Source of the DNA: Microbacterium hatanonis
GTDB lineage: Bacteria; Actinomycetota; Actinomycetes; Actinomycetales; Microbacteriaceae
Assembly: GCF_008017415.1 (NCBI RefSeq)
Contig: NZ_VRSV01000001.1
Span: 1,302,001 to 1,366,000 of the forward strand
DNA: 64,000 nucleotides
Direction of reading: 5' to 3'
Shown: positions 1-64,000 of the stretch, in pieces
Layout of the letters: every line of letters begins with the position of its first letter
Numbering within the stretch: the stretch's first letter is position 1
Position numbers and translations under genes: made by a program
The notes under the pieces: generated by a model
What the model was told of the DNA's origin: nothing
What the model saw: the letters and a program-made list of their open reading frames with translations, nothing else
Database searches by the model: none

Positions 1-154
1 CGAGTCGCAACGCCTGTTCGATGAACGCCTCAGCGGCTGGCCTGGTCGACAGGTCGGCGTCGCCGAACTGAGTCGCCAGATCGGGAGTGCTCTGAAAGGC
101 GTCGCTCAGCGCCGAAGCATCGCTGCGGTTCCACGGGCGAAGCACGACACTCAC
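1..154 (-). CDS. GNAT-family N-acetyltransferase, N-terminal fragment running off the window
   Basis: The minus strand opens with GTG at 154, preceded by a GAGG ribosome-binding site, and stays open to the window edge, giving about 51 residues. The start reads VSVVLRPWNRSDASALSDAF, the usual first strand and helix of RimJ/RimL-type acetyltransferases, in which an LRPW-like strand is followed by a DxxxL helix. Such enzymes transfer acetyl from acetyl-CoA to amines of proteins or small molecules. The acetyl-CoA loop is outside the window, so the substrate class cannot be judged. It lies downstream of the PemK-like gene on the same strand but a strong hairpin separates the two. Confidence 0.6.
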   Translation of the reverse strand, partial: MSVVLRPWNRSDASALSDAFQSTPDLATQFGDADLSTRPAAEAFIEQALRL

Positions 155-222
155 GCCTCAATCCTGCCTCAGCACGGGCGCCGCGTGGATCGCTGCCGGC
201 GCAGCATCCATCCGACGTCGAG

Positions 223-277
223 ACACCCGTTTCGGCCGAGAAACACCGCCCGGCGTGGTGTTTCGGCCGGAGGGTGT
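223..277. terminator. Long imperfect hairpin between the GNAT and PemK-like genes
   Basis: Nested inverted repeats share one centre: GAAACACC at 240-247 with GGTGTTTC at 257-264, CGGCC at 233-237 with GGCCG at 265-269, and ACACCC at 223-228 with GGGTGT at 272-277. It lies 22 bases past the PemK-like stop, so it probably ends that transcript, although there is no clear T run. It could instead be an intergenic repeat. Confidence 0.45.
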
Positions 278-299
278 GTTCGGAGGCCCTGGCACGCGT

Positions 300-833
300 T
301 CAGCGCGCGGAGATGCGCCAGCCGTAGCGCTGGCGCAGCGCGGCGGCGACGACGGCGAAGCGGTCGCGCGGAAGAGCGGATGCTTCGCGCCTCAGGCCGC
401 GCACGTGGACGCTGTAGAGCTGCTCGATGTCGACCCACGAGGGGCGCCGCTGGGGGTCCCACTCCCCCGCCCCGAGCGGCACGAAGTCGCGCGAGCCCTG
501 GTGCGGGGTGCTCGTGAGGCGCACCGCGTACACGTGATCGGCATCGTGTGGCGCGATCACCAGCACGGGGCGGTCCTTCCCGCGTCCGTCGTTCTCCTCG
601 TACGGCACCCAGGTCCACACGATCTCGCCGGCGTCTGCGTCGCCGTCGCGCATCGGCGCGTACGCGATCGTCAGACCCCGGGCCGACGGAGGGCTCACCG
701 CCCTCGTGGCGGTCGCGCCGGACCGTCCGGGGCTGTCGACGGCGGTGACGCGCGCGGAATCCGAGACGGGCGCCCGTCCGCTCGGACGGAGGGCGCGGGC
801 GAGAACGGAACCGAGGCGGCTGAGAAGGCTCAC
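300..833 (-). CDS. PemK/MazF-like type II toxin-family protein, no partner antitoxin
   Basis: The protein has 177 residues. The last 115 or so match the MazF/PemK fold: a start resembling GEIVWTWVPYEE, then GKDRPVLVIA, the strand VYAVRLTST, and a Trp-Val-Asp-Ile-Glu segment before a C-terminal helix. Family members are sequence-specific endoribonucleases that bind a small antitoxin. The first 55 residues are basic and low-complexity, longer than usual for MazF (about 110 residues), with no predicted signal peptide. No short antitoxin-like ORF precedes or overlaps it, because the upstream neighbour on this strand is amt. Many actinobacterial proteins of this type are solitary and their RNase activity is unproven. 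Confidence 0.75.
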   Translation of the reverse strand: MSLLSRLGSVLARALRPSGRAPVSDSARVTAVDSPGRSGATATRAVSPPSARGLTIAYAPMRDGDADAGEIVWTWVPYEENDGRGKDRPVLVIAPHDADHVYAVRLTSTPHQGSRDFVPLGAGEWDPQRRPSWVDIEQLYSVHVRGLRREASALPRDRFAVVAAALRQRYGWRISAR

Positions 834-861
834 CTCGCCACCCTAGACCGCGGCCAAAACG

Positions 862-899
862 CGGACGGCGCCGCAGGCCGAAGCCCGCGACGCCGTCCG
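862..899 (-). terminator. Terminator hairpin after amt
   Basis: CGGACGGCG at 862-870 pairs perfectly with CGCCGTCCG at 891-899. Read on the minus strand the hairpin is followed by CGTTTTGG, a short T run, 14 bases past the amt stop. This is a typical intrinsic terminator for a monocistronic amt message. Confidence 0.65.
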
Positions 900-912
900 T
901 CGAGTGTCGAGA

Positions 913-2142
913 TCAGGGGTTGGTCTCGACGAGGGCGTAGCCCTCCTCACCGTGAACGGTGGTGTCGATGCCGGCGATCTCGTCTTCGTTCTTGACGCGG
1001 AAGCCGATGGTCTTCTCGATCGCGAAGCCGATGATGAAGGCGACGACGAACGAGTAGATCAGCACGCCGAGGGCGGCGATGACCTGGACCACCAGCTGGT
1101 CGGCGTTGCCGCCGACGAACAGGCCGGTCTCGGTGGCGAAGAAGCCGAGGTAGATGGTTCCGATGAGACCACCGACGAGGTGGATGCCGACCACGTCGAG
1201 CGAGTCGTCGAAGCCCCACTTCCACTTGAGCTCGATGGCCAGGGCGCAGACGGCACCCGTGACGATACCCAGCAGCAGAGCCCAGCCGGGGGTGAGGTTC
1301 GCACACGCGGGGGTGATGGCGACCAGACCGGCGACGGCACCGGATGCGGCGCCGACCGACGTGGCCTTGCCGTCCTTGAGCTTCTCGACGATGAGCCAAC
1401 CGATGATGGCGGCCGCGGTCGCACCGATCGTGTTGACGATGATGAGGCCGACCGAGGAGTCCTCGGTGCCCAGCAGGCCGAACGTGCCCTCGGCGCCGGC
1501 ATTGAAGCCGAACCAGCCGAACCACAGGATGGCGGCACCGAGCATGACGAGCGGCACGTTGTGGGGCTTGTGAACGCCCTTCTGGAAGAGCACGCGGCGT
1601 CCGAGCACGAGCGACAGCGCGAGCGCGGCGGCACCGGCGTTGATGTGCACCGCGGTTCCACCGGCGTAGTCGATGACGCTGACGTCGAAGCCGAAGGTCT
1701 CACCGAGGCCCATGATCCAGCCGCCGCCCCAGACCCAGGCTGCGACGGGGAAGTAGACCACGGTGGCCCAGATGCCGGCGAAGATCATCCAGGCGCCGAA
1801 CTTGGCGCGGTCGGCGATCGCACCCGAGATGAGCGCGACGGTGATGATCGCGAACGTCGCGCCGTAAGCGGCTCCGACGAGGGCGTTGTCATCGAGCGAC
1901 GCCAGACCGAGGTCGGCGAAGGGGTTTCCGGCGAAGGCCCAGGTGCTGTCGACGGCGCTCATGTTGAAGCCGTACAGGATCCAGAGCACGCTGATCAGTC
2001 CGAGCGCGCCGAAGCTCATCATCATCATGCTGACGACGCTCTTGGCCTTGACCAGACCGCCGTAGAAGAACGCCACACCGGGCGTCATAAAGAGCACGAG
2101 CGCCGTTGCGGCGACGGCCCAGGCGAGATTTCCGCTGTCCAT
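913..2142 (-). CDS. amt: Ammonium transporter Amt
   Basis: This is an integral membrane ammonium channel of the Amt/Rh family, 409 residues from the chosen start. Eleven hydrophobic segments alternate with short loops. Family landmarks visible are TPGVAFFYGGLVKAKS near the first helix, the central DYAGGTAVHINAG with the pore histidine, and HLVGGLIG with the second pore histidine. ATG at 2142 is preferred over the upstream ATG at 2154 because GAGGA sits five bases before it. The gene is alone: glnK and glnD, often next to amt in actinobacteria, are absent. A GlnR-type box lies about 120 bases upstream, which predicts induction under nitrogen limitation. Confidence 0.95.
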   Translation of the reverse strand: MDSGNLAWAVAATALVLFMTPGVAFFYGGLVKAKSVVSMMMMSFGALGLISVLWILYGFNMSAVDSTWAFAGNPFADLGLASLDDNALVGAAYGATFAIITVALISGAIADRAKFGAWMIFAGIWATVVYFPVAAWVWGGGWIMGLGETFGFDVSVIDYAGGTAVHINAGAAALALSLVLGRRVLFQKGVHKPHNVPLVMLGAAILWFGWFGFNAGAEGTFGLLGTEDSSVGLIIVNTIGATAAAIIGWLIVEKLKDGKATSVGAASGAVAGLVAITPACANLTPGWALLLGIVTGAVCALAIELKWKWGFDDSLDVVGIHLVGGLIGTIYLGFFATETGLFVGGNADQLVVQVIAALGVLIYSFVVAFIIGFAIEKTIGFRVKNEDEIAGIDTTVHGEEGYALVETNP

Positions 2143-2262
2143 GAGGTTCCTCATCTGTGTGTCGTGTTACTGAGGGACCCGCGGCATGCGCTGTGTCGGG
2201 TAGCGATCTCGCGGGGCGTCAACAGTTTCGCGACGCGCGGTTTCCAACGTCGGCGGGGTCTT

Positions 2263-2278
2263 GTTTCGAGGGCGTTAC
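2263..2278 (-). promoter_or_regulatory. GlnR-type binding box upstream of amt
   Basis: On the minus strand the sequence reads GTAAC-GCCCTC-GAAAC, an exact GTAAC-N6-GAAAC arrangement matching the known half-sites of the actinobacterial nitrogen regulator GlnR. It lies about 120 bases before the amt start in the 240-base gap between zapE and amt. The same box precedes glnA at 50113-50128, which supports a functional role. Confidence 0.7.
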
Positions 2279-2382
2279 AAGACTCGGGCTCGTGTAAACA
2301 TCGCGTTTCGTGCGGCCGCGAGATCTCGACGAAAGCGGTGCTCGCCCTGGCGTCGGCGGCGAAAGCGGCCTCGGCGAGGGCG

Positions 2383-3417
2383 TCAGGAGTGCGTCAGGGC
2401 GACCAGACGAGAGACCGCGCGCAGGTACTTCTTGCGGTACCCGCCGGCGAGCATGTCGTCGCCGAACACCGAGCTCAGCGACTCCCCCGTGGCGCGGATG
2501 GGGATCTGCGCGTCGTAGGCGCGGTCGACGAAGGCGACGAGCCGGAGGGCGGCGGCCTGGTCGAAGAGCGTGTGAACGCCGCGAAGTCCGATGACGTCCA
2601 CCCCGTCGAGCAGCCGCAGATAGCGGGAGGGGTGCACACGGGCGAGATGCGCGACCAGCCCGTCGAACGCGTCGTCCGAGACGACGCCTCTCAGCGAGGC
2701 CTCGTCGAGAGCCTCCGCGTACGCCGCATCCGTCCACACCTTCGCCTCGCCGTCGATCGCGCGCTGGCGATAGTCGGTTCCGTCGATGCGGAGCGTCTCG
2801 AAGCTCGCCGACATGGCCTGGATCTCACGCAGGAAGTCCTGCGCGGCGAAGCGTCCTTCGCCGAGCGCGTTGGGCGGGGTGTTGGAGGTCGCCGCCAGAC
2901 GCGTGCCCGACGTGACCAGCTCACCGAGCAGTCGTGTCATCACCATGGTGTCGCCCGGATCGTCGAGCTCGAACTCGTCGATGCAGAGCAGATCCGAGCC
3001 GCGGAACAGCTCGACGGTCTTCTGATATCCCAGCGCGCCCACGAGCGCGGTGTACTCGATGAACGAGCCGAAGTACTTCCGGCGGGCCGGCATCGCGTGG
3101 AAGATGGCCGCCAGCAAGTGCGTCTTGCCGACGCCGAACCCGCCGTCGAGGTACACGCCGGGCTTGGTCTCCGGCTCTTTCTTCGCGCGCCGGAAGAACC
3201 CGCCGCGAGGGGCGGATGCTGCGGGCCGCGCGAACGCGCTGAGTCGCTCCTTCGCATCCTCCTGCGAGGGATACGCGGGGTCGGCGCGGTACGACTGGAA
3301 GGTCGCGCCGTCGAACTGCGGCGGCGGCACGAGCGAGGCGACCATGTCGGTCCCCGAGACCGCCGGGTCGCGGTCCGCGAGATGGACGATGCCGGTGGTG
3401 GCGGATGCAGCGGTCAT
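2383..3417 (-). CDS. zapE: Cell division protein ZapE (AFG1-family ATPase)
   Basis: This is a P-loop ATPase of the AFG1/ZapE family, 344 residues from the chosen start. Walker A is GGFGVGKTH and Walker B is LLCIDEFEL, followed by a sensor-like AATSNTPP. The C-terminal half has the family pattern YRQRAIDG, a long RYLRLLDG segment and FVDRAYDAQIP. In E. coli ZapE binds FtsZ and acts in division under stress; mitochondrial AFG1 has quality-control roles. ATG 3417 is chosen because AGGACG lies about eight bases upstream, while the two earlier start codons lack a ribosome-binding site. It is divergent from the rhodanese gene. Confidence 0.88.
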   Translation of the reverse strand: MTAASATTGIVHLADRDPAVSGTDMVASLVPPPQFDGATFQSYRADPAYPSQEDAKERLSAFARPAASAPRGGFFRRAKKEPETKPGVYLDGGFGVGKTHLLAAIFHAMPARRKYFGSFIEYTALVGALGYQKTVELFRGSDLLCIDEFELDDPGDTMVMTRLLGELVTSGTRLAATSNTPPNALGEGRFAAQDFLREIQAMSASFETLRIDGTDYRQRAIDGEAKVWTDAAYAEALDEASLRGVVSDDAFDGLVAHLARVHPSRYLRLLDGVDVIGLRGVHTLFDQAAALRLVAFVDRAYDAQIPIRATGESLSSVFGDDMLAGGYRKKYLRAVSRLVALTHS

Positions 3418-3539
3418 TCGGCCGTCCTGTGTCGCAGTCTTACGCATCGAGTGCGCTGTTATCACGGCCCGCATAGGGTCGGAAGGGCGGTGTCCACCCT
3501 ACGCCGTCGCACTGCAGCCCCGACTCCGAGGAGCCTTCC

Positions 3540-4433
3540 GTGACCATCGAATTCGACACCACATCGTCCAAGTTCGCCGAGTACTCCGAGCCCGGCCGAC
3601 TCGTGACCGGGGAATGGCTCGAAGCCCGCCTCGGAGAGCCCGGCCTCGTCGTCGTGGAGTCCGACGAAGACGTCCTCCTCTACGAGACCGGGCACATCCC
3701 CGGTGCCGTGAAGATCGACTGGCACACCGAGCTGAACGACCCGGTCGTCCGCGACTACGTCGACGGCGCGGGTTTCTCCGAGCTCCTCAGCCGCAAGGGC
3801 ATCTCGCGTTATGACACGGTCGTCATCTACGGCGACAAGAACAACTGGTGGGCCGCTTATGCGCTGTGGGTCTTCTCGCTGTTCGGTCACGACGACGTTC
3901 GACTGCTCGACGGCGGGCGGGACAAATGGATCGGCGAGGGCCGTCCGATCACGACCGATGCGACCGCGGTGACGGCGACGGACTATCCCGTCGTCGAGCG
4001 CGACGACAGCAAGCTCCGCGCATACAAGGACGACGTGCTGTCGCACCTCGGCCACCCGCTGATCGACGTCCGTTCCCCGGAGGAGTACTCGGGAGAGCGC
4101 ACGACGGCGCCCGCCTACCCCGAGGAGGGAGCGCTCCGCGCAGGACACATCCCCACCGCGCAGAACGTACCGTGGGCGAAGGCGGTCGCGGAGGACGGCG
4201 GATTCAAGTCGCGCGCAGAACTCGACGCGATCTACCGCGACGGTGCCGGTCTCACCGACGGCGAGCCGATCGTGGCGTACTGCCGTATCGGCGAGCGGTC
4301 GAGCCACACCTGGTTCGTGCTGAAGCACCTGCTCGGGTTCGACGACGTCCGCAACTACGACGGATCCTGGACCGAGTGGGGCAGCGCGGTGCGCGTGCCG
4401 ATCGTGACGGGCGCCGAGCCCGGCTCCCGCTGA
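3540..4433 (+). CDS. sseA: Thiosulfate/3-mercaptopyruvate sulfurtransferase (tandem rhodanese)
   Basis: A 297-residue protein with two rhodanese domains. The N-terminal domain, about residues 20-130, is structural and has no active-site cysteine at the loop. The C-terminal domain, about 155-290, carries the cysteine loop [12 protein letters not shown] and the [15 protein letters not shown] entry motif. These enzymes move sulfane sulfur from thiosulfate or mercaptopyruvate to acceptors such as cyanide or thiols. GTG at 3540 follows GAGGAG by six bases. The SufE-like gene downstream on the same strand suggests a sulfur-trafficking pair, but a hairpin lies between them, so cotranscription is uncertain. 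Confidence 0.9.
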
Positions 4434-4474
4434 CGGGGTGGGACCGGCAGGCGCCTCGCCGCCGGTCCCCCGTC
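4432..4474 (+). terminator. Hairpin between sseA and sufE
   Basis: GACGGGG plus GGGACCGGC (4432-4448) can pair with GCCGGTCCCC plus CGTC (4461-4474). The stem starts at the sseA stop codon. It has no T tract, so it may attenuate rather than fully terminate before sufE. Confidence 0.4.
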
Positions 4475-4522
4475 ACCGAGCCGTCCGAGCCGGCCCCCCG
4501 GCGGCGTGGAAGGATGACGAGG

Positions 4523-4960
4523 GTGACCGAGACCGCTCTCCCCGAAACCCTCGCTGAAATCCGCGACGAGTTCCTCGAGCTCGCCGAACCTGAACGGCTT
4601 CAGCTGCTCCTGGAGTACTCGCAGGAGCTTCCGGCCGTGCCGCCGGAGTACGACGGTCACCCCGAGATGTGCGAGCGCGTCGCGGAGTGCCAGTCGCCCG
4701 TGTACATCGTCGTCGACGTGGACGAGGACGGCATCGTGGCGATGCACGCGACGGCTCCGGCCGAGGCGCCGACCACCCGCGGATTCGCCAGCATCCTCGT
4801 CCAGGGCATCAGCGGCCTCACCGCCGATGAGGTGCTGGCCATCCCTGACGACTTCCCTCAGACCATCGGTCTTATGCGGGCAGTGAGCCCGCTGCGTATC
4901 GCCGGGATGACCGGGATGCTGATGCGAGCGAAGCGCCAGGTGCGCGCGAAGCGCGTCTGA
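4523..4960 (+). CDS. sufE: SufE-family sulfur acceptor protein
   Basis: A 145-residue SufE-like protein. SufE accepts persulfide sulfur from the cysteine desulfurase SufS for Fe-S cluster assembly. Recognisable parts are LAEIRDEFLEL, LLEYSQELPAVP, the active loop region VAECQSPVYIVVDVD containing the acceptor cysteine, and the helical segment PTTRGFASILVQGISGL. GTG 4523 is preferred over ATG 4514 because GGAAGGA then sits eight bases upstream, whereas it abuts the ATG. The rhodanese gene upstream is a common actinobacterial partner. The stop is two bases before the next start, so it is probably cotranscribed with the reductase. Confidence 0.88.
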   Translation: MTETALPETLAEIRDEFLELAEPERLQLLLEYSQELPAVPPEYDGHPEMCERVAECQSPVYIVVDVDEDGIVAMHATAPAEAPTTRGFASILVQGISGLTADEVLAIPDDFPQTIGLMRAVSPLRIAGMTGMLMRAKRQVRAKRV

Positions 4961-4962
4961 CC

Positions 4963-5673
4963 GTGCGCGTCTCCGAGGTGCTCCCCGCAACGGGGATCGC
5001 CCACGACCCCGCTACGCCGGAGGGGCGGGCGTGGCTGGAATCCGTCTACGCCCGCGACGACGCCTCCTACGTGCGGCTCAACATGATCACGAGCATCACC
5101 GGCGCCGCGGCAGGAGGCGACGGCACGAGCGAGACGCTCACCAGCCGCATCGATCGCGCGATCCTCGGCATCATCCGCGCGCATGCCGACGTGGTCGTGG
5201 TCGGGGCGGCTACCGTGCGGGCCGAGGGGTATCTGCTCCCCCGGTCGACGCGACTCGCAGTCGTCACTGTCTCGGGAGACCTCAGCGGTCACCGTTTCGA
5301 AGACGACGGTGCGTCGATCCTCCTCGTCTGTCCGGCCGGGAGAGCGGATGCGGTGCAGGAGCGCTCGGGTCTGACGGCCGCGGAGGTCGTGGCCGTGGAC
5401 GGCGGCGATGACCTCCATCCGGCGGCGATCGTCTCCGCCCTCGCCCACCGAGGACACCCGCGCATCGTCTGCGAAGGCGGTCCCACCCTCGCCGGGCGCT
5501 TCGCGTCAGCGGGCGTGATCGACGAGTACTGCGTGACGATCGCACCGGTGCTCGAACCCGCGGAGCACCCTTTCCTTCCGCTGACCGCAGGGAGCGCGCC
5601 CCGCACGGAGCCGACGGGGATGCTCGTCGACGACGCGGCGTTCAGCTACTTCCGGCTGCGGGCTCGTTCGTGA
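4963..5673 (+). CDS. RibD C-terminal/dihydrofolate-reductase-fold pyrimidine reductase family protein
   Basis: The protein has 236 residues and resembles the reductase domain of RibD. In that family the domain uses NADPH to reduce the ribosyl side chain of a pyrimidine intermediate in riboflavin synthesis. Markers are YVRLNMITSITGAAAGGDGTS (substrate loop), ADVVVVGAATVRAEGY, and the nucleotide-binding segment RIVCEGGPTLAGRF. No deaminase domain is present and the rest of the rib pathway is not nearby, so it may be a stand-alone reductase of unknown substrate. GTG 4963 is two bases after sufE. The 3' end overlaps the convergent hydrolase gene by 32 bases. Confidence 0.75.
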   Translation: MRVSEVLPATGIAHDPATPEGRAWLESVYARDDASYVRLNMITSITGAAAGGDGTSETLTSRIDRAILGIIRAHADVVVVGAATVRAEGYLLPRSTRLAVVTVSGDLSGHRFEDDGASILLVCPAGRADAVQERSGLTAAEVVAVDGGDDLHPAAIVSALAHRGHPRIVCEGGPTLAGRFASAGVIDEYCVTIAPVLEPAEHPFLPLTAGSAPRTEPTGMLVDDAAFSYFRLRARS

Positions 5674-6865
5674 GGCCCTGCCGGCGCAGCCACTCGGTGA
5701 TCGTCCGCGTCCAGCGGTCCTGGTCGTAGTTCCAGAGCTTCGTGTGACGGGCCACCGAGAAGGTCTCGAGCTGCACGAGGTCGGGCCGGGCTGCTGCCAG
5801 ACCGTGGGAGGCTTCCGACGGCACGAAGCCGTCGTCGTCGCTGTGCAGGATGAGGATCGGATGCGTCAGTTCGTCCGCTCGCGCGACTCCGTCGAGCCGG
5901 TCGAAGGGAATCGCATGCCCCGCGCGTGTCACCGGCGTCGCCCAATCTGAGCCGAGCGCGCCGATCGCGAGGTTCGTCACGGGCGTCGGGAGGCGCAGCA
6001 TCCGTCCCTGGTAGTCGAGCACCACCCGCCAGTCCACAACGGGCGACTCGAGGATGAGGCCGACGAGCAGCTCTTGGTGCGGGGACGACAGCTCGACCTG
6101 CAGGGCGACGGCTCCACCCATCGACCAGCCCATGACGATCACCCTGCGGGCTCCCGCTCGGCGCGCGTAGCCGATGGCGGCGTCGACGTCGCGCCACTCG
6201 GTGGCGCCGAGGGCATAGGTTCCGGCCCGGCTGCGCGGCGCCTCGCCGTCGTTACGGTACGACACCAGGAGAGACGTGATGCCGAGTGCGCGGAAGACCG
6301 GGACGGCGCGCAGCGCCTCCGCGCGGGTCGTCCCGCGGCCGTGCACCTGCACGACCCAGACGTCGGTTTCGACCTCTGCCGGGAACACCCATGCCGGGCA
6401 CGGACCGACCGAGCTGCCGATGAGCTCGCTCCGGTACGGGACGTGGAGCTCATCGGGGCTGTCGAAGTACCAGCCGCTGAAGGCGGCGTCCGGCGCGAGC
6501 TGCTCTCCCGCCCCGACGTGGGTGAGCAGTTTGCGGGTGACGGACGTGGCGTCGGACGACAGCACCTGACCGAGCTTCACGTAGGACTTCGAGCCCGTCG
6601 TGAACAGCCCGTATCGACCCGGAAGCTCGGTGTCGGGCGTGCGGGCCAGGGTCACGGTCTGCGCCGGTGCGTCGACCGCGACGATCCGGGTGTCGGGGAG
6701 GCGCGGAGCGGGAGTGACCACGCGACGAGCGACGCGGATCGCGATCGCTCCGACGGCCGTGACCACCGCTGCGGAGGCGATCGCGACGAGAGCGATGGAG
6801 GTGCGCAGGGCGCCGGCGTACTGTCGGGAGCCGCCATCGGGCGCGGCGTGCCTGGACGCGTTCAT
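5642..6865 (-). CDS. Membrane-anchored alpha/beta hydrolase
   Basis: A 407-residue protein. After a short basic N-terminus, one hydrophobic segment at about residues 23-47 anchors it in the membrane, leaving the rest outside. A beta-rich region up to about 170 precedes the hydrolase domain. The nucleophile elbow is VMGWSMGGAV (Ser near 240), the acid lies in ILILHSDDDGFVP, and the His is in SVARHTKLWN near the end. The N-terminal DAPAQTVTLARTPDTELPGRY pattern is typical of actinobacterial hydrolases of the peptidase S9-like/YqkD group. Substrate unknown. It is convergent with the reductase gene and divergent from DUF3000. Confidence 0.8.
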   Translation of the reverse strand: MNASRHAAPDGGSRQYAGALRTSIALVAIASAAVVTAVGAIAIRVARRVVTPAPRLPDTRIVAVDAPAQTVTLARTPDTELPGRYGLFTTGSKSYVKLGQVLSSDATSVTRKLLTHVGAGEQLAPDAAFSGWYFDSPDELHVPYRSELIGSSVGPCPAWVFPAEVETDVWVVQVHGRGTTRAEALRAVPVFRALGITSLLVSYRNDGEAPRSRAGTYALGATEWRDVDAAIGYARRAGARRVIVMGWSMGGAVALQVELSSPHQELLVGLILESPVVDWRVVLDYQGRMLRLPTPVTNLAIGALGSDWATPVTRAGHAIPFDRLDGVARADELTHPILILHSDDDGFVPSEASHGLAAARPDLVQLETFSVARHTKLWNYDQDRWTRTITEWLRRQGLTNEPAAGSS

Positions 6866-6884
6866 CTCGGCCTCACTCTAGTCT

Positions 6885-7481
6885 GTGCGGGTGACCGATG
6901 TTCGTCCTCCCGAGGCGTTGACGCCGTTCGCACGGGCGGTCGACGAACTTCGTTCGACCTCGTTCCGTGACGATCTGCTCGTGCGCGAGATCTCCGCTCC
7001 GACAGGACTCGCCCCCGAGGCCCTCGCGCTCGCGGCCGACGTGCGACCCGACGTCGAGGGCGTCGACTCGCCCTACGGGATCGGTCGGTTCATTCTTCTG
7101 CACGACCCCGAGGAGCCCGATCCGTGGGGTGCGCCCTGGCGGATCGTGTGCTTCGCCCAGGCGCCTCTCGAGCCCGAGATCGGATCGGACGCGCTTCTAG
7201 CCGACGTCGCCTGGTCGTGGCTGGTCGACGCTCTCTCATCGCGCGGTGCCCGGCACCACTCGGCGTCGGGAACGGCCACGAAGACCCTGTCCAAAGGATT
7301 CGGCTCGTTGGCGGCACAGGGAGATGGCGCGCAGATAGAGCTGCGCGCCTCCTGGTCGCCTGAAGGACCATTCGGACCACACGTGGAGGCGTGGGCCGAG
7401 CTCGTTTGCATGCTGGCAGGTCTCCCTCCGGGAACCGAGGGAATCGCCACGCTCGGAGCCCGGAGGGCAGCCCGTGACTGA
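6885..7481 (+). CDS. DUF3000 domain-containing protein
   Basis: A 198-residue actinobacterial protein of unknown function matching DUF3000 over its whole length: FARAVDELRSTSFRDDLLV, a central YGIGRFILLHDPEEPDPWG, WSWLVDALSSRGA and a C-terminal WAELVCMLAGLPPGTEG. It is soluble, with no signal or membrane segment. GTG at 6885 or 6891 could start it. The stop overlaps the RNase D gene by eight bases, which implies translational coupling, and this pair is a conserved actinobacterial neighbourhood, so a link with RNA processing is possible but only inferred. Confidence 0.85.
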   Translation: MRVTDVRPPEALTPFARAVDELRSTSFRDDLLVREISAPTGLAPEALALAADVRPDVEGVDSPYGIGRFILLHDPEEPDPWGAPWRIVCFAQAPLEPEIGSDALLADVAWSWLVDALSSRGARHHSASGTATKTLSKGFGSLAAQGDGAQIELRASWSPEGPFGPHVEAWAELVCMLAGLPPGTEGIATLGARRAARD

Positions 7482-8670
7482 ATACGTCGTGATCGAAGAC
7501 GACGCCGCTCTCGCCGATGCGGCCGAGGCGCTCGCCTCCGCCGACGGCCCCGTGGCCGTCGACGTGGAGCGAGCGTCCGGGTTCCGCTACTCCCAGCGTG
7601 CGTACCTCATCCAGGTCTTCCGCCGGGGAGCCGGGGTCTTCCTGTTCGACCCCGCCACGATCGCCGACTTCACCCTGTTGCAGGCTGCGATCGGCGACGC
7701 CGAATGGGTCTTTCACGCGGCGAGCCAGGATCTGCCGTCGCTGCGCGAGCGCTCGCTCGAGCCGTCGCGCATCTTCGACACCGAGCTCGCCGCCCGGATC
7801 CTCGGTCACGAGCGCGTCGGTCTCGGCGCGGTGGTGGAGTCGACGCTCGGCATCACGCTCGCCAAGGCGCACTCCGCGGCCGATTGGTCGACGCGCCCGC
7901 TTCCGCAGTCGTGGCTCGAGTACGCGGCCCTCGACGTCGAGCATCTGGTCGATGTGCGCGACGCGTTGGCCGACCAGCTCGTCGAGCAGGAGAAGACCGA
8001 GATCGCGGCGCAGGAGTTCGCCGCGGTGCTCGAGCGTCTGCCCAAGCCTCCGCGCGAGGATCCCTGGCGCCGGTTGAGCGGCCTGCACACCGTGCGCGGA
8101 CGCCGTTCGCTGGCCGTGGCTCGCGCGCTGTGGCAGGCCAGGGAGGACTACGCCCGTGAACAGGACGTCTCCCCCGGTCGACTCGTGCCCGATCGCTCGC
8201 TCGTCGCGGCGGTGATCGCCGATCCCCCGTCGAAGCAGGCCCTCGCGGCATTGAAGGAGTTCAACGGACGGGCCAGTCGCACGCAGCTCGACCGCTGGTG
8301 GAACGCGATCCAGGAGGGGCGGGCGACCGAGGAGCTCCCGAGCGACCGCGTCCCGTCCGATGCGCTGCCGCCGCCGCGCGCGTGGGCTGATCGCAACCCG
8401 TCGGCCGACGCACGCCTGCGTGCGGCTCGCCCGGTCGTGGAGGAACGGGCTGAGCAGCTCGGCATGCCGACCGAGAACCTTCTGACCCCTGAGACTCTGC
8501 GGCGCGTCGCGTGGTCTCCCCCGGCGTCGCTCAACGCGGAATCGGTCGGCGCGATCCTCGCCGAGCACGGTGCGCGGCCATGGCAGATTGAGCAGACTGC
8601 ACAGCTGATCGCCGATGCCTTTGTGGATTCCGTCAACGCCCCGGCCGAGGTCGCCGCCGACCCTTCGTAG
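7474..8670 (+). CDS. rnd: Ribonuclease D-like 3'-5' exonuclease with HRDC domain
   Basis: A 398-residue DEDD-family exoribonuclease. Exo I is VAVDVERASG, Exo II is FHAASQDLPSL, and Exo III is the YAALDVEHLVDV signature, placing the catalytic domain at about residues 10-190. An HRDC-type helical domain follows (around 215-290: WRRLSGLHTVRGRRSLAVARAL begins it), then a second helical tail. RNase D trims the 3' ends of tRNA precursors and other stable RNAs. It begins at GTG 7474 inside DUF3000. It lies about 5 kb from the tRNA-like locus at 13.7 kb, with no evidence of a direct connection. Confidence 0.9.
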   Translation: MTEYVVIEDDAALADAAEALASADGPVAVDVERASGFRYSQRAYLIQVFRRGAGVFLFDPATIADFTLLQAAIGDAEWVFHAASQDLPSLRERSLEPSRIFDTELAARILGHERVGLGAVVESTLGITLAKAHSAADWSTRPLPQSWLEYAALDVEHLVDVRDALADQLVEQEKTEIAAQEFAAVLERLPKPPREDPWRRLSGLHTVRGRRSLAVARALWQAREDYAREQDVSPGRLVPDRSLVAAVIADPPSKQALAALKEFNGRASRTQLDRWWNAIQEGRATEELPSDRVPSDALPPPRAWADRNPSADARLRAARPVVEERAEQLGMPTENLLTPETLRRVAWSPPASLNAESVGAILAEHGARPWQIEQTAQLIADAFVDSVNAPAEVAADPS

Positions 8671-8742
8671 GTTCGACCCAACCGATTCCGGGCGATTCGG
8701 CGCCCTCCCTAGGCTGGCGTCATCCCTAGTTTTGGAGGCAGA

Positions 8743-9960
8743 GTGGCCGAGCTCTCGGACGTCTTCTTCGTCGATGGAATGCGCACCCCTTTCGGGCGCG
8801 CGGGCGAAAAAGGAATGTACTGGAACACCCGCGCGGATGACCTGGTCGTGAAGGCGATCATCGGTCTGCTCGAGCGCAATGATGCGGTGCCGAAAGACAG
8901 GATCGACGACGTGGCGATCGCGGCCACGTCGCAGACCGGCGATCAGGGGCTCACCCTCGGCCGCACCGCGGCGATCCTCGCGGGGCTCCCGATGTCGGTT
9001 CCCGGTCTGGCGATCGACCGCATGTGCGCGGGCGCCATGACGAGCGTGACGACGATGGGCGCCTCCATCGGCTTCGGACAATACGATCTCGCCCTGGCCG
9101 GCGGCGTCGAGCACATGGGCCGTCACCCCATCGGGGCCAACGCCGACCCGAACCCGCGCTTCGTCGCGGAGCGCCTCGTCGACCCGGGTGCCCTCAACAT
9201 GGGCGTCACGGCTGAGCGCATCCACGACCGCTTCCCACACCTCACGAAGGAACGTGCCGACCGCTTCGGCATGCTGAGCCAGCACAAGGCGCAGACCGCC
9301 TACGAGGCGGGCAAGTTCCAGCCCGACCTCGTCTCGGTGGCCGTGAAGGACGCCGAGGGTGCCTGGGGCCTCGCAACTGAGGACGAGGGGCGCCGTCCCG
9401 AGACCACGATGGAGGGTCTCGCTTCTCTCAAGACCCCTTTCCGTCCGCACGGTCGCGTGACCGCCGGCACCTCCTCGCCCCTCACCGACGGAGCGACCGT
9501 GAGCCTCCTCGCGGGCGGCGACGCGGTGAAGGAACTCGGCCTCACCCCGAAGATGCGCATGGTGTCGTTCGCGTTCGCCGGCGTCGAGCCCGAGATCATG
9601 GGCATCGGCCCCATCCCGGCGACCGAGAAGGCGCTCCGCAAGGCAGGGTTGTCCATCGACGACATCGGGCTCTTCGAGCTCAACGAGGCGTTCGCGATCC
9701 AGGTGATCTCGCTGCTCGACCACTTCGGCATCGCCGACGACGACCCTCGGGTGAACCCGTGGGGCGGTGCGATCGCGCTGGGGCACCCGCTCGCAGCATC
9801 CGGTGTGCGTCTCATGATCCAGCTCGCCGCGCACTTCGCCGAGCGACCCGACGTGCGGTACGGCCTCACCGCCATGTGCGTCGGGCTCGGTCAGGGCGGC
9901 ACGGTGATCTGGGAGAACCCGCACTTCACCGGCAAGAAGCGCAAGGGAGGACGGGCATGA
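8743..9960 (+). CDS. fadA: Acetyl-CoA C-acyltransferase (thiolase, beta-oxidation)
   Basis: A 405-residue thiolase that cleaves 3-ketoacyl-CoA with CoA in the last step of fatty-acid beta-oxidation. The nucleophilic cysteine is in IDRMCAGAMTS (about residue 95), the base histidine in GGAIALGHPLAASG (about 347) and the second cysteine in MCVGLGQGG (about 377). Length and motif spacing are normal. GTG 8743 is preceded by GGAGG. The stop overlaps the start of the next gene (ATGA), so the two subunits of the trifunctional-type complex are translationally coupled. Confidence 0.95.
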   Translation: MAELSDVFFVDGMRTPFGRAGEKGMYWNTRADDLVVKAIIGLLERNDAVPKDRIDDVAIAATSQTGDQGLTLGRTAAILAGLPMSVPGLAIDRMCAGAMTSVTTMGASIGFGQYDLALAGGVEHMGRHPIGANADPNPRFVAERLVDPGALNMGVTAERIHDRFPHLTKERADRFGMLSQHKAQTAYEAGKFQPDLVSVAVKDAEGAWGLATEDEGRRPETTMEGLASLKTPFRPHGRVTAGTSSPLTDGATVSLLAGGDAVKELGLTPKMRMVSFAFAGVEPEIMGIGPIPATEKALRKAGLSIDDIGLFELNEAFAIQVISLLDHFGIADDDPRVNPWGGAIALGHPLAASGVRLMIQLAAHFAERPDVRYGLTAMCVGLGQGGTVIWENPHFTGKKRKGGRA

Positions 9961-12095
9961 CGAACTACGACGAGATCGACTTCGCTCCCCTCGACGCCCT
10001 CGCCGTGGACGAGGTGGTCACGCACTCGCGAGTGCGCGACGTTCGCCTGGCTTCGGGCAAGGTGCTGGCGCTCATCACGCTCGACAACGGTCGTGACCAC
10101 ACGCGACCGAACACCCTCGGGCCCGGCACGCTGAAGGAGCTCGGCGAGACGCTCACCGGGCTGAAGGCGCGCGCGGCCGCAGGCGAGATCGATGCCGTCG
10201 GCATCACCGGGAAGCAGTACATCCTCGCGGCCGGCGCTGATCTCTCGCAGGTCGCTCAGCTGCCGTCGAAGGACATCGCCCGCCTCATCGCCCAGCGCGG
10301 ACACCAGGTGCTCGGGTCGCTCTCCGAGCTCGGCGTTCCTTCTTTCGCGTTCGTCAACGGCCTCGCGCTCGGCGGCGGCGTGGAGATCGCGCTGAACTCC
10401 ACGTATCGCACGGTGGATGCCTCGGCCGCAGCGATCGCGCTGCCGGAGGTCTTCCTCGGGTTGATCCCGGGCTGGGGCGGCGCGTACCTGCTGCCGAACC
10501 TCATCGGCATCGAGAACGCCCTCGAGGTCGTCATCTCGAATCCGCTGAAGCAGAACCGCACCCTCAAGCCTCGTCAGGCCTTCGAGCTCGGGATGGTCGA
10601 TGCCATCTTCCCCGCGTCGAACTACCTCGAGGATTCGCTCCGCTGGGCCGACGGCGTCCTGACCGGACGGGTGAAGGTCGATCGCAAGAACGAGCCGGGC
10701 AAGATCGAGCGACTGACCAAGTGGCCGATCGCGATCAAGATGGCGCGCGGGATGCTGGAGAGCCGCATCGGCACCGTTCCGCGCTCTCCGTACGTCGCCC
10801 TCGACCTCCTCGACAAGGCCAAGAGCGGCACGAAGGCCGAGGGCTTCACCCGCGAGGACGAAGCCCTCGCCGACCTCATCAGCGGCGATCAGTTCGTCGC
10901 ATCGATGTATGCCTTCGATCTCATCCAGAAGCGCGCCAAGCGACCGGTCGGAGCACCCGACAAGTCGCTGGCCAAGAAGGTCGCCAAGGTCGGGATCATC
11001 GGGGCAGGCCTCATGGCCAGCCAGTTCGCGCTGCTCTTCGTGCGCAAGCTCCAGGTGCCGGTGCTCATCACCGACCTCGATCAGGCGCGCGTCGACAAGG
11101 GCCTCGCCTACATCCGTGACGAGATCGGCAAGCTCGAGGCGAAGGGACGGCTCGACGGCGACTCGGCGAACCGTCTGCGCGCTCTCGTGCACGGCACCAC
11201 CGACAAGACCGAGTTCGCCGACTGCGACTTCGTCATCGAGGCGGTCTTCGAAGAGGTCGGAGTGAAGCAGCAGGTTTTCGCGGAGATCGAGCCGCTCATC
11301 GCGGACGACGCGATCCTCGCGACGAACACCTCGTCCCTGTCGGTGGAGGAGATCGGCGCGAAGCTGGCCCACCCTGAACGCCTGGTCGGGTTCCACTTCT
11401 TCAACCCGGTCGCCGTCATGCCGCTGATCGAGGTCGTGAAGACCCCGACGGTGACGGATGCTGCGCTGTCGACCGCGTTCGTCGTCGCGAAGAACCTCGG
11501 CAAGAACGCGATCCTCACCGCCGACGCACCCGGTTTCGTCGTGAACCGCCTGCTCGCCAAGGTCATGGGAGAAGCGGCGCGCGCCGTCTACGAGGGCACT
11601 CCGCTGCTGACCGTCGAGAAGGCGTTCGCGCCCCTCGGCCTCCCGATGACCCCGTTCCAGCTGATCGACCTCGTCGGCTGGAAGGTCGCCGCCCACGTGC
11701 AGGACACGATGGCGGGTGCGTTCCCCGACCGGTTCTTCGCGTCGGAGAACTTCCACCGCCTGGCGGAGCTGCCGGAGGTCGTCGAGAAGGACAAGAATGG
11801 CAAGGTGACGGGCTGGAGCAAGAGCGCCCAGAAGGTGCTCGAGACCGGTTCTGCCCCGGCGTCCGAGGCGACGATCCTGGCGCGTGTGCAGGACGGCCTC
11901 GCGCAGGAGATCAGGATCATGCTCGACGAGGGCGTCGTACCGGAGGTCGAAGACATCGATCTCGGTCTCATCCTGGGTGCCGCCTGGCCGTTCATCGACG
12001 GCGGCGCCTCCGCCTACCTCGATCGCGAGGGGGCGTCCGAACGCGCCTTCGGCGATACGTTCCACCACCCGCCGCTGCGCGGCGTGGGGAGCTGA
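9957..12095 (+). CDS. fadB: 3-hydroxyacyl-CoA dehydrogenase/enoyl-CoA hydratase (FadB/FadJ-like)
   Basis: A 712-residue two-domain beta-oxidation enzyme. The N-terminal enoyl-CoA hydratase domain (about 1-300) has the oxyanion loop KQYILAAGADLSQ and the LALGGGVEIAL segment with the acidic residue in IALPEVFLGLIPGWGG. The C-terminal NAD-binding domain starts at VGIIGAGLMASQFA (about residue 345) and continues through ATNTSSLSVEEI and VGFHFFNPVAVMPLIEVV, followed by the helical dimer domains. It converts 2-enoyl-CoA to 3-ketoacyl-CoA for the thiolase encoded just upstream. Start ATG 9957 overlaps the thiolase stop. A terminator hairpin follows at 12110-12142. Confidence 0.95.
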   Translation: MTNYDEIDFAPLDALAVDEVVTHSRVRDVRLASGKVLALITLDNGRDHTRPNTLGPGTLKELGETLTGLKARAAAGEIDAVGITGKQYILAAGADLSQVAQLPSKDIARLIAQRGHQVLGSLSELGVPSFAFVNGLALGGGVEIALNSTYRTVDASAAAIALPEVFLGLIPGWGGAYLLPNLIGIENALEVVISNPLKQNRTLKPRQAFELGMVDAIFPASNYLEDSLRWADGVLTGRVKVDRKNEPGKIERLTKWPIAIKMARGMLESRIGTVPRSPYVALDLLDKAKSGTKAEGFTREDEALADLISGDQFVASMYAFDLIQKRAKRPVGAPDKSLAKKVAKVGIIGAGLMASQFALLFVRKLQVPVLITDLDQARVDKGLAYIRDEIGKLEAKGRLDGDSANRLRALVHGTTDKTEFADCDFVIEAVFEEVGVKQQVFAEIEPLIADDAILATNTSSLSVEEIGAKLAHPERLVGFHFFNPVAVMPLIEVVKTPTVTDAALSTAFVVAKNLGKNAILTADAPGFVVNRLLAKVMGEAARAVYEGTPLLTVEKAFAPLGLPMTPFQLIDLVGWKVAAHVQDTMAGAFPDRFFASENFHRLAELPEVVEKDKNGKVTGWSKSAQKVLETGSAPASEATILARVQDGLAQEIRIMLDEGVVPEVEDIDLGLILGAAWPFIDGGASAYLDREGASERAFGDTFHHPPLRGVGS

Positions 12096-12109
12096 GGCGC
12101 ACCACGATC

Positions 12110-12142
12110 GACGGCCCGTCACCTGCTCGGTGGCGGGCCGTC
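12110..12142. terminator. Bidirectional terminator between fadB and the AlaRS-like gene
   Basis: GACGGCCCGTCACC (12110-12123) pairs with GGTGGCGGGCCGTC (12129-12142) with one non-Watson-Crick position and a 5-base loop. It lies between two convergent genes and can serve both. Confidence 0.6.
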
Positions 12143-12158
12143 GGCCATGCGGCCGGCG

Positions 12159-13562
12159 TCAGACGTGCAGGGTCGTGCCGCGCTGCGACTGCGCGCGCTG
12201 GATGGCCATCTGCTCGTCGAACTCCTCGCGCCAGTTCTCGCTGACGACGATCGCGTTGCGGGCTGCTTCCTCCGTCGACAGCTCCACGGGGAAGCCGAAC
12301 GTGTCGTAGAGCACGAACAGCTCACGACCCGTCACCCCCGTTCGGGAGTACTGGTTGAGCTGCCGGAGGCCCTTCCGCAGCGTTCGACGGAACGCCTGCT
12401 CCTCCTTCTCCAGGATGCGTTGCACGTCGGCCGTGTGCTCGCCCACCTCGGGGAAGTGCTCCTCGTAGATGCCGGCGATTGTGGGGATGATCTGCGGGAA
12501 GAAGTTCTCCTCCAGGCCGAGGTCGAAGGCGAAACGGATCGCGCGCCGGATGAGCCTGCGCATCACGTAGCCCTGCGCCTTGTTGCTCGGGGTCACCCCG
12601 TCGACGGCGAGGAACGTCGCCCCCCGCAGGTGATCGGCGATGACCCGCATGGCACGGGTGTGCTCGTCGTACGTGCGTCCTGAGAGCTCCTGCAGCCGCT
12701 CGATGATCGGCCAGAGGAGTCCGATGCGGAAGACGTCGGGGCTGTCCATCGCGGCAGCGGCGATCCGCGCCAGCCCTCCGCCGTAGTCGACATTGCGGCG
12801 CGGAAGCGGGGCGAAACCCTCCTCCGTGCGCTGGTACTCCATGAACACCGAGTTGCCGAGTTCGATGAAACGCCCGCAGTCGCAGTTCTGGTGGCAGTGC
12901 TCTCCGAACGCCGGGTCATGCTCGATCTGGGGGAAGAGGTAGAAGATCTCCGTGTCGGGTCCGCCGGGTTCGCCGACGGGCATATCGGCGGCGCTGCCGC
13001 CTCGACACCACCAGTTCTTCTTGCTGTAGAAGGCGATCCGCGCTCCCCCGGTGCCGACCGCGGCCGCATGCTCTTCGGTGCCGAGGTCGACGTGGTCGGC
13101 GCGGATGCCCTGCTCTTCGAACAGCCGCGACCAGATACCCGCGGACTCTTCGTCCTTCGGGATCCCGTGGTCCGGATCTCCGCTGAAGCACGAGACGAAG
13201 ATCCGGTCGGCCGACAGACCCACACGCTCGGTGAGAAATGCCCAGATCTGAGGGATCTGCTGCTGCTTGAAGTAGTCCCCCAAGCTCCAATTGCCGAGCA
13301 TCTCGAAGAAGGTCGTGTGCCGGTTGTCGCCGACCTCCTCGATGTCCTGAACGCGGAGGCAGGTCTGGCTGTCGGCGAGCCGAGTGCCGGCGGGATGCCG
13401 CGCACCCAGCAGGTACGGAAGGAGGGGCTGCATGCCGCTCCCGGTGAAGAGGGTGGTCGGGTCGTCCCGCGGGATCAGCGGGGCACGTGGGATGACCGTG
13501 TGTCCTCGCTCCTCCATGTACTCGAGGAACGCGCGGCGGATCTCGTCAGCGGTCAATGTCAT
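12159..13562 (-). CDS. Truncated stand-alone alanyl-tRNA synthetase core (AlaRS paralogue)
   Basis: A 467-residue class II synthetase that aligns with the N-terminal half of AlaRS (full length about 880). Catalytic landmarks are HTTFFEMLGNWSLGDYFK, a variant ELGNSVFMEYQR, and motif 3 DYGGGLARIAAAAM. The tRNA-recognition region follows with PSNKAQGYVMRRLIRRAIRF and VLYDTFGFPVEL. The protein stops there, so the editing domain with HxxxH and the C-Ala domain are missing. This is close to the E. coli 461-residue fragment known to charge alanine minihelices. An unusual Cys/His cluster, HCHQNCDCGRF, lies before motif 3. ATG 13562 has AAGGG eight bases upstream, better than GTG 13571. It is divergent from the tRNA-like sequence at 13678, a likely substrate. 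The housekeeping alaS must lie elsewhere. Confidence 0.9.
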   Translation of the reverse strand: MTLTADEIRRAFLEYMEERGHTVIPRAPLIPRDDPTTLFTGSGMQPLLPYLLGARHPAGTRLADSQTCLRVQDIEEVGDNRHTTFFEMLGNWSLGDYFKQQQIPQIWAFLTERVGLSADRIFVSCFSGDPDHGIPKDEESAGIWSRLFEEQGIRADHVDLGTEEHAAAVGTGGARIAFYSKKNWWCRGGSAADMPVGEPGGPDTEIFYLFPQIEHDPAFGEHCHQNCDCGRFIELGNSVFMEYQRTEEGFAPLPRRNVDYGGGLARIAAAAMDSPDVFRIGLLWPIIERLQELSGRTYDEHTRAMRVIADHLRGATFLAVDGVTPSNKAQGYVMRRLIRRAIRFAFDLGLEENFFPQIIPTIAGIYEEHFPEVGEHTADVQRILEKEEQAFRRTLRKGLRQLNQYSRTGVTGRELFVLYDTFGFPVELSTEEAARNAIVVSENWREEFDEQMAIQRAQSQRGTTLHV

Positions 13563-13662
13563 GGGTGGCACCCTTCGTTGGTCGTCCGTTCGATCGAGTC
13601 GGACAGCGTCGTCCGTACCTTCGGCGTCGTGTTGCCTCTCGCGCTTCTGCCCTCGCTGTGGA

Positions 13663-13668
13663 TATGAT
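13663..13668 (+). promoter_or_regulatory. -10 promoter element for the tRNA-like RNA
   Basis: TATGAT lies ten bases before the first base of the acceptor stem at 13678, so a start near 13675-13678 would begin the transcript at or next to nucleotide 1 of the tRNA-like fold. No strong -35 hexamer is visible at the 16-18 base spacing. Confidence 0.5.
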
Positions 13669-13677
13669 CACGGTCTC

Positions 13678-13731
13678 GGGGGACGCGCACATGAGGCGCC
13701 CTGTCAGGTGCGAATCCTGAGTCCTCCACCA
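13678..13731 (+). ncRNA. Mini-tRNA(Ala)-like RNA: acceptor/T-arm minihelix with G3:U70 and encoded CCA
   Basis: The 54-nt sequence folds like a tRNA without its lower half. Acceptor strand GGGGGAC (13678-13684) pairs over seven bases with GTCCTCC (13721-13727). Position 3 is G (13680) and its partner, position 70, is U (13725), the identity pair of tRNA(Ala). A73 (13728) and CCA (13729-13731) follow. The T-arm is TCAGG/CCTGA (13704-13708, 13716-13720) around TGCGAAT, which keeps T54, C56, G57, A58 and has G at 55. Between acceptor and T-arm there are only 19 nt, forming GCGC-N7-GCGC (13685-13699) plus CCTG. That loop lacks U33, so decoding is unlikely. It sits next to the truncated AlaRS gene. 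Expression and charging are inferred. Confidence 0.65.
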
Positions 13732-13781
13732 CGATCGGCTCGGTCCTCGCGCACAGTCTGCCAGTGCGGCGTGCTGCGCGG

Positions 13782-13801
13782 CAGGTGCAATTTTGCACCT
13801 G
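13782..13801. promoter_or_regulatory. Perfect 20-base palindrome before the PPTase-like operon
   Basis: CAGGTGCAATTTTGCACCTG is a perfect inverted repeat (9-base arms, TT centre). It lies 50 bases past the CCA of the tRNA-like RNA and 73 bases before the next start. The A/T-rich centre and symmetry suggest an operator for a dimeric repressor. With no T tract it is a poor terminator, but as RNA it could stop or protect a processed 3' end. Confidence 0.5.
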
Positions 13802-13874
13802 GCGCAGATGCTCCGGGTGCGACGATGATGAGTTCACCCGTCGCGGCTCGCGCGATGGAGGCGGGAGAACGTGC

Positions 13875-14450
13875 ATGGAGACGGTTCTGCTGAATGCACC
13901 GGACGGGATCTCCGCGCGGCTCGGATCCGATGCGCACGCCGAAGACCACGATCGCAAACGTCAGCTGGCCAGGGAGATCGTCGCAGCGAGGCTCCACGTC
14001 AGAGAGGACGACGTGCGGGTGGAGCGGGAGTCGCCCGCACAGTTCGGATACCACACCCGGCTGGTGGCGAGAGTGGCCGGAGCAGTGGTTCCCCTGGCGA
14101 TCACCAGCGCCGCCGCCGGCTCGTCGACCGTCGTCGTGGTGGCCGACAGCGTCGTGCCGTTGGGAATCGACCTTCGCTCCGCGCGGCCCGCCGCCGACGA
14201 GCTCGAGCAGATGCGTCAGCACTCTCACCTGTTCCCCGGCGTCAGCCGCGATGCCCTCCTGACCCACTGGACGCGCGTCCAGGCCGTCCGGCACGCTGAC
14301 GGGCGCGCACGCATACGGCCGGAGGAGGTCATGATCGACCCGGCTCTCGTGAGGGGGTGGGTCCCCGATCGACGGGTGCACTATCAGCTCGCCGATCTCT
14401 CTCACGGCAGCTGGACTGTCACCCTCGCCTACGGCGCACTCCCGGTCTGA
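13875..14450 (+). CDS. 4'-phosphopantetheinyl-transferase-like protein, catalytic residues degenerate
   Basis: The protein has 191 residues and resembles the C-terminal pseudo-repeat of Sfp/AcpT-type phosphopantetheinyl transferases. VVPLGIDLRSAR corresponds to the conserved GxD metal-binding strand, and HWTRVQAVRHADG to the W-[ST]-x-K-E-A-x-x-K-x-x-G helix. In the helix the usual Lys-Glu pair is Val-Gln and the downstream Lys is His, so metal binding and CoA chemistry are probably lost or changed. The end, WTVTLAYG, is family-like. ATG 13875 has GGGAG seven bases upstream. It is followed after 11 bases by cycA, so it is probably the first gene of that operon. Its place directly after the tRNA-like RNA suggests a shared role, not a proven one. 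Confidence 0.6.
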   Translation: METVLLNAPDGISARLGSDAHAEDHDRKRQLAREIVAARLHVREDDVRVERESPAQFGYHTRLVARVAGAVVPLAITSAAAGSSTVVVVADSVVPLGIDLRSARPAADELEQMRQHSHLFPGVSRDALLTHWTRVQAVRHADGRARIRPEEVMIDPALVRGWVPDRRVHYQLADLSHGSWTVTLAYGALPV

Positions 14451-14461
14451 GGACACGACGG

Positions 14462-15847
14462 ATGACGACGCAGGCCACCGCGGGAACGACGGAGCTCGAG
14501 CGCGGCCTCAGCAACCGCCACATCCAGCTCATCGCGATCGGCGGCGCGATCGGCACCGGTCTCTTCCTCGGTTCCGGCATCGGGATCCATGCGTCCGGAC
14601 CGTCCATCCTCCTGGTCTACGTCGTCGTCGGACTGATGCTGTTCGTCATGATGCGGGCGATGGGAGAGCTGCTGCTCTCCAATCTCGGGTACCGCACCTT
14701 TCAAGACTTCGCCGCCGACTATCTCGGGGACTGGGCGCGATTCTTCGTCGGGTGGACCTACTGGTTGTGCCTCCTCTCCATCGCAGCCGCCGACGTCGTG
14801 GGCATCCAGACGTATGCGAGATTCTGGTGGCCCGAGCTGCCCGGCTGGGTCCCCATGACGATCGCCGTGGTCTTCGTCCTCGGGCTCAATCTGGTCGCGG
14901 TGAGGGCGTTCGGAGAGGCGGAGTTCTGGTTCGCGCTCATCAAGGTCGTCACCATCCTCGTGCTGATCGTCGTCGGAGTCGTCCTGATCGTCATCGGGTT
15001 CACCTCGCCGAACGGCGACCAGGCCAGCGTGACTCATCTGTGGGACGAGGGCGGGTTCTTCCCGAACGGGTTCGTGGGCTTCCTCGGCGGCTTCCAGATC
15101 GCCATCTTCGCGTTCGCGGGGATCGAACTGGTCGGCACCACCGCGGCCGAGGCGAAAGACCCCGAGAAGAATCTGCCGAAGGCGATCAACCAGGTGCCGC
15201 TGCGCATCCTGTTCTTCTACGTGCTCGCCCTGGGTGTGATCGTCTGCGTGACGCCGTGGACCGAGGTCGACCCGTCCGAGAGCCCGTTCGTCGCGCTCTT
15301 CACCCTCGTAGGTTTCGCGGGTGCGGCCGGGGTCATCAACGCGGTCGTCATCAGCTCGGCGACATCCGCAGCCAACAGCGGCGTGTTCTCATCGAGCCGG
15401 ATGGTCTACGGGTTGGCGACGACCCATCAGGCTCCGGCAGTCTTCTCCCGACTCACCCGTACGGCGGTGCCCGGATTCGCGCTCGTGCTCTCGTGCGTCA
15501 TCGTGCTGGTGAGCGGCTCTATCGGCATGATCTTCGACGACGCGTTCCAGCTCATCACCACGGTGTCGTCCATACTCTTCCTCTTCGTCTGGTCGGTCAT
15601 CCTGGTCGCGTACCTCGTCTATCGCCGCCGCCGCCCCGACCTCCACGCTTCCTCCACCTACCGGCTCCGGTGGGGTGTTCCGCTGTGCTGGCTGGTGCTG
15701 GCGTTCTTCGGTGCGATGGTCGTGATCCTCGCGCTCTTCGAGAGCACGCGGGTACCGCTGCTCTGGACGCCGCTGTGGTTCGTCATCCTGGGCGGCGTCT
15801 ATCTCGTCGTGCGGCGCCGCGTCGCGCGGCCGAACCCGGAGCGGTGA
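14462..15847 (+). CDS. cycA: D-serine/D-alanine/glycine permease, CycA type
   Basis: A 461-residue amino-acid/proton symporter of the AAT (APC) family with 12 predicted membrane helices. It starts with the family signature LSNRHIQLIAIGGAIGTGLF, then MRAMGELLLSNL, FGEAEFWFALIKV and IFAFAGIELVGTTAAEAKDP. Over its length it is much closer to E. coli CycA than to other AAT permeases, for example SANSGVFSSSRMVYGL and the SVTPW-like stretch. CycA imports D-Ala, D-Ser and Gly, so the substrate is a family inference. It lies 11 bases after the PPTase-like gene and 3 bases before the lactate permease, so all three are likely one transcript. Confidence 0.9.
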   Translation: MTTQATAGTTELERGLSNRHIQLIAIGGAIGTGLFLGSGIGIHASGPSILLVYVVVGLMLFVMMRAMGELLLSNLGYRTFQDFAADYLGDWARFFVGWTYWLCLLSIAAADVVGIQTYARFWWPELPGWVPMTIAVVFVLGLNLVAVRAFGEAEFWFALIKVVTILVLIVVGVVLIVIGFTSPNGDQASVTHLWDEGGFFPNGFVGFLGGFQIAIFAFAGIELVGTTAAEAKDPEKNLPKAINQVPLRILFFYVLALGVIVCVTPWTEVDPSESPFVALFTLVGFAGAAGVINAVVISSATSAANSGVFSSSRMVYGLATTHQAPAVFSRLTRTAVPGFALVLSCVIVLVSGSIGMIFDDAFQLITTVSSILFLFVWSVILVAYLVYRRRRPDLHASSTYRLRWGVPLCWLVLAFFGAMVVILALFESTRVPLLWTPLWFVILGGVYLVVRRRVARPNPER

Positions 15848-15850
15848 CCT

Positions 15851-17470
15851 ATGTGGACCCAGTCGATCGATCCCACCGGGCAGCTCTGGCTCTCGGCTCT
15901 CGTCGCGGTCGTGCCGATCCTCGTCTTCCTGCTGTGTCTCGTGGTCTTCAAGCTCAAGGGGATCACGGCGGGAATCATCGCCGTCGTGCTCCAGGTGGTG
16001 ATCGCGGCATGGCCGTTCGGGATGCCGGCGGAATCCATCGCCGGGGCGGGTCTCCTGGGCATCCTCACCGCCGTCTGGCCGATCGCGTACATCATCGTCG
16101 CCGCCGTATGGCTGTACAAGCTCGCCGTGGCCAGCGGCCGATTCGACGTCATCCGAGCGAGCATCTCGGGGATCTCCCCCGACCAGCGCATCCAGGTACT
16201 GCTGATCAGCTTCTCGTTCGGAGCCTTCCTCGAGGGGGCGGCGGGCTTCGGCGTGCCGATCGCGATCTGCGCGGCACTTCTCGTTCAGCTGGGTTTCGGC
16301 CCCGTGAAGGCGGCGATGCTCTCGCTCGTGGCGAATGTCGCTGCCGGCGCATACGGAGCCATCGGGATCCCGGTCATCATCGGCGCCCAGGTCGGTGAGG
16401 TCGGGTTGTCGGGGCTCACCCTCGACATGGTGCTGGTGCTTCAGCTGCTGACCTTCGCGGTGCCCTTCATTCTCGTCATGATCCTCGACGGGTGGCGCGG
16501 GGTGCGGGAGACATGGCCGGTGACGCTGGGTGTCAGCGCTGCGTACAGCGTCGTCCAAGCCGGCATCCTGATCTTCCTCGGCCCCGAGCTCGCCGACATC
16601 GTGCCGGGCCTGTTCGGAATGGTCGTCATCTTCGTGATCGGCCGGGTGTGGCAGCCCCAGCGCATCTACCGCGAGGACGGCGGTGACGTGCCTGCCGTCG
16701 ACAAGCACGACTTCGGCGAGGTGGTCGTGGCGTGGAGCCCGTTCTACATCCTCACCGCGGTGATCTTCGTCTGGAGCATCCCGTGGTTCAAGTCGCTCTT
16801 CGCTGCGGACGGGCCGCTCTCATGGCTCGTGTTCAGCGTGCCGATCCCCGGGGTGACGGGAGCCATCGTGCCCGCGGGGTCGGACGCCCCGGTCGCTACA
16901 GCCTGGGCGTTCACCCCGGTGAATGCGACCGGAACCGCGATCCTGGTGGCGGTGCTGATCACGTTCTGGACGACCCCGCAGCTGCGTACCCGTGATCTCT
17001 GGGCTCAGCTGGCGGCGACCGTTCGAGACCTGTGGCGACCGGTGATCCTCATCGCCTTGATCCTGGTCGTCGCCAACATCGCGAACTTCTCGGGAGGCTC
17101 GGCGAGCATCGGCAACGCCCTGGCGGCCGTCGGGCTCCTCTTCCCGCTCTTCGCGCCCATCATCGGATGGTTCGGAGTGTTCATCACCGGGTCGGTCGTG
17201 AACAACAACACCCTCTTCGCGCACCTGCAGTCGGTGACGGCCCAGCAGATCGGCGTCGATCCGACCCTGCTGGTGGCTGCGAACACTGCGGGCGGCACCG
17301 TCGCGAAGGTCGTGTCACCCCAGTCGATCGCCATCGCCGCGGGAGCGGTGGGCTTGACGGGCCGCGAGGGCGAGATCCTGCGCGCTTCCATCAAGTACAG
17401 CCTCGGGATGCTCGTCTTCGTCTGCGTCTGGGTCTTCCTGCTCTCGCTCGTGATGCCACACGCGAGCTGA
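15851..17470 (+). CDS. lctP: L-lactate permease family transporter
   Basis: A 539-residue polytopic membrane protein of the LctP family with about 13 hydrophobic segments. Family landmarks include ITAVWPIAYIIVAAVWLYKL-type region near residue 75, SFSFGAFLEGAAGFGVPIAI, and a C-terminal VVNNNTLFAHLQ with NTAGGTVAKVVSPQSIAIA. LctP proteins import lactate, and often glycolate, by proton symport. It begins three bases after cycA. No lactate dehydrogenase gene is nearby, so the physiological substrate here is uncertain. It is convergent with the esterase gene, with only 13 bases between them. Confidence 0.9.
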   Translation: MWTQSIDPTGQLWLSALVAVVPILVFLLCLVVFKLKGITAGIIAVVLQVVIAAWPFGMPAESIAGAGLLGILTAVWPIAYIIVAAVWLYKLAVASGRFDVIRASISGISPDQRIQVLLISFSFGAFLEGAAGFGVPIAICAALLVQLGFGPVKAAMLSLVANVAAGAYGAIGIPVIIGAQVGEVGLSGLTLDMVLVLQLLTFAVPFILVMILDGWRGVRETWPVTLGVSAAYSVVQAGILIFLGPELADIVPGLFGMVVIFVIGRVWQPQRIYREDGGDVPAVDKHDFGEVVVAWSPFYILTAVIFVWSIPWFKSLFAADGPLSWLVFSVPIPGVTGAIVPAGSDAPVATAWAFTPVNATGTAILVAVLITFWTTPQLRTRDLWAQLAATVRDLWRPVILIALILVVANIANFSGGSASIGNALAAVGLLFPLFAPIIGWFGVFITGSVVNNNTLFAHLQSVTAQQIGVDPTLLVAANTAGGTVAKVVSPQSIAIAAGAVGLTGREGEILRASIKYSLGMLVFVCVWVFLLSLVMPHAS

Positions 17471-17483
17471 ATCCCTCCCCGCC

Positions 17484-18785
17484 TCAGGGAGCCGAGAGGC
17501 CGAGCACGGGGTAGAGAACCCGGAACCCCTCGTCGAGGCCGCCGGTGATGGCGGAGACGAGGTGGTCGGCGCCGGGGACCACGTAAGACGTGACAGACAT
17601 CCCGGCCTGCTGCGCCGCCGCGGCGACGGTCTGGGATGCGGCGACGAAGCCGGGGTCCTCGCTTCCCGCGGTGAAGACCGCGGTCGTTCCCGCGTAGGTG
17701 CCCGGCGAGGCTGAGCTCATGATGTTGACGGGCTTCGACGCGTCGAAGGCGGCCTGGTCGCCGCCGTAGATCGTGGCGAGCACGCCGGACACGTCCTCGG
17801 ACCCGGGGAACTCCTCCCCCGACACATCGATGATGTTGGAGAACATCTCCGGGTAGGCGGCGCCGTACTTTATCGCGCAGCCGCCTCCGTTGGAGTATCC
17901 GGCGATGACCCAGTAGCGGGGGTCGTCGATGATCTTCAGATTGGCGCGGGCCCAGGCGGTGACGTCCTTCGTGATGTACGTCTCGGCCGCGCCGTACGCC
18001 GCGGAGTCGGCGCACGCGGGATCCTGGCTGCTCCCGGTGCCCCCGATCTGATCCGCGACGATGACGATCGGGGCGAGGCCGTCATGGTCGGCGGCGTACT
18101 GGTCGAGCACGCCGGCGATGAACGACACGTCGGGGTTGCCGGGATAGCCCATCATCATGATCACGAGAGGCAGTGCAGGAGCATCGGGGGCCAGCGCGGC
18201 AGGTGGGAGGTAGATCCCGGCGGGACGGGCGACGAACCCCGACTGCGTACCGGGGATGTTCTGCGTTCCCTGCTGCCCGGCCGCCGCCAGATCCTCGGGG
18301 GCCCTCCACGTCGTGTAGATGGGCTGCGCGGGCGCGGCGGTGGAGCCACCCGTCTGGGGAACGTCGATGGGCGCGTCGACGACGACCCCCAGCAGGGATC
18401 CGAGTGTCGGGTTGAGTCCGTAGTAGGCGTTCACACCGATGACGCCGCTCACGAGGAACCAGACCACGGCCACCCCGGCGACGACGCGCCGCCAGGGCCG
18501 GGAGCGAGGAAAGGACGCGACCCCCAGACCGACGGCTGCGAAGCATCCGGCCGCCCAGAACCCCACGGTGAGGGGCAGGTCGGTGCCGAAGGCCTCGACG
18601 GCATTCGCCACCAGGAAGAGGACCAGTCCTGCCGCGGCACCGCCGACGAGGCCGATCGACGCCCGCGCCCACCAGCCGTCGCCGACGGGGCGAGCGAGCA
18701 GGACGATCGCGAGGACGACAACGCCGCCGTAGACCAGCCACATGGCCGGTGAGTCGATGATCGGCAATCTCAGAAGTGCGTCCAC
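17484..18785 (-). CDS. Membrane-bound putative esterase (alpha/beta hydrolase), candidate aminoacyl-lipid hydrolase
   Basis: A 433-residue protein. Four hydrophobic segments occupy about residues 10-125, followed by an extracellular hydrolase domain of the putative-esterase group. The nucleophile is in WVIAGYSNGGGCAIKYG (Ser near 297). The acid is probably in FTAGSEDPGF and the base in VPGADHLVSA. GTG 18785 follows AAGGAG by six bases. It is 20 bases downstream of the membrane-protein gene and shares a neighbourhood with the MprF-like synthase. In Pseudomonas an alanyl-phosphatidylglycerol hydrolase and in corynebacteria an esterase are linked to aminoacyl-lipid turnover, so this gene could remove alanine from lipids. 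That function is inferred from context. Confidence 0.75.
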   Translation of the reverse strand: MDALLRLPIIDSPAMWLVYGGVVVLAIVLLARPVGDGWWARASIGLVGGAAAGLVLFLVANAVEAFGTDLPLTVGFWAAGCFAAVGLGVASFPRSRPWRRVVAGVAVVWFLVSGVIGVNAYYGLNPTLGSLLGVVVDAPIDVPQTGGSTAAPAQPIYTTWRAPEDLAAAGQQGTQNIPGTQSGFVARPAGIYLPPAALAPDAPALPLVIMMMGYPGNPDVSFIAGVLDQYAADHDGLAPIVIVADQIGGTGSSQDPACADSAAYGAAETYITKDVTAWARANLKIIDDPRYWVIAGYSNGGGCAIKYGAAYPEMFSNIIDVSGEEFPGSEDVSGVLATIYGGDQAAFDASKPVNIMSSASPGTYAGTTAVFTAGSEDPGFVAASQTVAAAAQQAGMSVTSYVVPGADHLVSAITGGLDEGFRVLYPVLGLSAP

Positions 18786-18805
18786 CGGGTTCTCCTTCGT
18801 GGTGA

Positions 18806-19372
18806 TCAGGCACCCGCGGGGGTGCAGCCCGGCGGCTCCGAGTTGCCGCTGATGGCGAAGTCCTCACAGGTGAGGAAACGGGACTGGTTCACCCCGAGGA
18901 GGAACGAACCGCCGACGACGGCGACGACGACGAACGCGATGCTGACCTTCGCGCGGCGGGGAGTCTCGCCGCCGAGGTCCGGCCAGGTGATCTGAACGAG
19001 CACCCAGAGCGTGAACGGGAGGCCGACGAGTACGACGAAGATCCCCATGAGTGCCAGCAACCCCGCTGCGAGATCGGTGCTCTGGTCGTCGACGATGAAG
19101 TTCAGCAGCAGCCAGAAAGACGGCACCAGGAGCACGAAGGCTCTGAGCAGCTTCTGCCCGACGCGGCGGTGCTCGACCAGCACGAACACGAACCCGGCCG
19201 TCGATGCGGCCCACACGGCGAGGATGTCGTCGAAGAAGACCTCGTGCCACGCACCCAGGGTGAACGCGGGCCACCACACGATCACCGCCATCCCGACCAT
19301 GACGACGCCGATCGGCACGTCGCGCCGGCGACGTTCCGACTCGCGAGACGGAGGGTTGACGGGGTCACTCAC
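18806..19372 (-). CDS. Small membrane protein of unknown function, linked to the esterase
   Basis: A 188-residue protein with four predicted transmembrane helices (about 20-38, 46-66, 73-115 in two passes, 140-160) and a short C-terminal exported tail containing two cysteines (LTCEDFAISGNSEPPGCTP) that could form a disulfide. I do not recognise a named domain. It precedes the esterase by 20 bases on the same strand and diverges from the MprF-like gene, so it probably belongs to the same aminoacyl-lipid cluster. Confidence 0.75.
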   Translation of the reverse strand: MSDPVNPPSRESERRRRDVPIGVVMVGMAVIVWWPAFTLGAWHEVFFDDILAVWAASTAGFVFVLVEHRRVGQKLLRAFVLLVPSFWLLLNFIVDDQSTDLAAGLLALMGIFVVLVGLPFTLWVLVQITWPDLGGETPRRAKVSIAFVVVAVVGGSFLLGVNQSRFLTCEDFAISGNSEPPGCTPAGA

Positions 19373-19407
19373 AGTCGCACGTTATTCGCCCGGGCGGCTT
19401 CGGGGAA

Positions 19408-19430
19408 GACGAGGATGCGAGAACCTCGTC
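19408..19430. promoter_or_regulatory. Inverted repeat in the divergent promoter region before the MprF-like gene
   Basis: GACGAGG (19408-19414) is a perfect inverted repeat of CCTCGTC (19424-19430) with nine bases between. It sits between two divergent starts (19372 and 19515), so an operator acting on both is plausible. A TATCCT at 19502-19507 lies only 7 bases before ATG 19515, which would make the MprF-like mRNA nearly leaderless if it is the -10 element. Confidence 0.4.
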
Positions 19431-19514
19431 CCCGCGCACGTATCGGGGGCGACTCATCGAATCGCTGGACGGAAAGCCTGTGCGGATCGCCGGCGTCTCC
19501 ATATCCTGAGAAAC

Positions 19515-21632
19515 ATGAGCGAGTCGCAGAAGACCGGCGGAGCCGAGGTCGCGAAGGAGCCCGACCGCTCTCCCGTGCCCCGCGTGATCAGGGTCGTCTC
19601 CCGCATCCCGGCCACCGCGTCGTTGGTGGTGCTCGTCCTGGCGGCGGGGATCGCGTCGCAGGGTCTGTGGACGGCGGCGTCAGCGCAGGCGTGGTGGCCG
19701 GCCGTCGCCTACGGCCTCCCGTCGCTCCAGGAAGGGCGGTGGTGGACGCCGGTCACGGGCACGTTCTTCGTCGTCGACCCGTGGGCCTACGTGCCGACCA
19801 TGATCGCGTTCTTCTGGGTGGGGCTGCTGGAGTGGCAGCGGGGAACGCGGGTGACACTGCTGTACTTCGTGGGTGGTCAGCTGTTCGCCGTCCTCGCGAC
19901 CACGGCGTTCCTCGCCCTCGCGGGCATGCTGGCGTGGCCATGGGCGGTGACCCTCGCGGGCACGCTGGATGCCGGGCCGTCGGGCGGGACGATGGCCTGT
20001 TTCGCGGCGTGCGTCGGGTTGTTCGCGTCGCCGTGGCGACAGCGGGCGTGGATCGTCGTGTTCGGCTACGTCGTGATCGGCGTGCTGTTCTTCGGCACGC
20101 TCGCCGATCTCGAGCATGCGTTCGCAGTCGTCCTGGTCCTGGCGATCGACCGCTCGTTCCGCATCAGGCTCGCGAGCACTCGGGAGCGCCGGTTCCTCGC
20201 CTTCGCCATCAGCCTCGCACTCGGCGTCGTGCAGCTGATCACCCTGGTGATCCCGACGAACGGTCCTTTCGGACCGACCGCGGCCCTGGACGGATCGTGG
20301 ATCGAGGTCGCCGTCGACGTCGTGGTGATCCTCCTCGTGTCGAACGGACTCCGTCGCGGACGGCGATGGGCGTGGACGCTGTCGGTCATCTGGGCGAGCG
20401 TCAACGTGCTCGTCGCCGGACTGTACGTGGTGCTCGCGGTCGCTTTCCCCGCCGATGCGCCTCTGGAGTGGGGCGACACGGATGTGTCCATCGCGACCTC
20501 GGTGCTGTGGCTCCTGTTCTTCGCCTACCTTCTCGCCACTCGGAGCGCGTTCGGCACGCGCAGGCGCCGTCAACTCGGGGTCGAGCGCGGCACGCGCTCG
20601 CCCGACCCGGCGACGGCCGACGATGCTCGTGAGCTCATCGAGACCCACGGCGGCGGCACTCTCTCGTGGATGTCGACGTGGGAGGGGATGGACTACTTCC
20701 GCACGTCGGATCGACTCGTGCCGTACCAGAAGCATGCCGGTGTCGTCGTCGCTCTCGCCGATCCCCTCGGGCCGCCCGAGGCCGCGCGGACGAGCGTTGC
20801 GGAATTCATCCATGCTGCGGAGCGCTCGGCCCTCATCCCGTGCTTCTTCAGCGCCAGCCAGGTCGTGCGCGACGTGCTCCCCACCGGATGGCGGTCGCTC
20901 GTCATCGCCGACGACACGATCGTCGATCTCCCGGGGCTGGCCTTCACGGGGAAGCCGTGGGCGCACGTGCGCACCGCGCTCAACAAGGCCGATCGCGAGG
21001 GCATCACCTTCCGGATGACCACCCTCGCCGCCGAGACATGGGGCATCCGCCAGCAACTCCGAGCGATCTCCGAATCGTGGGTGGGAGACAAAGGACTGCC
21101 TGAGATGCGTTTCACGCTGGGCACGCTGCAGGAGGCGGAGGCGTCCGAAGTGCGACTCGCCCTGGCGATCTCGGCGCAGGGCGATGTCGACGGATTCCTC
21201 AGCTGGCTCCCCGTCTACGGTCCCGCGGGCGAGCACCGCGGGTGGACGCTCGACCTCATGCGGCGGCGCGACGGCGGGTTCGCCGGAGTCATGGAGTTCT
21301 TGATCGGGTCGTCGGCACGCGTGTTCGCCGAGGAGGGCGCGCAGATCCTGTCGCTGTCGGGGGCGCCCCTCGCGCACGAGGTCGGTGAAGACGAAGGGCG
21401 CATCGCCCAGATGCTCGAACAGCTCAGCAGCATCCTCGAACCGGTGTACGGATTCCGGTCCCTGCATCGCTTCAAGCAGAAGTTCAACCCGCGCTACGAG
21501 CCCATCTATCTGCTCTACCGGGACGAGGGAGACCTCGCGCGCATCGGTCCGGCTCTCGTGAGGGCGTTCCTCCCCGATGCCACGCTCCGGCAGTACGCGG
21601 GCGCCGGCATTGACATGCTGCGAGGGAGCTGA
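19515..21632 (+). CDS. MprF-like aminoacyl-phosphatidylglycerol synthase with rhomboid-like membrane domain
   Basis: A 705-residue protein. The N-terminal half has about ten hydrophobic segments. The first block resembles the rhomboid fold, with GPSGG near residue 155 and a DLEHA histidine near 200, positions that recall the rhomboid Ser/His pair. The C-terminal 340 residues are the DUF2156/MprF catalytic domain with two GNAT-like folds: LVPYQKHAGVVVALADPLGP, WAHVRTALNKADREG, LDLMRR and LHRFKQKFNPRYEPIYL. MprF-type enzymes move lysine or alanine from aminoacyl-tRNA to phosphatidylglycerol on the inner leaflet, reducing negative surface charge. The substrate here is not visible in sequence. 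The nearby AlaRS core and mini-tRNA(Ala) suggest alanine. ATG 19515 is 7 bases after a possible -10 box. Confidence 0.85.
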   Translation: MSESQKTGGAEVAKEPDRSPVPRVIRVVSRIPATASLVVLVLAAGIASQGLWTAASAQAWWPAVAYGLPSLQEGRWWTPVTGTFFVVDPWAYVPTMIAFFWVGLLEWQRGTRVTLLYFVGGQLFAVLATTAFLALAGMLAWPWAVTLAGTLDAGPSGGTMACFAACVGLFASPWRQRAWIVVFGYVVIGVLFFGTLADLEHAFAVVLVLAIDRSFRIRLASTRERRFLAFAISLALGVVQLITLVIPTNGPFGPTAALDGSWIEVAVDVVVILLVSNGLRRGRRWAWTLSVIWASVNVLVAGLYVVLAVAFPADAPLEWGDTDVSIATSVLWLLFFAYLLATRSAFGTRRRRQLGVERGTRSPDPATADDARELIETHGGGTLSWMSTWEGMDYFRTSDRLVPYQKHAGVVVALADPLGPPEAARTSVAEFIHAAERSALIPCFFSASQVVRDVLPTGWRSLVIADDTIVDLPGLAFTGKPWAHVRTALNKADREGITFRMTTLAAETWGIRQQLRAISESWVGDKGLPEMRFTLGTLQEAEASEVRLALAISAQGDVDGFLSWLPVYGPAGEHRGWTLDLMRRRDGGFAGVMEFLIGSSARVFAEEGAQILSLSGAPLAHEVGEDEGRIAQMLEQLSSILEPVYGFRSLHRFKQKFNPRYEPIYLLYRDEGDLARIGPALVRAFLPDATLRQYAGAGIDMLRGS

Positions 21633-21635
21633 CCC

Positions 21636-23591
21636 TCAGTCGCGCGAGTCGTGCCGCTGAGCGTCTTCCGGGAGCCAGAGCGTCTGCTGGTCACTGGGAC
21701 GGGCGATGGGGATGCGGGTACCGAGCACCTGCGACACCACGTCCTGTGCGATCTTCGCCGCCGTGAGACCGGCGTCTTCGAGGATCTGTTCGCGGGTGGC
21801 GTGCGGGATGAACTCGTCGGGCAGCCCCAGCTCGTCGACGGCCGTATCGACCCCGGCCTCGCGGAGCACCTGACGCACGCGCGTTCCGACGCCGCCTACA
21901 CGGATGCCGTCTTCGATCGTGATGACGAGTCGATGGCTGCGCGCGAGTTCGACGATCGACGGCTGCACGGGGATGACCCATCGCGGGTCGACGACGGTGG
22001 CGCCGATCCCCTGTGCCTCGAGGCGCTCCGCCACCTCCGTGGCGAGATGCACCATGGGTCCGATGCCCACGATGAGGACGTCGTGCGTCGCGGCGCGGGA
22101 GATCACGTCGACTCCGTCGGCGAGCCGCTCGATGGCCGGGAGATCGGCGGCCGCCGATCCCTTGGGGTAGCGCACGACGGTCGGCGCGTCCGAGACCGCG
22201 ACCGCCTCGCGGAGCTCCTCGCTGAGGCGGACGGCATCGCGCGGCGCCGCGATGCGGATGTTCGGCACGAGCTGCAGCATCGCGAGATCCCAGATGCCGT
22301 GGTGGCTCGGTCCGTCCGGGCCGGTGACGCCCGCGCGGTCGAGTGCGAAGGTGACGCCGGCTCGGTGCAGCGCGACATCCATCAGCACCTGGTCGAAGGC
22401 GCGATTCATGAAGGTGGCGTACATGGCGACGACGGGGTGCAGTCCGCCGAAGGCGAGACCCGCGGCTGACGCGACGGCGTGCTGTTCGGCGATGCCGACG
22501 TCGTAGGTGCGCTCGGGGAACCGCTCGGCGAACAGCTGCAGGCCGGTCGGACGCAGCATCGCCGCGGTGACGGCGATGATGTCGTCCCGCTCCGCGCCGA
22601 TCGCGACCAGCTCGCGTGCGAAGACGTCGGTCCATCCGTCGCCGGTGGCGCTCGCGAGGGGTTCGCCGGTGATCGGATCGATCTTGCCCACCGCATGGAA
22701 CTGGTCGGCCTCATCGCTGCGGGCGGGCGCGTATCCGCGGCCCTTGTCGGTGATCGCGTGGACGATGACGGGCGCGCCGTACGACTTCGCGAGGGTGAGG
22801 GTCTCGAGCAGTGTCTCGAGATCGTGTCCGTCGACGGGGCCGAGGTACTTGATGTCGAGGTTGGAGTAGAGGGCCTCGTTGTTCGTGAACCGCGAGAGGA
22901 ACCCGTGCGTCGCACCGCGCACACCGCGGTAGACCGCGCGGGTGGCCGGGCCGAGCGCCCGGAAGAGCGAGTCGGAGCTCCGGTGGAGAGTGCGGTACGC
23001 GTCGGCGGTGCGGACGCGATTGAGATAGCGGGCCATACCGCCGATGGTCGGTGCGTAGGAGCGTCCGTTGTCGTTGACGACGATCACGAGATTGCGATCG
23101 TTGTCGTCCGAGATGTTGTTGAGCGCCTCCCACGTCATTCCGCCCGTGAGAGCACCGTCGCCGACCACGGCCACGACGTGCCGATCGCGGCGTCCGGTAC
23201 GGGTGAGAGCGCGAGACACCCCGTCGGCCCAACTGAGCGAGCTCGACGCATGAGAGGACTCCACGACGTCGTGGATGCTCTCGGAGCGCTGCGGATACCC
23301 GGCGAGCCCCTCGCGGGAGCGCAGGGCCGAGAAGTCCTGCCGCCCGGTCAGCAGCTTGTGCACGTAGGACTGATGCCCGGTGTCGAAGATGATCGGATCC
23401 TGGGGCGAGTCGAAGATCTTGTGGATCGCGATGGTCAGTTCGACCACGCCGAGGTTCGGCCCGAGGTGGCCACCGGTGCGGGAGACGTTCTCGATGAGGA
23501 ACTCGCGCACCTCGCCGGCCAGCTGCTCGAGCTGCGGCAGGTCGAGCGCATCGAGGTCACGCGGCCCCGTGATCGTCGGCAGAACAGCCAT
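21636..23591 (-). CDS. dxs: 1-deoxy-D-xylulose-5-phosphate synthase
   Basis: A 651-residue thiamine-diphosphate enzyme that joins pyruvate and glyceraldehyde 3-phosphate, the first step of the MEP isoprenoid pathway. The early substrate histidine is in IIFDTGHQSYVHKLLTG. The ThDP motif starts at VGDGALTGGMTWEALNN and ends at NDNGRSYAPTIG, and the transketolase-like centre has FDVGIAEQHAVASAAGLA in variant form (YDVGIAEQHAV). The C-terminal domain ends near residue 640. ATG 23591 is preceded by AAAGGAG. Its stop is three bases from the convergent MprF-like gene. It is downstream of acnA but separated by a terminator. Confidence 0.97.
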   Translation of the reverse strand: MAVLPTITGPRDLDALDLPQLEQLAGEVREFLIENVSRTGGHLGPNLGVVELTIAIHKIFDSPQDPIIFDTGHQSYVHKLLTGRQDFSALRSREGLAGYPQRSESIHDVVESSHASSSLSWADGVSRALTRTGRRDRHVVAVVGDGALTGGMTWEALNNISDDNDRNLVIVVNDNGRSYAPTIGGMARYLNRVRTADAYRTLHRSSDSLFRALGPATRAVYRGVRGATHGFLSRFTNNEALYSNLDIKYLGPVDGHDLETLLETLTLAKSYGAPVIVHAITDKGRGYAPARSDEADQFHAVGKIDPITGEPLASATGDGWTDVFARELVAIGAERDDIIAVTAAMLRPTGLQLFAERFPERTYDVGIAEQHAVASAAGLAFGGLHPVVAMYATFMNRAFDQVLMDVALHRAGVTFALDRAGVTGPDGPSHHGIWDLAMLQLVPNIRIAAPRDAVRLSEELREAVAVSDAPTVVRYPKGSAAADLPAIERLADGVDVISRAATHDVLIVGIGPMVHLATEVAERLEAQGIGATVVDPRWVIPVQPSIVELARSHRLVITIEDGIRVGGVGTRVRQVLREAGVDTAVDELGLPDEFIPHATREQILEDAGLTAAKIAQDVVSQVLGTRIPIARPSDQQTLWLPEDAQRHDSRD

Positions 23592-23722
23592 CGGACTCCT
23601 TTCGTCGTCGATCCCGAGGATCGACGGGCGACCAGCAGACAGTCTAATCCGGGCTCCCCCGGCAGCCGGCGGAGGCGCGTCCGGTTGACAGGCGGGGTGG
23701 AGCACGCTCGCAGGCACGGCGA

Positions 23723-23751
23723 AAGGGCCCCGACCGAGGTCGAGGGCCCTT
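23723..23751 (-). terminator. Terminator after acnA
   Basis: AAGGGCCC (23723-23730) pairs with GGGCCCTT (23744-23751), with an inner GACC/GGTC pairing in the loop. It begins 17 bases past the acnA stop. On the minus strand the stem ends CCCTTTCG, a weak T run. Confidence 0.6.
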
Positions 23752-23767
23752 CACGGTGGTTCGTCGG

Positions 23768-26596
<2,829 letters not shown>

Positions 26597-26703
26597 GTGC
26601 GTCTCCTTCGTCGGCGGTGCGCGGGCGTTACCCGCACGAACCATCTTCTCCAGGTCGCTCACGACCGGCTAGCAAGGTGGACCTAACCGTGGCGCGTGGG
26701 GAA

Positions 26704-26725
26704 TTTATCTTGATGTCGAGATAAA
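26704..26725. promoter_or_regulatory. Operator-like palindrome upstream of acnA
   Basis: TTTATCTTGA (26704-26713) and TCGAGATAAA (26716-26725) form a 22-base inverted repeat with one mismatch per arm and TG at the centre. It stands out as A/T-rich in a GC-rich genome. It lies between the stop of the DUF3159 gene and acnA, whose start is 108 bases away, so it probably controls acnA. The cognate regulator is not identified. Confidence 0.55.
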
Positions 26726-26729
26726 TATA

Positions 26730-27491
26730 TCAGGAACCGGTCGCGCGGGTCTTGACATACAGCGCTCGCACGGCGAGCAACGTGACCGCCACGAGCGGAG
26801 CGAACAGCGGCAGTCCCATGGCGATCTTGAGCGTTCCGAGCAGGGCCACAGCGCTCTCGCGGTTCGCCGGGTCGAGCGACGTCAGGTAGATCGGCAGCTG
26901 CACCGCCAGGCGGGCGAAGAACAGTGCGGCCCACGCGAGCGTCAACCAGAAGAAGGTGCGGCGCTTCCGTCGGTCGTTCCGCCAGGCGACGCCCTCCGCC
27001 ATGAGGTACCCGGCGGCCAATCCGATGATCGGCCAGCCGACGAGGGCCGAGACGAGCATCGCGAGTCCGTACCCGGCGTTCGTGAGAAGCCCCGGTACGA
27101 AGTTGTCGGAGGGGTTGCCGGTGATCAGCGCGAGAGCGGCGGCGGCGCCGGCAGCGACGAGGCCGCCGATCGCGGCCGAGGGCGGAGATTTCTGCACGAG
27201 GCGGACGATGGTGAACACGACCGCGATGCCGACCGATGCGATCAGTGCGGGGATCAGCTGCTGCGTCGTGGTGAACACCACGACGAACAACAAACTCGGC
27301 AGAACCGACTCGAAGATGCCCCGCCATCCCCCCATCGCGGACCAGACCGCGGCGCCGGTCGAGGTGTGCTTCGCGGGGTCGAGCCCCGCCCGACGCGCCG
27401 CTTCGCCCAGCGCAGAACTCAGAGCCTCCGACGCGGAGGGCGGCTCGAGGCTCGTCGGCTTGCTCTCGTCTGGCGTCGGCGCGTCGGTCAC
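26730..27491 (-). CDS. DUF3159 family membrane protein
   Basis: A 253-residue actinobacterial membrane protein of unknown function. After about 50 soluble residues (Ala/Ser-rich, then LSSALGEAARRAGL), six hydrophobic helices run from about residue 60 to 245. The DUF3159 signature WRGIFESVLPSLLFVVVF, a central VRLVQKSPPSAAIGGL and NPSDNFVPGLLTNAGYG are clear. GTG 27491 overlaps the DUF3710 stop by four bases (GTGA), so it is translated with the dut, DUF3710 and DUF3159 set. Confidence 0.9.
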   Translation of the reverse strand: MTDAPTPDESKPTSLEPPSASEALSSALGEAARRAGLDPAKHTSTGAAVWSAMGGWRGIFESVLPSLLFVVVFTTTQQLIPALIASVGIAVVFTIVRLVQKSPPSAAIGGLVAAGAAAALALITGNPSDNFVPGLLTNAGYGLAMLVSALVGWPIIGLAAGYLMAEGVAWRNDRRKRRTFFWLTLAWAALFFARLAVQLPIYLTSLDPANRESAVALLGTLKIAMGLPLFAPLVAVTLLAVRALYVKTRATGS

Positions 27492-28084
27492 GGCGTGCCG
27501 GGGGTCGCGGGCATCCGCAGGGGAATGAGGTCTCGCGGCGGCATCGGGGCGCTCCCGCGCACGACCACGATCGATCGGAAGAGGTCCTCGACCTGGGCTG
27601 CTGCCTGCACGTCGCTCGTGGCCGCGCCGCCGATCACCCCGCGCAGGAACCACCGGGGACCGTCGACGCCGACGAACCGAGCCAGCCGCATGCCCGCTCC
27701 GGCGCCCTCCGCCTGGACGGGGACCTCGGCGAGGAGTTCGGGACCGAGGGGGCCTTCGCGCTCCTCGACTCGACCGCCCTGCTGTCGCACCTGCCCTCGG
27801 ATCTGCTCGCGCGTCTCCTCCCAGAGACCGGCGGTGCGCGGAGCCGCGAACGGCTGCACCTGCAGAGTCGAATCCGCGTAGTCGAGACCGACCGCCACGA
27901 TGCGCTTGGTCTGCTCCTCGACCTCGAGGCGGAGGTTCAGTCCCTCGCGCGGGAGGATCTTGATCCCGCCGAGATCGATGTAGGGCCGAACGGGGTTCGC
28001 CTCCGACTCGTCGAAGGGCCCTTCGACGCTGCGGTCGCCCAGAGGTGACTGATCGGGCGTCTCGCCCGTGGACACATCGCTCAT
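27488..28084 (-). CDS. DUF3710 domain-containing protein
   Basis: A 198-residue soluble actinobacterial protein of unknown function. DUF3710 features are [20 protein letters not shown], a strand-rich core [19 protein letters not shown] and the [18 protein letters not shown] segment before a C-terminal [20 protein letters not shown]. It overlaps dut by four bases at its start and DUF3159 by four at its end. This operon order (dut, DUF3710, DUF3159) is common in actinobacteria. Confidence 0.92.
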
Positions 28085-28536
28085 GCCGTGCCTTCTTCCC
28101 GCGTCTGATATCCGGTGGACCCGAAGCCGCCGCTCCCGCGGACGCTGTCGGGCAGTTCATCGACCGGCACGAACGTCGCCCGGTGCACGGGCATGACGAT
28201 GAGCTGCGCGATCCGGTCGCCCGAGGCGACGTCGTACCGCGTGGTCGTGTCGGTGTTGAGAAGGGCGACCTTGATCTCGCCGCGGTAGCCGGCGTCGATC
28301 GTGCCGGGGGCGTTGACGATCGTGATGCCGTGCTTGGCCGCGAGACCGCTCCGCGGGACCACGAAACCGACGTACCCGTCGGGGAGCGCGATGCTCACAC
28401 CGGTCGCGACGAGCGCTCTCTCGCCGGGTGCCAACGACACCGGTTCGGCCGCCCTCAGGTCGGCGCCGGCGTCACCGGGATGTGCGTACACCGGAGGTTC
28501 GGCCGCGATAATGGGGACGTCCACGGTTTCGGTCAC
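28081..28536 (-). CDS. dut: Deoxyuridine 5'-triphosphate nucleotidohydrolase (dUTPase)
   Basis: A 151-residue trimeric dUTPase that hydrolyses dUTP to dUMP and pyrophosphate, limiting uracil in DNA and supplying dTMP synthesis. All five motifs are visible: [10 protein letters not shown] (1), [10 protein letters not shown] (2), [16 protein letters not shown] (3), GDRIAQLIV (4) and the C-terminal GSGGFGSTG (5) that closes over the nucleotide. GTG 28536 starts it. It diverges from the DUF3093 gene by 33 bases. Confidence 0.97.
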
Positions 28537-28569
28537 CCCACGAGGGTAATGCAGGCAAGAGGGTGCAGC

Positions 28570-29040
28570 ATGCGTGAACGTCCCGCATATCGTGAGCGGC
28601 TCAGTCCGTCGCTCTGGGTCCTGGTGGCGGCCGCCGTCTGCGCTCCGATGGCGGCGCTCGTCTTCGCCCCGGTCGATACGACGCTGGCACTCGTCGTGGG
28701 AGTCGTGGTCGGGGTGGCGATCGTCGTCGCCTTCGTGCTGCTCTCCCCCGTGATCGAGATCGACGGAGGCGTGCTGCGCGCCGGCAAGGCGCACATCGAC
28801 GTCGCTCTTCTGGGCGATCCCGTGCCGACCGAGGGTCTCGAGGCGAGGGCCGCACGCGGCGCTGGACTCGACCCGCGTTCGTGGATGCTCATCCGCGGGG
28901 GGATCGACGGTGTCGTGACCATCCCCGTCACCGATCCCGACGATCCCACTCCCGTATGGGTCGTTTCTACTCGGACGCCCGACCGCCTCGCGGCCGGCGT
29001 CCGTCGTGCTCAGCTCAGGCAGCGCACTCCACGCAGATGA
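28570..29040 (+). CDS. DUF3093 family membrane protein
   Basis: A 156-residue protein with two N-terminal transmembrane helices (about 12-30 and 35-58) followed by a small soluble domain: [21 protein letters not shown], the acidic [22 protein letters not shown] and [21 protein letters not shown]. This matches DUF3093, of unknown function, conserved beside dut in actinobacteria. ATG 28570 is used. The 3' end overlaps the convergent DUF4193 gene by 26 bases. Confidence 0.9.
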
Positions 29041-29308
29041 AGCCGGGGCCGTCTTCGTGGTCGATCTGCGAGCGGTGCTTCACGAGGAAGCAGCTCATGC
29101 AGGTGAATTCGTCTTCCTGAGGGGGCAGCACGACGACGTCGAGCTCGAGATCGGAAAGGTCTGCGCCCGGGAGTTCGAAGCCGGAGGGGTTGTCGGAATC
29201 CTCGACATCCACCGACCCCGACATCTTGTCGGGGACGCGCTCCTTGAGGGCCTCGATCGACTCGCTGTCGTCCTCGGTCTTGCGGGGTGCGTCGTAATCG
29301 GTGGCCAT
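29015..29308 (-). CDS. DUF4193 domain-containing zinc-ribbon-like protein
   Basis: A 97-residue acidic protein conserved in actinobacteria. The first 60 residues are Asp/Glu-rich and probably flexible. The end carries [14 protein letters not shown] and GFICVECAA, two CxxC pairs that form a likely zinc-binding ribbon. The family includes a proposed partner of RNA polymerase in mycobacteria by name only; no function can be read here. It diverges from sepH across a 206-base gap in which I see no further feature. Confidence 0.9.
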
Positions 29309-29514
29309 GCGTGAACGTCTCTACTTCCGGTGATGCGGGATGTGTCGCCCGAACGGGCGGCCACAGTTTGCATGAACGGCGTCCGTTTCGCAAATGCGCT
29401 CGGATCGCCCTCAGGCGTTGCGATGAAACTCGCGGCGCGCCCCGGATATTCCCGGACTCGGGGGCCGTGCGTGCGACCATGGGCGCTAACCGCAGAACGA
29501 AGGGGTGTTTCCGC

Positions 29515-30534
29515 ATGGAACAGCTCAAGGTCATCGGAACCGAGGACGACGTCCTCGTGCTCGCGACCGAATCGGGCGAGCGTTTCACGCTGCCCGTCGA
29601 CGAAGTGCTGCGCGCCGAACTGCGCCGCACGCGACGCGATCGCGATGAGCGCGTCCCGCGCGCCAGCCCTCGCGAGATCCAGGCGCACATCCGCTCCGGG
29701 CTCTCCGCTCCAGAGGTGGCGACGCTGCTCGGGGCGAGGCTCGAAGACGTCGTGCGTTTCGAGCGCCCCGTCCTCGCCGAGCGCGAGCACGTCGTCGGCC
29801 AGGCTCTCGCCGTGCCCGTGCTGCTGGGCGGCGACCTCGAGCACGACGCACCCGTCACCTTCGGTGCCGCGGTCAGGGCGAAGCTGGCGGAGGCCGGCGC
29901 GAGCAATGAGCGCTGGACGAGCTGGCGAGGCCCGAACGGGTGGATCGTGAAGCTGGAGTTCACGGCGAACGAGGTCGACCACGACGCCCGATGGGGCTTC
30001 GAGCCTCGGAGGAGTTCGCTGTCCCCGCAGAACTCCGATGCGATCCAGCTGTCGCGTCAGGGTTCCCTTCCTGAGGGACTCATCCCCCGTCTCCGCGCGC
30101 TCGACACCCCGCTGGCGAAAGACGACACACGTTTCGACAGCGGAGCCTTCGGTCCCCGCCGTATCGTCGAGCCCGAGGCCGACCTCGCACCCGAGACTCC
30201 CTCGCACGCGACGCCCGCCGTGCAGGATGCGGCGATCAAGCGCGCCCCCGATGCTCCTGTCACGTCGTCCGAGACGGCCGACCTCCTCGAAGCGCTCCGT
30301 CGACGACGTGGTCAGCGCGAACCGCTGCCGGGCACCGATTCCGACACTGCCCCCACCCGTACGGTGGCACCGGTCGCTCTCTTCGACGCGCTCGAACCGG
30401 GGTACGAGGAGTCGCCGCCCGAGGCGGCGCCCGAGCCCGAGTCTCCGTCGGATGCGGCGAGCCGACGCAAGGGCCGGACCTCCATGCCGTCGTGGGACGA
30501 GATCGTCTTCGGCGCTCGTTCCGACGACGCGTAG
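29515..30534 (+). CDS. sepH: Septation protein SepH
   Basis: A 339-residue protein matching the actinobacterial cell-division factor SepH (DUF3071), which binds FtsZ and promotes Z-ring assembly in Streptomyces. The N-terminal 190 residues hold the conserved domain: MEQLKVIGTEDDVLVLATES, a helix-turn-helix-like ARLEDVVRFERPVLAEREHV and the tryptophan-rich WTSWRGPNGWIVKLEF. The rest is acidic, proline-rich linker ending in the conserved tail MPSWDEIVFGARSDD. ATG 29515 follows AAGGGG by 11 bases. Confidence 0.92.
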   Translation: MEQLKVIGTEDDVLVLATESGERFTLPVDEVLRAELRRTRRDRDERVPRASPREIQAHIRSGLSAPEVATLLGARLEDVVRFERPVLAEREHVVGQALAVPVLLGGDLEHDAPVTFGAAVRAKLAEAGASNERWTSWRGPNGWIVKLEFTANEVDHDARWGFEPRRSSLSPQNSDAIQLSRQGSLPEGLIPRLRALDTPLAKDDTRFDSGAFGPRRIVEPEADLAPETPSHATPAVQDAAIKRAPDAPVTSSETADLLEALRRRRGQREPLPGTDSDTAPTRTVAPVALFDALEPGYEESPPEAAPEPESPSDAASRRKGRTSMPSWDEIVFGARSDDA

Positions 30535-30535
30535 A

Positions 30536-31663
30536 TCAGGAGAAGGCGCCCAGTCGTAGGAGCGGCACGACGCGTTCCTCGGCGGTGAGTGAGCCGTGCT
30601 GGCCCACCATCTTCTGCGGTCCCTTGTCCGTGAGCCGGTCGTCGTAGTACGCGACGGCCGAGCGTGCGGCGACGACGACGTCTCCGATACGTTCGCGGAC
30701 CGCCTCGGCGACCGGGCCGAACAGTCCCGCGTCGATCGCCTCGTCGCGCGTCATGACCCACGATCTCGCCGACTCGGACGCGAGCCATTCGGCATGGACC
30801 TCATCCGCTCGACCGGCGTCGGTGTAGAGGTGCAGCATCCGCGGTTCGCCGCCGATACCCGCGACGCCGTCGACCAAGGGGCTGTCCGCGGTGAGCAGCA
30901 ACTGGCGGTGACGGGGAACGTCGACCATCCCGTGGTCGGCGGTGACGAGGGCGCCCACGTCGGCGGGCAGGGCCTCTGATAGGCGTCGCGCCGCAGCATC
31001 CACCGTCTCGAGGGTTGCGCTCCACGACTCGGACTCCCACCCGAGCTTGTGACCGACGCTGTCGAGATCAGGCGCATAGAGGTAGACGAGGGCGCCGCTG
31101 TGGCGCGCGGCGAGGTCGGCGGCGATGGCCGCGCGTTCGGCGAGGTCGACGGCGCTGACGAACTCGGCGCCCCGCAGGGTCGCCTCGGTGAACCCCGTGC
31201 CGACGTACTCGGGTCGTGAGACGACGAAACACGGACGACCGCGCCGGGACTCCCGCTGCATGAGCGGCTCCTCCCGCTGCCAGGTCTCGGGGTCGAGCCC
31301 GTCGGTCTCCCAGCCCTTCAGCTGGTTCGGCAGGAGATCGGTGCCCGGGATGCGCAGGCGATAGCCGACGATCCCGTGCTGGCCCGGCGGCGTGCCGGTG
31401 AGCAGGCTCGTCAGCGCGGCCGCCGTCGTGGAAGGGAACACGGTGCGGGCGACGTCGCGCTTCGTCGTGAGCGACGCCAGGAAACGGGCGTGCCCCTTGC
31501 GGGCGGAGAGGTTCAGCGCTCCGAGCCCGTCGACCACGCAGATCACGACGCTGCGTGCGGGGGCGAACCAGTCGGATTCGCCGGTGAGTGCGGCGATCGA
31601 CTCGGTGGCCACACCGGTGAGGCTCCGGGCGTGCGGGGGGTCGGCCGGTAGGCTGAGTGACAT
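30536..31663 (-). CDS. Alkaline phosphatase/nucleotide pyrophosphatase superfamily protein
   Basis: A 375-residue metal-dependent phosphohydrolase of the type I phosphodiesterase/NPP group. The first metal aspartate is in [14 protein letters not shown], the nucleophile threonine in [26 protein letters not shown], and later metal ligands in [14 protein letters not shown] and [13 protein letters not shown]. No signal peptide is present, so it is probably cytoplasmic. The gene is next to sepH (stop-to-stop) and diverges from parC, an arrangement conserved in Microbacteriaceae. Substrate unknown. Confidence 0.9.
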
Positions 31664-31735
31664 CCCGGTCAGTCTCGCACACGCGAGCTGTACGCGTCGG
31701 AACCCGACCCGAACCATTCCCGAGGCAAGAGGTAC

Positions 31736-34201
31736 ATGCCTGCATCCCGGCCCTCCCCCGCAGCTGCCGCGAACGTCGTCGAACGCATCGAAGACGTCGA
31801 TGTGTCGACCGAGATGCAGGGGTCGTTCCTCGAGTACGCCTACTCGGTCATCTACTCGCGCGCCCTCCCCGACGCCCGCGACGGACTGAAGCCGGTCCAG
31901 CGCCGCATCCTGTATCAGATGGCCGAGATGGGCCTGCGTCCCGACCGGGGCCATGTGAAGAGCGCGCGCGTCGTCGGCGAGGTGATGGGAAAGCTCCACC
32001 CCCACGGAGACTCGCCGATCTACGACGCGCTGGTGCGTCTCGCGCAGTCGTTCACGCTCCGGGTCCCGCTCGTGGACGGACACGGCAACTTCGGTTCGCT
32101 CGACGACGGACCCGCCGCATCGCGGTACACCGAGGCGCGGCTCGCCCCGCCCGCGCTCGCCCTCACGGAGAACCTCGACGAAGACGTCGTCGACTTCATA
32201 CCGAACTACGACGGACAGTTCCAGCAGCCGGAGGTTCTCCCGGCCGCGTTCCCCAACCTCCTCGTGAACGGCGCCACCGGCATCGCGGTCGGCATGGCCA
32301 CGAACATGGCGCCGCACAATCTCATCGAGGTCGTCGCGGCGGCGGTGCATCTTCTGGCCAACCCCGGGGCCAGCGTCGAAGAGCTCATGGAGTTCGTCCC
32401 CGGCCCCGACCTCCCCACCGGCGGCATCATCGTGGGGCTCGACGGCATCAAGGACGCCTACACGAACGGCCGCGGAACCTTCCGCACTCGCGCCAAGGTC
32501 TCCATCGAGTCTCTCGGCCCGCGCCGTACCGGTCTCGTCGTGACCGAGCTGCCGTACCTGGTGGGTCCCGAACGCCTCGTCGAGAAGATCAAGGACGCGG
32601 TCAATGCGAAGAAGCTGACCGGCATCTCCGACGTCACCGATCTCACGGACCGCAACAACGGGCTTCGTCTCATCATCGGCATCAAGACGGGCTTCGACCC
32701 GCAGGCCGTGCTCGATCAGCTCTACCGTCTGACGCCGTTGGAAGACTCGTTCGGCATCAATAACGTCGCGCTCGTCGACGGACAGCCGAAGACCCTCGGA
32801 CTCCGCGAGCTGCTGCGGGTCTACATCGACCACCGCATCCGCGTCGTCACCCGGCGGAGCGAGTTCCGCCTCGCCCGCAAGCAGGAGCGCCTGCACCTCG
32901 TCGAGGGCCTCCTCATCGCGATCCTCGACATCGACGAGGTCATCCAGGTCATCCGCGGGTCGGACGACGGCGAGGCGGCGCGGCTGCGCCTCATGGAGGT
33001 GTTCGACCTCTCACAGGCTCAGGCTGAGTACATCCTCGAGCTGCGTCTGCGCCGACTCACGAAGTTCTCGCGGATCGAACTCGAGGCCGAGCGCGACGCG
33101 CTCAAGGCCGAGATCGCGCAGCTCATCGAGCTGCTCTCGAGCGAGGCCCTGCTGCACGCGCAGGTCGCCCGCGAACTCGAGGCCGCCGCCGAGGCCTACG
33201 GTACGCCGCGACGCACGATGCTCCTGAACGGCGGACCCGTGGTGCCGCGCTCAGCAAAGGCTGCGGCGGCCGCCGACCTTCAGATCGCCGACGCCCCGTG
33301 CCGCGTCTTCCTCTCGGCAACCGGCCGCATGGTGCGCGCCGAGCTCGTCGCAGACGCCCCTGACGGGGGCATCGTGGCGCCCTCGCGCAGGTCGAAGCAC
33401 GATGCGATCCGCTCGGCCGTCGACAGCACGACCCGGGGCGACCTGGGAGCGGTGACGAGCAAGGGGCGTCTCGTGAGGTTCACCCCGGTGGACCTTCCCT
33501 CGGTCCCCGCGAACTCGGTGCAGCTCGCCGCCGGCACTCGCGTCGACCAGTATCTCGGGCTTCCGGGTGGCGAGCACGTCATCGCCATCGTGCCGCTGGA
33601 TGAGGCTCCGCCTCTCGCGATCGGTACCGCTCACGGCGTGGTCAAGCGCGTCGCGGCATCCGAGATCACCAATAAGCCCGACGTCGAGATCATCGCGCTC
33701 AAACCGGGCGACCGCGTCGTGGGCGCAGCCCCCGCCCCTGACGACGCCGAGCTGGTGTTCGTCGCGGCCGACGCGCAGCTCCTCCGCTTCGACGCGTCGG
33801 CGGTGCGGCCCCAGGGGCGTTCGGCCGGGGGCATGGCCGGCATCCGACTCTCTTCCGGTGTCGAGGTCGTCGCGTTCGCGGTCGTTCCCGCGGCGGCTGC
33901 GGAGACCGTGGTCGTCACCGTCGCCGGTGATTCGACCGCCCTCCCCGGCACGGACGCGGGCTCGGCGAAGGTCTCCGCATTCACCGAGTATCCGCCCAAG
34001 GGTCGCGCCACGGGCGGTGTGCGCGCTCAGCGTCTCCTCCGCGGTGAGGATGCGCTCACGCACGCCTGGGTCGGCGAGGAGCCGCGCGCGGTCGGGCCGG
34101 ACGGCTCCACTCGGGCGCTCCCCGATGTCGGAGCGAAGCGCGATGCGTCGGGCTCCTCGCTCGACGGTTCCGTCGGCGCCATCGGCACCGTCGTTCGCTG
34201 A
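31736..34201 (+). CDS. parC: DNA topoisomerase IV subunit A
   Basis: An 821-residue type IIA topoisomerase A subunit. The QRDR helix region [19 protein letters not shown] and the active-site tyrosine in [11 protein letters not shown] place the breakage-reunion domain at about residues 30-480. The C-terminal beta-pinwheel follows, with degenerate blades such as [21 protein letters not shown] and [10 protein letters not shown]. It decatenates daughter chromosomes with ParE. It is called ParC rather than GyrA because the matching B subunit is convergent here, away from a gyrBA operon, and the GyrA-box motif is not evident. ATG 31736 is supported by AAGAGG upstream. Confidence 0.9.
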
Positions 34202-34239
34202 CGGGTGCGCGCCCTGCGCCGGACGTCGGTGATGGCGTC

Positions 34240-34313
34240 GACGTAGGACCATCGCGCAACATCCGTCCTACGTCCGACGCATGTCCTACGTCCGACGCAT
34301 GTCCTACGTCCGG
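34240..34313. repeat. 18-base tandem repeat with a matching inverted arm between parC and parE
   Basis: The unit GTCCTACGTCCGACGCAT occurs at 34265-34282 and again at 34283-34300, with a partial third copy GTCCTACGTCCG at 34301-34312. GACGTAGGAC at 34240-34249 is the reverse complement of the first 10 bases of each unit, so it can form alternative hairpins with any copy. It is in the 118-base gap between convergent parC and parE and may act as a terminator or protein-binding array. Confidence 0.85.
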
Positions 34314-34319
34314 CGGAGG

Positions 34320-36416
34320 TCAGACGTCGATGCGCTCGCGCGCGAGCCGATCGCTCGAGTCGATGATGAACTCCTTGCGGGGGGCCACGTCATTGCCCAT
34401 GAGCAGCTCGAAGACGGATGCGGCGACCTCGGCGTCTTGCATGCGCACTCGCCGGAGCAGTCGACCTCCGCGGTCCATCGTGGTCGTGGCGAGCTGGTCG
34501 GCATCCATCTCGCCGAGGCCCTTGTATCGCTGGATGGGTTCCTGCCAGCGCTTGCCCGACTTGGTCAGCTTCGCGAGCAGGCCGTGGAGCTCCTGCTCCG
34601 AGTAGGTGTAGATCGTCTCGTTCGGCTTCGAGCCCGGGTTCATCACGATGACCCGATGCAGCGGCGGAACGGCGGCGTACACCCGGCCCTCGTCGATCAG
34701 CGGCCGCATGTAGCGGAAGAACAGGGTGAGCAGGAGGGTGCGGATGTGGGCGCCGTCGACGTCGGCGTCGCTCATCAGGATGATCTTGCCGTAGCGCGCC
34801 GACTCCAGGTCGAACGAGCGGCCCGATCCTGCACCGATGACCTGGATGATGGAGGCGCATTCGGCATTCGAGAGCATGTCGCTGATCGAGGCCTTCTGCA
34901 CGTTCAGGATCTTGCCGCGGATCGGCAGCAGCGCCTGATACTCGCTGTTGCGGGCGAGCTTGGCCGTGCCGAGCGCCGAGTCTCCCTCGACGATGAAGAG
35001 TTCGGACGCGTCGACGTCGTTCGTGCGGCAATCGGCGAGCTTCGCCGGCAGCGACGACGACTCGAGGGCGTTCTTGCGCCGCTGCGTCTCCTTGTGCTGG
35101 CGCGCGGAGATGCGCGCCTTCATCTCGGAGACGACCTTGTCGAGCAGCAACGAGGTCTGGGTCTTGTCGTCGCGCTTCGGTGAGGCGAAGCGGGCGGCCA
35201 GCTCTTTCGCGACGACGTTCGACACGATCTGACGTGCGGCCGGCGTGCCGAGGATCTCTTTCGTCTGGCCCTCGAACTGCGGCTCGGGCAGTCGCACCGT
35301 GAGGACGGCGGTGAGCCCCGCGAGGATGTCGTCTTTGTCGATCTTGTCGTTGCCGACCTTCAGTCGCCGGGCGTTCTGCTCGACCTGACTGCGCAGCACC
35401 TTCATCAGCCCGACCTCGAAGCCCTGCTGATGAGTGCCGCCCTTGGGCGTCGAGATGATGTTGACGAACGAGCGCACTCGCGTCTCGTAACCCGTACCCC
35501 AGCGCAGGGCGACGTCGACCTCGCACTCGCGCTGCACCTCGGTCGGAACCATGGCGCCGGTGGGCTGGAGCACCGGAACCGTCTCGACGAACGACCCCGT
35601 GCCGGTGAGGCGCCAGGTGTCGGTGACGGCCGCGTCGGGGGCGAGGAACTCGGCGAACTCCGAGATGCCGCCGTCGAAGCGATAGGTGGTCTCGACGGGC
35701 TCGGTCGACACGACGCCGTCGGAGCCGGTCGAGGGGCGCTCGTCACGGATGACGATCTCGAGACCGGGAACGAGGAAGGCCGTCTGCCGGGCGCGCTGTT
35801 CGAGCTCCTCGAGGTTGAAGGAGGCGTCCTTGGTGAAGATCTGCCGGTCGGCCCAGTACCGGATGCGTGTGCCGGTCACGCCCTTGGGAGCCTTGCCGAC
35901 GACTCGCAGTTCGCTCTTCTTGTCGAAGGGGCTGAATGCGGAGTCGGGCGCGTCGCCGGCGAACGAGCCGGGTTCGCCTCGGTGGAACGACATCGCCCAG
36001 GTCTTGCCGCCCCGGTCGACCTCGACGTCGAGTCGTTCTGACAGAGCATTCACGACAGAGGCGCCGACGCCGTGGAGTCCGCCCGAGGCGGCGTACGAGC
36101 CGCCGCCGAACTTGCCACCGGCGTGGAGCTTGGTGAAGACGACCTCGATGCCCGACAGACCGGTGCGGGGCTCGATGTCGACGGGAATCCCGCGCGCCCG
36201 GTCGCGGACCTCGACGCTGCCGTCGGTGTGCAGCACGATGTCGATGCGGCCGCCGTGCCCGCCCAGGGCTTCGTCGACGGAGTTGTCGATGATCTCCCAC
36301 AGGCAGTGCATCAGGCCACGGGAGTCGGTCGAGCCGATGTACATCCCGGGGCGCTTGCGAACCGCCTCCAGCCCTTCCAGGACCTGCAGATGATGGGCGG
36401 AATACTCGGCTGTCAC
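34320..36416 (-). CDS. parE: DNA topoisomerase IV subunit B
   Basis: A 698-residue GHKL ATPase subunit. The ATP-binding motifs EIIDNSVDEALGGHGG, DGSVEVRDRARGIPVDI and GGLHGVGASVVNALS are intact. A transducer domain with the lysine of TPKGGTHQQGFE follows. The TOPRIM domain has LFIVEGDSALGTAKLARN and LMSDADVDGAHIRTLLL, and the C-terminus has the conserved YKGLGEMDADQL. GTG 36416 gives the usual VTAEYSAHHLQVLEGLEAVR start. It pairs with ParC, encoded convergently. Confidence 0.93.
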   Translation of the reverse strand: MTAEYSAHHLQVLEGLEAVRKRPGMYIGSTDSRGLMHCLWEIIDNSVDEALGGHGGRIDIVLHTDGSVEVRDRARGIPVDIEPRTGLSGIEVVFTKLHAGGKFGGGSYAASGGLHGVGASVVNALSERLDVEVDRGGKTWAMSFHRGEPGSFAGDAPDSAFSPFDKKSELRVVGKAPKGVTGTRIRYWADRQIFTKDASFNLEELEQRARQTAFLVPGLEIVIRDERPSTGSDGVVSTEPVETTYRFDGGISEFAEFLAPDAAVTDTWRLTGTGSFVETVPVLQPTGAMVPTEVQRECEVDVALRWGTGYETRVRSFVNIISTPKGGTHQQGFEVGLMKVLRSQVEQNARRLKVGNDKIDKDDILAGLTAVLTVRLPEPQFEGQTKEILGTPAARQIVSNVVAKELAARFASPKRDDKTQTSLLLDKVVSEMKARISARQHKETQRRKNALESSSLPAKLADCRTNDVDASELFIVEGDSALGTAKLARNSEYQALLPIRGKILNVQKASISDMLSNAECASIIQVIGAGSGRSFDLESARYGKIILMSDADVDGAHIRTLLLTLFFRYMRPLIDEGRVYAAVPPLHRVIVMNPGSKPNETIYTYSEQELHGLLAKLTKSGKRWQEPIQRYKGLGEMDADQLATTTMDRGGRLLRRVRMQDAEVAASVFELLMGNDVAPRKEFIIDSSDRLARERIDV

Positions 36417-36584
36417 AATCTCCAACGATAACCGCGGGGCCTGACACGCGGCTCGAGGACACACGGGCGGGCATTCCCGCGTACGCGTAGAGCGAAATGT
36501 CGGGACACGACGGCATACCCCTCGGATACCCGTGGTTACATGTCTTGCACGCACCCGAACGCGCTGCACCGAGGAGGCACCGAG

Positions 36585-36809
36585 ATGAGCACCACATCGA
36601 CACCGACTGAGAACACCGCCGTCCTCGACTACCGACTCACGGCTGCCGATCGCTGCGACTCCTGCGGCGCTCAGGCGTACATCGCCGCCGAGGTCAACGG
36701 CAGCGAGCTCCTGTTCTGCGCCCACCACGGTCGCAAGTACGAGGAGAAGCTCCGCAGCATCGCCACGTCGTGGCACGACGAGACCGCACGCCTCAGCGAG
36801 AGCGTCTAG
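36585..36809 (+). CDS. Small zinc-ribbon-like protein (DUF7455)
   Basis: A 74-residue protein conserved near sigma-factor and topoisomerase genes in actinobacteria. The core is LTAADRCDSCGAQAYI and ELLFCAHHGRKYEEKL, a CxxC plus CxxH set likely to bind zinc. The N-terminus is Thr/Ser-rich. ATG 36585 follows GAGGAGG. The stop overlaps the convergent alanine racemase gene by four bases. Function unknown. Confidence 0.85.
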   Translation: MSTTSTPTENTAVLDYRLTAADRCDSCGAQAYIAAEVNGSELLFCAHHGRKYEEKLRSIATSWHDETARLSESV

Positions 36810-37855
36810 TCGACTCGTCCCTCGTAGCGGCGAGGGACCAGCGGCGACAGTCGCACGAGGATCTCCTCCCCCACCGATCCGATCGCCTCGGCGAGATCGG
36901 TGGGGGATTTCTCGTTGTCGGCGCCGCCGAAGACGGTCACCACGTCGCCGATCGACGCCGATGGCCACCCCGCGATGCGTGAGTGCTCGCCGACGGATTC
37001 GAGCTGACGCGGACCGGCCGGGGTGAGCACCTCGACACGCCCGCCGAGCGTGCTCGGCAGGCCGTCCAGCGCCCCGAGTTCGATGTGCGCACCCTCGTCG
37101 TCCACGCTCGTGACCTCCGCACGAAGGCTCGAGATGAGGCGCACGCCCAGATCGCGCTCGTCGACCCCGCCGGCCGAGCGCACGCCGTACGCGAAAGCGC
37201 CGATCCGCACGAGGTCGTATCGGAACTCCGCACGTGCGAACGAAGCCGCACTGGCCGCCAGATGTCGATGCGACGGCCGCAGACCGGACTGCTCGGCGAC
37301 CGTCACGGCCGCGTCGAAGATGCGCCGGGCGTCGTCGTCGTCGTCATCGGACGCCTCCGCGATGTGGCTCCAGACGCCCACGACCTCCACGACGCCCTCG
37401 TCGACCAGGGCGGCGGCCCGCGTCACGAACGCGGGCCACTCCTCGGGCCGCACGCCGTTGCGGTGCAGGCCGGTGTCGATCTTGAGGTGGATGCGGGCCC
37501 GGCGTGCGAGGGTACGCGCGGCCGATGCGACGTCGTCCAGAGACGCGGCGTCGCCGACGCCGATGTCGAGGTCGTCGTGGACCGCGTCGAGGGCGTCATC
37601 GGCGGTCGCCGTCATCCATACGAAGATGCGGGCTGCCTCGCCGAGCTCGCGGCGGACGATGCGGCCGGTGCAGACGTCGAAGGCACCGAACCAGCGGACG
37701 CCTTCGGCGGCGGCGCGCCGGACGACGGGCACGAGGCCGTGCCCGTACGCGTCGTTCTTGACGACGAGCATCGGTTCGGACGGCGCGACGGTCGCCCGCA
37801 CTCGCGCGAGGTTGGCCGCGAGGAGGTCGAGATCGACGTGCAGCGCGGCGGTCAT
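36806..37855 (-). CDS. alr: Alanine racemase, PLP-barrel subunit (catalytic-tyrosine segment missing)
   Basis: A 349-residue fold-type III PLP protein. The TIM barrel is complete: MLVVKNDAYGHG with the PLP lysine at residue 33, HLKIDTGLHRNG, VVGVWSHIAEA, and FRYDLVRIGAFAYGV. The C-terminal domain is not normal. Between SLRAEVTSV and TLGGRVEVL the family has a block with the catalytic tyrosine (GVSYG) and the alanine-binding GYADG; here only DDEGAHIELGALDGLPS remains. The later CMDQ motif is replaced by EHSRIAGW. The last part, VTVFGG and ILVRLSPLVPRRYEG, is conserved. ATG 37855 overlaps the stop of the upstream paralogue by four bases. See the split-racemase finding. Confidence 0.85.
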   Translation of the reverse strand: MTAALHVDLDLLAANLARVRATVAPSEPMLVVKNDAYGHGLVPVVRRAAAEGVRWFGAFDVCTGRIVRRELGEAARIFVWMTATADDALDAVHDDLDIGVGDAASLDDVASAARTLARRARIHLKIDTGLHRNGVRPEEWPAFVTRAAALVDEGVVEVVGVWSHIAEASDDDDDDARRIFDAAVTVAEQSGLRPSHRHLAASAASFARAEFRYDLVRIGAFAYGVRSAGGVDERDLGVRLISSLRAEVTSVDDEGAHIELGALDGLPSTLGGRVEVLTPAGPRQLESVGEHSRIAGWPSASIGDVVTVFGGADNEKSPTDLAEAIGSVGEEILVRLSPLVPRRYEGRVD

Positions 37856-38523
37856 CCGACGACTCGCCGTGTGGCATGCAGTCCCGCGGCGGTGGCGAGC
37901 TCGCCTCCGGAGAGCCCGGTCACGGCGCACCACTCCCCCAATGAGGGCTCGTCCCGGGCGGGATCGCCGAAGAAGACGGCCTCGTCGCCGCGCTGGATCG
38001 CAGCATCCGCGATCTCGACGACGCAGACGTCCATCGCGACCCGTCCGACGATAGGGTGGCGGCGTCCTGCGAAACTCACATCGACGGAGCCGCCCAGCGA
38101 GCGCACGACGCCTTGTCCGTAGCCGCCGGTGACGAGCGCGATGCGGGTGTCGGCCGCGGCGCGGTAGAGATACCCGTAGGAGACGCCCTCGCCGGCGCGG
38201 AGATCTTTCGTCGCAAGTACCGCACCGCTGAACCGCAGTGCAGGGGCGGATGCTTCGGGGCCACCGGGGAGCCCGAAGAGCGCGACGGGGTCGAGGGAAC
38301 CCGGCGTCGCCGCGGCGGGATCGGTGAGGGTCAGCCCGGCCTCAGACAGAACGTCGACGACGGCATCGGCGCCGTGGCCCCATGCGTCGGAACGGAGGAC
38401 GCGGGAGGTGTACGTGCGGGCCCGGGAGGCGACGGCATTGCGCAGCAGAGCGGCCCGTGAGACGGAGGCGAGCGGCGTACGGTCGCCCCTGCCCTCTGCT
38501 CGCTCACGGAAGGCCCCAGTCAC
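37852..38523 (-). CDS. Alanine racemase-like protein, C-terminal-domain subunit (barrel mostly deleted)
   Basis: The protein has 223 residues against about 370 in a usual Alr. The first 70 residues keep the first strands of the barrel, but the PLP motif reads VLRSDAWGHG, with Arg44 where the Schiff-base lysine should be. Most of the barrel (family residues about 75-230) is deleted. The C-terminal domain is intact: AGEGVSYGYLYRAA with the catalytic-tyrosine motif at 115-117, ALVTGGYGQGVVRSLGG, and VGRVAMDVCVVEI matching the CMDQ site. GTG 38523 starts it. It is the first gene of a pair, and its stop overlaps the barrel subunit (ATGA), so the two should be made in equal amounts. It is not a simple pseudogene because the frame and C-terminal motifs are preserved. 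Confidence 0.85.
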   Translation of the reverse strand: MTGAFRERAEGRGDRTPLASVSRAALLRNAVASRARTYTSRVLRSDAWGHGADAVVDVLSEAGLTLTDPAAATPGSLDPVALFGLPGGPEASAPALRFSGAVLATKDLRAGEGVSYGYLYRAAADTRIALVTGGYGQGVVRSLGGSVDVSFAGRRHPIVGRVAMDVCVVEIADAAIQRGDEAVFFGDPARDEPSLGEWCAVTGLSGGELATAAGLHATRRVVG

Positions 38524-38568
38524 GACAACTAGACTAACGGGGTCTTGTCCGCCGACCCCGGAGCTCGC

Positions 38569-39591
38569 ATGCCAGACCAGGGCTTCGCCCTCGCGCCCCG
38601 CCTTCGCTACCTCGTCGGGCGCGCCCGACGCATCGACGTCGGATCCGTCTTCGAGCGCGCGCGGGAGGCTTCGCGCGACCACGGGAAGTGGACGCCGCTC
38701 GTCGTCGTCGACATGCTCTGGCAGGCGGGTTTCCGCAATGTGGGGTTCCAGGACTACATCGATTACGACTTCTCGATCCTGAACCGCGCCGAGCGCGCGA
38801 CGTACATGACGCACCCCGTCTCGAACCAGATCTCGCAGAAGTACGACCACCCCGACTACCGGCATATCTTCCAGGACAAGGTCGAGTTCGACGGGGTCTT
38901 CAGTGAGCACCTGCACCGGGATTGGATGGTGGTGACGGCCGACAACGCAGACGACGTCAGGGCGTTCGCGGAGCGGCTCGGCACGATCGTGACGAAGGAG
39001 CCGGTCGGCCAGGCCGGCACCGGGGTGCACCGGTATCACGCGGCGGAGGTCGAGGACTGGGCGCAGTTCCACCGCGGTCTGTGGGAGCGGGGCGAGCTGC
39101 TCATCGAAGAGGTCATCGCGCAGCATCCCGACCTCGCCGCGGTCTGCCCCGGCACCGTGAACACGACCCGGGTCACCGCGTTCTTCGACGGTCAACGCAC
39201 CCACATCCTCGCTATGGCGCAGAAGTTCGGACGCGGTGCGGTCAGCGATCAGATGACCTTCGGCGGCTTCTACACGATGCTCGACGAAGCGGGTCGAGCG
39301 GTCGGTCCCGGATACGACTCGCACGGTCATGTGCACGAGACGCACCCCGACTCGGGCTTCCGCATCGCCGACTTTCAGTTGCCCCTGATGGACGACGTGC
39401 GCGCGTTCGTCGACCGCGTCGCGCGTGTGGTCCCCCAGGTGCAGTACGTGGGGTGGGACATCGTCGTGACGGCCGACGGCCCGGTGCTCGTCGAAGGCAA
39501 CTGGGGCGCGGGTGTCTACGAGAACAAGCCCAGTGTCACCGGCATCCGCACGGGGCACAAACCGCGCTACCAGGCCGCGATCGGTTTCTGA
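38569..39591 (+). CDS. Sugar-transfer-associated ATP-grasp family protein
   Basis: A 340-residue protein resembling the sugar-transfer-associated ATP-grasp family (ATPgrasp_ST). ATP-grasp elements are VTKEPVGQAGTGVHRY (ATP-binding loop), ELLIEEVIAQHP, NTTRVTAFFDG, GAVSDQMTFGGFYTM and the metal-binding VGWDIVVTADGPVLVEGNWG. Such enzymes ligate a carboxylate to an amine or thiol and some act on surface polymers. ATG 38569 follows GGAG by seven bases. It diverges from the two-gene racemase pair, so a D-alanine or peptidoglycan-related substrate is possible but not shown. A strong bidirectional terminator follows. Confidence 0.8.
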   Translation: MPDQGFALAPRLRYLVGRARRIDVGSVFERAREASRDHGKWTPLVVVDMLWQAGFRNVGFQDYIDYDFSILNRAERATYMTHPVSNQISQKYDHPDYRHIFQDKVEFDGVFSEHLHRDWMVVTADNADDVRAFAERLGTIVTKEPVGQAGTGVHRYHAAEVEDWAQFHRGLWERGELLIEEVIAQHPDLAAVCPGTVNTTRVTAFFDGQRTHILAMAQKFGRGAVSDQMTFGGFYTMLDEAGRAVGPGYDSHGHVHETHPDSGFRIADFQLPLMDDVRAFVDRVARVVPQVQYVGWDIVVTADGPVLVEGNWGAGVYENKPSVTGIRTGHKPRYQAAIGF

Positions 39592-39595
39592 CGAG

Positions 39596-39654
39596 ACGAC
39601 GGAGCCCCGTTGCCGATATCCCTCTCCGGGATGAGGGCAACGGGGCTCCGTCGT
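39596..39654. terminator. Strong bidirectional terminator
   Basis: A 19-base arm starting ACGACGGAGCCCCGTTGCC at 39596-39614 pairs perfectly with 39636-39654. The loop contains a second inverted repeat (ATCCC and GGGAT). It lies between the convergent ATP-grasp and F420-ligase-like genes. Confidence 0.85.
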
Positions 39655-39657
39655 GTG

Positions 39658-40356
39658 TCAGACCTTGCGGACCAGGCCCAGGGGGGTCGATTCGTGTCCC
39701 TGGCCGAGAGGGTTGTCGGACAGGATCGCCAAGAGGCGACGCTCGCCCGCCTTGTCGAGGGTCGAGCCGAGGATGTTGCCGCCCAGGTCGTTGATGTCGA
39801 CCACGGCCACCTCGGCGGACACCGGGAGCATCGACTTGACGTGTGCGGCGACCTCACGCGGACGCTCCGGACCCAGGACGACCGCCTTGTTGTACGGCGG
39901 GATCGTGCCCTTGGTCGGGCCGTCGATCGCGCGCGCCTTGTCTCCCGCGATGCGGTAGAAGTCGCCCTTGCGTCCGAACGCCTTCGTCACCGCAGAGACG
40001 GCGGCGGCGAAGAGGATGCGGGGTGTGCCGCACTCGCGCAGCGCCATCTCCATCGTCTCGGGCATGCCGAGACCGATCCCGTAGGGCGTACGCGTGACGT
40101 ACTTGGAGAGGAACAGCGCCAGGCGGCGGGGCGTGATGTCTTCGACGAGGTAGGAGCGGCCCTGGGTGATCGCGACGATCTTCTCGGTCACGAACAGGAT
40201 GTCGCCGGCCTCGACGGCCCCTACCGCGTACTCGCGAAGGAACGCGTCGAGGTCGTCGCCCGGTAGCACGACCCGCGTGCGGATCGGAATGCGAGCGAAC
40301 GACGAACCGTCGACGGTCGTGGTGAGGGCTTTACCGGCGTTGGCTGCGTCGGTCAC
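39658..40356 (-). CDS. Coenzyme F420:L-glutamate ligase-like protein (CofE family)
   Basis: A 232-residue protein matching the CofE/FbiB N-terminal domain, which adds glutamate to F420-0 using GTP. Matching segments are ILFVTEKIVAITQGRSYLV, TPYGIGLGMPETMEMALRE, GDKARAIDGPTKGTIPPYN and VAVVDINDLGGNILGSTLD. GTG 40356 is preferred over GTG 40362 because AGGAG then lies five bases upstream. It stands alone beside sigA, with no other F420 genes nearby, so it may be an orphan amino-acid ligase rather than a true F420 enzyme. It follows sigA on the same strand with 12 bases between genes. Confidence 0.8.
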   Translation of the reverse strand: MTDAANAGKALTTTVDGSSFARIPIRTRVVLPGDDLDAFLREYAVGAVEAGDILFVTEKIVAITQGRSYLVEDITPRRLALFLSKYVTRTPYGIGLGMPETMEMALRECGTPRILFAAAVSAVTKAFGRKGDFYRIAGDKARAIDGPTKGTIPPYNKAVVLGPERPREVAAHVKSMLPVSAEVAVVDINDLGGNILGSTLDKAGERRLLAILSDNPLGQGHESTPLGLVRKV

Positions 40357-40368
40357 GGACACTCCTGC

Positions 40369-41694
<1,326 letters not shown>

Positions 41695-41907
41695 GTTTCG
41701 CCTTTCGCCGGGTAGGTCCGTCGGCTGCCGCCGGACGTTCTCGGACACTAGTAAGACCCTTGTCAAGTCCGAACGGCGAAGCGGATGCGAACGCCGACCG
41801 GTCGACAACGGGTCAGGGTCTTCATTGTCGCACACGTTGGACAGCGGACCTGACGCGCGCGGAAGGGTACACCTCGGATAACGCCGGGGTCCAGTGTGAT
41901 ATTCCGC

Positions 41908-42837
41908 TCAGCCCAGGCCGTTTCGAGGCTCTTCATCGCCGGACGGGCGCGAAGCGAGGAAGCGCTCGAGTTCGGCGCCGAGCTCGTCGGCGCTCGGGAG
42001 ATCGCCGGTGTGGATGATCGGCGTCGCCTGGGTGGAACCCGCCATGTAGGAGTCGTATCGCTCCTCCAGGCCCTCGATCATGCGCGTCAGGTCGTCGCTG
42101 GCTCCGACCTGATCTTGGACCTTCGTCAGGAAGTCGCGGTTCTCGTCGCGGAGGCGGTCGCCGGAGAAGACGAGGCCGGTGGCGACGGTGAGGCTGTCGA
42201 GACCGGCCAACGCAGCCGCGGGGTACTCGGTGTCGCCGAGGTAGTGGGGAACGAGCAGGACGAAGCCCGCGATCTGCGCCCCCGACTCTGCGAAGCGGTA
42301 CTCGAGCAGGTGGCCAATGGTGGCAGGCACCTGGGTCTGCGGCCGCCACACGGAATGGGCTTCGACGAGGTCGGCGCGCGTGCCGCTGACCGTGGTGCCG
42401 ACCGGACGCGTGTGCGGGACGGGCATGGGGATCGCGTGGATCCAGGTGACCGAAGCGACCTGCAGCGTCGCCGCCAGCTCGAGGACGGAGGCGGCGAAGG
42501 CGTCCCAGGCGAAGTCGGGTTCGTAGCCGGCGAGGAGGACGAACGGCTGCCCCAGAGCGTCGTGCGCGAGGGAGACCTCGAGCCGCGGCGGCTGGTAGTC
42601 GGAGAGATGATCGCCGTCGAAAGAGATGATCGGGCGGCGGGCGCGGTAGTCGAGCAGGACATCGTTGGCGTACACGAAGACCGGCGACGGGTCGAGGTCA
42701 TCGCGGAAGTACTCCACCACCTGTGCGACTGCTCCTCCGGCGTCGGTGAAGCCGGTGAGTGCGATCACGAGAGGCAGACCCGGCGGCACCGGCGGCGCCG
42801 ACGCGGCGCGTTCGAACAGCGGCGCGGAAGAGGGCAT
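41908..42837 (-). CDS. PAC2 family protein
   Basis: A 309-residue protein of the PAC2 family, conserved in actinobacteria and related to eukaryotic proteasome assembly chaperone 2; some members interact with the proteasome in mycobacteria-related work. Matching stretches are LVIALTGFTDAGGAVAQVV, FLLDYRARRP-type region (VLLDYRARRPIISFDGD), the LLAGYEPDF loop and ATIGHLLEYRFAESG. Soluble with no signal. It diverges from pepA. The gap between it and sigA (41695-41907) has no visible gene and probably holds the sigA promoter. Confidence 0.85.
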   Translation of the reverse strand: MPSSAPLFERAASAPPVPPGLPLVIALTGFTDAGGAVAQVVEYFRDDLDPSPVFVYANDVLLDYRARRPIISFDGDHLSDYQPPRLEVSLAHDALGQPFVLLAGYEPDFAWDAFAASVLELAATLQVASVTWIHAIPMPVPHTRPVGTTVSGTRADLVEAHSVWRPQTQVPATIGHLLEYRFAESGAQIAGFVLLVPHYLGDTEYPAAALAGLDSLTVATGLVFSGDRLRDENRDFLTKVQDQVGASDDLTRMIEGLEERYDSYMAGSTQATPIIHTGDLPSADELGAELERFLASRPSGDEEPRNGLG

Positions 42838-42920
42838 ACCTCCACTCTAGAAGCGTTGCGCGACACGGGACCCGCGCGGGGGTCCCGCTGACAGCGAACA
42901 GCGCTCCTTAGGATGGAGAC

Positions 42921-44390
42921 ATGCCGTTTCCCCGTCTCGCGCACAGCAGCTCATCGGTCCGCGAGGCCGATGCCGACGCGCTCCTCCTCGTTCTTCCGCA
43001 CCTCGACGACGCCACGGAGATCGACGGATGGCCCGGACTCGCAGCGCAGTTGCGGCGCATCGGGTTCACCGGCGGCGCGGGCTCGTACCAGCGCATCGCC
43101 GCCGAGGGCATCGAGCTTCCGCTGGCCGTCGTCGGGCGCGGACGGAAGAGCGACGCCGCGGCTCTGAGGGATGCCGCGGGTGCGGGGATCAGATCGCTCA
43201 CCGGCTTCGATCGGGTCGCCGTCGCCGCTCCCGGTGCGGAAGGCGACGTCTGGCGGCCGCTGGCGGAGGGCGCCGCACTGGGCGGGTACCGCTTCACGGG
43301 CTACGCGGTGAAGCCCCCCGCGTCGCGAGCGACCGAGGTCACCGTGCACACCGACGCCGCTCCGTCGTCGTCGGACGTCGCCGCCGTGGCCGCCATCGGT
43401 GACGCCGTCGCGCTCGTGAAGGATCTCGTCACCACCCCGGCCGAGTGGCTGGGACCGGCCGATCTGGCAGAACGCGCCCAGTCGTCCCTCGCCGACCTGC
43501 CCGTCGACGTGCGCGTGTGGGACGAGGACGCCCTCCGTGCCGACGGTTTCGGTGGAATCCTGGGCGTCGGGCAGGGCTCCGACCGCCCGCCACGCCTCGT
43601 GCGTCTCGACTACGCGCCCGCCGGTGCCACGCGCCATGTCGCCCTCGTCGGCAAGGGCATCACGTTCGATACCGGCGGACTGTCGTTGAAGCCCGCAGCG
43701 TCGATGGTGGGAATGAAGTACGACATGTGCGGGGCGGCGACCGTTCTCGCCGTGGTGTGCGCGGCCGCCGCGATGCAGCTCCCGGTGCGGGTCACCGGCT
43801 GGCTCTGCATCGCTGACAACATGCCGTCGGGTCGGGCCACCCGCCCGGGTGATGTGCTCCGGATGCTGGACGGGCAGACCGTCGAGGTGACCAACACCGA
43901 CGCCGAAGGGCGTCTTGTGCTCGCCGATGGTCTGGTGGCGGCGAGCCGCGAGCACCCCGATCTGGTGGTCGACATCGCGACCCTCACCGGCGCGGTGACC
44001 GTGGCGCTCGGCACCCGCCACACCGGAGTGATGGGCGACGACGACGCGGTCGCGGGCTACCTCGCCGCGGCGGAACGCACCGCCGAACTCGCGTGGCGTC
44101 TCCCCCTGCCCGAGCACATGCGCGACGAGCTCGACTCCCCCATCGCCGACCTCCAGAACGCCAAGATGGGCGACCCTGCGGGCGGCACGATGTTCGCGGG
44201 TCTCTTCCTGGAGCGGTTCGTCGGGCGCGTGTCGGACGACGCGGATGCTGCGCGGATCCCCTGGCTGCACCTCGACATCGCCGGGGTCGGCATGAACAAG
44301 GGCGGCGCCTTCGGCTTCACAGACAAAGGAGTGACCGGGGCGGCGACGAGATCGCTCATCGAACTCCTCGCCGCAGAGGCCCAGCGGTGA
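42921..44390 (+). CDS. pepA: Leucyl aminopeptidase (M17)
   Basis: A 489-residue cytosolic metallo-aminopeptidase that releases N-terminal residues from peptides. The catalytic domain starts at about residue 170. The metal site is built from LVGKGITFDTGGLSLKPA (Lys and Asp), MVGMKYDMCGAATVLA and the signature NTDAEGRLVLAD (Asp, Glu, Arg). The end SIPWLHLDIAG-type region with MFAGLFLERFV is family-like. ATG 42921 is in good context. The stop overlaps the lpdA start by four bases (GTGA). Confidence 0.95.
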   Translation: MPFPRLAHSSSSVREADADALLLVLPHLDDATEIDGWPGLAAQLRRIGFTGGAGSYQRIAAEGIELPLAVVGRGRKSDAAALRDAAGAGIRSLTGFDRVAVAAPGAEGDVWRPLAEGAALGGYRFTGYAVKPPASRATEVTVHTDAAPSSSDVAAVAAIGDAVALVKDLVTTPAEWLGPADLAERAQSSLADLPVDVRVWDEDALRADGFGGILGVGQGSDRPPRLVRLDYAPAGATRHVALVGKGITFDTGGLSLKPAASMVGMKYDMCGAATVLAVVCAAAAMQLPVRVTGWLCIADNMPSGRATRPGDVLRMLDGQTVEVTNTDAEGRLVLADGLVAASREHPDLVVDIATLTGAVTVALGTRHTGVMGDDDAVAGYLAAAERTAELAWRLPLPEHMRDELDSPIADLQNAKMGDPAGGTMFAGLFLERFVGRVSDDADAARIPWLHLDIAGVGMNKGGAFGFTDKGVTGAATRSLIELLAAEAQR

Positions 44391-45760
44391 CCGACCACAC
44401 GGCGGATCTCGTGATCCTCGGCGGAGGCAGCGGCGGTTACGCCGCGGCCCTCCGCGCGGCGGAACTCGGAGCCTCTGTCGTGATCGTCGAGAAGGACAAG
44501 CTGGGCGGCACCTGCCTGCATCGGGGCTGCATCCCGACCAAGGCGCTGCTGCACGCGGGCGAGGTCGCCGACACCGCGCGCGACGCGGCATCCGTGGGGG
44601 TGCACGTTCACCTCGACCGCGTCGATGCTGCCGGCGTGCGCGAGTACCGCCAGGGCGTCGTCGCCAAGAAGTACAAGGGTCTCCAGGGTCTGATCGGCGC
44701 TCGGGGCATCACCGTCGTCTCCGGCGAGGGCGTTCTCGTCGAGGGGCCGGCGGTGCGCGTCGGCGACGACGTCTACCGCGGCCGGGATGTGATCCTCGCC
44801 ACGGGTTCGTACAGCCGGACGCTGCCCGGTCTGACGGTCGAAGGGCGCGTGCTCACCAGCGAGCACGCGCTCGAACTCGACGTGATCCCCGACCACGTCG
44901 TCGTTCTCGGCGGCGGGGTCATCGGTGTCGAATTCGCCAGCGCGTGGCGCTCGCTCGGGGCCGAGGTCACCATCGTCGAAGCCCTCGACCGCCTCCTCCC
45001 GACCGAGGATGCGACGTCGAGCAAGGCGCTCGAGCGCGCGTTCCGCAAGCGCGGCATCGTCGCGCGGACGGGCGTGCGATTCGACTCGCTCGCGCAGACG
45101 GCCGATTCCGTCACCGTGCGGCTGGAGGAGGGGACCGAACTGGTCGCCGACTACGTGCTGGTGGCGGTCGGCCGCGCCGCGGCGACGGAGGGCCTCGGGT
45201 ACGAGGAGGCCGGCGTCGTGCTCGACCGGGGGTTCGTGCAGACGGACGAGCGGCTCCGCACCGACGTCCCGCACGTCTGGGCCGTCGGTGACATCGTGGT
45301 GGGCCCGCAGCTCGCGCACCGCAGCTTCCAGCAGGGCATCTTCGTCGCCGAGGAGATCGCGGGACGTGCGCCGGTTCTCATCCCGGACGAGCAGATTCCT
45401 CGCGTCGCCTATTCGCGACCGGAAGTCGCGTCGGTGGGCGTCACGGAGGCCGACGCCGTCGCCGCGCACGGCGCCGACGCCGTCGTGGCGTACGAGTACA
45501 ACCTGGCGGGCAACGCCAAGAGCGAGATCCTCGGCACGACCGGTGTCGTGAAGATCGTTCGCAAGAAAGACGGCCCGATCCTCGGTGCGCACCTCGTCGG
45601 CGATCGCGTCGGCGAGCTCATCACCGAGGCGCAGCTAGCGATCGGCTGGGAAGCGCATCCAGAAGACATCGCACCGTTCATCCACGCACACCCCACGCAG
45701 AGCGAAGCCCTCGGAGAAGCGTTCCTCGCTCTCGCGGGCAAACCGCTGCACACGCTCTGA
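44387..45760 (+). CDS. lpdA: Dihydrolipoyl dehydrogenase
   Basis: A 457-residue FAD/NAD flavoprotein, the E3 subunit that reoxidises dihydrolipoamide in 2-oxo-acid dehydrogenase complexes. FAD site LVILGGGSGGYAAALRAAELG, redox disulfide GGTCLHRGCIPTKALLHAG, NAD site VVLGGGVIGVEFASAW, and the catalytic His-Glu pair in IHAHPTQSEALGEAF are all present. GTG 44387 overlaps the pepA stop. Next to it is sucB, whose lipoyl domains are its substrate. Confidence 0.97.
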   Translation: MTDHTADLVILGGGSGGYAAALRAAELGASVVIVEKDKLGGTCLHRGCIPTKALLHAGEVADTARDAASVGVHVHLDRVDAAGVREYRQGVVAKKYKGLQGLIGARGITVVSGEGVLVEGPAVRVGDDVYRGRDVILATGSYSRTLPGLTVEGRVLTSEHALELDVIPDHVVVLGGGVIGVEFASAWRSLGAEVTIVEALDRLLPTEDATSSKALERAFRKRGIVARTGVRFDSLAQTADSVTVRLEEGTELVADYVLVAVGRAAATEGLGYEEAGVVLDRGFVQTDERLRTDVPHVWAVGDIVVGPQLAHRSFQQGIFVAEEIAGRAPVLIPDEQIPRVAYSRPEVASVGVTEADAVAAHGADAVVAYEYNLAGNAKSEILGTTGVVKIVRKKDGPILGAHLVGDRVGELITEAQLAIGWEAHPEDIAPFIHAHPTQSEALGEAFLALAGKPLHTL

Positions 45761-45814
45761 CGCATTCCGCGTCACTAAGCTAGAACCACTTACGGTTTTG
45801 AAGGAGACAAGCTC

Positions 45815-47557
45815 ATGAGCACTTCCGTCGTCCTCCCCGCGCTCGGAGAGAGCGTCACCGAGGGAACGGTCACCCGCTGGCTCAAGAACGTCGGCGACAC
45901 CGTCCAGGAAGACGAAGGTCTGCTGGAGATCTCGACCGACAAGGTCGACACCGAGATTCCCTCGCCTGTCAGCGGTGTCCTCGAAGAGATCCTCGTCCAG
46001 GAGGACGAGACCATCGAGGTCGGCGCCATCCTCGCCAAGATCGGTGACGGTTCGTCCGCGCCGGGGTCGTCGGCCCCTGCCGACGAGGCACCCGCCGAGA
46101 CGGCGGAGGCGCCTGCTGAGGAGGCACAGCCCGAGCCCGAGGCTCCCGCTGCAGACCCCGAGCCGCAGGCCGGGGCGGCTCCGGCCGACTCCGGGGACGC
46201 CGCCGAGGTGCGTCTGCCCGAACTCGGCGAGAGCGTGACCGAAGGCACCGTCACGCGCTGGCTGAAGGCCGTCGGAGACGACGTCGAGGTCGACGAACCG
46301 CTTCTCGAGATCTCCACCGACAAGGTCGACACCGAGATCCCCTCCCCCGTCGCTGGCAAGCTTCAGGAGATCCTGGTAGCCGAGGACGAGACCGTCGAGG
46401 TCGGTGCTGCGCTGGCACGCATCGGCAGCGGCTCCGCCCCCGCGGCGCCGGCCGAGCCCGAGGCCCCGAAGGCCGAGGAGCCCGCCCCCGAGCCCGAGGC
46501 TCCGGCTGCCGAGCAGCCCGCCGCGGAAGCCCCGAAGGCCGAGGCTCCCCAGGCCGCTCCTCCCGCTCCGAAGGCCGAAGCACCCGCGCCGAAGGCCGAG
46601 GCCGCGCCGGCTGCTGCCGACTCGGTCGTCGCGTCGAACGACGAGGTCACCTACGTCACGCCGCTGGTGCGTCGCCTGGCTCAGCAGCAGGGCGTAGACC
46701 TCGCGACCGTGACCGGAAGCGGCGTCGGCGGACGCATCCGCAAGGAAGACGTGCTGAAGGCCGCGGAGGCCGCGAAGGCTCCGGCAGCCGCCCCCGCTGC
46801 CGCGCCCACCGCTGCCGCACCGGCGGCGGTCGAGGTCTCGCCGCTGCGCGGAACCACGCAGAAGATGTCGCGTCTGCGCAAGGTTATCGCCGAGCGCGCG
46901 GTGGCATCGATGCAGGCCACCGCGCAGCTCACGACCGTGGTCGAGGTCGACGTCACCAAGGTGGCGGCCTACCGCGACGCGGTCAAGGCACAGTTCCAGG
47001 AGAAGACGGGCGACAAGCTCTCGTTCCTGCCGTTCTTCGCCCTCGCCGCGATCGAGGCGCTCCAGGCGTTCCCGATCGTCAACGCCACCGTCGACGGCGA
47101 CTCGATCGTCTACCCGGAGTCGGAGAACGTGTCGATCGCGGTCGACACCGAGCGCGGACTGCTCACCCCGGTCATCCGCGACGCCGGCGGCAAGAACCTC
47201 GCCCAGTTGGCGCGTGAGATCGCCGATCTCGCCGCGCGGACGCGCGACAACAAGCTGAAGCCCGACGAGCTCGCCGGTGGCACCTTCACGCTGACCAACA
47301 CCGGTTCGCGCGGCGCGCTGTTCGACACCCCGATCGTCTTCCTGCCGCAGTCGGCCATCCTCGGCCTCGGCGCGGTCGTGAAGAAGCCCGGCGTCGTGTC
47401 GGTCGACGGCAAGGACGCGATCTCGGTGCGCTCGTACGTGTACCTCGCTCTGTCGTACGACCACCGCATCATCGACGGTGCGGACGCGGCCCGCTTCCTC
47501 GGAGCGGTCAAGGCTCGCCTCGAAGCTGCGCAGTTCGAGGCGCAGCTCGGCATCTGA
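45815..47557 (+). CDS. sucB: 2-oxoglutarate dehydrogenase E2 (dihydrolipoyllysine succinyltransferase), two lipoyl domains
   Basis: A 580-residue E2 subunit that transfers the acyl group from lipoamide to CoA. Two lipoyl domains (about 2-75 and 130-205) each carry the lipoyl lysine in [14 protein letters not shown]. Ala/Pro/Glu linkers follow each. The peripheral-subunit-binding domain is [20 protein letters not shown] (about 275-310), and the catalytic domain from about 345 ends with [15 protein letters not shown], which holds the active-site histidine. ATG 45815 follows AAGGAG. lpdA lies just upstream, so E2 and E3 are probably coexpressed. The two lipoyl domains are common in actinobacterial SucB. 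Confidence 0.95.
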
Positions 47558-47594
47558 GAATCGATCCTCCCGGGGTTCACCGCCCCGACGAGGC

Positions 47595-48860
47595 TCAGGA
47601 TGGCGCATCGGTGACGTCGTGTACGTCGCGGATGCGCCATCCGTCTTTCGTCTCGACGACCGTCACGATCTGCGTGCCTGGACCCGACAGGGAATCGACA
47701 CGGACGACGACGATCCCGCCCAGGTCGTCGAGAAGCGTCGCCCGACGGGTCTCGGCAGGGTCGTCGATCACGCCCGCCGGAAGCTCCCGGGCCGGATCTT
47801 CCAGCACCGTCGTCAGACACGCGATGTCGTCGCACGCGGTTCGGCGATCAAGGAGTTCCATCGTGACGGCGGCAGCGTCTCCGGTCACGGGGCCGGGCAC
47901 GACCGACCGCGACTCGGACGGGTGTGCTTCGTCGCGAGGCTCCGGTGCCGACGCCGACGTTCCCGGGTCCGCTGCGGGGGCGGTGTGCTCTTCGTCCGCG
48001 GGCCAGAGCAGCCCGGCGCCGATGATGAGGGCCGCGACCACGGCGCCGATGAGGAGCGGCCGTCTGGGGAACGCAGAGCGACGGATGCGGCGAACCGCTG
48101 CGTGCACCACGTCGGACGCGGTGTCGGCAAGGTCCGCGTCCATATGGGAGGCGAGGCGCCGCCAGAGGGATTGCTCCTGCGGCGGCTGCTCGGAGTCGGG
48201 TTCAGCGGCGAGGTGTCGTGCCCGGCGTGGACCGAAGACCTCGGTCACGAGGGGTTCGGGCTCGGCGCACGCGAAAAGCGTGTCTTCGCACTCCGTGTCG
48301 ATCCGCGCCGGGTCGGCCTGCCGCGCCACATCGGCCAGTTCGCGCAGGGTCGCCCCGAGGCGACTGCGCGGCAGGTCTTCCGACATGGTCGCGAGGAGAC
48401 GCGCGGAGGCTTCGCGAGCGGACTCGTCACCCACCCCCTCCACGAGGAGCGGCCGACCGTCGTCCGTGAGCCACCACTCGCCCTCGACACAGTCTTCCCG
48501 GAGGAGCGAAGCTGACAGACCGCGGACGATGCTGACGGCGAGGGTAACGGCTTCTCCCCCGGCGACCGGGGCTCCCGCATCCTGACGCCGCCGCATGAAC
48601 TGCGCCACGTTCTCGGTGAGGAGGGGGAAGACGACATCGTGCCCATCTGCACGGCGGAGGACGTCGTGCGGCGTGAGCAGGTGCGCGTGTCCCTCCGCAC
48701 TCCACCCGGGGAGGTCGGCGACCGTCGAGCGGTCTGCGAGCATCACGCTGCGCCCGTCCGCGCTCTCCGCGACCGTGGCATCGAAAGGACTCGCGGGCGG
48801 CCGCACCGACCGCACCGCGCGGAGGGTGTCGAAGGCCGGCGGGATCGGTGAAGGGAGCAC
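47595..48860 (-). CDS. Membrane protein with degenerate kinase-like N-terminus
   Basis: A 421-residue protein with no confident family. Residues about 1-170 contain stretches such as LLTENVAQFMRRRQDAG and AVSIVRGLSASLL followed by EGEWWLTDDGRPLLVEGVGD, which resemble the C-lobe of actinobacterial Ser/Thr kinases without a catalytic loop HRD or DFG motif. A linker leads to one transmembrane helix at about 268-288 (LLIGAVVAALIIGAGLLW). The exported part has the stretch ETKDGWRIRDVHDVTDAPS, like a small transport-type fold. It may be a pseudokinase-type sensor. Confidence in the role is low. It is convergent with sucB. Confidence 0.55.
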   Translation of the reverse strand: MLPSPIPPAFDTLRAVRSVRPPASPFDATVAESADGRSVMLADRSTVADLPGWSAEGHAHLLTPHDVLRRADGHDVVFPLLTENVAQFMRRRQDAGAPVAGGEAVTLAVSIVRGLSASLLREDCVEGEWWLTDDGRPLLVEGVGDESAREASARLLATMSEDLPRSRLGATLRELADVARQADPARIDTECEDTLFACAEPEPLVTEVFGPRRARHLAAEPDSEQPPQEQSLWRRLASHMDADLADTASDVVHAAVRRIRRSAFPRRPLLIGAVVAALIIGAGLLWPADEEHTAPAADPGTSASAPEPRDEAHPSESRSVVPGPVTGDAAAVTMELLDRRTACDDIACLTTVLEDPARELPAGVIDDPAETRRATLLDDLGGIVVVRVDSLSGPGTQIVTVVETKDGWRIRDVHDVTDAPS

Positions 48861-48978
48861 GTTGCGATGCTCGTCCTCCCGGTCGCGGGGAGGGCGACAT
48901 CACGCAGGACAGTGGATGGCGCGCAACCTCTCGACCGCTGGGGAGGAGACGACTCGACGCCAAAGCTAGAATCGAACC

Positions 48979-49689
48979 ATGGCCGCTCGACCCACCGCTC
49001 CTGAGAAGCGCCCCAACTTCTTCTCCCAGCTCCGCACCCTCTTCACGTTCACGCGGGATGCCTACAAATGGCTCCCGTACGTGCTGGCGGGCATCGTCGT
49101 TCTGGGTATCGCCCTCGGCGTCGGTATCGGGTTCCTGATCCCGCCGTTCGCGATCTGGAGCGTGATCCTCTGGGGCTTCACCGGCCTCCTCGCGGGCATC
49201 CTGGGCGCGATGATCACGATGACGCGGCTGTCGACCAAGGCGATGTACCGCAAGATCGACGGCATGCCGGGCGCTGCGGGCCACGTGCTCTCGACGTCTC
49301 TCGGTCGCCATTGGCAGTCTTCCGAGATGCCGGTGGGCGTGAACCCCCGCACGCAGGAAGCCGTCTATCGCGCCATCGGTCGCGGCGGTGTCGTTCTCGT
49401 CGGCGAGGGCTCGCGTGGCCGTCTCACCCGTCTGGTGAACGAAGAGCGGTCGAAGATCCAGCGCGTGGCCTCGGGAGTGCCGGTGACGGTGCTCTATCTC
49501 GGCCACGGTGACGACGAGGTCGAGGTCAAGAACCTCGCCTCGGCGATCAAGTCGCTTCCCAAGAAGGTCGACCGCGCGTCGATGGCCGCGGTCATCAAGC
49601 GGGTGGACTCCGTGTCGCAGTCGCTCGCGTCGCTGCCGATCCCGAAGGGCATCGACCCCACCAAGGCGCGGGCGCCGCGCCCGCGCTGA
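48979..49689 (+). CDS. DUF4191 family membrane protein
   Basis: A 236-residue protein with two adjacent transmembrane helices (about 34-55 and 59-78) and a cytosolic C-terminal domain. DUF4191 features are FFSQLRTLFTFTRDAYKWLPY, TRLSTKAMYRKIDGMPGAAGHVL, VLVGEGSRGRLTRLVNEERSK and the tail IPKGIDPTKARAPRPR. Unknown function, conserved in actinobacteria next to RDD and glnA genes as here. It is convergent with the RDD gene. Confidence 0.9.
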   Translation: MAARPTAPEKRPNFFSQLRTLFTFTRDAYKWLPYVLAGIVVLGIALGVGIGFLIPPFAIWSVILWGFTGLLAGILGAMITMTRLSTKAMYRKIDGMPGAAGHVLSTSLGRHWQSSEMPVGVNPRTQEAVYRAIGRGGVVLVGEGSRGRLTRLVNEERSKIQRVASGVPVTVLYLGHGDDEVEVKNLASAIKSLPKKVDRASMAAVIKRVDSVSQSLASLPIPKGIDPTKARAPRPR

Positions 49690-49696
49690 TCGCGCG

Positions 49697-50089
49697 TCAG
49701 CGGCGTACGAGCACCGTTCCGACCGCCTTGTCGTGCAGGCCGCGCTGATCGGCATCCCAGATCACCGCGGGGATGACGAGGATGAGCAGCACGGTGCGGA
49801 TGACCGGCTTCCACAGCCCCACCCAGCCACCGTCAAGACGCTGCAGGCGCAGCCCGACGATGCGGTGTCCGGGGCTGCCCTGGAGCGTGGGCAGGAAGAC
49901 GATCTGAATCGCCGCGAAGATCGCGAAGATCGCGAGGGCGTCCCACGCGAAGAACCCCGAGATCAGGTATGCCGCGCCGTAGTCGATGAAAAGCGCGCCG
50001 ACACGTCGCCCGAGTCGAGCGACGGATCCGGGACCTTCTTTCGGGTATCCGAGTCGATCACCGGGGAAGTCGGACGGGGCGAAGGTCAT
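49697..50089 (-). CDS. RDD family membrane protein
   Basis: A 130-residue small membrane protein. The RDD pattern is GSVARLGRRVGALFIDYGAAYLISG, then two more helices, PGHRIVGLRLQRL and RTVLLILVIPAVI. RDD proteins may act as ion antiporters, but the role is mostly unknown. It is divergent from glnA across 132 bases holding a GlnR-type box. Confidence 0.85.
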   Translation of the reverse strand: MTFAPSDFPGDRLGYPKEGPGSVARLGRRVGALFIDYGAAYLISGFFAWDALAIFAIFAAIQIVFLPTLQGSPGHRIVGLRLQRLDGGWVGLWKPVIRTVLLILVIPAVIWDADQRGLHDKAVGTVLVRR

Positions 50090-50112
50090 CCGGCAAGCCT
50101 AACCACGGGCTC

Positions 50113-50128
50113 GTAACATCCCGGAAAC
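50113..50128 (+). promoter_or_regulatory. GlnR-type binding box upstream of glnA
   Basis: GTAAC-ATCCCG-GAAAC at 50113-50128 repeats the GTAAC-N6-GAAAC pattern seen upstream of amt at 2263-2278. It lies 94 bases before glnA. GlnR is the known activator or repressor of nitrogen genes in many actinobacteria, so glnA and amt are probably coregulated. Confidence 0.7.
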
Positions 50129-50221
50129 ATATGGGACACTGGCGAGCAATGCCCTGCCGATAGGTTCGACTGGTCAGGCCTGGCGGCCGGCACATCCCGA
50201 TTCGCTACCTCTGGAGTCTTC

Positions 50222-51646
50222 ATGTTCAAAGATTCGTCCGAGGTTCTGCGCTTCATCCAGGAAGAGGACGTCAAGTTCCTCGATATCCGTTTCACGGATC
50301 TCCCGGGTGTGCAGCAGCACTTCAACATCCCCGCGGCCACCGTCGACGAGGAGTTCTTCACCGTCGGGCAGCTGTTCGACGGGTCCTCGATCCGCGGATT
50401 CGCGAACATCCACGAATCCGACATGCAGCTCATCCCTGACGTCACCACGGCGTACCTCGACCAGTTCCGCGAGGCGAAGACGCTGGTCATGGTCTTCGAC
50501 ATCTACAACCCGCGCAACGGTGAGATCTACTCGAAGGACCCGCGCCAGGTCGCCAAGAAGGCCGAGAAGTACCTCGCCTCCACCGGCATCGCCGACACCG
50601 CGTTCTTCGCCCCCGAGGCCGAGTTCTACATCTTCGACGACGTGCGCTTCGAGGTGAAGCAGAACTCGAGCTTCTACTCGGTGGACTCCGAGGAAGGCGC
50701 GTGGAACACGGGTCGCGAAGAAGAGGGCGGAAACCTCGCCAACAAGACCCCCTACAAGGGCGGGTACTTCCCGGTCTCCCCCGTCGACAAGACGGCCGAC
50801 CTCCGCGATGACATCACGCTGAAGCTGATCGAGGCGGGCTTCCAGCTCGAGCGCTCGCACCACGAGGTGGGCACCGGTGGTCAGCAGGAGATCAACTACC
50901 GCTTCGACACGATGCTGCACGCGGCCGACGACATCCTGAAGTTCAAGTACATCGTCAAGAACACCGCCGAGCAGTGGGGCAAGGTCGCGACCTTCATGCC
51001 GAAGCCGCTCTTCGGCGACAACGGCTCGGGTATGCACACGCACCAGTCGCTGTGGCAGGACGGCAAGCCGCTGTTCTACGACGAGACCGGCTACGGCGGG
51101 CTCTCCGACGTCGCGCGCTGGTACATCGGCGGTCTGCTCGCTCACGCGCCCGCGGTGCTCGCGTTCACCAACCCGACGCTGAACAGCTACCACCGTCTCG
51201 TGAAGGGCTTCGAGGCCCCGGTCAACCTGGTCTACTCGGCCGGTAACCGCTCGGCCGCGATCCGCATCCCGATCACCGGTTCGAACCCGAAGGCGAAGCG
51301 CATCGAGTTCCGTGCACCGGATGCTTCGGGCAACCCGTACCTCGCGTTCGCGGCTCAGCTGATGGCCGGCATCGACGGCATCAAGAACCGCATCGAGCCG
51401 CACGAGCCCGTCGACAAGGACCTCTACGAGCTCCCTGCCGAAGAGGCCAAGAACATCCCGCAGGTTCCGAACTCGCTGCTCGACTCGCTCGAGGCGCTCC
51501 GCGCAGACCACGAGTTCCTCCTCGCCGGCGGCGTGTTCACCCAGGAGCTCATCGACACCTGGATCGAGTACAAGATCGAGAACGAGATCCAGCCCATCGC
51601 ACAGCGTCCGCACCCGTTCGAGTACGAGCTGTATTTTGGTGTCTAA
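50222..51646 (+). CDS. glnA: Type I glutamine synthetase
   Basis: A 474-residue glutamine synthetase that condenses ammonium and glutamate with ATP, the main route of ammonium assimilation. Markers are [18 protein letters not shown] (near the N-terminus), the active-site [43 protein letters not shown] with metal-binding histidine, and the adenylylation site region [16 protein letters not shown] followed by a Tyr in the usual [10 protein letters not shown] block. It has the length of GSI-beta enzymes with an adenylylatable tyrosine near position 397 in the family. ATG 50222 follows TGGAGTCTTC. A GlnR box lies upstream and a strong terminator downstream. Confidence 0.97.
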
Positions 51647-51723
51647 CACGTAGCAACGCGTACCCGTGCGTGCCCTATGCGCAGCAACAGCGACAGGGTT
51701 GGGCACGCTGAAGCGACTCGCAG

Positions 51724-51780
51724 AACCCCGGTTACTACTGGAACCCCCGCGAAAGCGGCCAGTTAGTCACCGGGGTTTTG
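51724..51780 (+). terminator. Rho-independent terminator of glnA
   Basis: CCCCGGTTACTACTGG (51727-51742) pairs imperfectly with CCAGTTAGTCACCGGGG (51759-51775), followed by TTTTGTGGTTT. It is the last core-gene signal before the accessory region. Confidence 0.8.
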
Positions 51781-52113
51781 TGGTTTCTGGGGCAGGCTCC
51801 CGATCCCCCGTGCAGGTACGGGTTGATACCGGATAGTTGGCCAAGGATCAGCCCTAGGTCTTTCCAAGCTCGACGGGCTCGGCCTCAAGTCAACTCTGAC
51901 TTGACTGGCGGCGCATAACGCACATCCCGATCACCCCGCTTTCCCGGGCCTCCCCCTTCTAGTGCATCGCGAACGACCTCAGACGGCGTTGGGAATGGCT
52001 CGCGCAACTCCGAGCGGCGCCGCGTACAAGATCGATATGAGCATCCACAACCCCAATCTGGACACTTCGACACCACTCCGCCCGGACTCGGGAGCACCGC
52101 GCATAGGCGGGTC

Positions 52114-52304
52114 ATGACCACGAACCGATTGATACTCCCGCTGCAGCTGACCCCTCGAGAGCTAGCGGAATATCTCAGCATTCCGCGGACTCGGGGGCTG
52201 GCGCACGACGAAGAAGGGGGCCGCCGTTCAACCGAATCGGCGAGCACGTAATGTACCCCGCTGGCAAGCTCGAGGTATGGCTGAGTCAGCGAGTGTCCGC
52301 TTAG
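52114..52304 (+). pseudogene. Broken excisionase/HTH_17 DNA-binding gene
   Basis: ATG 52114 opens MTTNRLILPLQLTPRELAEYL, the helix-turn-helix start typical of excisionase-family proteins. After SIPRT the frame fails. A second frame then gives a short piece WRTTKKG and a third gives PPFNRIGEHVMYPAGKLEVW with SQRVSA and a stop at 52302-52304. These three pieces in order rebuild a normal 60-residue excisionase-like domain, so at least two frameshifts (one apparently in a run of five Gs near 52219-52223) have inactivated it. No integrase is nearby. Confidence 0.75.
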
Positions 52305-52540
52305 ACCGCTCTACTCTCTGGAAGATGTAGTTCATGCGACAGCTTGCTCGCCCGGCGTCCAGCGTCTTGTCCACGCGTCTGTGTCGGCGCGGGACGCATA
52401 GAGTCATTGAGTCAAACCTCACCTGATTCGGCCCTGAGGGAAGCGGCGGTGATTCTCGCGACCAGCAATCGATATGGTGATTCCGACGCTCGCGAGGCGC
52501 TGAGGACAACTAGTTCGAGCGGTTTGCGCAAGAGCGCCTG

Positions 52541-52572
52541 CGCGACTCGAACCCCTGACCCCCCTGCACTGC
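52541..52572 (-). tRNA. tRNA(Ala)-like 3' fragment, partial; probable attachment-site remnant
   Basis: On the minus strand this reads as the variable region and T-arm of a tRNA: GCAGGGGGGTCAGGGGTTCG continuing AGTC, with the TTCGAGT loop. From memory it resembles tRNA(Ala) with an extra G. The sequence diverges right after AGTC, where the 3' T-stem strand should be CCCCT, and the 5' half of a tRNA is absent upstream, so it is not a working gene. A short 3' piece of a tRNA near an excisionase relic is the expected look of an att site left by an integrated element. Confidence 0.4.
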
Positions 52573-52742
52573 TTGGCCCCTCCCTGGATGTCCCCCCCGC
52601 TTCCCTGGATGTTCTCGTGACCGATCATGGGCACGCCCCCGCACTCATCTCGGCGACTTCTCCCGGAACACGTCAGGAGTGTGCCGAGGAGTTTCACGGC
52701 GGTGCAGCATGGAGCGTTTATGCAGAGCGACGCGGGAGTTGG

Positions 52743-53957
52743 TCAGCGGAGCGGGGTGATTCCCTGAGTCCCGCGGGGGAAGGTTGCGAGCACCGAAGGG
52801 TCGATGTTGAGGTGCGCGGACACCAGCTGCGGCGGAACGTGCGACAGCCAGTTCGCGAGAGAGATTTCTTCGTACGTGGGGGCTCGGAACACCTCGAGAA
52901 ACTGCAGCACGTCATCGCCGGTGTTCTCGATGTAGTGGCCATAGTTCTTCTTCACGACCCCCACATCGCCCGGTCGGAAGTCTGTGGTGTTCGCGTGCGG
53001 ACCCGTGTTGAAGACGGTCATGCGCGCTGAACCGCGAAGGTAGTACTGCCACTCGTCTGCGTTCGGGTGCCAGTGGAGCTCCCGCATCGATCCCGGTTCG
53101 ACTGTGACCAACGCGGCGGCAACGGTGTTCGAGAGGGGAAAGGTGGTGCTGTCGGCGATCTGGATGCTGCCGCCGCTGTTCTGGTGGCGTGGCTGCGATC
53201 GGGACAGACGGAAGATGACCGGTTCAGATGCCCCCCAACTCACGCCCGCAGCGTCCTGATCGGCCGCAAGATCACCGGGCTCCTCGCCGGGGAAGATCCA
53301 GAGATTGTGCAGCGGGATGTCGGTGAACACCTCCTGCGCAACACCGAAGTTCTTCGCCAGCACCTCGGGCGGCGTGTGGGCGAACCAGTCCGTCAGCAGC
53401 AGGGTGTTGCTTTCGGATTGATTGCCGTCATCGAAGGCGAGGACGAACTCCGCGCCTTCCGGGCCCAGGCCCTGCAACGAGTGCGGGGTACCTGCGGGGA
53501 AGAACCAGAGGTCTCCCTCCTCGACGTCCTCGACGCTCGGGAGCCCGGCGCGGCTGAGGGTCGTGACTCGGCACTTGCCGCGGGTCATCACCGCCCATTC
53601 TGCTGTCTGGTGCCAGTGAAGCTCGCGAATGCCGCCGGGCTCGAGGTGCATGTTGACGCCAGCGATCTCCTCCTGGATGGCGAAGTCCTGCTTCGTGAGT
53701 TCCCGAGCCCACCCGCCCTTCTGGACGCGGCGGGGTGAGATGTTGAAAGAGGACCAGAAGAACGCCTGCGTGCTGATGTCCGTCGCGGGCGCGTCGATCT
53801 GGTTGGGGAACTGGCTTTCGATGACGGCGTTCTGCGGGCCGGTCATCGCCGTGGTCTGCAGGTTGCCGAGGGTGTTGATTTCGCCTTCAGCCGGGAGGTC
53901 GGGGTTCCCGAAAGTGGGCGTCTCGTGATTCGCCGCCGTGCCGTCGCTGGTTTCCAT
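52743..53957 (-). CDS. oxdC: Bicupin oxalate decarboxylase family protein
   Basis: A 404-residue double-cupin. Each cupin has a Mn-binding set: RELHWHQTAEWAVM with later HSLQGLG in domain 1, and RELHWHPNADEWQYYL with GHYIENTG in domain 2. It closely follows oxalate decarboxylase, which converts oxalate to formate and CO2. The lid that carries the catalytic Glu reads SESNT (near residues 224-228) where Bacillus OxdC has SENST, so the Glu is kept but the neighbours are swapped. No signal peptide; the start ATG 53957 follows GAGGAG. It diverges from the DUF1275 gene across a perfect palindrome. Confidence 0.88.
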   Translation of the reverse strand: METSDGTAANHETPTFGNPDLPAEGEINTLGNLQTTAMTGPQNAVIESQFPNQIDAPATDISTQAFFWSSFNISPRRVQKGGWARELTKQDFAIQEEIAGVNMHLEPGGIRELHWHQTAEWAVMTRGKCRVTTLSRAGLPSVEDVEEGDLWFFPAGTPHSLQGLGPEGAEFVLAFDDGNQSESNTLLLTDWFAHTPPEVLAKNFGVAQEVFTDIPLHNLWIFPGEEPGDLAADQDAAGVSWGASEPVIFRLSRSQPRHQNSGGSIQIADSTTFPLSNTVAAALVTVEPGSMRELHWHPNADEWQYYLRGSARMTVFNTGPHANTTDFRPGDVGVVKKNYGHYIENTGDDVLQFLEVFRAPTYEEISLANWLSHVPPQLVSAHLNIDPSVLATFPRGTQGITPLR

Positions 53958-54025
53958 TGCGTGCTCCTCGATCCGTCGATAGTTACATCGCAAGAATCCA
54001 TCGCCCATCGCCGGTGCCCTTCCTT

Positions 54026-54052
54026 CAGTTGTCGAGAATGTCTCGACAACTG
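54026..54052. promoter_or_regulatory. Perfect 12-base inverted repeat in the oxdC/DUF1275 divergent promoter
   Basis: CAGTTGTCGAGA (54026-54037) and TCTCGACAACTG (54041-54052) are exact reverse complements with ATG between. It lies about 69 bases before both starts. This is a strong operator candidate for a dimeric repressor controlling both genes; no regulator gene is adjacent. Confidence 0.7.
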
Positions 54053-54121
54053 TCGTGGAAGCCGTAGCGCGGCGACGGGTGTGATGGTCGCGTTGGCTTT
54101 CTACGAAGCGGAGGACCCCGA

Positions 54122-54850
54122 ATGACCTCGACAGCGGTGACAGAACGCGCGCGATATCCGCTTCTGGAACGCCCATCGGCCGCTATCGCTTTAGCCTTCG
54201 TTGCCGGACTGTTGAACGCGTGGACCTTCGGAAATACGCAGACCTTCGCGACGGTTCAATCCGGCAACATCGTCTCGATCGGCTACTTCCTCGTCGCCGG
54301 CGATATGGGGCGTGTCGGCGTTGCCGCGGTGTCGGTTCTGGCCTTCTTCCTCGGCGCGTGCGCGTGCAGCATCCTGATCTTGTGGTTAGCGCGTCATCGC
54401 CGCGCATACTCGATGGTCGTTCTTGCCGTGGAGACGTTCCTGCTCTTGGTGTTGGCCGGTGTCTCGATGATGGGTGCGGTGGACCCGTGGTGGGTCGCGT
54501 GGAGCATCAGCTTTCTCGCTGGGGTCCAGGGCAACGCCTTTCATCGGGAAACGGGAATGCTGTACGGCAACGTCGCCGTGACGCTCGTGGTGCAGATGGC
54601 GGGAAGTCTCCTCGGTCGGGCACTCGGGGTGAGGATTGCGTCGGACGGCCAGCCGCATCTGCGTCCGGCGGGTGGGTTCCTGCTCATCCTGGGGGGATTC
54701 GCTGCCGGCGGGGCAGTGGGCTGCGCTATCGATCTCGTCTGGAGGGGCGGCCCCCTTCTGGCGGCCGGCCTGCTGCTGGCGGTCTTGGCCGTCATGGCAG
54801 CCACGCATCGCGGCCCGGTTGACCCGGCCCAGAATGCGCCGACGCCGTGA
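54122..54850 (+). CDS. DUF1275/YoaK family membrane protein
   Basis: A 242-residue membrane protein with about six helices. DUF1275 features are LAFVAGLLNAWTFGNTQTFATVQSGN near the start and FLAGVQGNAFHRETGMLYGN in the middle. The family is predicted to transport small molecules, and no substrate is known. ATG 54122 has GGAGG seven bases upstream. It shares a divergent operator region with the oxalate decarboxylase, which hints at a role in organic-acid stress, but this is only a guess. Confidence 0.85.
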   Translation: MTSTAVTERARYPLLERPSAAIALAFVAGLLNAWTFGNTQTFATVQSGNIVSIGYFLVAGDMGRVGVAAVSVLAFFLGACACSILILWLARHRRAYSMVVLAVETFLLLVLAGVSMMGAVDPWWVAWSISFLAGVQGNAFHRETGMLYGNVAVTLVVQMAGSLLGRALGVRIASDGQPHLRPAGGFLLILGGFAAGGAVGCAIDLVWRGGPLLAAGLLLAVLAVMAATHRGPVDPAQNAPTP

Positions 54851-54953
54851 GGAATCGACGACCGCTCAGGCTAGGAAGTCGCGGCGACTCCTCCCATCGT
54901 CACCGCGCGGAGCGAGCCGTGAACCCGGAGCATCGCCGCTTCAGTCACGAAGA

Positions 54954-56591
54954 TTATTTGCTGTCGCGTTGAGGCCCGGGCCTTCTACGGGGCGGCGGTG
55001 GCTCGGGGAAGTAATGCTGCTCGCGAGGTTCGCTCTCGGTGTGCGCACGAGCGGCCGTCTGGATCTCACGATCACGACCGGTCAGCCTTTGGGTCTGCTG
55101 CCGCCGGTATTCGCTCCACGAGGGGACCATGAACGACTCCAGCAGCGAATCCTCCTCCTCGCCGCTGCGAAGAAGCGTCCAGCGGTACCCGCCGGTGCGG
55201 CGCCGGGAACCCTCGACCAGTCGCATGGATTCGCGGAATGAATCGATGTTCTCGGGGTGAACGGCGTAGGTGATCTGCACAAGCACGGGGCCGTCGGTCG
55301 GCTGGGGATCGAGAACAAGGGTGGGCGTGGGCCACGACGTCGAGACAGTACGGTCGACGGTGCTGGTGCCCGGCAGAAGCGGCAACCACGCCACACTGGC
55401 GGCGACGACGACAAGCATCGCCGCGGCCACCGCTAATGATGTCGCCGTGCCGACGGTCCCCGCCAGGGCGCCCCAGCCGAACGACCCGATTGCCATCGCG
55501 CCCATGAAGATGAGGATGTAGATGGATGCTCCGCGCGATCGTACCCATTGCGGGAGGGTCAACTGAAGCGCGGCATTCAGCACGGTGAGCGTCCCGATCC
55601 AGGCAACGCCAGCGAGAACGAGCAGCAGCAGCATCGGCAGGAACGACAAGAACGCTGCCGCGACAGTGCCGACCGCGAACAGCAGAGCACTCACGGCGAT
55701 GACCACGTTGTCGGAGAACTTTTTCCGGGCGATGGGCAGAGCGAAAATGCCGAGTACGGCGCCGGCGCCGAGGGCACCGAGGAGGAAGCCGTAACCACTT
55801 GACGTAAGGCCCAGTCGTGTGGCGGTAACGGGAACCAGCGCCCACAGTGCGCTGGCGGGAAGAGCGAACAAGGCCGACCTCAGAAGGATGCGGCGCACCA
55901 GGCGGGCCGATGCTACATACCGAACGCCCGCTCGAAGCGCGGCGGTGAACGGCTCTCGGTCGTCGAGCCCCACCTGCGGCGGACGTCGCCACCACCAGAG
56001 TGCAGCGACCGCTGCGACGAAGCTCAGCGCGTTGATACCGAAGACCACGGGGGCGCCGAACAGGGACAGCAACACTCCGGCGAGAGCGGGACCGACTGCG
56101 CGGGCGCCGTTCACCGTCACTCCACCGAGCGCCGAGGACGCACCGATGAGCGAGCGGGGAACGAGTTCAGGTTGGATCGCCTGCCACGCCGGTGACGTCA
56201 GTGTCGAGGTGATTCCGAGCAGGAACGTGAAGCCGAGGATGGTCCACGGTGTGAGTGCATTGAAGAAGGCGATGAGTGTCAGCACCGCGGCGATCACGGC
56301 GCTTGCCATCGATCCCCAGATCAGTAGCTTTCGGCGGTCGAGGGAATCGGCAAGAACTCCGGCGGGGAGGGAGAACAGCACGGCCGGGGCAAGGCTCGCT
56401 GTCTGGACGAGGGCGATGATGGTCGCTCCCGCTCCCGCGTCGACGAGGAACCACTGCGCACCGACGGTCTGCATCCAGGTGCCGATGTTGCTCCCCAACT
56501 GCGCGAACCACAGCACCCGAAACGCCGGGATTGCCAGCGGAGCCCAGGCGGAGGGGGCGCCGGGCTTCGTCACATCGGATGTGGAAGTCAT
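54954..56591 (-). CDS. MFS exporter (EntS/MFS_3 type) with C-terminal monooxygenase-like extension
   Basis: A 545-residue protein. The first about 410 residues give 12 hydrophobic helices of the MFS_3 group, with FRVLWFAQLGSNIGTWMQTVG at the start and the loop LADSLDRRKLLIWG between helices 2 and 3. The C-terminal 130 residues are soluble, with VLVQITYAVHPENIDSF, RLVEGSRRRTGGYRWTLLRS and ESFMVPSWSEYRRQQTQRLT, resembling an antibiotic-biosynthesis monooxygenase-like (ABM) fold. Such fusions are known in several actinobacteria and proteobacteria. The start ATG 56591 overlaps the VOC gene stop by four bases. Confidence 0.85.
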   Translation of the reverse strand: MTSTSDVTKPGAPSAWAPLAIPAFRVLWFAQLGSNIGTWMQTVGAQWFLVDAGAGATIIALVQTASLAPAVLFSLPAGVLADSLDRRKLLIWGSMASAVIAAVLTLIAFFNALTPWTILGFTFLLGITSTLTSPAWQAIQPELVPRSLIGASSALGGVTVNGARAVGPALAGVLLSLFGAPVVFGINALSFVAAVAALWWWRRPPQVGLDDREPFTAALRAGVRYVASARLVRRILLRSALFALPASALWALVPVTATRLGLTSSGYGFLLGALGAGAVLGIFALPIARKKFSDNVVIAVSALLFAVGTVAAAFLSFLPMLLLLVLAGVAWIGTLTVLNAALQLTLPQWVRSRGASIYILIFMGAMAIGSFGWGALAGTVGTATSLAVAAAMLVVVAASVAWLPLLPGTSTVDRTVSTSWPTPTLVLDPQPTDGPVLVQITYAVHPENIDSFRESMRLVEGSRRRTGGYRWTLLRSGEEEDSLLESFMVPSWSEYRRQQTQRLTGRDREIQTAARAHTESEPREQHYFPEPPPPRRRPGPQRDSK

Positions 56592-56974
56592 CGGTCGGCG
56601 TCCGCCCTCAGAGATGGCTCTTCTCGAACGGCGAAGAGGTTGCCGAACGGGTCCAGAAGTTGACAGAGTCGCTCACCGGTGAAGACCGTTTTCGGCCCGC
56701 GGTGGGCTTTCGCGCCATGGGCAGTCCACTCCGCGACAACCGCGTCGACGTCGAGCACCGTCCAATACGGGACCGTCCCGGACGGGCCGGGCGAGTTCAA
56801 CTCATCCATGGCGTGCAACGTCAGACGCGAACGGCCCAGCTCAAACGCAACCAACGCTCCCCCTCGAACGACAGGCTGGCAATTCAGCCGCGCTGCGTAC
56901 CACTCAACCGCGGCGTCCAGATCCGCAACGAAATAGAAGACATTGCCCACCGAATCGAACGAAGCCATGCTCAC
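56588..56974 (-). CDS. VOC (glyoxalase/bleomycin-resistance) family protein
   Basis: A 128-residue vicinal-oxygen-chelate protein. It has the typical beta-alpha-beta start VGNVFYFVADLDAAVEWYAARL, a central VAFELGRSRLTLHAMDE, a second module PYWTVLDVDAVVAEWTAHGAK and the end LLDPFGNLFAVRE with metal-ligand Glu. A role in binding or modifying a small molecule is likely. It overlaps the MFS gene downstream and a short ORF upstream, by four bases each. Confidence 0.85.
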   Translation of the reverse strand: MSMASFDSVGNVFYFVADLDAAVEWYAARLNCQPVVRGGALVAFELGRSRLTLHAMDELNSPGPSGTVPYWTVLDVDAVVAEWTAHGAKAHRGPKTVFTGERLCQLLDPFGNLFAVREEPSLRADADR

Positions 56975-57168
56975 GTGGCATCCATTGCGAGGACGGAACC
57001 GAGGAACGCAAGAGTCGGTCCGATGGCGACCGGGGTGTAGCCGTCTCGACCGGTCTGCTGTGTCTTCCGACGTGGCGGCATCCGCCGGGCGGAAACGTCC
57101 AGGAGCAGCGGGACGGACGGGGCAGATCCGTACTGCACGTCGAGGGTGACGAGTGAGTCCGCTGACAT
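56971..57168 (-). CDS. Short hypothetical protein, overlapping the VOC gene
   Basis: About 65 residues from ATG 57168, which has GGAAGGA 11 bases upstream; an earlier ATG at 57195 is possible. The sequence (DMSADSLVTLDVQYG, then a basic centre and TLAFLGSVLAMDAT at the end) has no family I recognise. It overlaps the VOC gene by four bases in the GTGA pattern used by real genes in this region, which is the main support. It could be a fragment of a longer lost gene. Confidence 0.35.
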   Translation of the reverse strand: MSADSLVTLDVQYGSAPSVPLLLDVSARRMPPRRKTQQTGRDGYTPVAIGPTLAFLGSVLAMDAT

Positions 57169-57325
57169 ATCCGGGGCAGTCCTTCCGTAGTACACATCAG
57201 GCCTGGTGGCTTCGATGCAGATGGTACAAGGTGCAATCGCCCACTGGAGCGTGCAGGACGATGTTCCGACTTTCGTCCGAAGCTTTCGCTTTCGCTCGTC
57301 GCGGGTATCCAGATGTCACCGCCAT

Positions 57326-59212
57326 TTAATGGTCATGCGCGGTGAGCGGGTCATGGCTGTGCCTTGCGATCGTCTCGCCACGTTGCTCCCGCCACTCGCG
57401 CTGTTCGGCAGAGTCGGCGGAGGCGTCTACGAACCGCCGGGCCCGCGTCAGTCCGGATGTCGTCCGGTGGTACCCGCCGAAGTGCACCACCGGGCTCCAC
57501 CCCGTTGACGGGGACTCCAGAGGATCGGCCTGGCCCTCGTAGGCGTCCGAGGCGAACACGACGCGGCCGCCGACTACCGTGAGCTCGGCTTCGATGTGGG
57601 GTATCTCGTCGTCGGCGACGGAAAAGTAGTCGGCGGAGAGGATCACGAGGTCGGCGTACTTGCCGACCTCGATACTGCCCTTGGCGTGCGACTCGCCGCT
57701 GAGCTCGGCGCCGGCGATGGTGTACATCTCCAGCGCTGTTCAGCGGTCGACGAGGTTCCCAGGAGCTGAGCGCTTCACCCCGGCGATGTCGCTGCCAGTG
57801 GTGAGCCAGTGCAAAGCCAGCCACGGGTTGTACGAGGACACTCGGGTCGCGTCCGTCCCGGCGCCCACCGTGAGGCCGGCCGCGAGCAACTTGGTCACCG
57901 GCGGTGCCCACTCGGTCGCGAGAGCCCCATACCTGTTCTCGAATGCCGCCCCTTGGAAATACAGACGGTTCTGCACCGACACGCTGCCGCCGAGTGACGT
58001 GAGTCTTTCGATGCTTCGGTCGCTGATGGTTTCGGCGTGGTCGAACAACCACGGAACCCCGAGGGAGCCGCCAGAATCGCGGGCGATCCTCTCGAACACG
58101 TCGAGATCCTGAACGATGGTTTCGTCGTATGTCGCGTGGATGCGAAAGCCCCAGCCGTTCTCGACCAGCAGGCGGGCCGACGCCTCGAGGTCGGCGGCCG
58201 CACTCTCGCGCAATTGGGGTCGGGGCTCGGCGAAGTTCTCGAAATCGGCGGCGCTCCACACGAGGTTCTCGCCGGCGCCATTGGCGCGCAGCCACTGGTC
58301 GCCGTCGCCGGGTTTCACCATCGATATCCACCGTCGAAGGTCGTCCAACTCTTGCCCCGCCGTCTGGGGGAAGAGGTGATAGGCGATGCGGACGGTCAGC
58401 TCGCCGCGAGCGGCGAGCTGCATCACCGTGCCATAGTCCTCGGGGAAGTCCTGGAACCCACCAGCGGCATCGATGGCGCTAGTCAGGCCGAACCGGTTGA
58501 GCTCGCGGAAGAAATGGCGACTGGACTCGAGCTTCTGATCATCTCCCAGGACCGGACCCTTCGCCAGCGTCGAGTAAAGAACAGACGCGGTGGGGGCCGC
58601 CAGGAGCAGTCCCGTCGGCTCACCGACTCGATCGCGCACGATCTCACCGCCAGGAGGGTTGGGGGTGTCACGGGTGTACCCGATCGCGGCAACCGCTGCC
58701 TGGTTCATCAATGCGGACTGATAAAGGTGCATGACAAATACAGGGGTGTCCGGTGCGGCATCGTTTAATTCCCGCAGCGTCGGAAGACGCTTCTCTACGA
58801 ACTGTGCGGCGCTCCAACCGCCGACGACCCGAACCCACTGACCAGCGGGCGTTCGGGCGGCCTGCTCACGCACCATGTGCAATGCGAGCCGCAAGCTGGG
58901 TACACCGTCCCAGCGAAGCTCCATCAGGTAGTTGTTGCCGCCTCGGATGACGTGTGTGTGAGAGTCGTTCAACCCCGGGATCACACGCCTGTTGAGAGCG
59001 TCGACGACGCGAGTGTCCGTGCCGAGATGTGGCGCCACGTCCGCGTCGGTTCCCACGGCGACGAAGACCCCGTCGGTGACCGCCACGGCGGTTGCCGACA
59101 GCCGGCTTCGGTCGCCGGTGAAGATCTTCGCATTGCGCACGATCAGGTCGGCTCCGCGTCCCGCGTCGGCTTGCGGACGCATCCCACCAACGGGCATCGA
59201 TTCTGTCACCAT
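57326..59212 (-). pseudogene. YtcJ-like amidohydrolase interrupted by an in-frame TGA
   Basis: The reading frame codes for a YtcJ-type metal-dependent amidohydrolase of about 628 codons: LIVRNAKIFTGD, VIPGLNDSHTHVIRGG (metal His pair), FRIHATYDETI, WLFDHAETI and GAGTDATRVSSYNPWLALHW. After NLVDR a TGA at 57740-57742 stops it, then the same frame resumes with TALEMYTIAGAELSGES, GKYADLVILSADYF and the C-terminal VVHFGGYHRTT. With no frame change, a nonsense mutation is the simplest reading. Translation probably starts at ATG 59212 (GAGG eight bases upstream); a further ATG exists at 59254. Readthrough is possible but unsupported. Confidence 0.8.
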
Positions 59213-59368
59213 CTCGATCACCTCGATCTTTCGCGCCGTGATCGGCACCTCCATCGCACGCTAGGAGATGCAGACGCCGCGGTGGCTAGACATTTGTAGA
59301 GGGGGCAGAGGTGGGAGCGCTCGTACGCTTTCTCCCCACGGTAACCGCTCAGGTCGAGAGGGGCACGA

Positions 59369-60805
59369 ATGTCGAACGCGTCACCGAATCCACGGAAAGC
59401 CGCTGTGCGCCCGCCCCCATCGCAGAACCTCGCCTTGATCGTCGTGTGCGCGGCACAATTCGTGCTCCAGCTCGACTTCAGCGTGGTGAATGTCGCGTTG
59501 CCGTCGATCAAGGGCGGGCTGGGGTTCTCTGACAGCGATCTGCAGTGGATAGTCACGGGCTACGCGCTGACCTTCGGCGCGCTCCTGCTGTTTGGCGGCC
59601 GGGCAGGTGACCTCTTCGGCCAGCGGAAGATGCTTCTCCTCGGCCTGATCGTGTTCGGGGTCGGCTCCGTCGGCGGCGGGCTGGCTCCCACACCTGAAAC
59701 GCTTATCGCGGCGCGCTTCGTTCAGGGGGCAGCAGGCGCCCTGGTCTCACCGGCCGCGCTGTCATCACTGACGCTCTTGTTCCCCGACGGTCCAGGACGG
59801 ATTCGAGCGCTGGGCATCTGGCAGGGGGCGACCGCTGCCGGCGGAACCGCCGGAATCGTTCTGGGAGGGCTGCTGGTCGAAGTGCTCGGGTGGAGAAGCG
59901 TCTTCATCATCAACGTCCCGATCGTGATCACGCTCGTCGTTCTGGTACCTCGGGTGATACCGCGACCGGCGCCCCGACAGAGCGTCTCCCTGCACGTCGG
60001 TCCGTCGTTGTTGGTCACCGTGGGCATTGCACTTGTGATCTACGCGCTGAGCAGTTTGGAACAGTACGGGCCGGTGAGTGTCAACACCCTGGCTCCTTTC
60101 ATCACCGGCCTCGTCCTAGTCGCCGGTTTCATCGCGATTCAGGTGCGCTCCCGGGACCCGCTCATCGCGCGCGCGTTGCTTCGCTCACGGCAACGGCGCG
60201 GCGCGTTGGGCGTCATGCTCATCACCGGCGCCGTCCTCGCCGCCTATGTCTACTTCGTTTCGCTCTATCTGCAGACCGTGCTCGGGCTGAGCCCGTTGCT
60301 CACCGGGCTCAGCCTGCTGCCCGCAACACTCACGATCGTCGTGCTCTCGTCATTCATCGCCCGCCGGGTCATCGCGAGGACCGGCCTGAAGTCCTCGGCG
60401 CTTATCGGCGCGCTACTGGTCGCCGGCGGCCAGTCGTGGTTTGTGTCGCTCTCGACCGCGGGCAGCTACCTCCTCAACGTTCTCCCGGCCCTCCTCTTGA
60501 CAGCTGCCGGCATCGGACTGCTGCTGCCCGCGGTGTCCATCGCCGCCACTGCGGACGTCGCGTCGAACGTCCAGGGCGCTGCGGCCAGCCTTCTGACGAC
60601 GAGTCAGCAGGTCGGCGCGGCTCTAGGGGTCGCAGCCCTGGCCACCATCGCCGCGTCCCGGACCTCCGCCGGCGCGAGCGCATCCGGGGGATACTCCACC
60701 GCCTTCCTGGTCTCCGCCATAGCGACGGTCATCGTGGTCGTCATCGTGGCAGCGACCTTCACGAAGCCGGAACCGGCATCTTCAACCCCAGCTGCACATC
60801 CCTAG
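59369..60805 (+). CDS. MFS multidrug exporter, DHA2 (EmrB/QacA) type
   Basis: A 478-residue major-facilitator exporter with 14 predicted helices. The start FVLQLDFSVVNVALPSIKGGLG and LQWIVTGYALTFGALLLFGGRAGDLFG match the D-family motif of DHA2 drug exporters. Motif C-like GPALGGLL is replaced by AAGGTAGIVLGGLLVE. ATG 59369 follows AGAGGGG by six bases. The 9-base gap to the next small gene suggests one transcript. It diverges from the interrupted amidohydrolase. Confidence 0.9.
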   Translation: MSNASPNPRKAAVRPPPSQNLALIVVCAAQFVLQLDFSVVNVALPSIKGGLGFSDSDLQWIVTGYALTFGALLLFGGRAGDLFGQRKMLLLGLIVFGVGSVGGGLAPTPETLIAARFVQGAAGALVSPAALSSLTLLFPDGPGRIRALGIWQGATAAGGTAGIVLGGLLVEVLGWRSVFIINVPIVITLVVLVPRVIPRPAPRQSVSLHVGPSLLVTVGIALVIYALSSLEQYGPVSVNTLAPFITGLVLVAGFIAIQVRSRDPLIARALLRSRQRRGALGVMLITGAVLAAYVYFVSLYLQTVLGLSPLLTGLSLLPATLTIVVLSSFIARRVIARTGLKSSALIGALLVAGGQSWFVSLSTAGSYLLNVLPALLLTAAGIGLLLPAVSIAATADVASNVQGAAASLLTTSQQVGAALGVAALATIAASRTSAGASASGGYSTAFLVSAIATVIVVVIVAATFTKPEPASSTPAAHP

Positions 60806-60814
60806 GAGGAAAAC

Positions 60815-61060
60815 ATGAAAGACGCAGACCACCAACCCGCTCCCCTCCGATTCTCGACCGACATCAAACCGCTCTTTCGTGAGCTCGACCGCAACAGCAT
60901 GGTGAAGGTTTTCGACCTGTGGAACTACTCCGACGTCGCGGAACATCAAGACGCGATTGTCCACTCGCTCGAAAGCGGTGCCATGCCCTGCGACGGCACA
61001 TGGCCTGCCGCCCAAGTAGCCAAGATCAAGCGCTGGATCGCGGAGGGATCTCAGCCCTGA
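60815..61060 (+). CDS. Small conserved protein of unknown function
   Basis: The protein has 81 residues: FSTDIKPLFRELDRNSMVKV, WNYSDVAEHQDAIV, ESGAMPCDGTWP and a Trp-Ile-rich end. I know related actinobacterial proteins with MPCDG-x-WP motifs but no function, and they resemble small cytochrome-like domains without a CXXCH haem site. ATG 60815 follows AGGAGG by six bases. It probably shares the MFS transcript. Confidence 0.65.
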   Translation: MKDADHQPAPLRFSTDIKPLFRELDRNSMVKVFDLWNYSDVAEHQDAIVHSLESGAMPCDGTWPAAQVAKIKRWIAEGSQP

Positions 61061-61249
61061 CTCAGCCGCCCTGAATCTCTCCGCGAGTCGCCCGCCGATC
61101 GACATGGGGACGGCAATCGATCATCCATTGACTGCGGGAGGAGATCGGGTGCTCGCGCAAAGACGGGCGAATACCGCCTTTGCGAGACGGCGGGGATCTG
61201 CGATCCTCAACGTTGGGACATCCGCTGAGCACATTCCCAAAAGGCGTCC

Positions 61250-63520
61250 GTGGCTTCACGTCCCCAGCTAGAGAGACGAACGCCCGTGGCGCAGCATCCG
61301 TTCGGAGAGCTCCTGCGACGCCGTCGCCATTACGCCGACCTCACTCTCGAGCATCTCGCGGAGTTGGCGGGGGTGAGCACGAGGACTGTGAGCGATATCG
61401 AACGAGGTGTCAGCGTTGGCCCACAGCGCCGGACGGTCATCGCTCTGGCTAATGCTCTCGAACTCGCGGATCACGACCGCGCGGAGTTCCTCGGCGCAGC
61501 TCGACTTGGGCGGCTGAGAACTGCGACGAACGTCTCACTGTCTTCTATCCAACCTTTTCGGCTGCCAGATTTCACCGGGCGCGAGGCCGAGATGACGGCT
61601 TTGGTTTCTCTGCTGTCTTCGCGCACCGGTGAGGCAGCGAGCTCGGTGTTGGTGACCGGTATGGCGGGCGTCGGGAAAACGACTGTGGCGCTCGAGGCGG
61701 TTCACCGAGCAACCGCTGGCACGTCCGACGTCCTCTTCGTCAACCTTCACAGCCCAGACACGCTTCCCCTCTTTCCGCTCCAGGTGCTTCAATCGCTGCT
61801 ACGCCAGAAGGGGCCCCAAGAAGAGCACGCCACGATGGAAGGAGCTTTCGCGGCATGGCGTCGCGTCAGCGCCATCGAACCCCTCGCCGTGGTCCTCGAC
61901 AATGTGACCGACGAGGACCAGGTCCGACCGGTGCTCGCCACGGCGCGCCCGGTGGTGGTCGCCCTCACGTCACGCCGATCGCTTGGGGGCCTCGAAGGTT
62001 GCCAGCGAGTCGTGCTCGCGACACTCCCTCGGGCAGACAGCATCGCGTTCTTGGCCCGAATCATTCCGGAAGGTCAGCGAGCACGCGGTGATCTCGCAGA
62101 GCTGGCTGAGTTGTGCTCCGATCTTCCGCTGGCGCTGCGTATTGCGGGAAACCGAATTTCATCTCGTCCTACGTGGACCGTCGAGGACTTCGTGCAACGG
62201 CTGCGCGCGCACTCCTCGCGGCTTCGGCATCTCGTGGCCGGAGATCTCCGCGTCGGCTCGACGTTCGCGCTCTCCTACGAGGCTCTCTCCCCCAGATCCC
62301 GGCAGGTATTCCGGAGCCTTCCACTGATCGTCGGCTCCTCTTTCCGGGCGGACATGGTCGCGTCCATTCATGGATATGACGTGGAGACGACCGATGGAAT
62401 TCTCGGTGAGTTGGCCGACCTTGCCCTCTTGGAACCGTTGAGCGGCGACAGATACCGCATGCACGACTTGCTTCGCATTTTCGCCGAGGAGCGCCTCGGA
62501 GTTTCAGAAACGCCGCAGGAAATAGAACCGGGGCGTGCGCGACTACGAAGTTGGACACTTGAGAAGGCGCGCGAAATGGCACTCGTCGATGAAGAGATGG
62601 ATGCCGCCCACGAGCCGGGGGATGTCACCCTCCCCTCGGCACGAGAGTGGCTGACAACAGAAGCAGACTCGTGGCTGGATGCTCTGAGGGTGGCTGCCGC
62701 TACCCCGACCGACTCCCTTGACTTGGTCCTGGGGACCGCCGAGGCGCTCGTCCAGTTCGCAGAGCGGTGGCTCAGTTTTCCGCATTGGCGAACCGTCGCG
62801 CGCATCGCAGTGACGGCAGCGGAGCAGTTCGGAGATGAAGCCCGTCTGGCAAAGCAACTGCAGATGTTGTCCGCTCTTGAGTTGGGCCTGCTGGATGCGA
62901 ATCCGGATATCGCGCTCGAGATCGCACGCCGTGCCCGCGAGACAGCAGAAAGAGCGGGCGCCGGTGATGCAGCCACGTGGGCGCTCATCTCCATCGCCTG
63001 GAGTGAGACGCACCGCGGTGAGTCAGATGCAGCCCTGAGGGCTGCGAGGCACGCCCTCGAAGAAGCGCTAGAGGGCGGGTTGGTAGAGCCGCAGGTACAA
63101 AGTCGGTATTGGATTGCGATCGGGCTGCTGGACGACGATCCGGAAGGCGCGTTGCACCAGGCAGCCGAGATGCGTACAACCATCGACGACCACGAATCTG
63201 ACTTGTCTCTGCGCCAGTGGAGCACGCTGAACAACCTCTCTACCGCCATCTCCGCGAAAGTGCTCATCCGCCTCGGGCGGTATTCGGAAGCCGTCGAGGT
63301 GGCGAATCGCATGATGGACGACGCGCCGTTCTTCCCGCACGAACCGGACTTCCTAGCTCGCGCGTACCGCCATCGTGGGTTTGCGCACCTCGGGCTCGGC
63401 GAACGCGAGAATGCTCGGAGCGATCTTCGCCGGGCGCTAGACCTAGTGCAAGAGCACGAGCGGCCCGACTGGTGGGCGGCAGAGATTCAGGATGCGCTGG
63501 ATTCTCTCGACCGACCATGA
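61250..63520 (+). CDS. XRE-type regulator with NB-ARC ATPase and TPR region (STAND protein)
   Basis: A 756-residue STAND-class protein. The N-terminal XRE HTH is FGELLRRRRHYADLTLEHLA and GVSTRTVSDIERGVS (about 17-75). The NB-ARC core has FTGREAEMTALVSLL, Walker A VLVTGMAGVGKTTVALEA (about 135-150), Walker B LAVVLDNVTDEDQVRPVL, and the GLPLA-like motif CSDLPLALRIAGNRI. The final 300 residues are helical and TPR-like (ALRAARHALEEALEGGLVEP, AYRHRGFAHLGLGEREN). Such proteins switch on signal binding and activate nearby genes. GTG 61250 has AAAAGG six bases upstream; GTG 61286 is an alternative. Base composition is lower in GC than the core, fitting transfer. Confidence 0.85.
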   Translation: MASRPQLERRTPVAQHPFGELLRRRRHYADLTLEHLAELAGVSTRTVSDIERGVSVGPQRRTVIALANALELADHDRAEFLGAARLGRLRTATNVSLSSIQPFRLPDFTGREAEMTALVSLLSSRTGEAASSVLVTGMAGVGKTTVALEAVHRATAGTSDVLFVNLHSPDTLPLFPLQVLQSLLRQKGPQEEHATMEGAFAAWRRVSAIEPLAVVLDNVTDEDQVRPVLATARPVVVALTSRRSLGGLEGCQRVVLATLPRADSIAFLARIIPEGQRARGDLAELAELCSDLPLALRIAGNRISSRPTWTVEDFVQRLRAHSSRLRHLVAGDLRVGSTFALSYEALSPRSRQVFRSLPLIVGSSFRADMVASIHGYDVETTDGILGELADLALLEPLSGDRYRMHDLLRIFAEERLGVSETPQEIEPGRARLRSWTLEKAREMALVDEEMDAAHEPGDVTLPSAREWLTTEADSWLDALRVAAATPTDSLDLVLGTAEALVQFAERWLSFPHWRTVARIAVTAAEQFGDEARLAKQLQMLSALELGLLDANPDIALEIARRARETAERAGAGDAATWALISIAWSETHRGESDAALRAARHALEEALEGGLVEPQVQSRYWIAIGLLDDDPEGALHQAAEMRTTIDDHESDLSLRQWSTLNNLSTAISAKVLIRLGRYSEAVEVANRMMDDAPFFPHEPDFLARAYRHRGFAHLGLGERENARSDLRRALDLVQEHERPDWWAAEIQDALDSLDRP

Positions 63521-63675
63521 TTGCGGGGCTCTCCACGGCAGACGGGTGAACGAAACCGCCACCCGCAATGCCCGTGGGGGCAGAACACCGACGGCGACCA
63601 CACGGTAATTACCAGCGAGCGGCTACCTCCGACAACGAAGTCGCACCAGCGTGACCGACACAGTGTCGACGGCGG

Positions 63676-63906
63676 AAGGAGTTCGGCCCGCAGGGCGTGC
63701 GCGTGAACACCGTGTCACCAGGCACTACGTACACGACCATCCACGCCGATGGCGGGCGCCCGAACGCTCCCGAGGAGCGCGCCCCCGGTATCCCGTTGCG
63801 CCGCGCTGCGCATCCCCACGAGGTCGCCGACGCCGCCGCCTACTTCTTCGGTTCGGGCGCCGCATCCACCTCCGGCGCCGATCTCCGAGTCACTGGAGGC
63901 AACTGA
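63676..63906 (+). pseudogene. C-terminal fragment of a short-chain dehydrogenase (SDR)
   Basis: The frame from 63676 gives KEFGPQGVRVNTVSPGTTYT, then ERAPGIPLRRAAHPHEVADA, AYFFGSGAAS and GADLRVTGGN, the usual last 75 residues of a classical SDR. The Rossmann GxxxGxG and the catalytic Ser-Tyr-Lys region are absent upstream (the DNA just before codes for nothing SDR-like), so this is a 5'-truncated relic. No start with a ribosome-binding site is seen. Confidence 0.7.
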
Positions 63907-64000
63907 GCCTGCACGGCTCGGACTCCGCAACGCACGCCGCCGAGCGAGACCACCCGTGCAACACGCTCACGGTGTGCAGATCGCTGCGTGCCGAGCCTAG

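Follow-up and report, generated by a model that had tools for sequence, protein, structure and literature searches.

A 54-nt gene in the window, as we call the whole 64,000-nucleotide stretch of DNA analyzed here, specifies one of a conserved family of RNAs that resemble tRNA(Ala) without an anticodon arm. That this RNA family is real is near certain, and on comparative sequence evidence its members are very likely alanine carriers. We lean slightly toward a reading in which the mini-tRNA is alanylated by the adjacent alanyl-tRNA synthetase (AlaRS), which is reduced to its core, and then likely passes the alanine on to a membrane lipid, by way of an MprF-type transferase, rather than to the ribosome. 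Lipid alanylation is the best single candidate for the receiving reaction, about an even bet across the family as a whole and a better one in the branch that has the AlaRS core. Table 1 collects the features of the window on which this reading draws.

Table 1. Features of the window at and around the mini-tRNA gene
Feature	Position	Strand	Evidence
Mini-tRNA(Ala) gene, encoded CCA included	13678..13731	+	Sequence; model R3; 48-copy alignment
Acceptor stem, GGGGGAC paired with GTCCTCC; G3:U70 is 13680:13725	13678-13684 with 13721-13727	+	Sequence, fold, alignment
D-arm, stem GCGC/GCGC, 7-nt loop ACATGAG	13685..13699	+	Sequence, fold; compensatory changes at 3 of 4 pairs family-wide
T-arm, stem TCAGG/CCTGA (13704-13708/13716-13720), loop TGCGAAT (13709-13715)	13704..13720	+	Sequence, fold; compensatory changes at 3 of 5 pairs family-wide
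Discriminator A73 (13728) and encoded CCA (13729-13731)	13728..13731	+	Sequence, alignment
TATGAT, possible -10 box (weak)	13663..13668	+	Sequence, nine bases before the first G
Inverted repeat CAGGTGCAATTTTGCACCTG of 8 bp without a T-run; may mark the end of the transcript (weak)	13782..13801	+	Repeat search
Core-only AlaRS of 470 aa, starting at GTG or at an ATG three codons downstream; predicted charging enzyme of the mini-tRNA	12159..13571	-	PF01411; solved AlaRS fragments; homologue lengths
Membrane esterase (PF00756), probable alanyl-lipid hydrolase or exchanger	17484..18785	-	PF00756; relatives near the mini-tRNA in L004, L013, L016, L219, L278
Membrane aminoacyl-lipid synthase with an LPG_synthase_C domain (PF09924), probable recipient enzyme; start uncertain within a frame open from 19011	19515..21632	+	PF09924; relatives near the mini-tRNA in L004, L013, L016, L278

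A miniature tRNA(Ala) gene

The first-pass annotation of this DNA had described a 54-nt mini-tRNA(Ala)-like RNA at positions 13678-13731, and sequence, pattern scan and fold confirm it. The elements it listed, namely a 7-bp acceptor stem with G3:U70, A73, CCA, a T-stem, and a T-loop that keeps T54, C56, G57 and A58, were all present when the sequence was re-read; position 55 of the loop is G. It had further stated that 19 nt replace the D-arm, the anticodon arm and the variable region. The anticodon arm and variable region are indeed gone, but the D-arm is not: the stretch holds a hairpin with a 4-bp D-stem, followed by a 4-nt linker, CCTG, that leads into the T-arm. What the RNA shares with a canonical tRNA is thus the acceptor stem, the T-arm and the A73/CCA end; what is missing is the anticodon arm and variable region, and 4-5 nt join the D- and T-arms in all 48 copies of the alignment described below. 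The minimum free energy fold of the 54 nt is exactly this three-stem form, at -22.8 kcal/mol, an energy that is itself unexceptional (z -1.25; 23 of 200 shuffles at least as stable). Run on the window, ARAGORN and Rfam 15 called no tRNA and no RNA family there.

Distribution of the mini-tRNA family

A strict pattern scan over 84 sequences (the window, three loci of its own genome, and 80 AlaRS-related loci, the best 80 of 587) found matches in Williamsia (L004) and two Pseudonocardia (L013 and L016), each with G3:U70. Covariance model R1, built from these three copies and that of the window, matched only its own four copies in 82 sources, with the best other match at E 6; in whole genomes R1 detected three further copies, a second one in Williamsia, one in Subtercola, and a diverged one in genome G039. 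In a survey of the phylum (E 1e-3), 17 of 396 genomes were matched, with mini-tRNAs in G000 and G039 only. Among the other 15 matches, 11 overlap ordinary tRNA-Tyr or tRNA-Ala genes called by ARAGORN and four span 85-86 nt. A survey of the order with model R2 found the mini-tRNA in 21 of 396 genomes, four of them in the family of the window and 17 in a family (f6) that homologue names identify as Micrococcaceae. Of 149 Micrococcaceae genomes, 48 carry the gene, and it is present in 11 of the 32 genera. In the genus of the window its distribution is sporadic: apart from the window's own genome, G686 was the sole congener with a mini-tRNA in the order survey. Free-standing mini-tRNAs are 54-56 nt long across the 48 aligned copies.

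The family can be recovered from one side of this distribution without knowledge of the other. Model R3 was built on a MAFFT alignment of 30 distinct Micrococcaceae copies and includes no copy from the family of the window. In a search of 540 kb it recovered the window copy at 43.9 bits (E 3.4e-7) along with all nine non-Micrococcaceae copies, and its best match outside the RNA family scored 14.3 bits (E 2.7). The earlier judgment that a chance match is hard to accept is upheld by this result.

Williamsia carries two mini-tRNA genes that differ at one base (L004 13204-13259 and L126 9871-9926), the first in a lipid cassette, the second elsewhere and without lipid genes. A further 35-nt match in that organism (L125 1501-1535; 21.3 bits) resembles an acceptor stem plus D-arm without a T-arm and may be chance or a remnant. 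Spread by phage and by plasmid was considered in a narrow look and set aside. Among 31 viral stretches that fit one half-pattern of the Williamsia/Pseudonocardia type, five reached 18.1 bits with R2 (E 0.76), and the other 26 had no R2 match at E 1; one Pseudonocardia copy had no match among plasmids.

Covariation and invariant elements

We aligned 48 copies (38 distinct), nine from outside the Micrococcaceae and 39 from among the 49 Micrococcaceae genomes with a match, by fitting them to the covariance model, leaving out five weak viral matches. Standard pairs fill 99.8% of the 608 stem cells, and 48 cells are changed on both sides. The covariation score of 0.262 exceeds that of all 500 shuffles (0.090 +/- 0.010), and versions with the structure slid along the alignment reach at most 0.077; the number of pairs with double changes and the count of pair types are unexceptional, with 85 and 72 of 500 shuffles as high. 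The signal comes from the D- and T-stems, because five of the seven acceptor pairs are invariant. When the 30 distinct Micrococcaceae copies are aligned by themselves with MAFFT, pairing is 100% and the covariation score is 0.127 vs 0.053. Compensatory changes, proposed earlier as a check, are seen in the D- and T-stems of relatives, and the strict conservation of G3:U70 proposed alongside them holds: all 38 distinct copies have G3:U70, A73 and C74. The gene itself encodes the CCA in 31 of the 48 copies.

In four Microbacteriaceae copies, and in no other row, a G to A change at the D-loop position called 18 accompanies a T to G change at position 55 of the T-loop. These paired changes fit a kept elbow contact, and could also stem from one evolutionary event. 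Both a chance match and a decayed tRNA gene are ruled out by the covariation together with the independent R3 match.

Mini-tRNA genes stand alone

Of the 48 copies, 28 are followed within 80 nt by a hairpin of at least 12 bp, whereas such a hairpin turned up in 1 of 960 control stretches and in none of the 48 upstream ones; for hairpins of at least 8 bp the counts are 32 of 48 vs 110 of 960. The controls are random stretches from the same loci and are mostly coding. The hairpin that follows the mini-tRNA of G873 is 18 bp long and terminator-like. Signals at the window copy are weaker. The TATGAT reported upstream is there, although one base nearer to the RNA than the ten bases first given, and a two-hexamer promoter scan at this copy found no promoter; a terminator scan of the window scored none, the inverted repeat of Table 1 included.

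The mini-tRNA is a gene of its own. We considered a regulatory leader of the downstream reading frame and set it aside as the main reading, because copies lie upstream of, downstream of, divergent from or apart from different genes, and 28 of 48 have a long hairpin just downstream. In the window, a 191-aa reading frame (13875-14450) comes right after the mini-tRNA; by eye it resembles a phosphopantetheinyl transferase, but neither Pfam nor NCBIfam gave a match at E 0.001. Next, at 14462-17470 and ahead of the lipid genes, come a CycA-like permease of the D-serine/D-alanine/glycine type and an LctP lactate permease, neither of which is beside the mini-tRNA in the other loci compared.

The AlaRS core

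The neighbor on the opposite strand had been read as a truncated AlaRS that ends after the recognition region, a description borne out by profile and structure alignments. The protein matches PF01411 at 354 bits (residues 10-464 to profile positions 1-430 of 552) and scores 382 and 359 bits with two NCBIfam models of full alanine--tRNA ligase, below their respective cut-offs of 529 and 457 bits. Aligned to solved AlaRS fragments, it is a class II enzyme that ends after the tRNA-recognition part, with no editing or C-Ala part. A full-length AlaRS is encoded in the same genome as well, in a 982-codon frame that is 38-45% identical to the core in matching pieces.

The reduction looks from the sequences like a family trait. 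The best 120 of 7988 homologues of the core are 452-489 aa long, in a search that considered proteins 0.55-1.75 times as long as the query and listed 120 of the 7988, and so cannot reveal full-length relatives. In the scan without a length limit, the closest relatives among the matches listed (best 80 of 587) are 463-500-codon frames in Actinomycetota and 626-652-aa proteins in Saccharibacteria-type genomes. In a tree of 25 sequences the cores split into two groups placed among Saccharibacteria-type AlaRS. The main one has 11 rows (support 100/100); the other, beside L012, has five (Subtercola plus Brachybacterium/Brevibacterium-type; support 88/77). This placement suggests horizontal transfer, in one direction or the other. 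In the first survey of the genus of the window, an AlaRS core was absent from 34 of 34 congeners (E 1e-120).

In E. coli AlaRS, according to PMC10036535, G3:U70 is read by N303 and D400. Residues 330 and 423 of the window core align with positions 302 and 399 of the E. coli chain, which correspond to N303 and D400 since the first residue is missing from that chain, and the Asn and Asp are kept in all 16 cores.

Proximity of the mini-tRNA and the AlaRS core

The first-pass annotation had proposed a search for such RNAs next to AlaRS-core genes across Microbacteriaceae, and the proximity does recur there, with changing orientation. With start codons uncertain throughout, the two genes are divergent and 106 bp apart in the window, and divergent too in G686 (68 bp) and G565 (108 bp); in G725 the mini-tRNA follows the core by 78 bp on the same strand. 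The arrangement is convergent in the two Pseudonocardia, at 150 and 183 bp. In Williamsia the genes are 3.8 kb apart, and in Subtercola they are on different contigs. Whole-genome searches with R1 or R2 found a mini-tRNA in eight of the 16 genomes that have an AlaRS core. Among the 396 genomes of the order survey, eight have the core, 21 the mini-tRNA and four both (one-sided Fisher P 0.0004, kinship ignored).

None of the 17 Micrococcaceae mini-tRNA genomes of the order survey is among its eight AlaRS-core genomes (protein survey, E 1e-120), and a separate check of G039 found no core there. Without the core, an ordinary AlaRS would have to charge the mini-tRNA in the Micrococcaceae. The original proposal of a dedicated, non-decoding alanine carrier charged by its neighbor has fared well on compensation in the D- and T-stems, on G3:U70 and on proximity, but the pairing with the core is not universal, given the eight of 16 core genomes that have a mini-tRNA and the core-less Micrococcaceae.

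Probable lipid modification genes near the mini-tRNA

An all-against-all comparison of loci brought out two shared neighbors of the mini-tRNA, an LPG_synthase_C protein and a membrane esterase. In the window these lie 5.8 kb and 3.8 kb from the mini-tRNA, respectively, and both had been overlooked in the first-pass annotation. The window synthase belongs to the MprF family (PF09924 at 215 bits over residues 372-668), and its N-terminal membrane part was judged by eye from hydrophobicity.

One or both genes occur near the mini-tRNA in six genomes (window, Williamsia, two Pseudonocardia, G686, G873), in varied arrangement. The esterase lies 194 bp downstream of the mini-tRNA in Williamsia and is followed by the synthase. 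In both Pseudonocardia the esterase precedes the synthase, which ends 49 bp before the mini-tRNA. G686 has the esterase only, directly after the AlaRS core. G873, the single Micrococcaceae locus of 38 that is not beside mshD, has a synthase-esterase pair that starts 317 bp after the mini-tRNA, and is an independent case of lipid-gene proximity. Neither synthase nor esterase is present in the 20-kb loci from G565, G725 and Subtercola or in that around the second mini-tRNA gene of Williamsia.

At the level of whole genomes, a full-length synthase relative is present in eight of eight genomes with both mini-tRNA and AlaRS core, and in two of eight core genomes without the mini-tRNA (G321 and G819). 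The synthase is independent of the AlaRS core, since three of nine core-less congeners tested have it (G007, G031, G034). Seven Micrococcaceae mini-tRNA genomes were tested: two, G833 and G864 (82% complete), have no synthase match at E 1e-20, and the other five match the C-terminal half of the synthase only. Six synthase loci from five Micrococcaceae mini-tRNA genomes include two with an esterase nearby. Other recipients are possible, because half of the core genomes lack the RNA, the Micrococcaceae lack the core where checked, and two of the seven tested lack the transferase.

G686 also has a second esterase relative (L272 3680-9110), 57% identical to that of the window and about 2 kb from its synthase gene, apart from the one behind the core.

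A proposed route for alanine

In the route that we propose, the mini-tRNA would be transcribed from a small gene of its own and then trimmed, its CCA end being either encoded or added. The AlaRS core, without the editing and C-terminal tRNA-elbow domains, would read G3:U70 and attach alanine; this is predicted from its kept residues and from published minihelix charging, such as that by aminoacylation fragment N453 of A. aeolicus AlaRS (PMC10036535). Where no core has been found, as in the Micrococcaceae, the ordinary AlaRS is predicted to do the charging. The E. coli enzyme charges a bare acceptor stem about 60-fold worse than tRNA, as reported in PMC10036535, so charging of the mini-tRNA by a full-length AlaRS is not assured.

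The resulting Ala-RNA could not decode, because it has no anticodon arm, and weak binding to EF-Tu is a further possible property, at which the T-stem hints. T-stem pairs A51-U63 and A49-U65 are named in PMC4052509 for a tRNA(Gly) that escapes EF-Tu. A51-U63 is found in 38 of 38 mini-tRNA copies, none of four ordinary tRNA(Ala) and 14 of 46 ordinary tRNAs compared, and A49-U65 in 31 of 38 copies but also in all four tRNA(Ala); since both occur in ordinary tRNAs, they are a hint only.

The LPG_synthase_C enzyme would then transfer the alanine to a lipid, either phosphatidylglycerol or diacylglycerol, and the resulting alanyl-lipid would be modified or removed by the membrane esterase; both steps are suggested by the gene neighborhood. 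The outcome would be an alanine supply for the envelope that does not compete with translation. Smith et al. in 2015 reportedly found a neighboring esterase to be needed for alanyl-phosphatidylglycerol in Corynebacterium glutamicum. MprF1 is described as accepting an alanine minihelix, with selectivity proposed to rest on the aminoacyl moiety (PMC4052509), and an MprF homologue of C. glutamicum is reported to make alanyl-diacylglycerol (PMC10580965).

Alternative explanations

The alanine might instead go to another tRNA-dependent transferase, a FemX/MurM-type peptidoglycan-bridge enzyme or some other acyltransferase, above all in the Micrococcaceae; we regard this as unlikely. It draws on the 38 Micrococcaceae loci compared with G039, 37 of which have a gene for an mshD-like GNAT acetyltransferase beside the mini-tRNA (34 of the 38 also have a GlnR-like gene within 1.5 kb), but the mshD position may be mere vertical inheritance, and where the mini-tRNA has moved, it is lipid genes that lie beside it, not FemAB. 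The two tested Micrococcaceae genomes without a lipid synthase favor a different recipient, and Weissella FemX, according to PMC4052509, uses Ala-tRNA and reads its acceptor end. FemAB-type proteins are indeed encoded in 126 of 149 Micrococcaceae genomes; their presence is nevertheless non-discriminating, as all 32 genera have FemAB and 11 have the mini-tRNA, and at least seven of the 48 mini-tRNA genomes have no FemAB match at E 1e-10 (G567, G814, G878, G889, G895, G910, G923).

A second alternative, which we consider quite improbable, separates the two genes: the AlaRS core would be a stand-alone backup for ordinary tRNA(Ala), the mini-tRNA would have a role of its own, and their proximity would reflect co-transfer on mobile stretches. 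Cores without a mini-tRNA in eight of 16 genomes, among them those of an island that also encodes ZnuA, an FMN reductase and a ribonucleotide reductase subunit, accord with such a backup, as does the report that a viral mini-AlaRS can replace yeast AlaRS (PMC10036535). Yet the proximity survives rearrangement in six genomes, and the four co-occurrences of the order survey also argue against independence.

Very improbable, in our view, is a regulatory RNA, whether a charging-state sensor or an AlaRS decoy, that controls neighboring genes or alanine metabolism. Regulators are close by in several genomes (the GlnR-like gene of the 34 Micrococcaceae loci; an Lrp/AsnC-type gene in G725), but the position of the RNA relative to different genes varies and most copies have their own downstream hairpin; an acceptor end that is invariant up to C74, with CCA encoded in most copies, is moreover less needed by a decoy.

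We find it scarcely credible that the locus is a chance match or a decayed tRNA gene, or that it is the tRNA-like half of tmRNA surviving as a relic or in stand-alone form. Alanylation by way of G3:U70 and the lack of an anticodon arm are features of tmRNA too, but ARAGORN called no tmRNA in the window or the 13 loci scanned, Rfam had no match in the window, an RNA of 54-56 nt is too short to hold a tag frame, the D-stem is a true one with compensatory changes, and conservation in 48 of 149 Micrococcaceae genomes plus the R3 match excludes decay and chance. Peptide extension of the PEARL type is also disfavored; the one PEARL studied is described as depending on the anticodon arm (PMC12550832), which is absent here.

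Relation to known systems

Minihelices made of the acceptor and T half of a tRNA are laboratory tools and the basis of ideas on the origin of the genetic code. We know of no natural family of free-standing, anticodon-less, aminoacylatable RNA genes in bacteria, and found no description of such an RNA in our searches of open-licence PubMed Central full text; for these two reasons we call the mini-tRNA family new in kind, while the chemistry it would use is of known kinds.

In structure it resembles the tRNA-like domain of tmRNA, which shares the alanine type, G3:U70, the T-arm and the lack of an anticodon arm. The tmRNA is several hundred nt long, has a tag frame and is not known to have a true D-stem, whereas the mini-tRNA is free-standing, has a 4-bp D-stem and has no tag frame. 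The S. aureus non-proteinogenic tRNA(Gly) isoacceptors that serve the pentaglycine bridge are likewise tRNA-type RNAs set aside for envelope chemistry (PMC4052509, PMC9976931), and A51-U63 is common to both; these are full-length and have an anticodon, in contrast to the alanine-type mini-tRNA, which in some lineages is accompanied by a reduced synthetase of its own. Armless nematode mitochondrial tRNAs are also natural miniatures, but are described as losing the D- and/or T-arms and serving translation (PMC7730189, PMC12221289), whereas the mini-tRNA loses the anticodon arm.

On the enzyme side, the Tupanvirus mini-AlaRS (TuAlaRS) is likewise reduced to the aminoacylation part and charges acceptor-stem RNA as well as tRNA. 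According to the same source, PMC10036535, it serves full-length tRNA(Ala) and has lost the G3:U70-reading Asn and Asp, whereas the bacterial cores keep both and have Saccharibacteria-type rather than eukaryotic AlaRS as relatives. LysX, a synthase fused to LysRS, is a lipid aminoacyl-transferase with its own synthetase activity, and the MprF homologue AlaDAGS of Corynebacterium makes an alanyl-lipid (PMC10580965); the system considered here differs from both in having a separate AlaRS core and a dedicated carrier RNA.

A broader idea, which to our minds stands evenly poised, is that free-standing anticodon-less tRNAs are a private amino-acid currency of the envelope: they would never decode, would in part have their own Saccharibacteria-related reduced synthetase, and would bring alanine to lipid-modifying enzymes while sparing the supply of the ribosome. 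If true, such an RNA would be a living counterpart of the minihelix and of the operational-RNA-code idea; a conserved bacterial gene family near minihelix form, partly beside a synthetase of the aminoacylation-core type, would give that idea a natural case. The authors of PMC10036535 describe TuAlaRS as, to their knowledge, the sole natural synthetase with just an aminoacylation domain. If the bacterial cores are active, it would not be the only one.

AlaRS cores in other settings

Genome G321 (L222 10801-10860) has a gene order like that of G725 and keeps the core but lacks a mini-tRNA in the corresponding gap, which makes it a natural loss with which G725 can be compared. In four loci of the Brachybacterium/Brevibacterium type (L022 135-7976, L018, L224, L225), a core without a mini-tRNA comes after genes for an FMN reductase and the small subunit of ribonucleotide reductase, and a gene for a ZnuA-type zinc-binding protein is nearby; here the core is perhaps a stand-in at metal shortage. 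In two Rhodococcus-type loci (L005 4134-10580 and L006 4105-10481), from genomes in which no mini-tRNA was found, the core lies between cobN and a sulfite/nitrite-reductase-like (cobG-like) gene, with almost no gap on one side.
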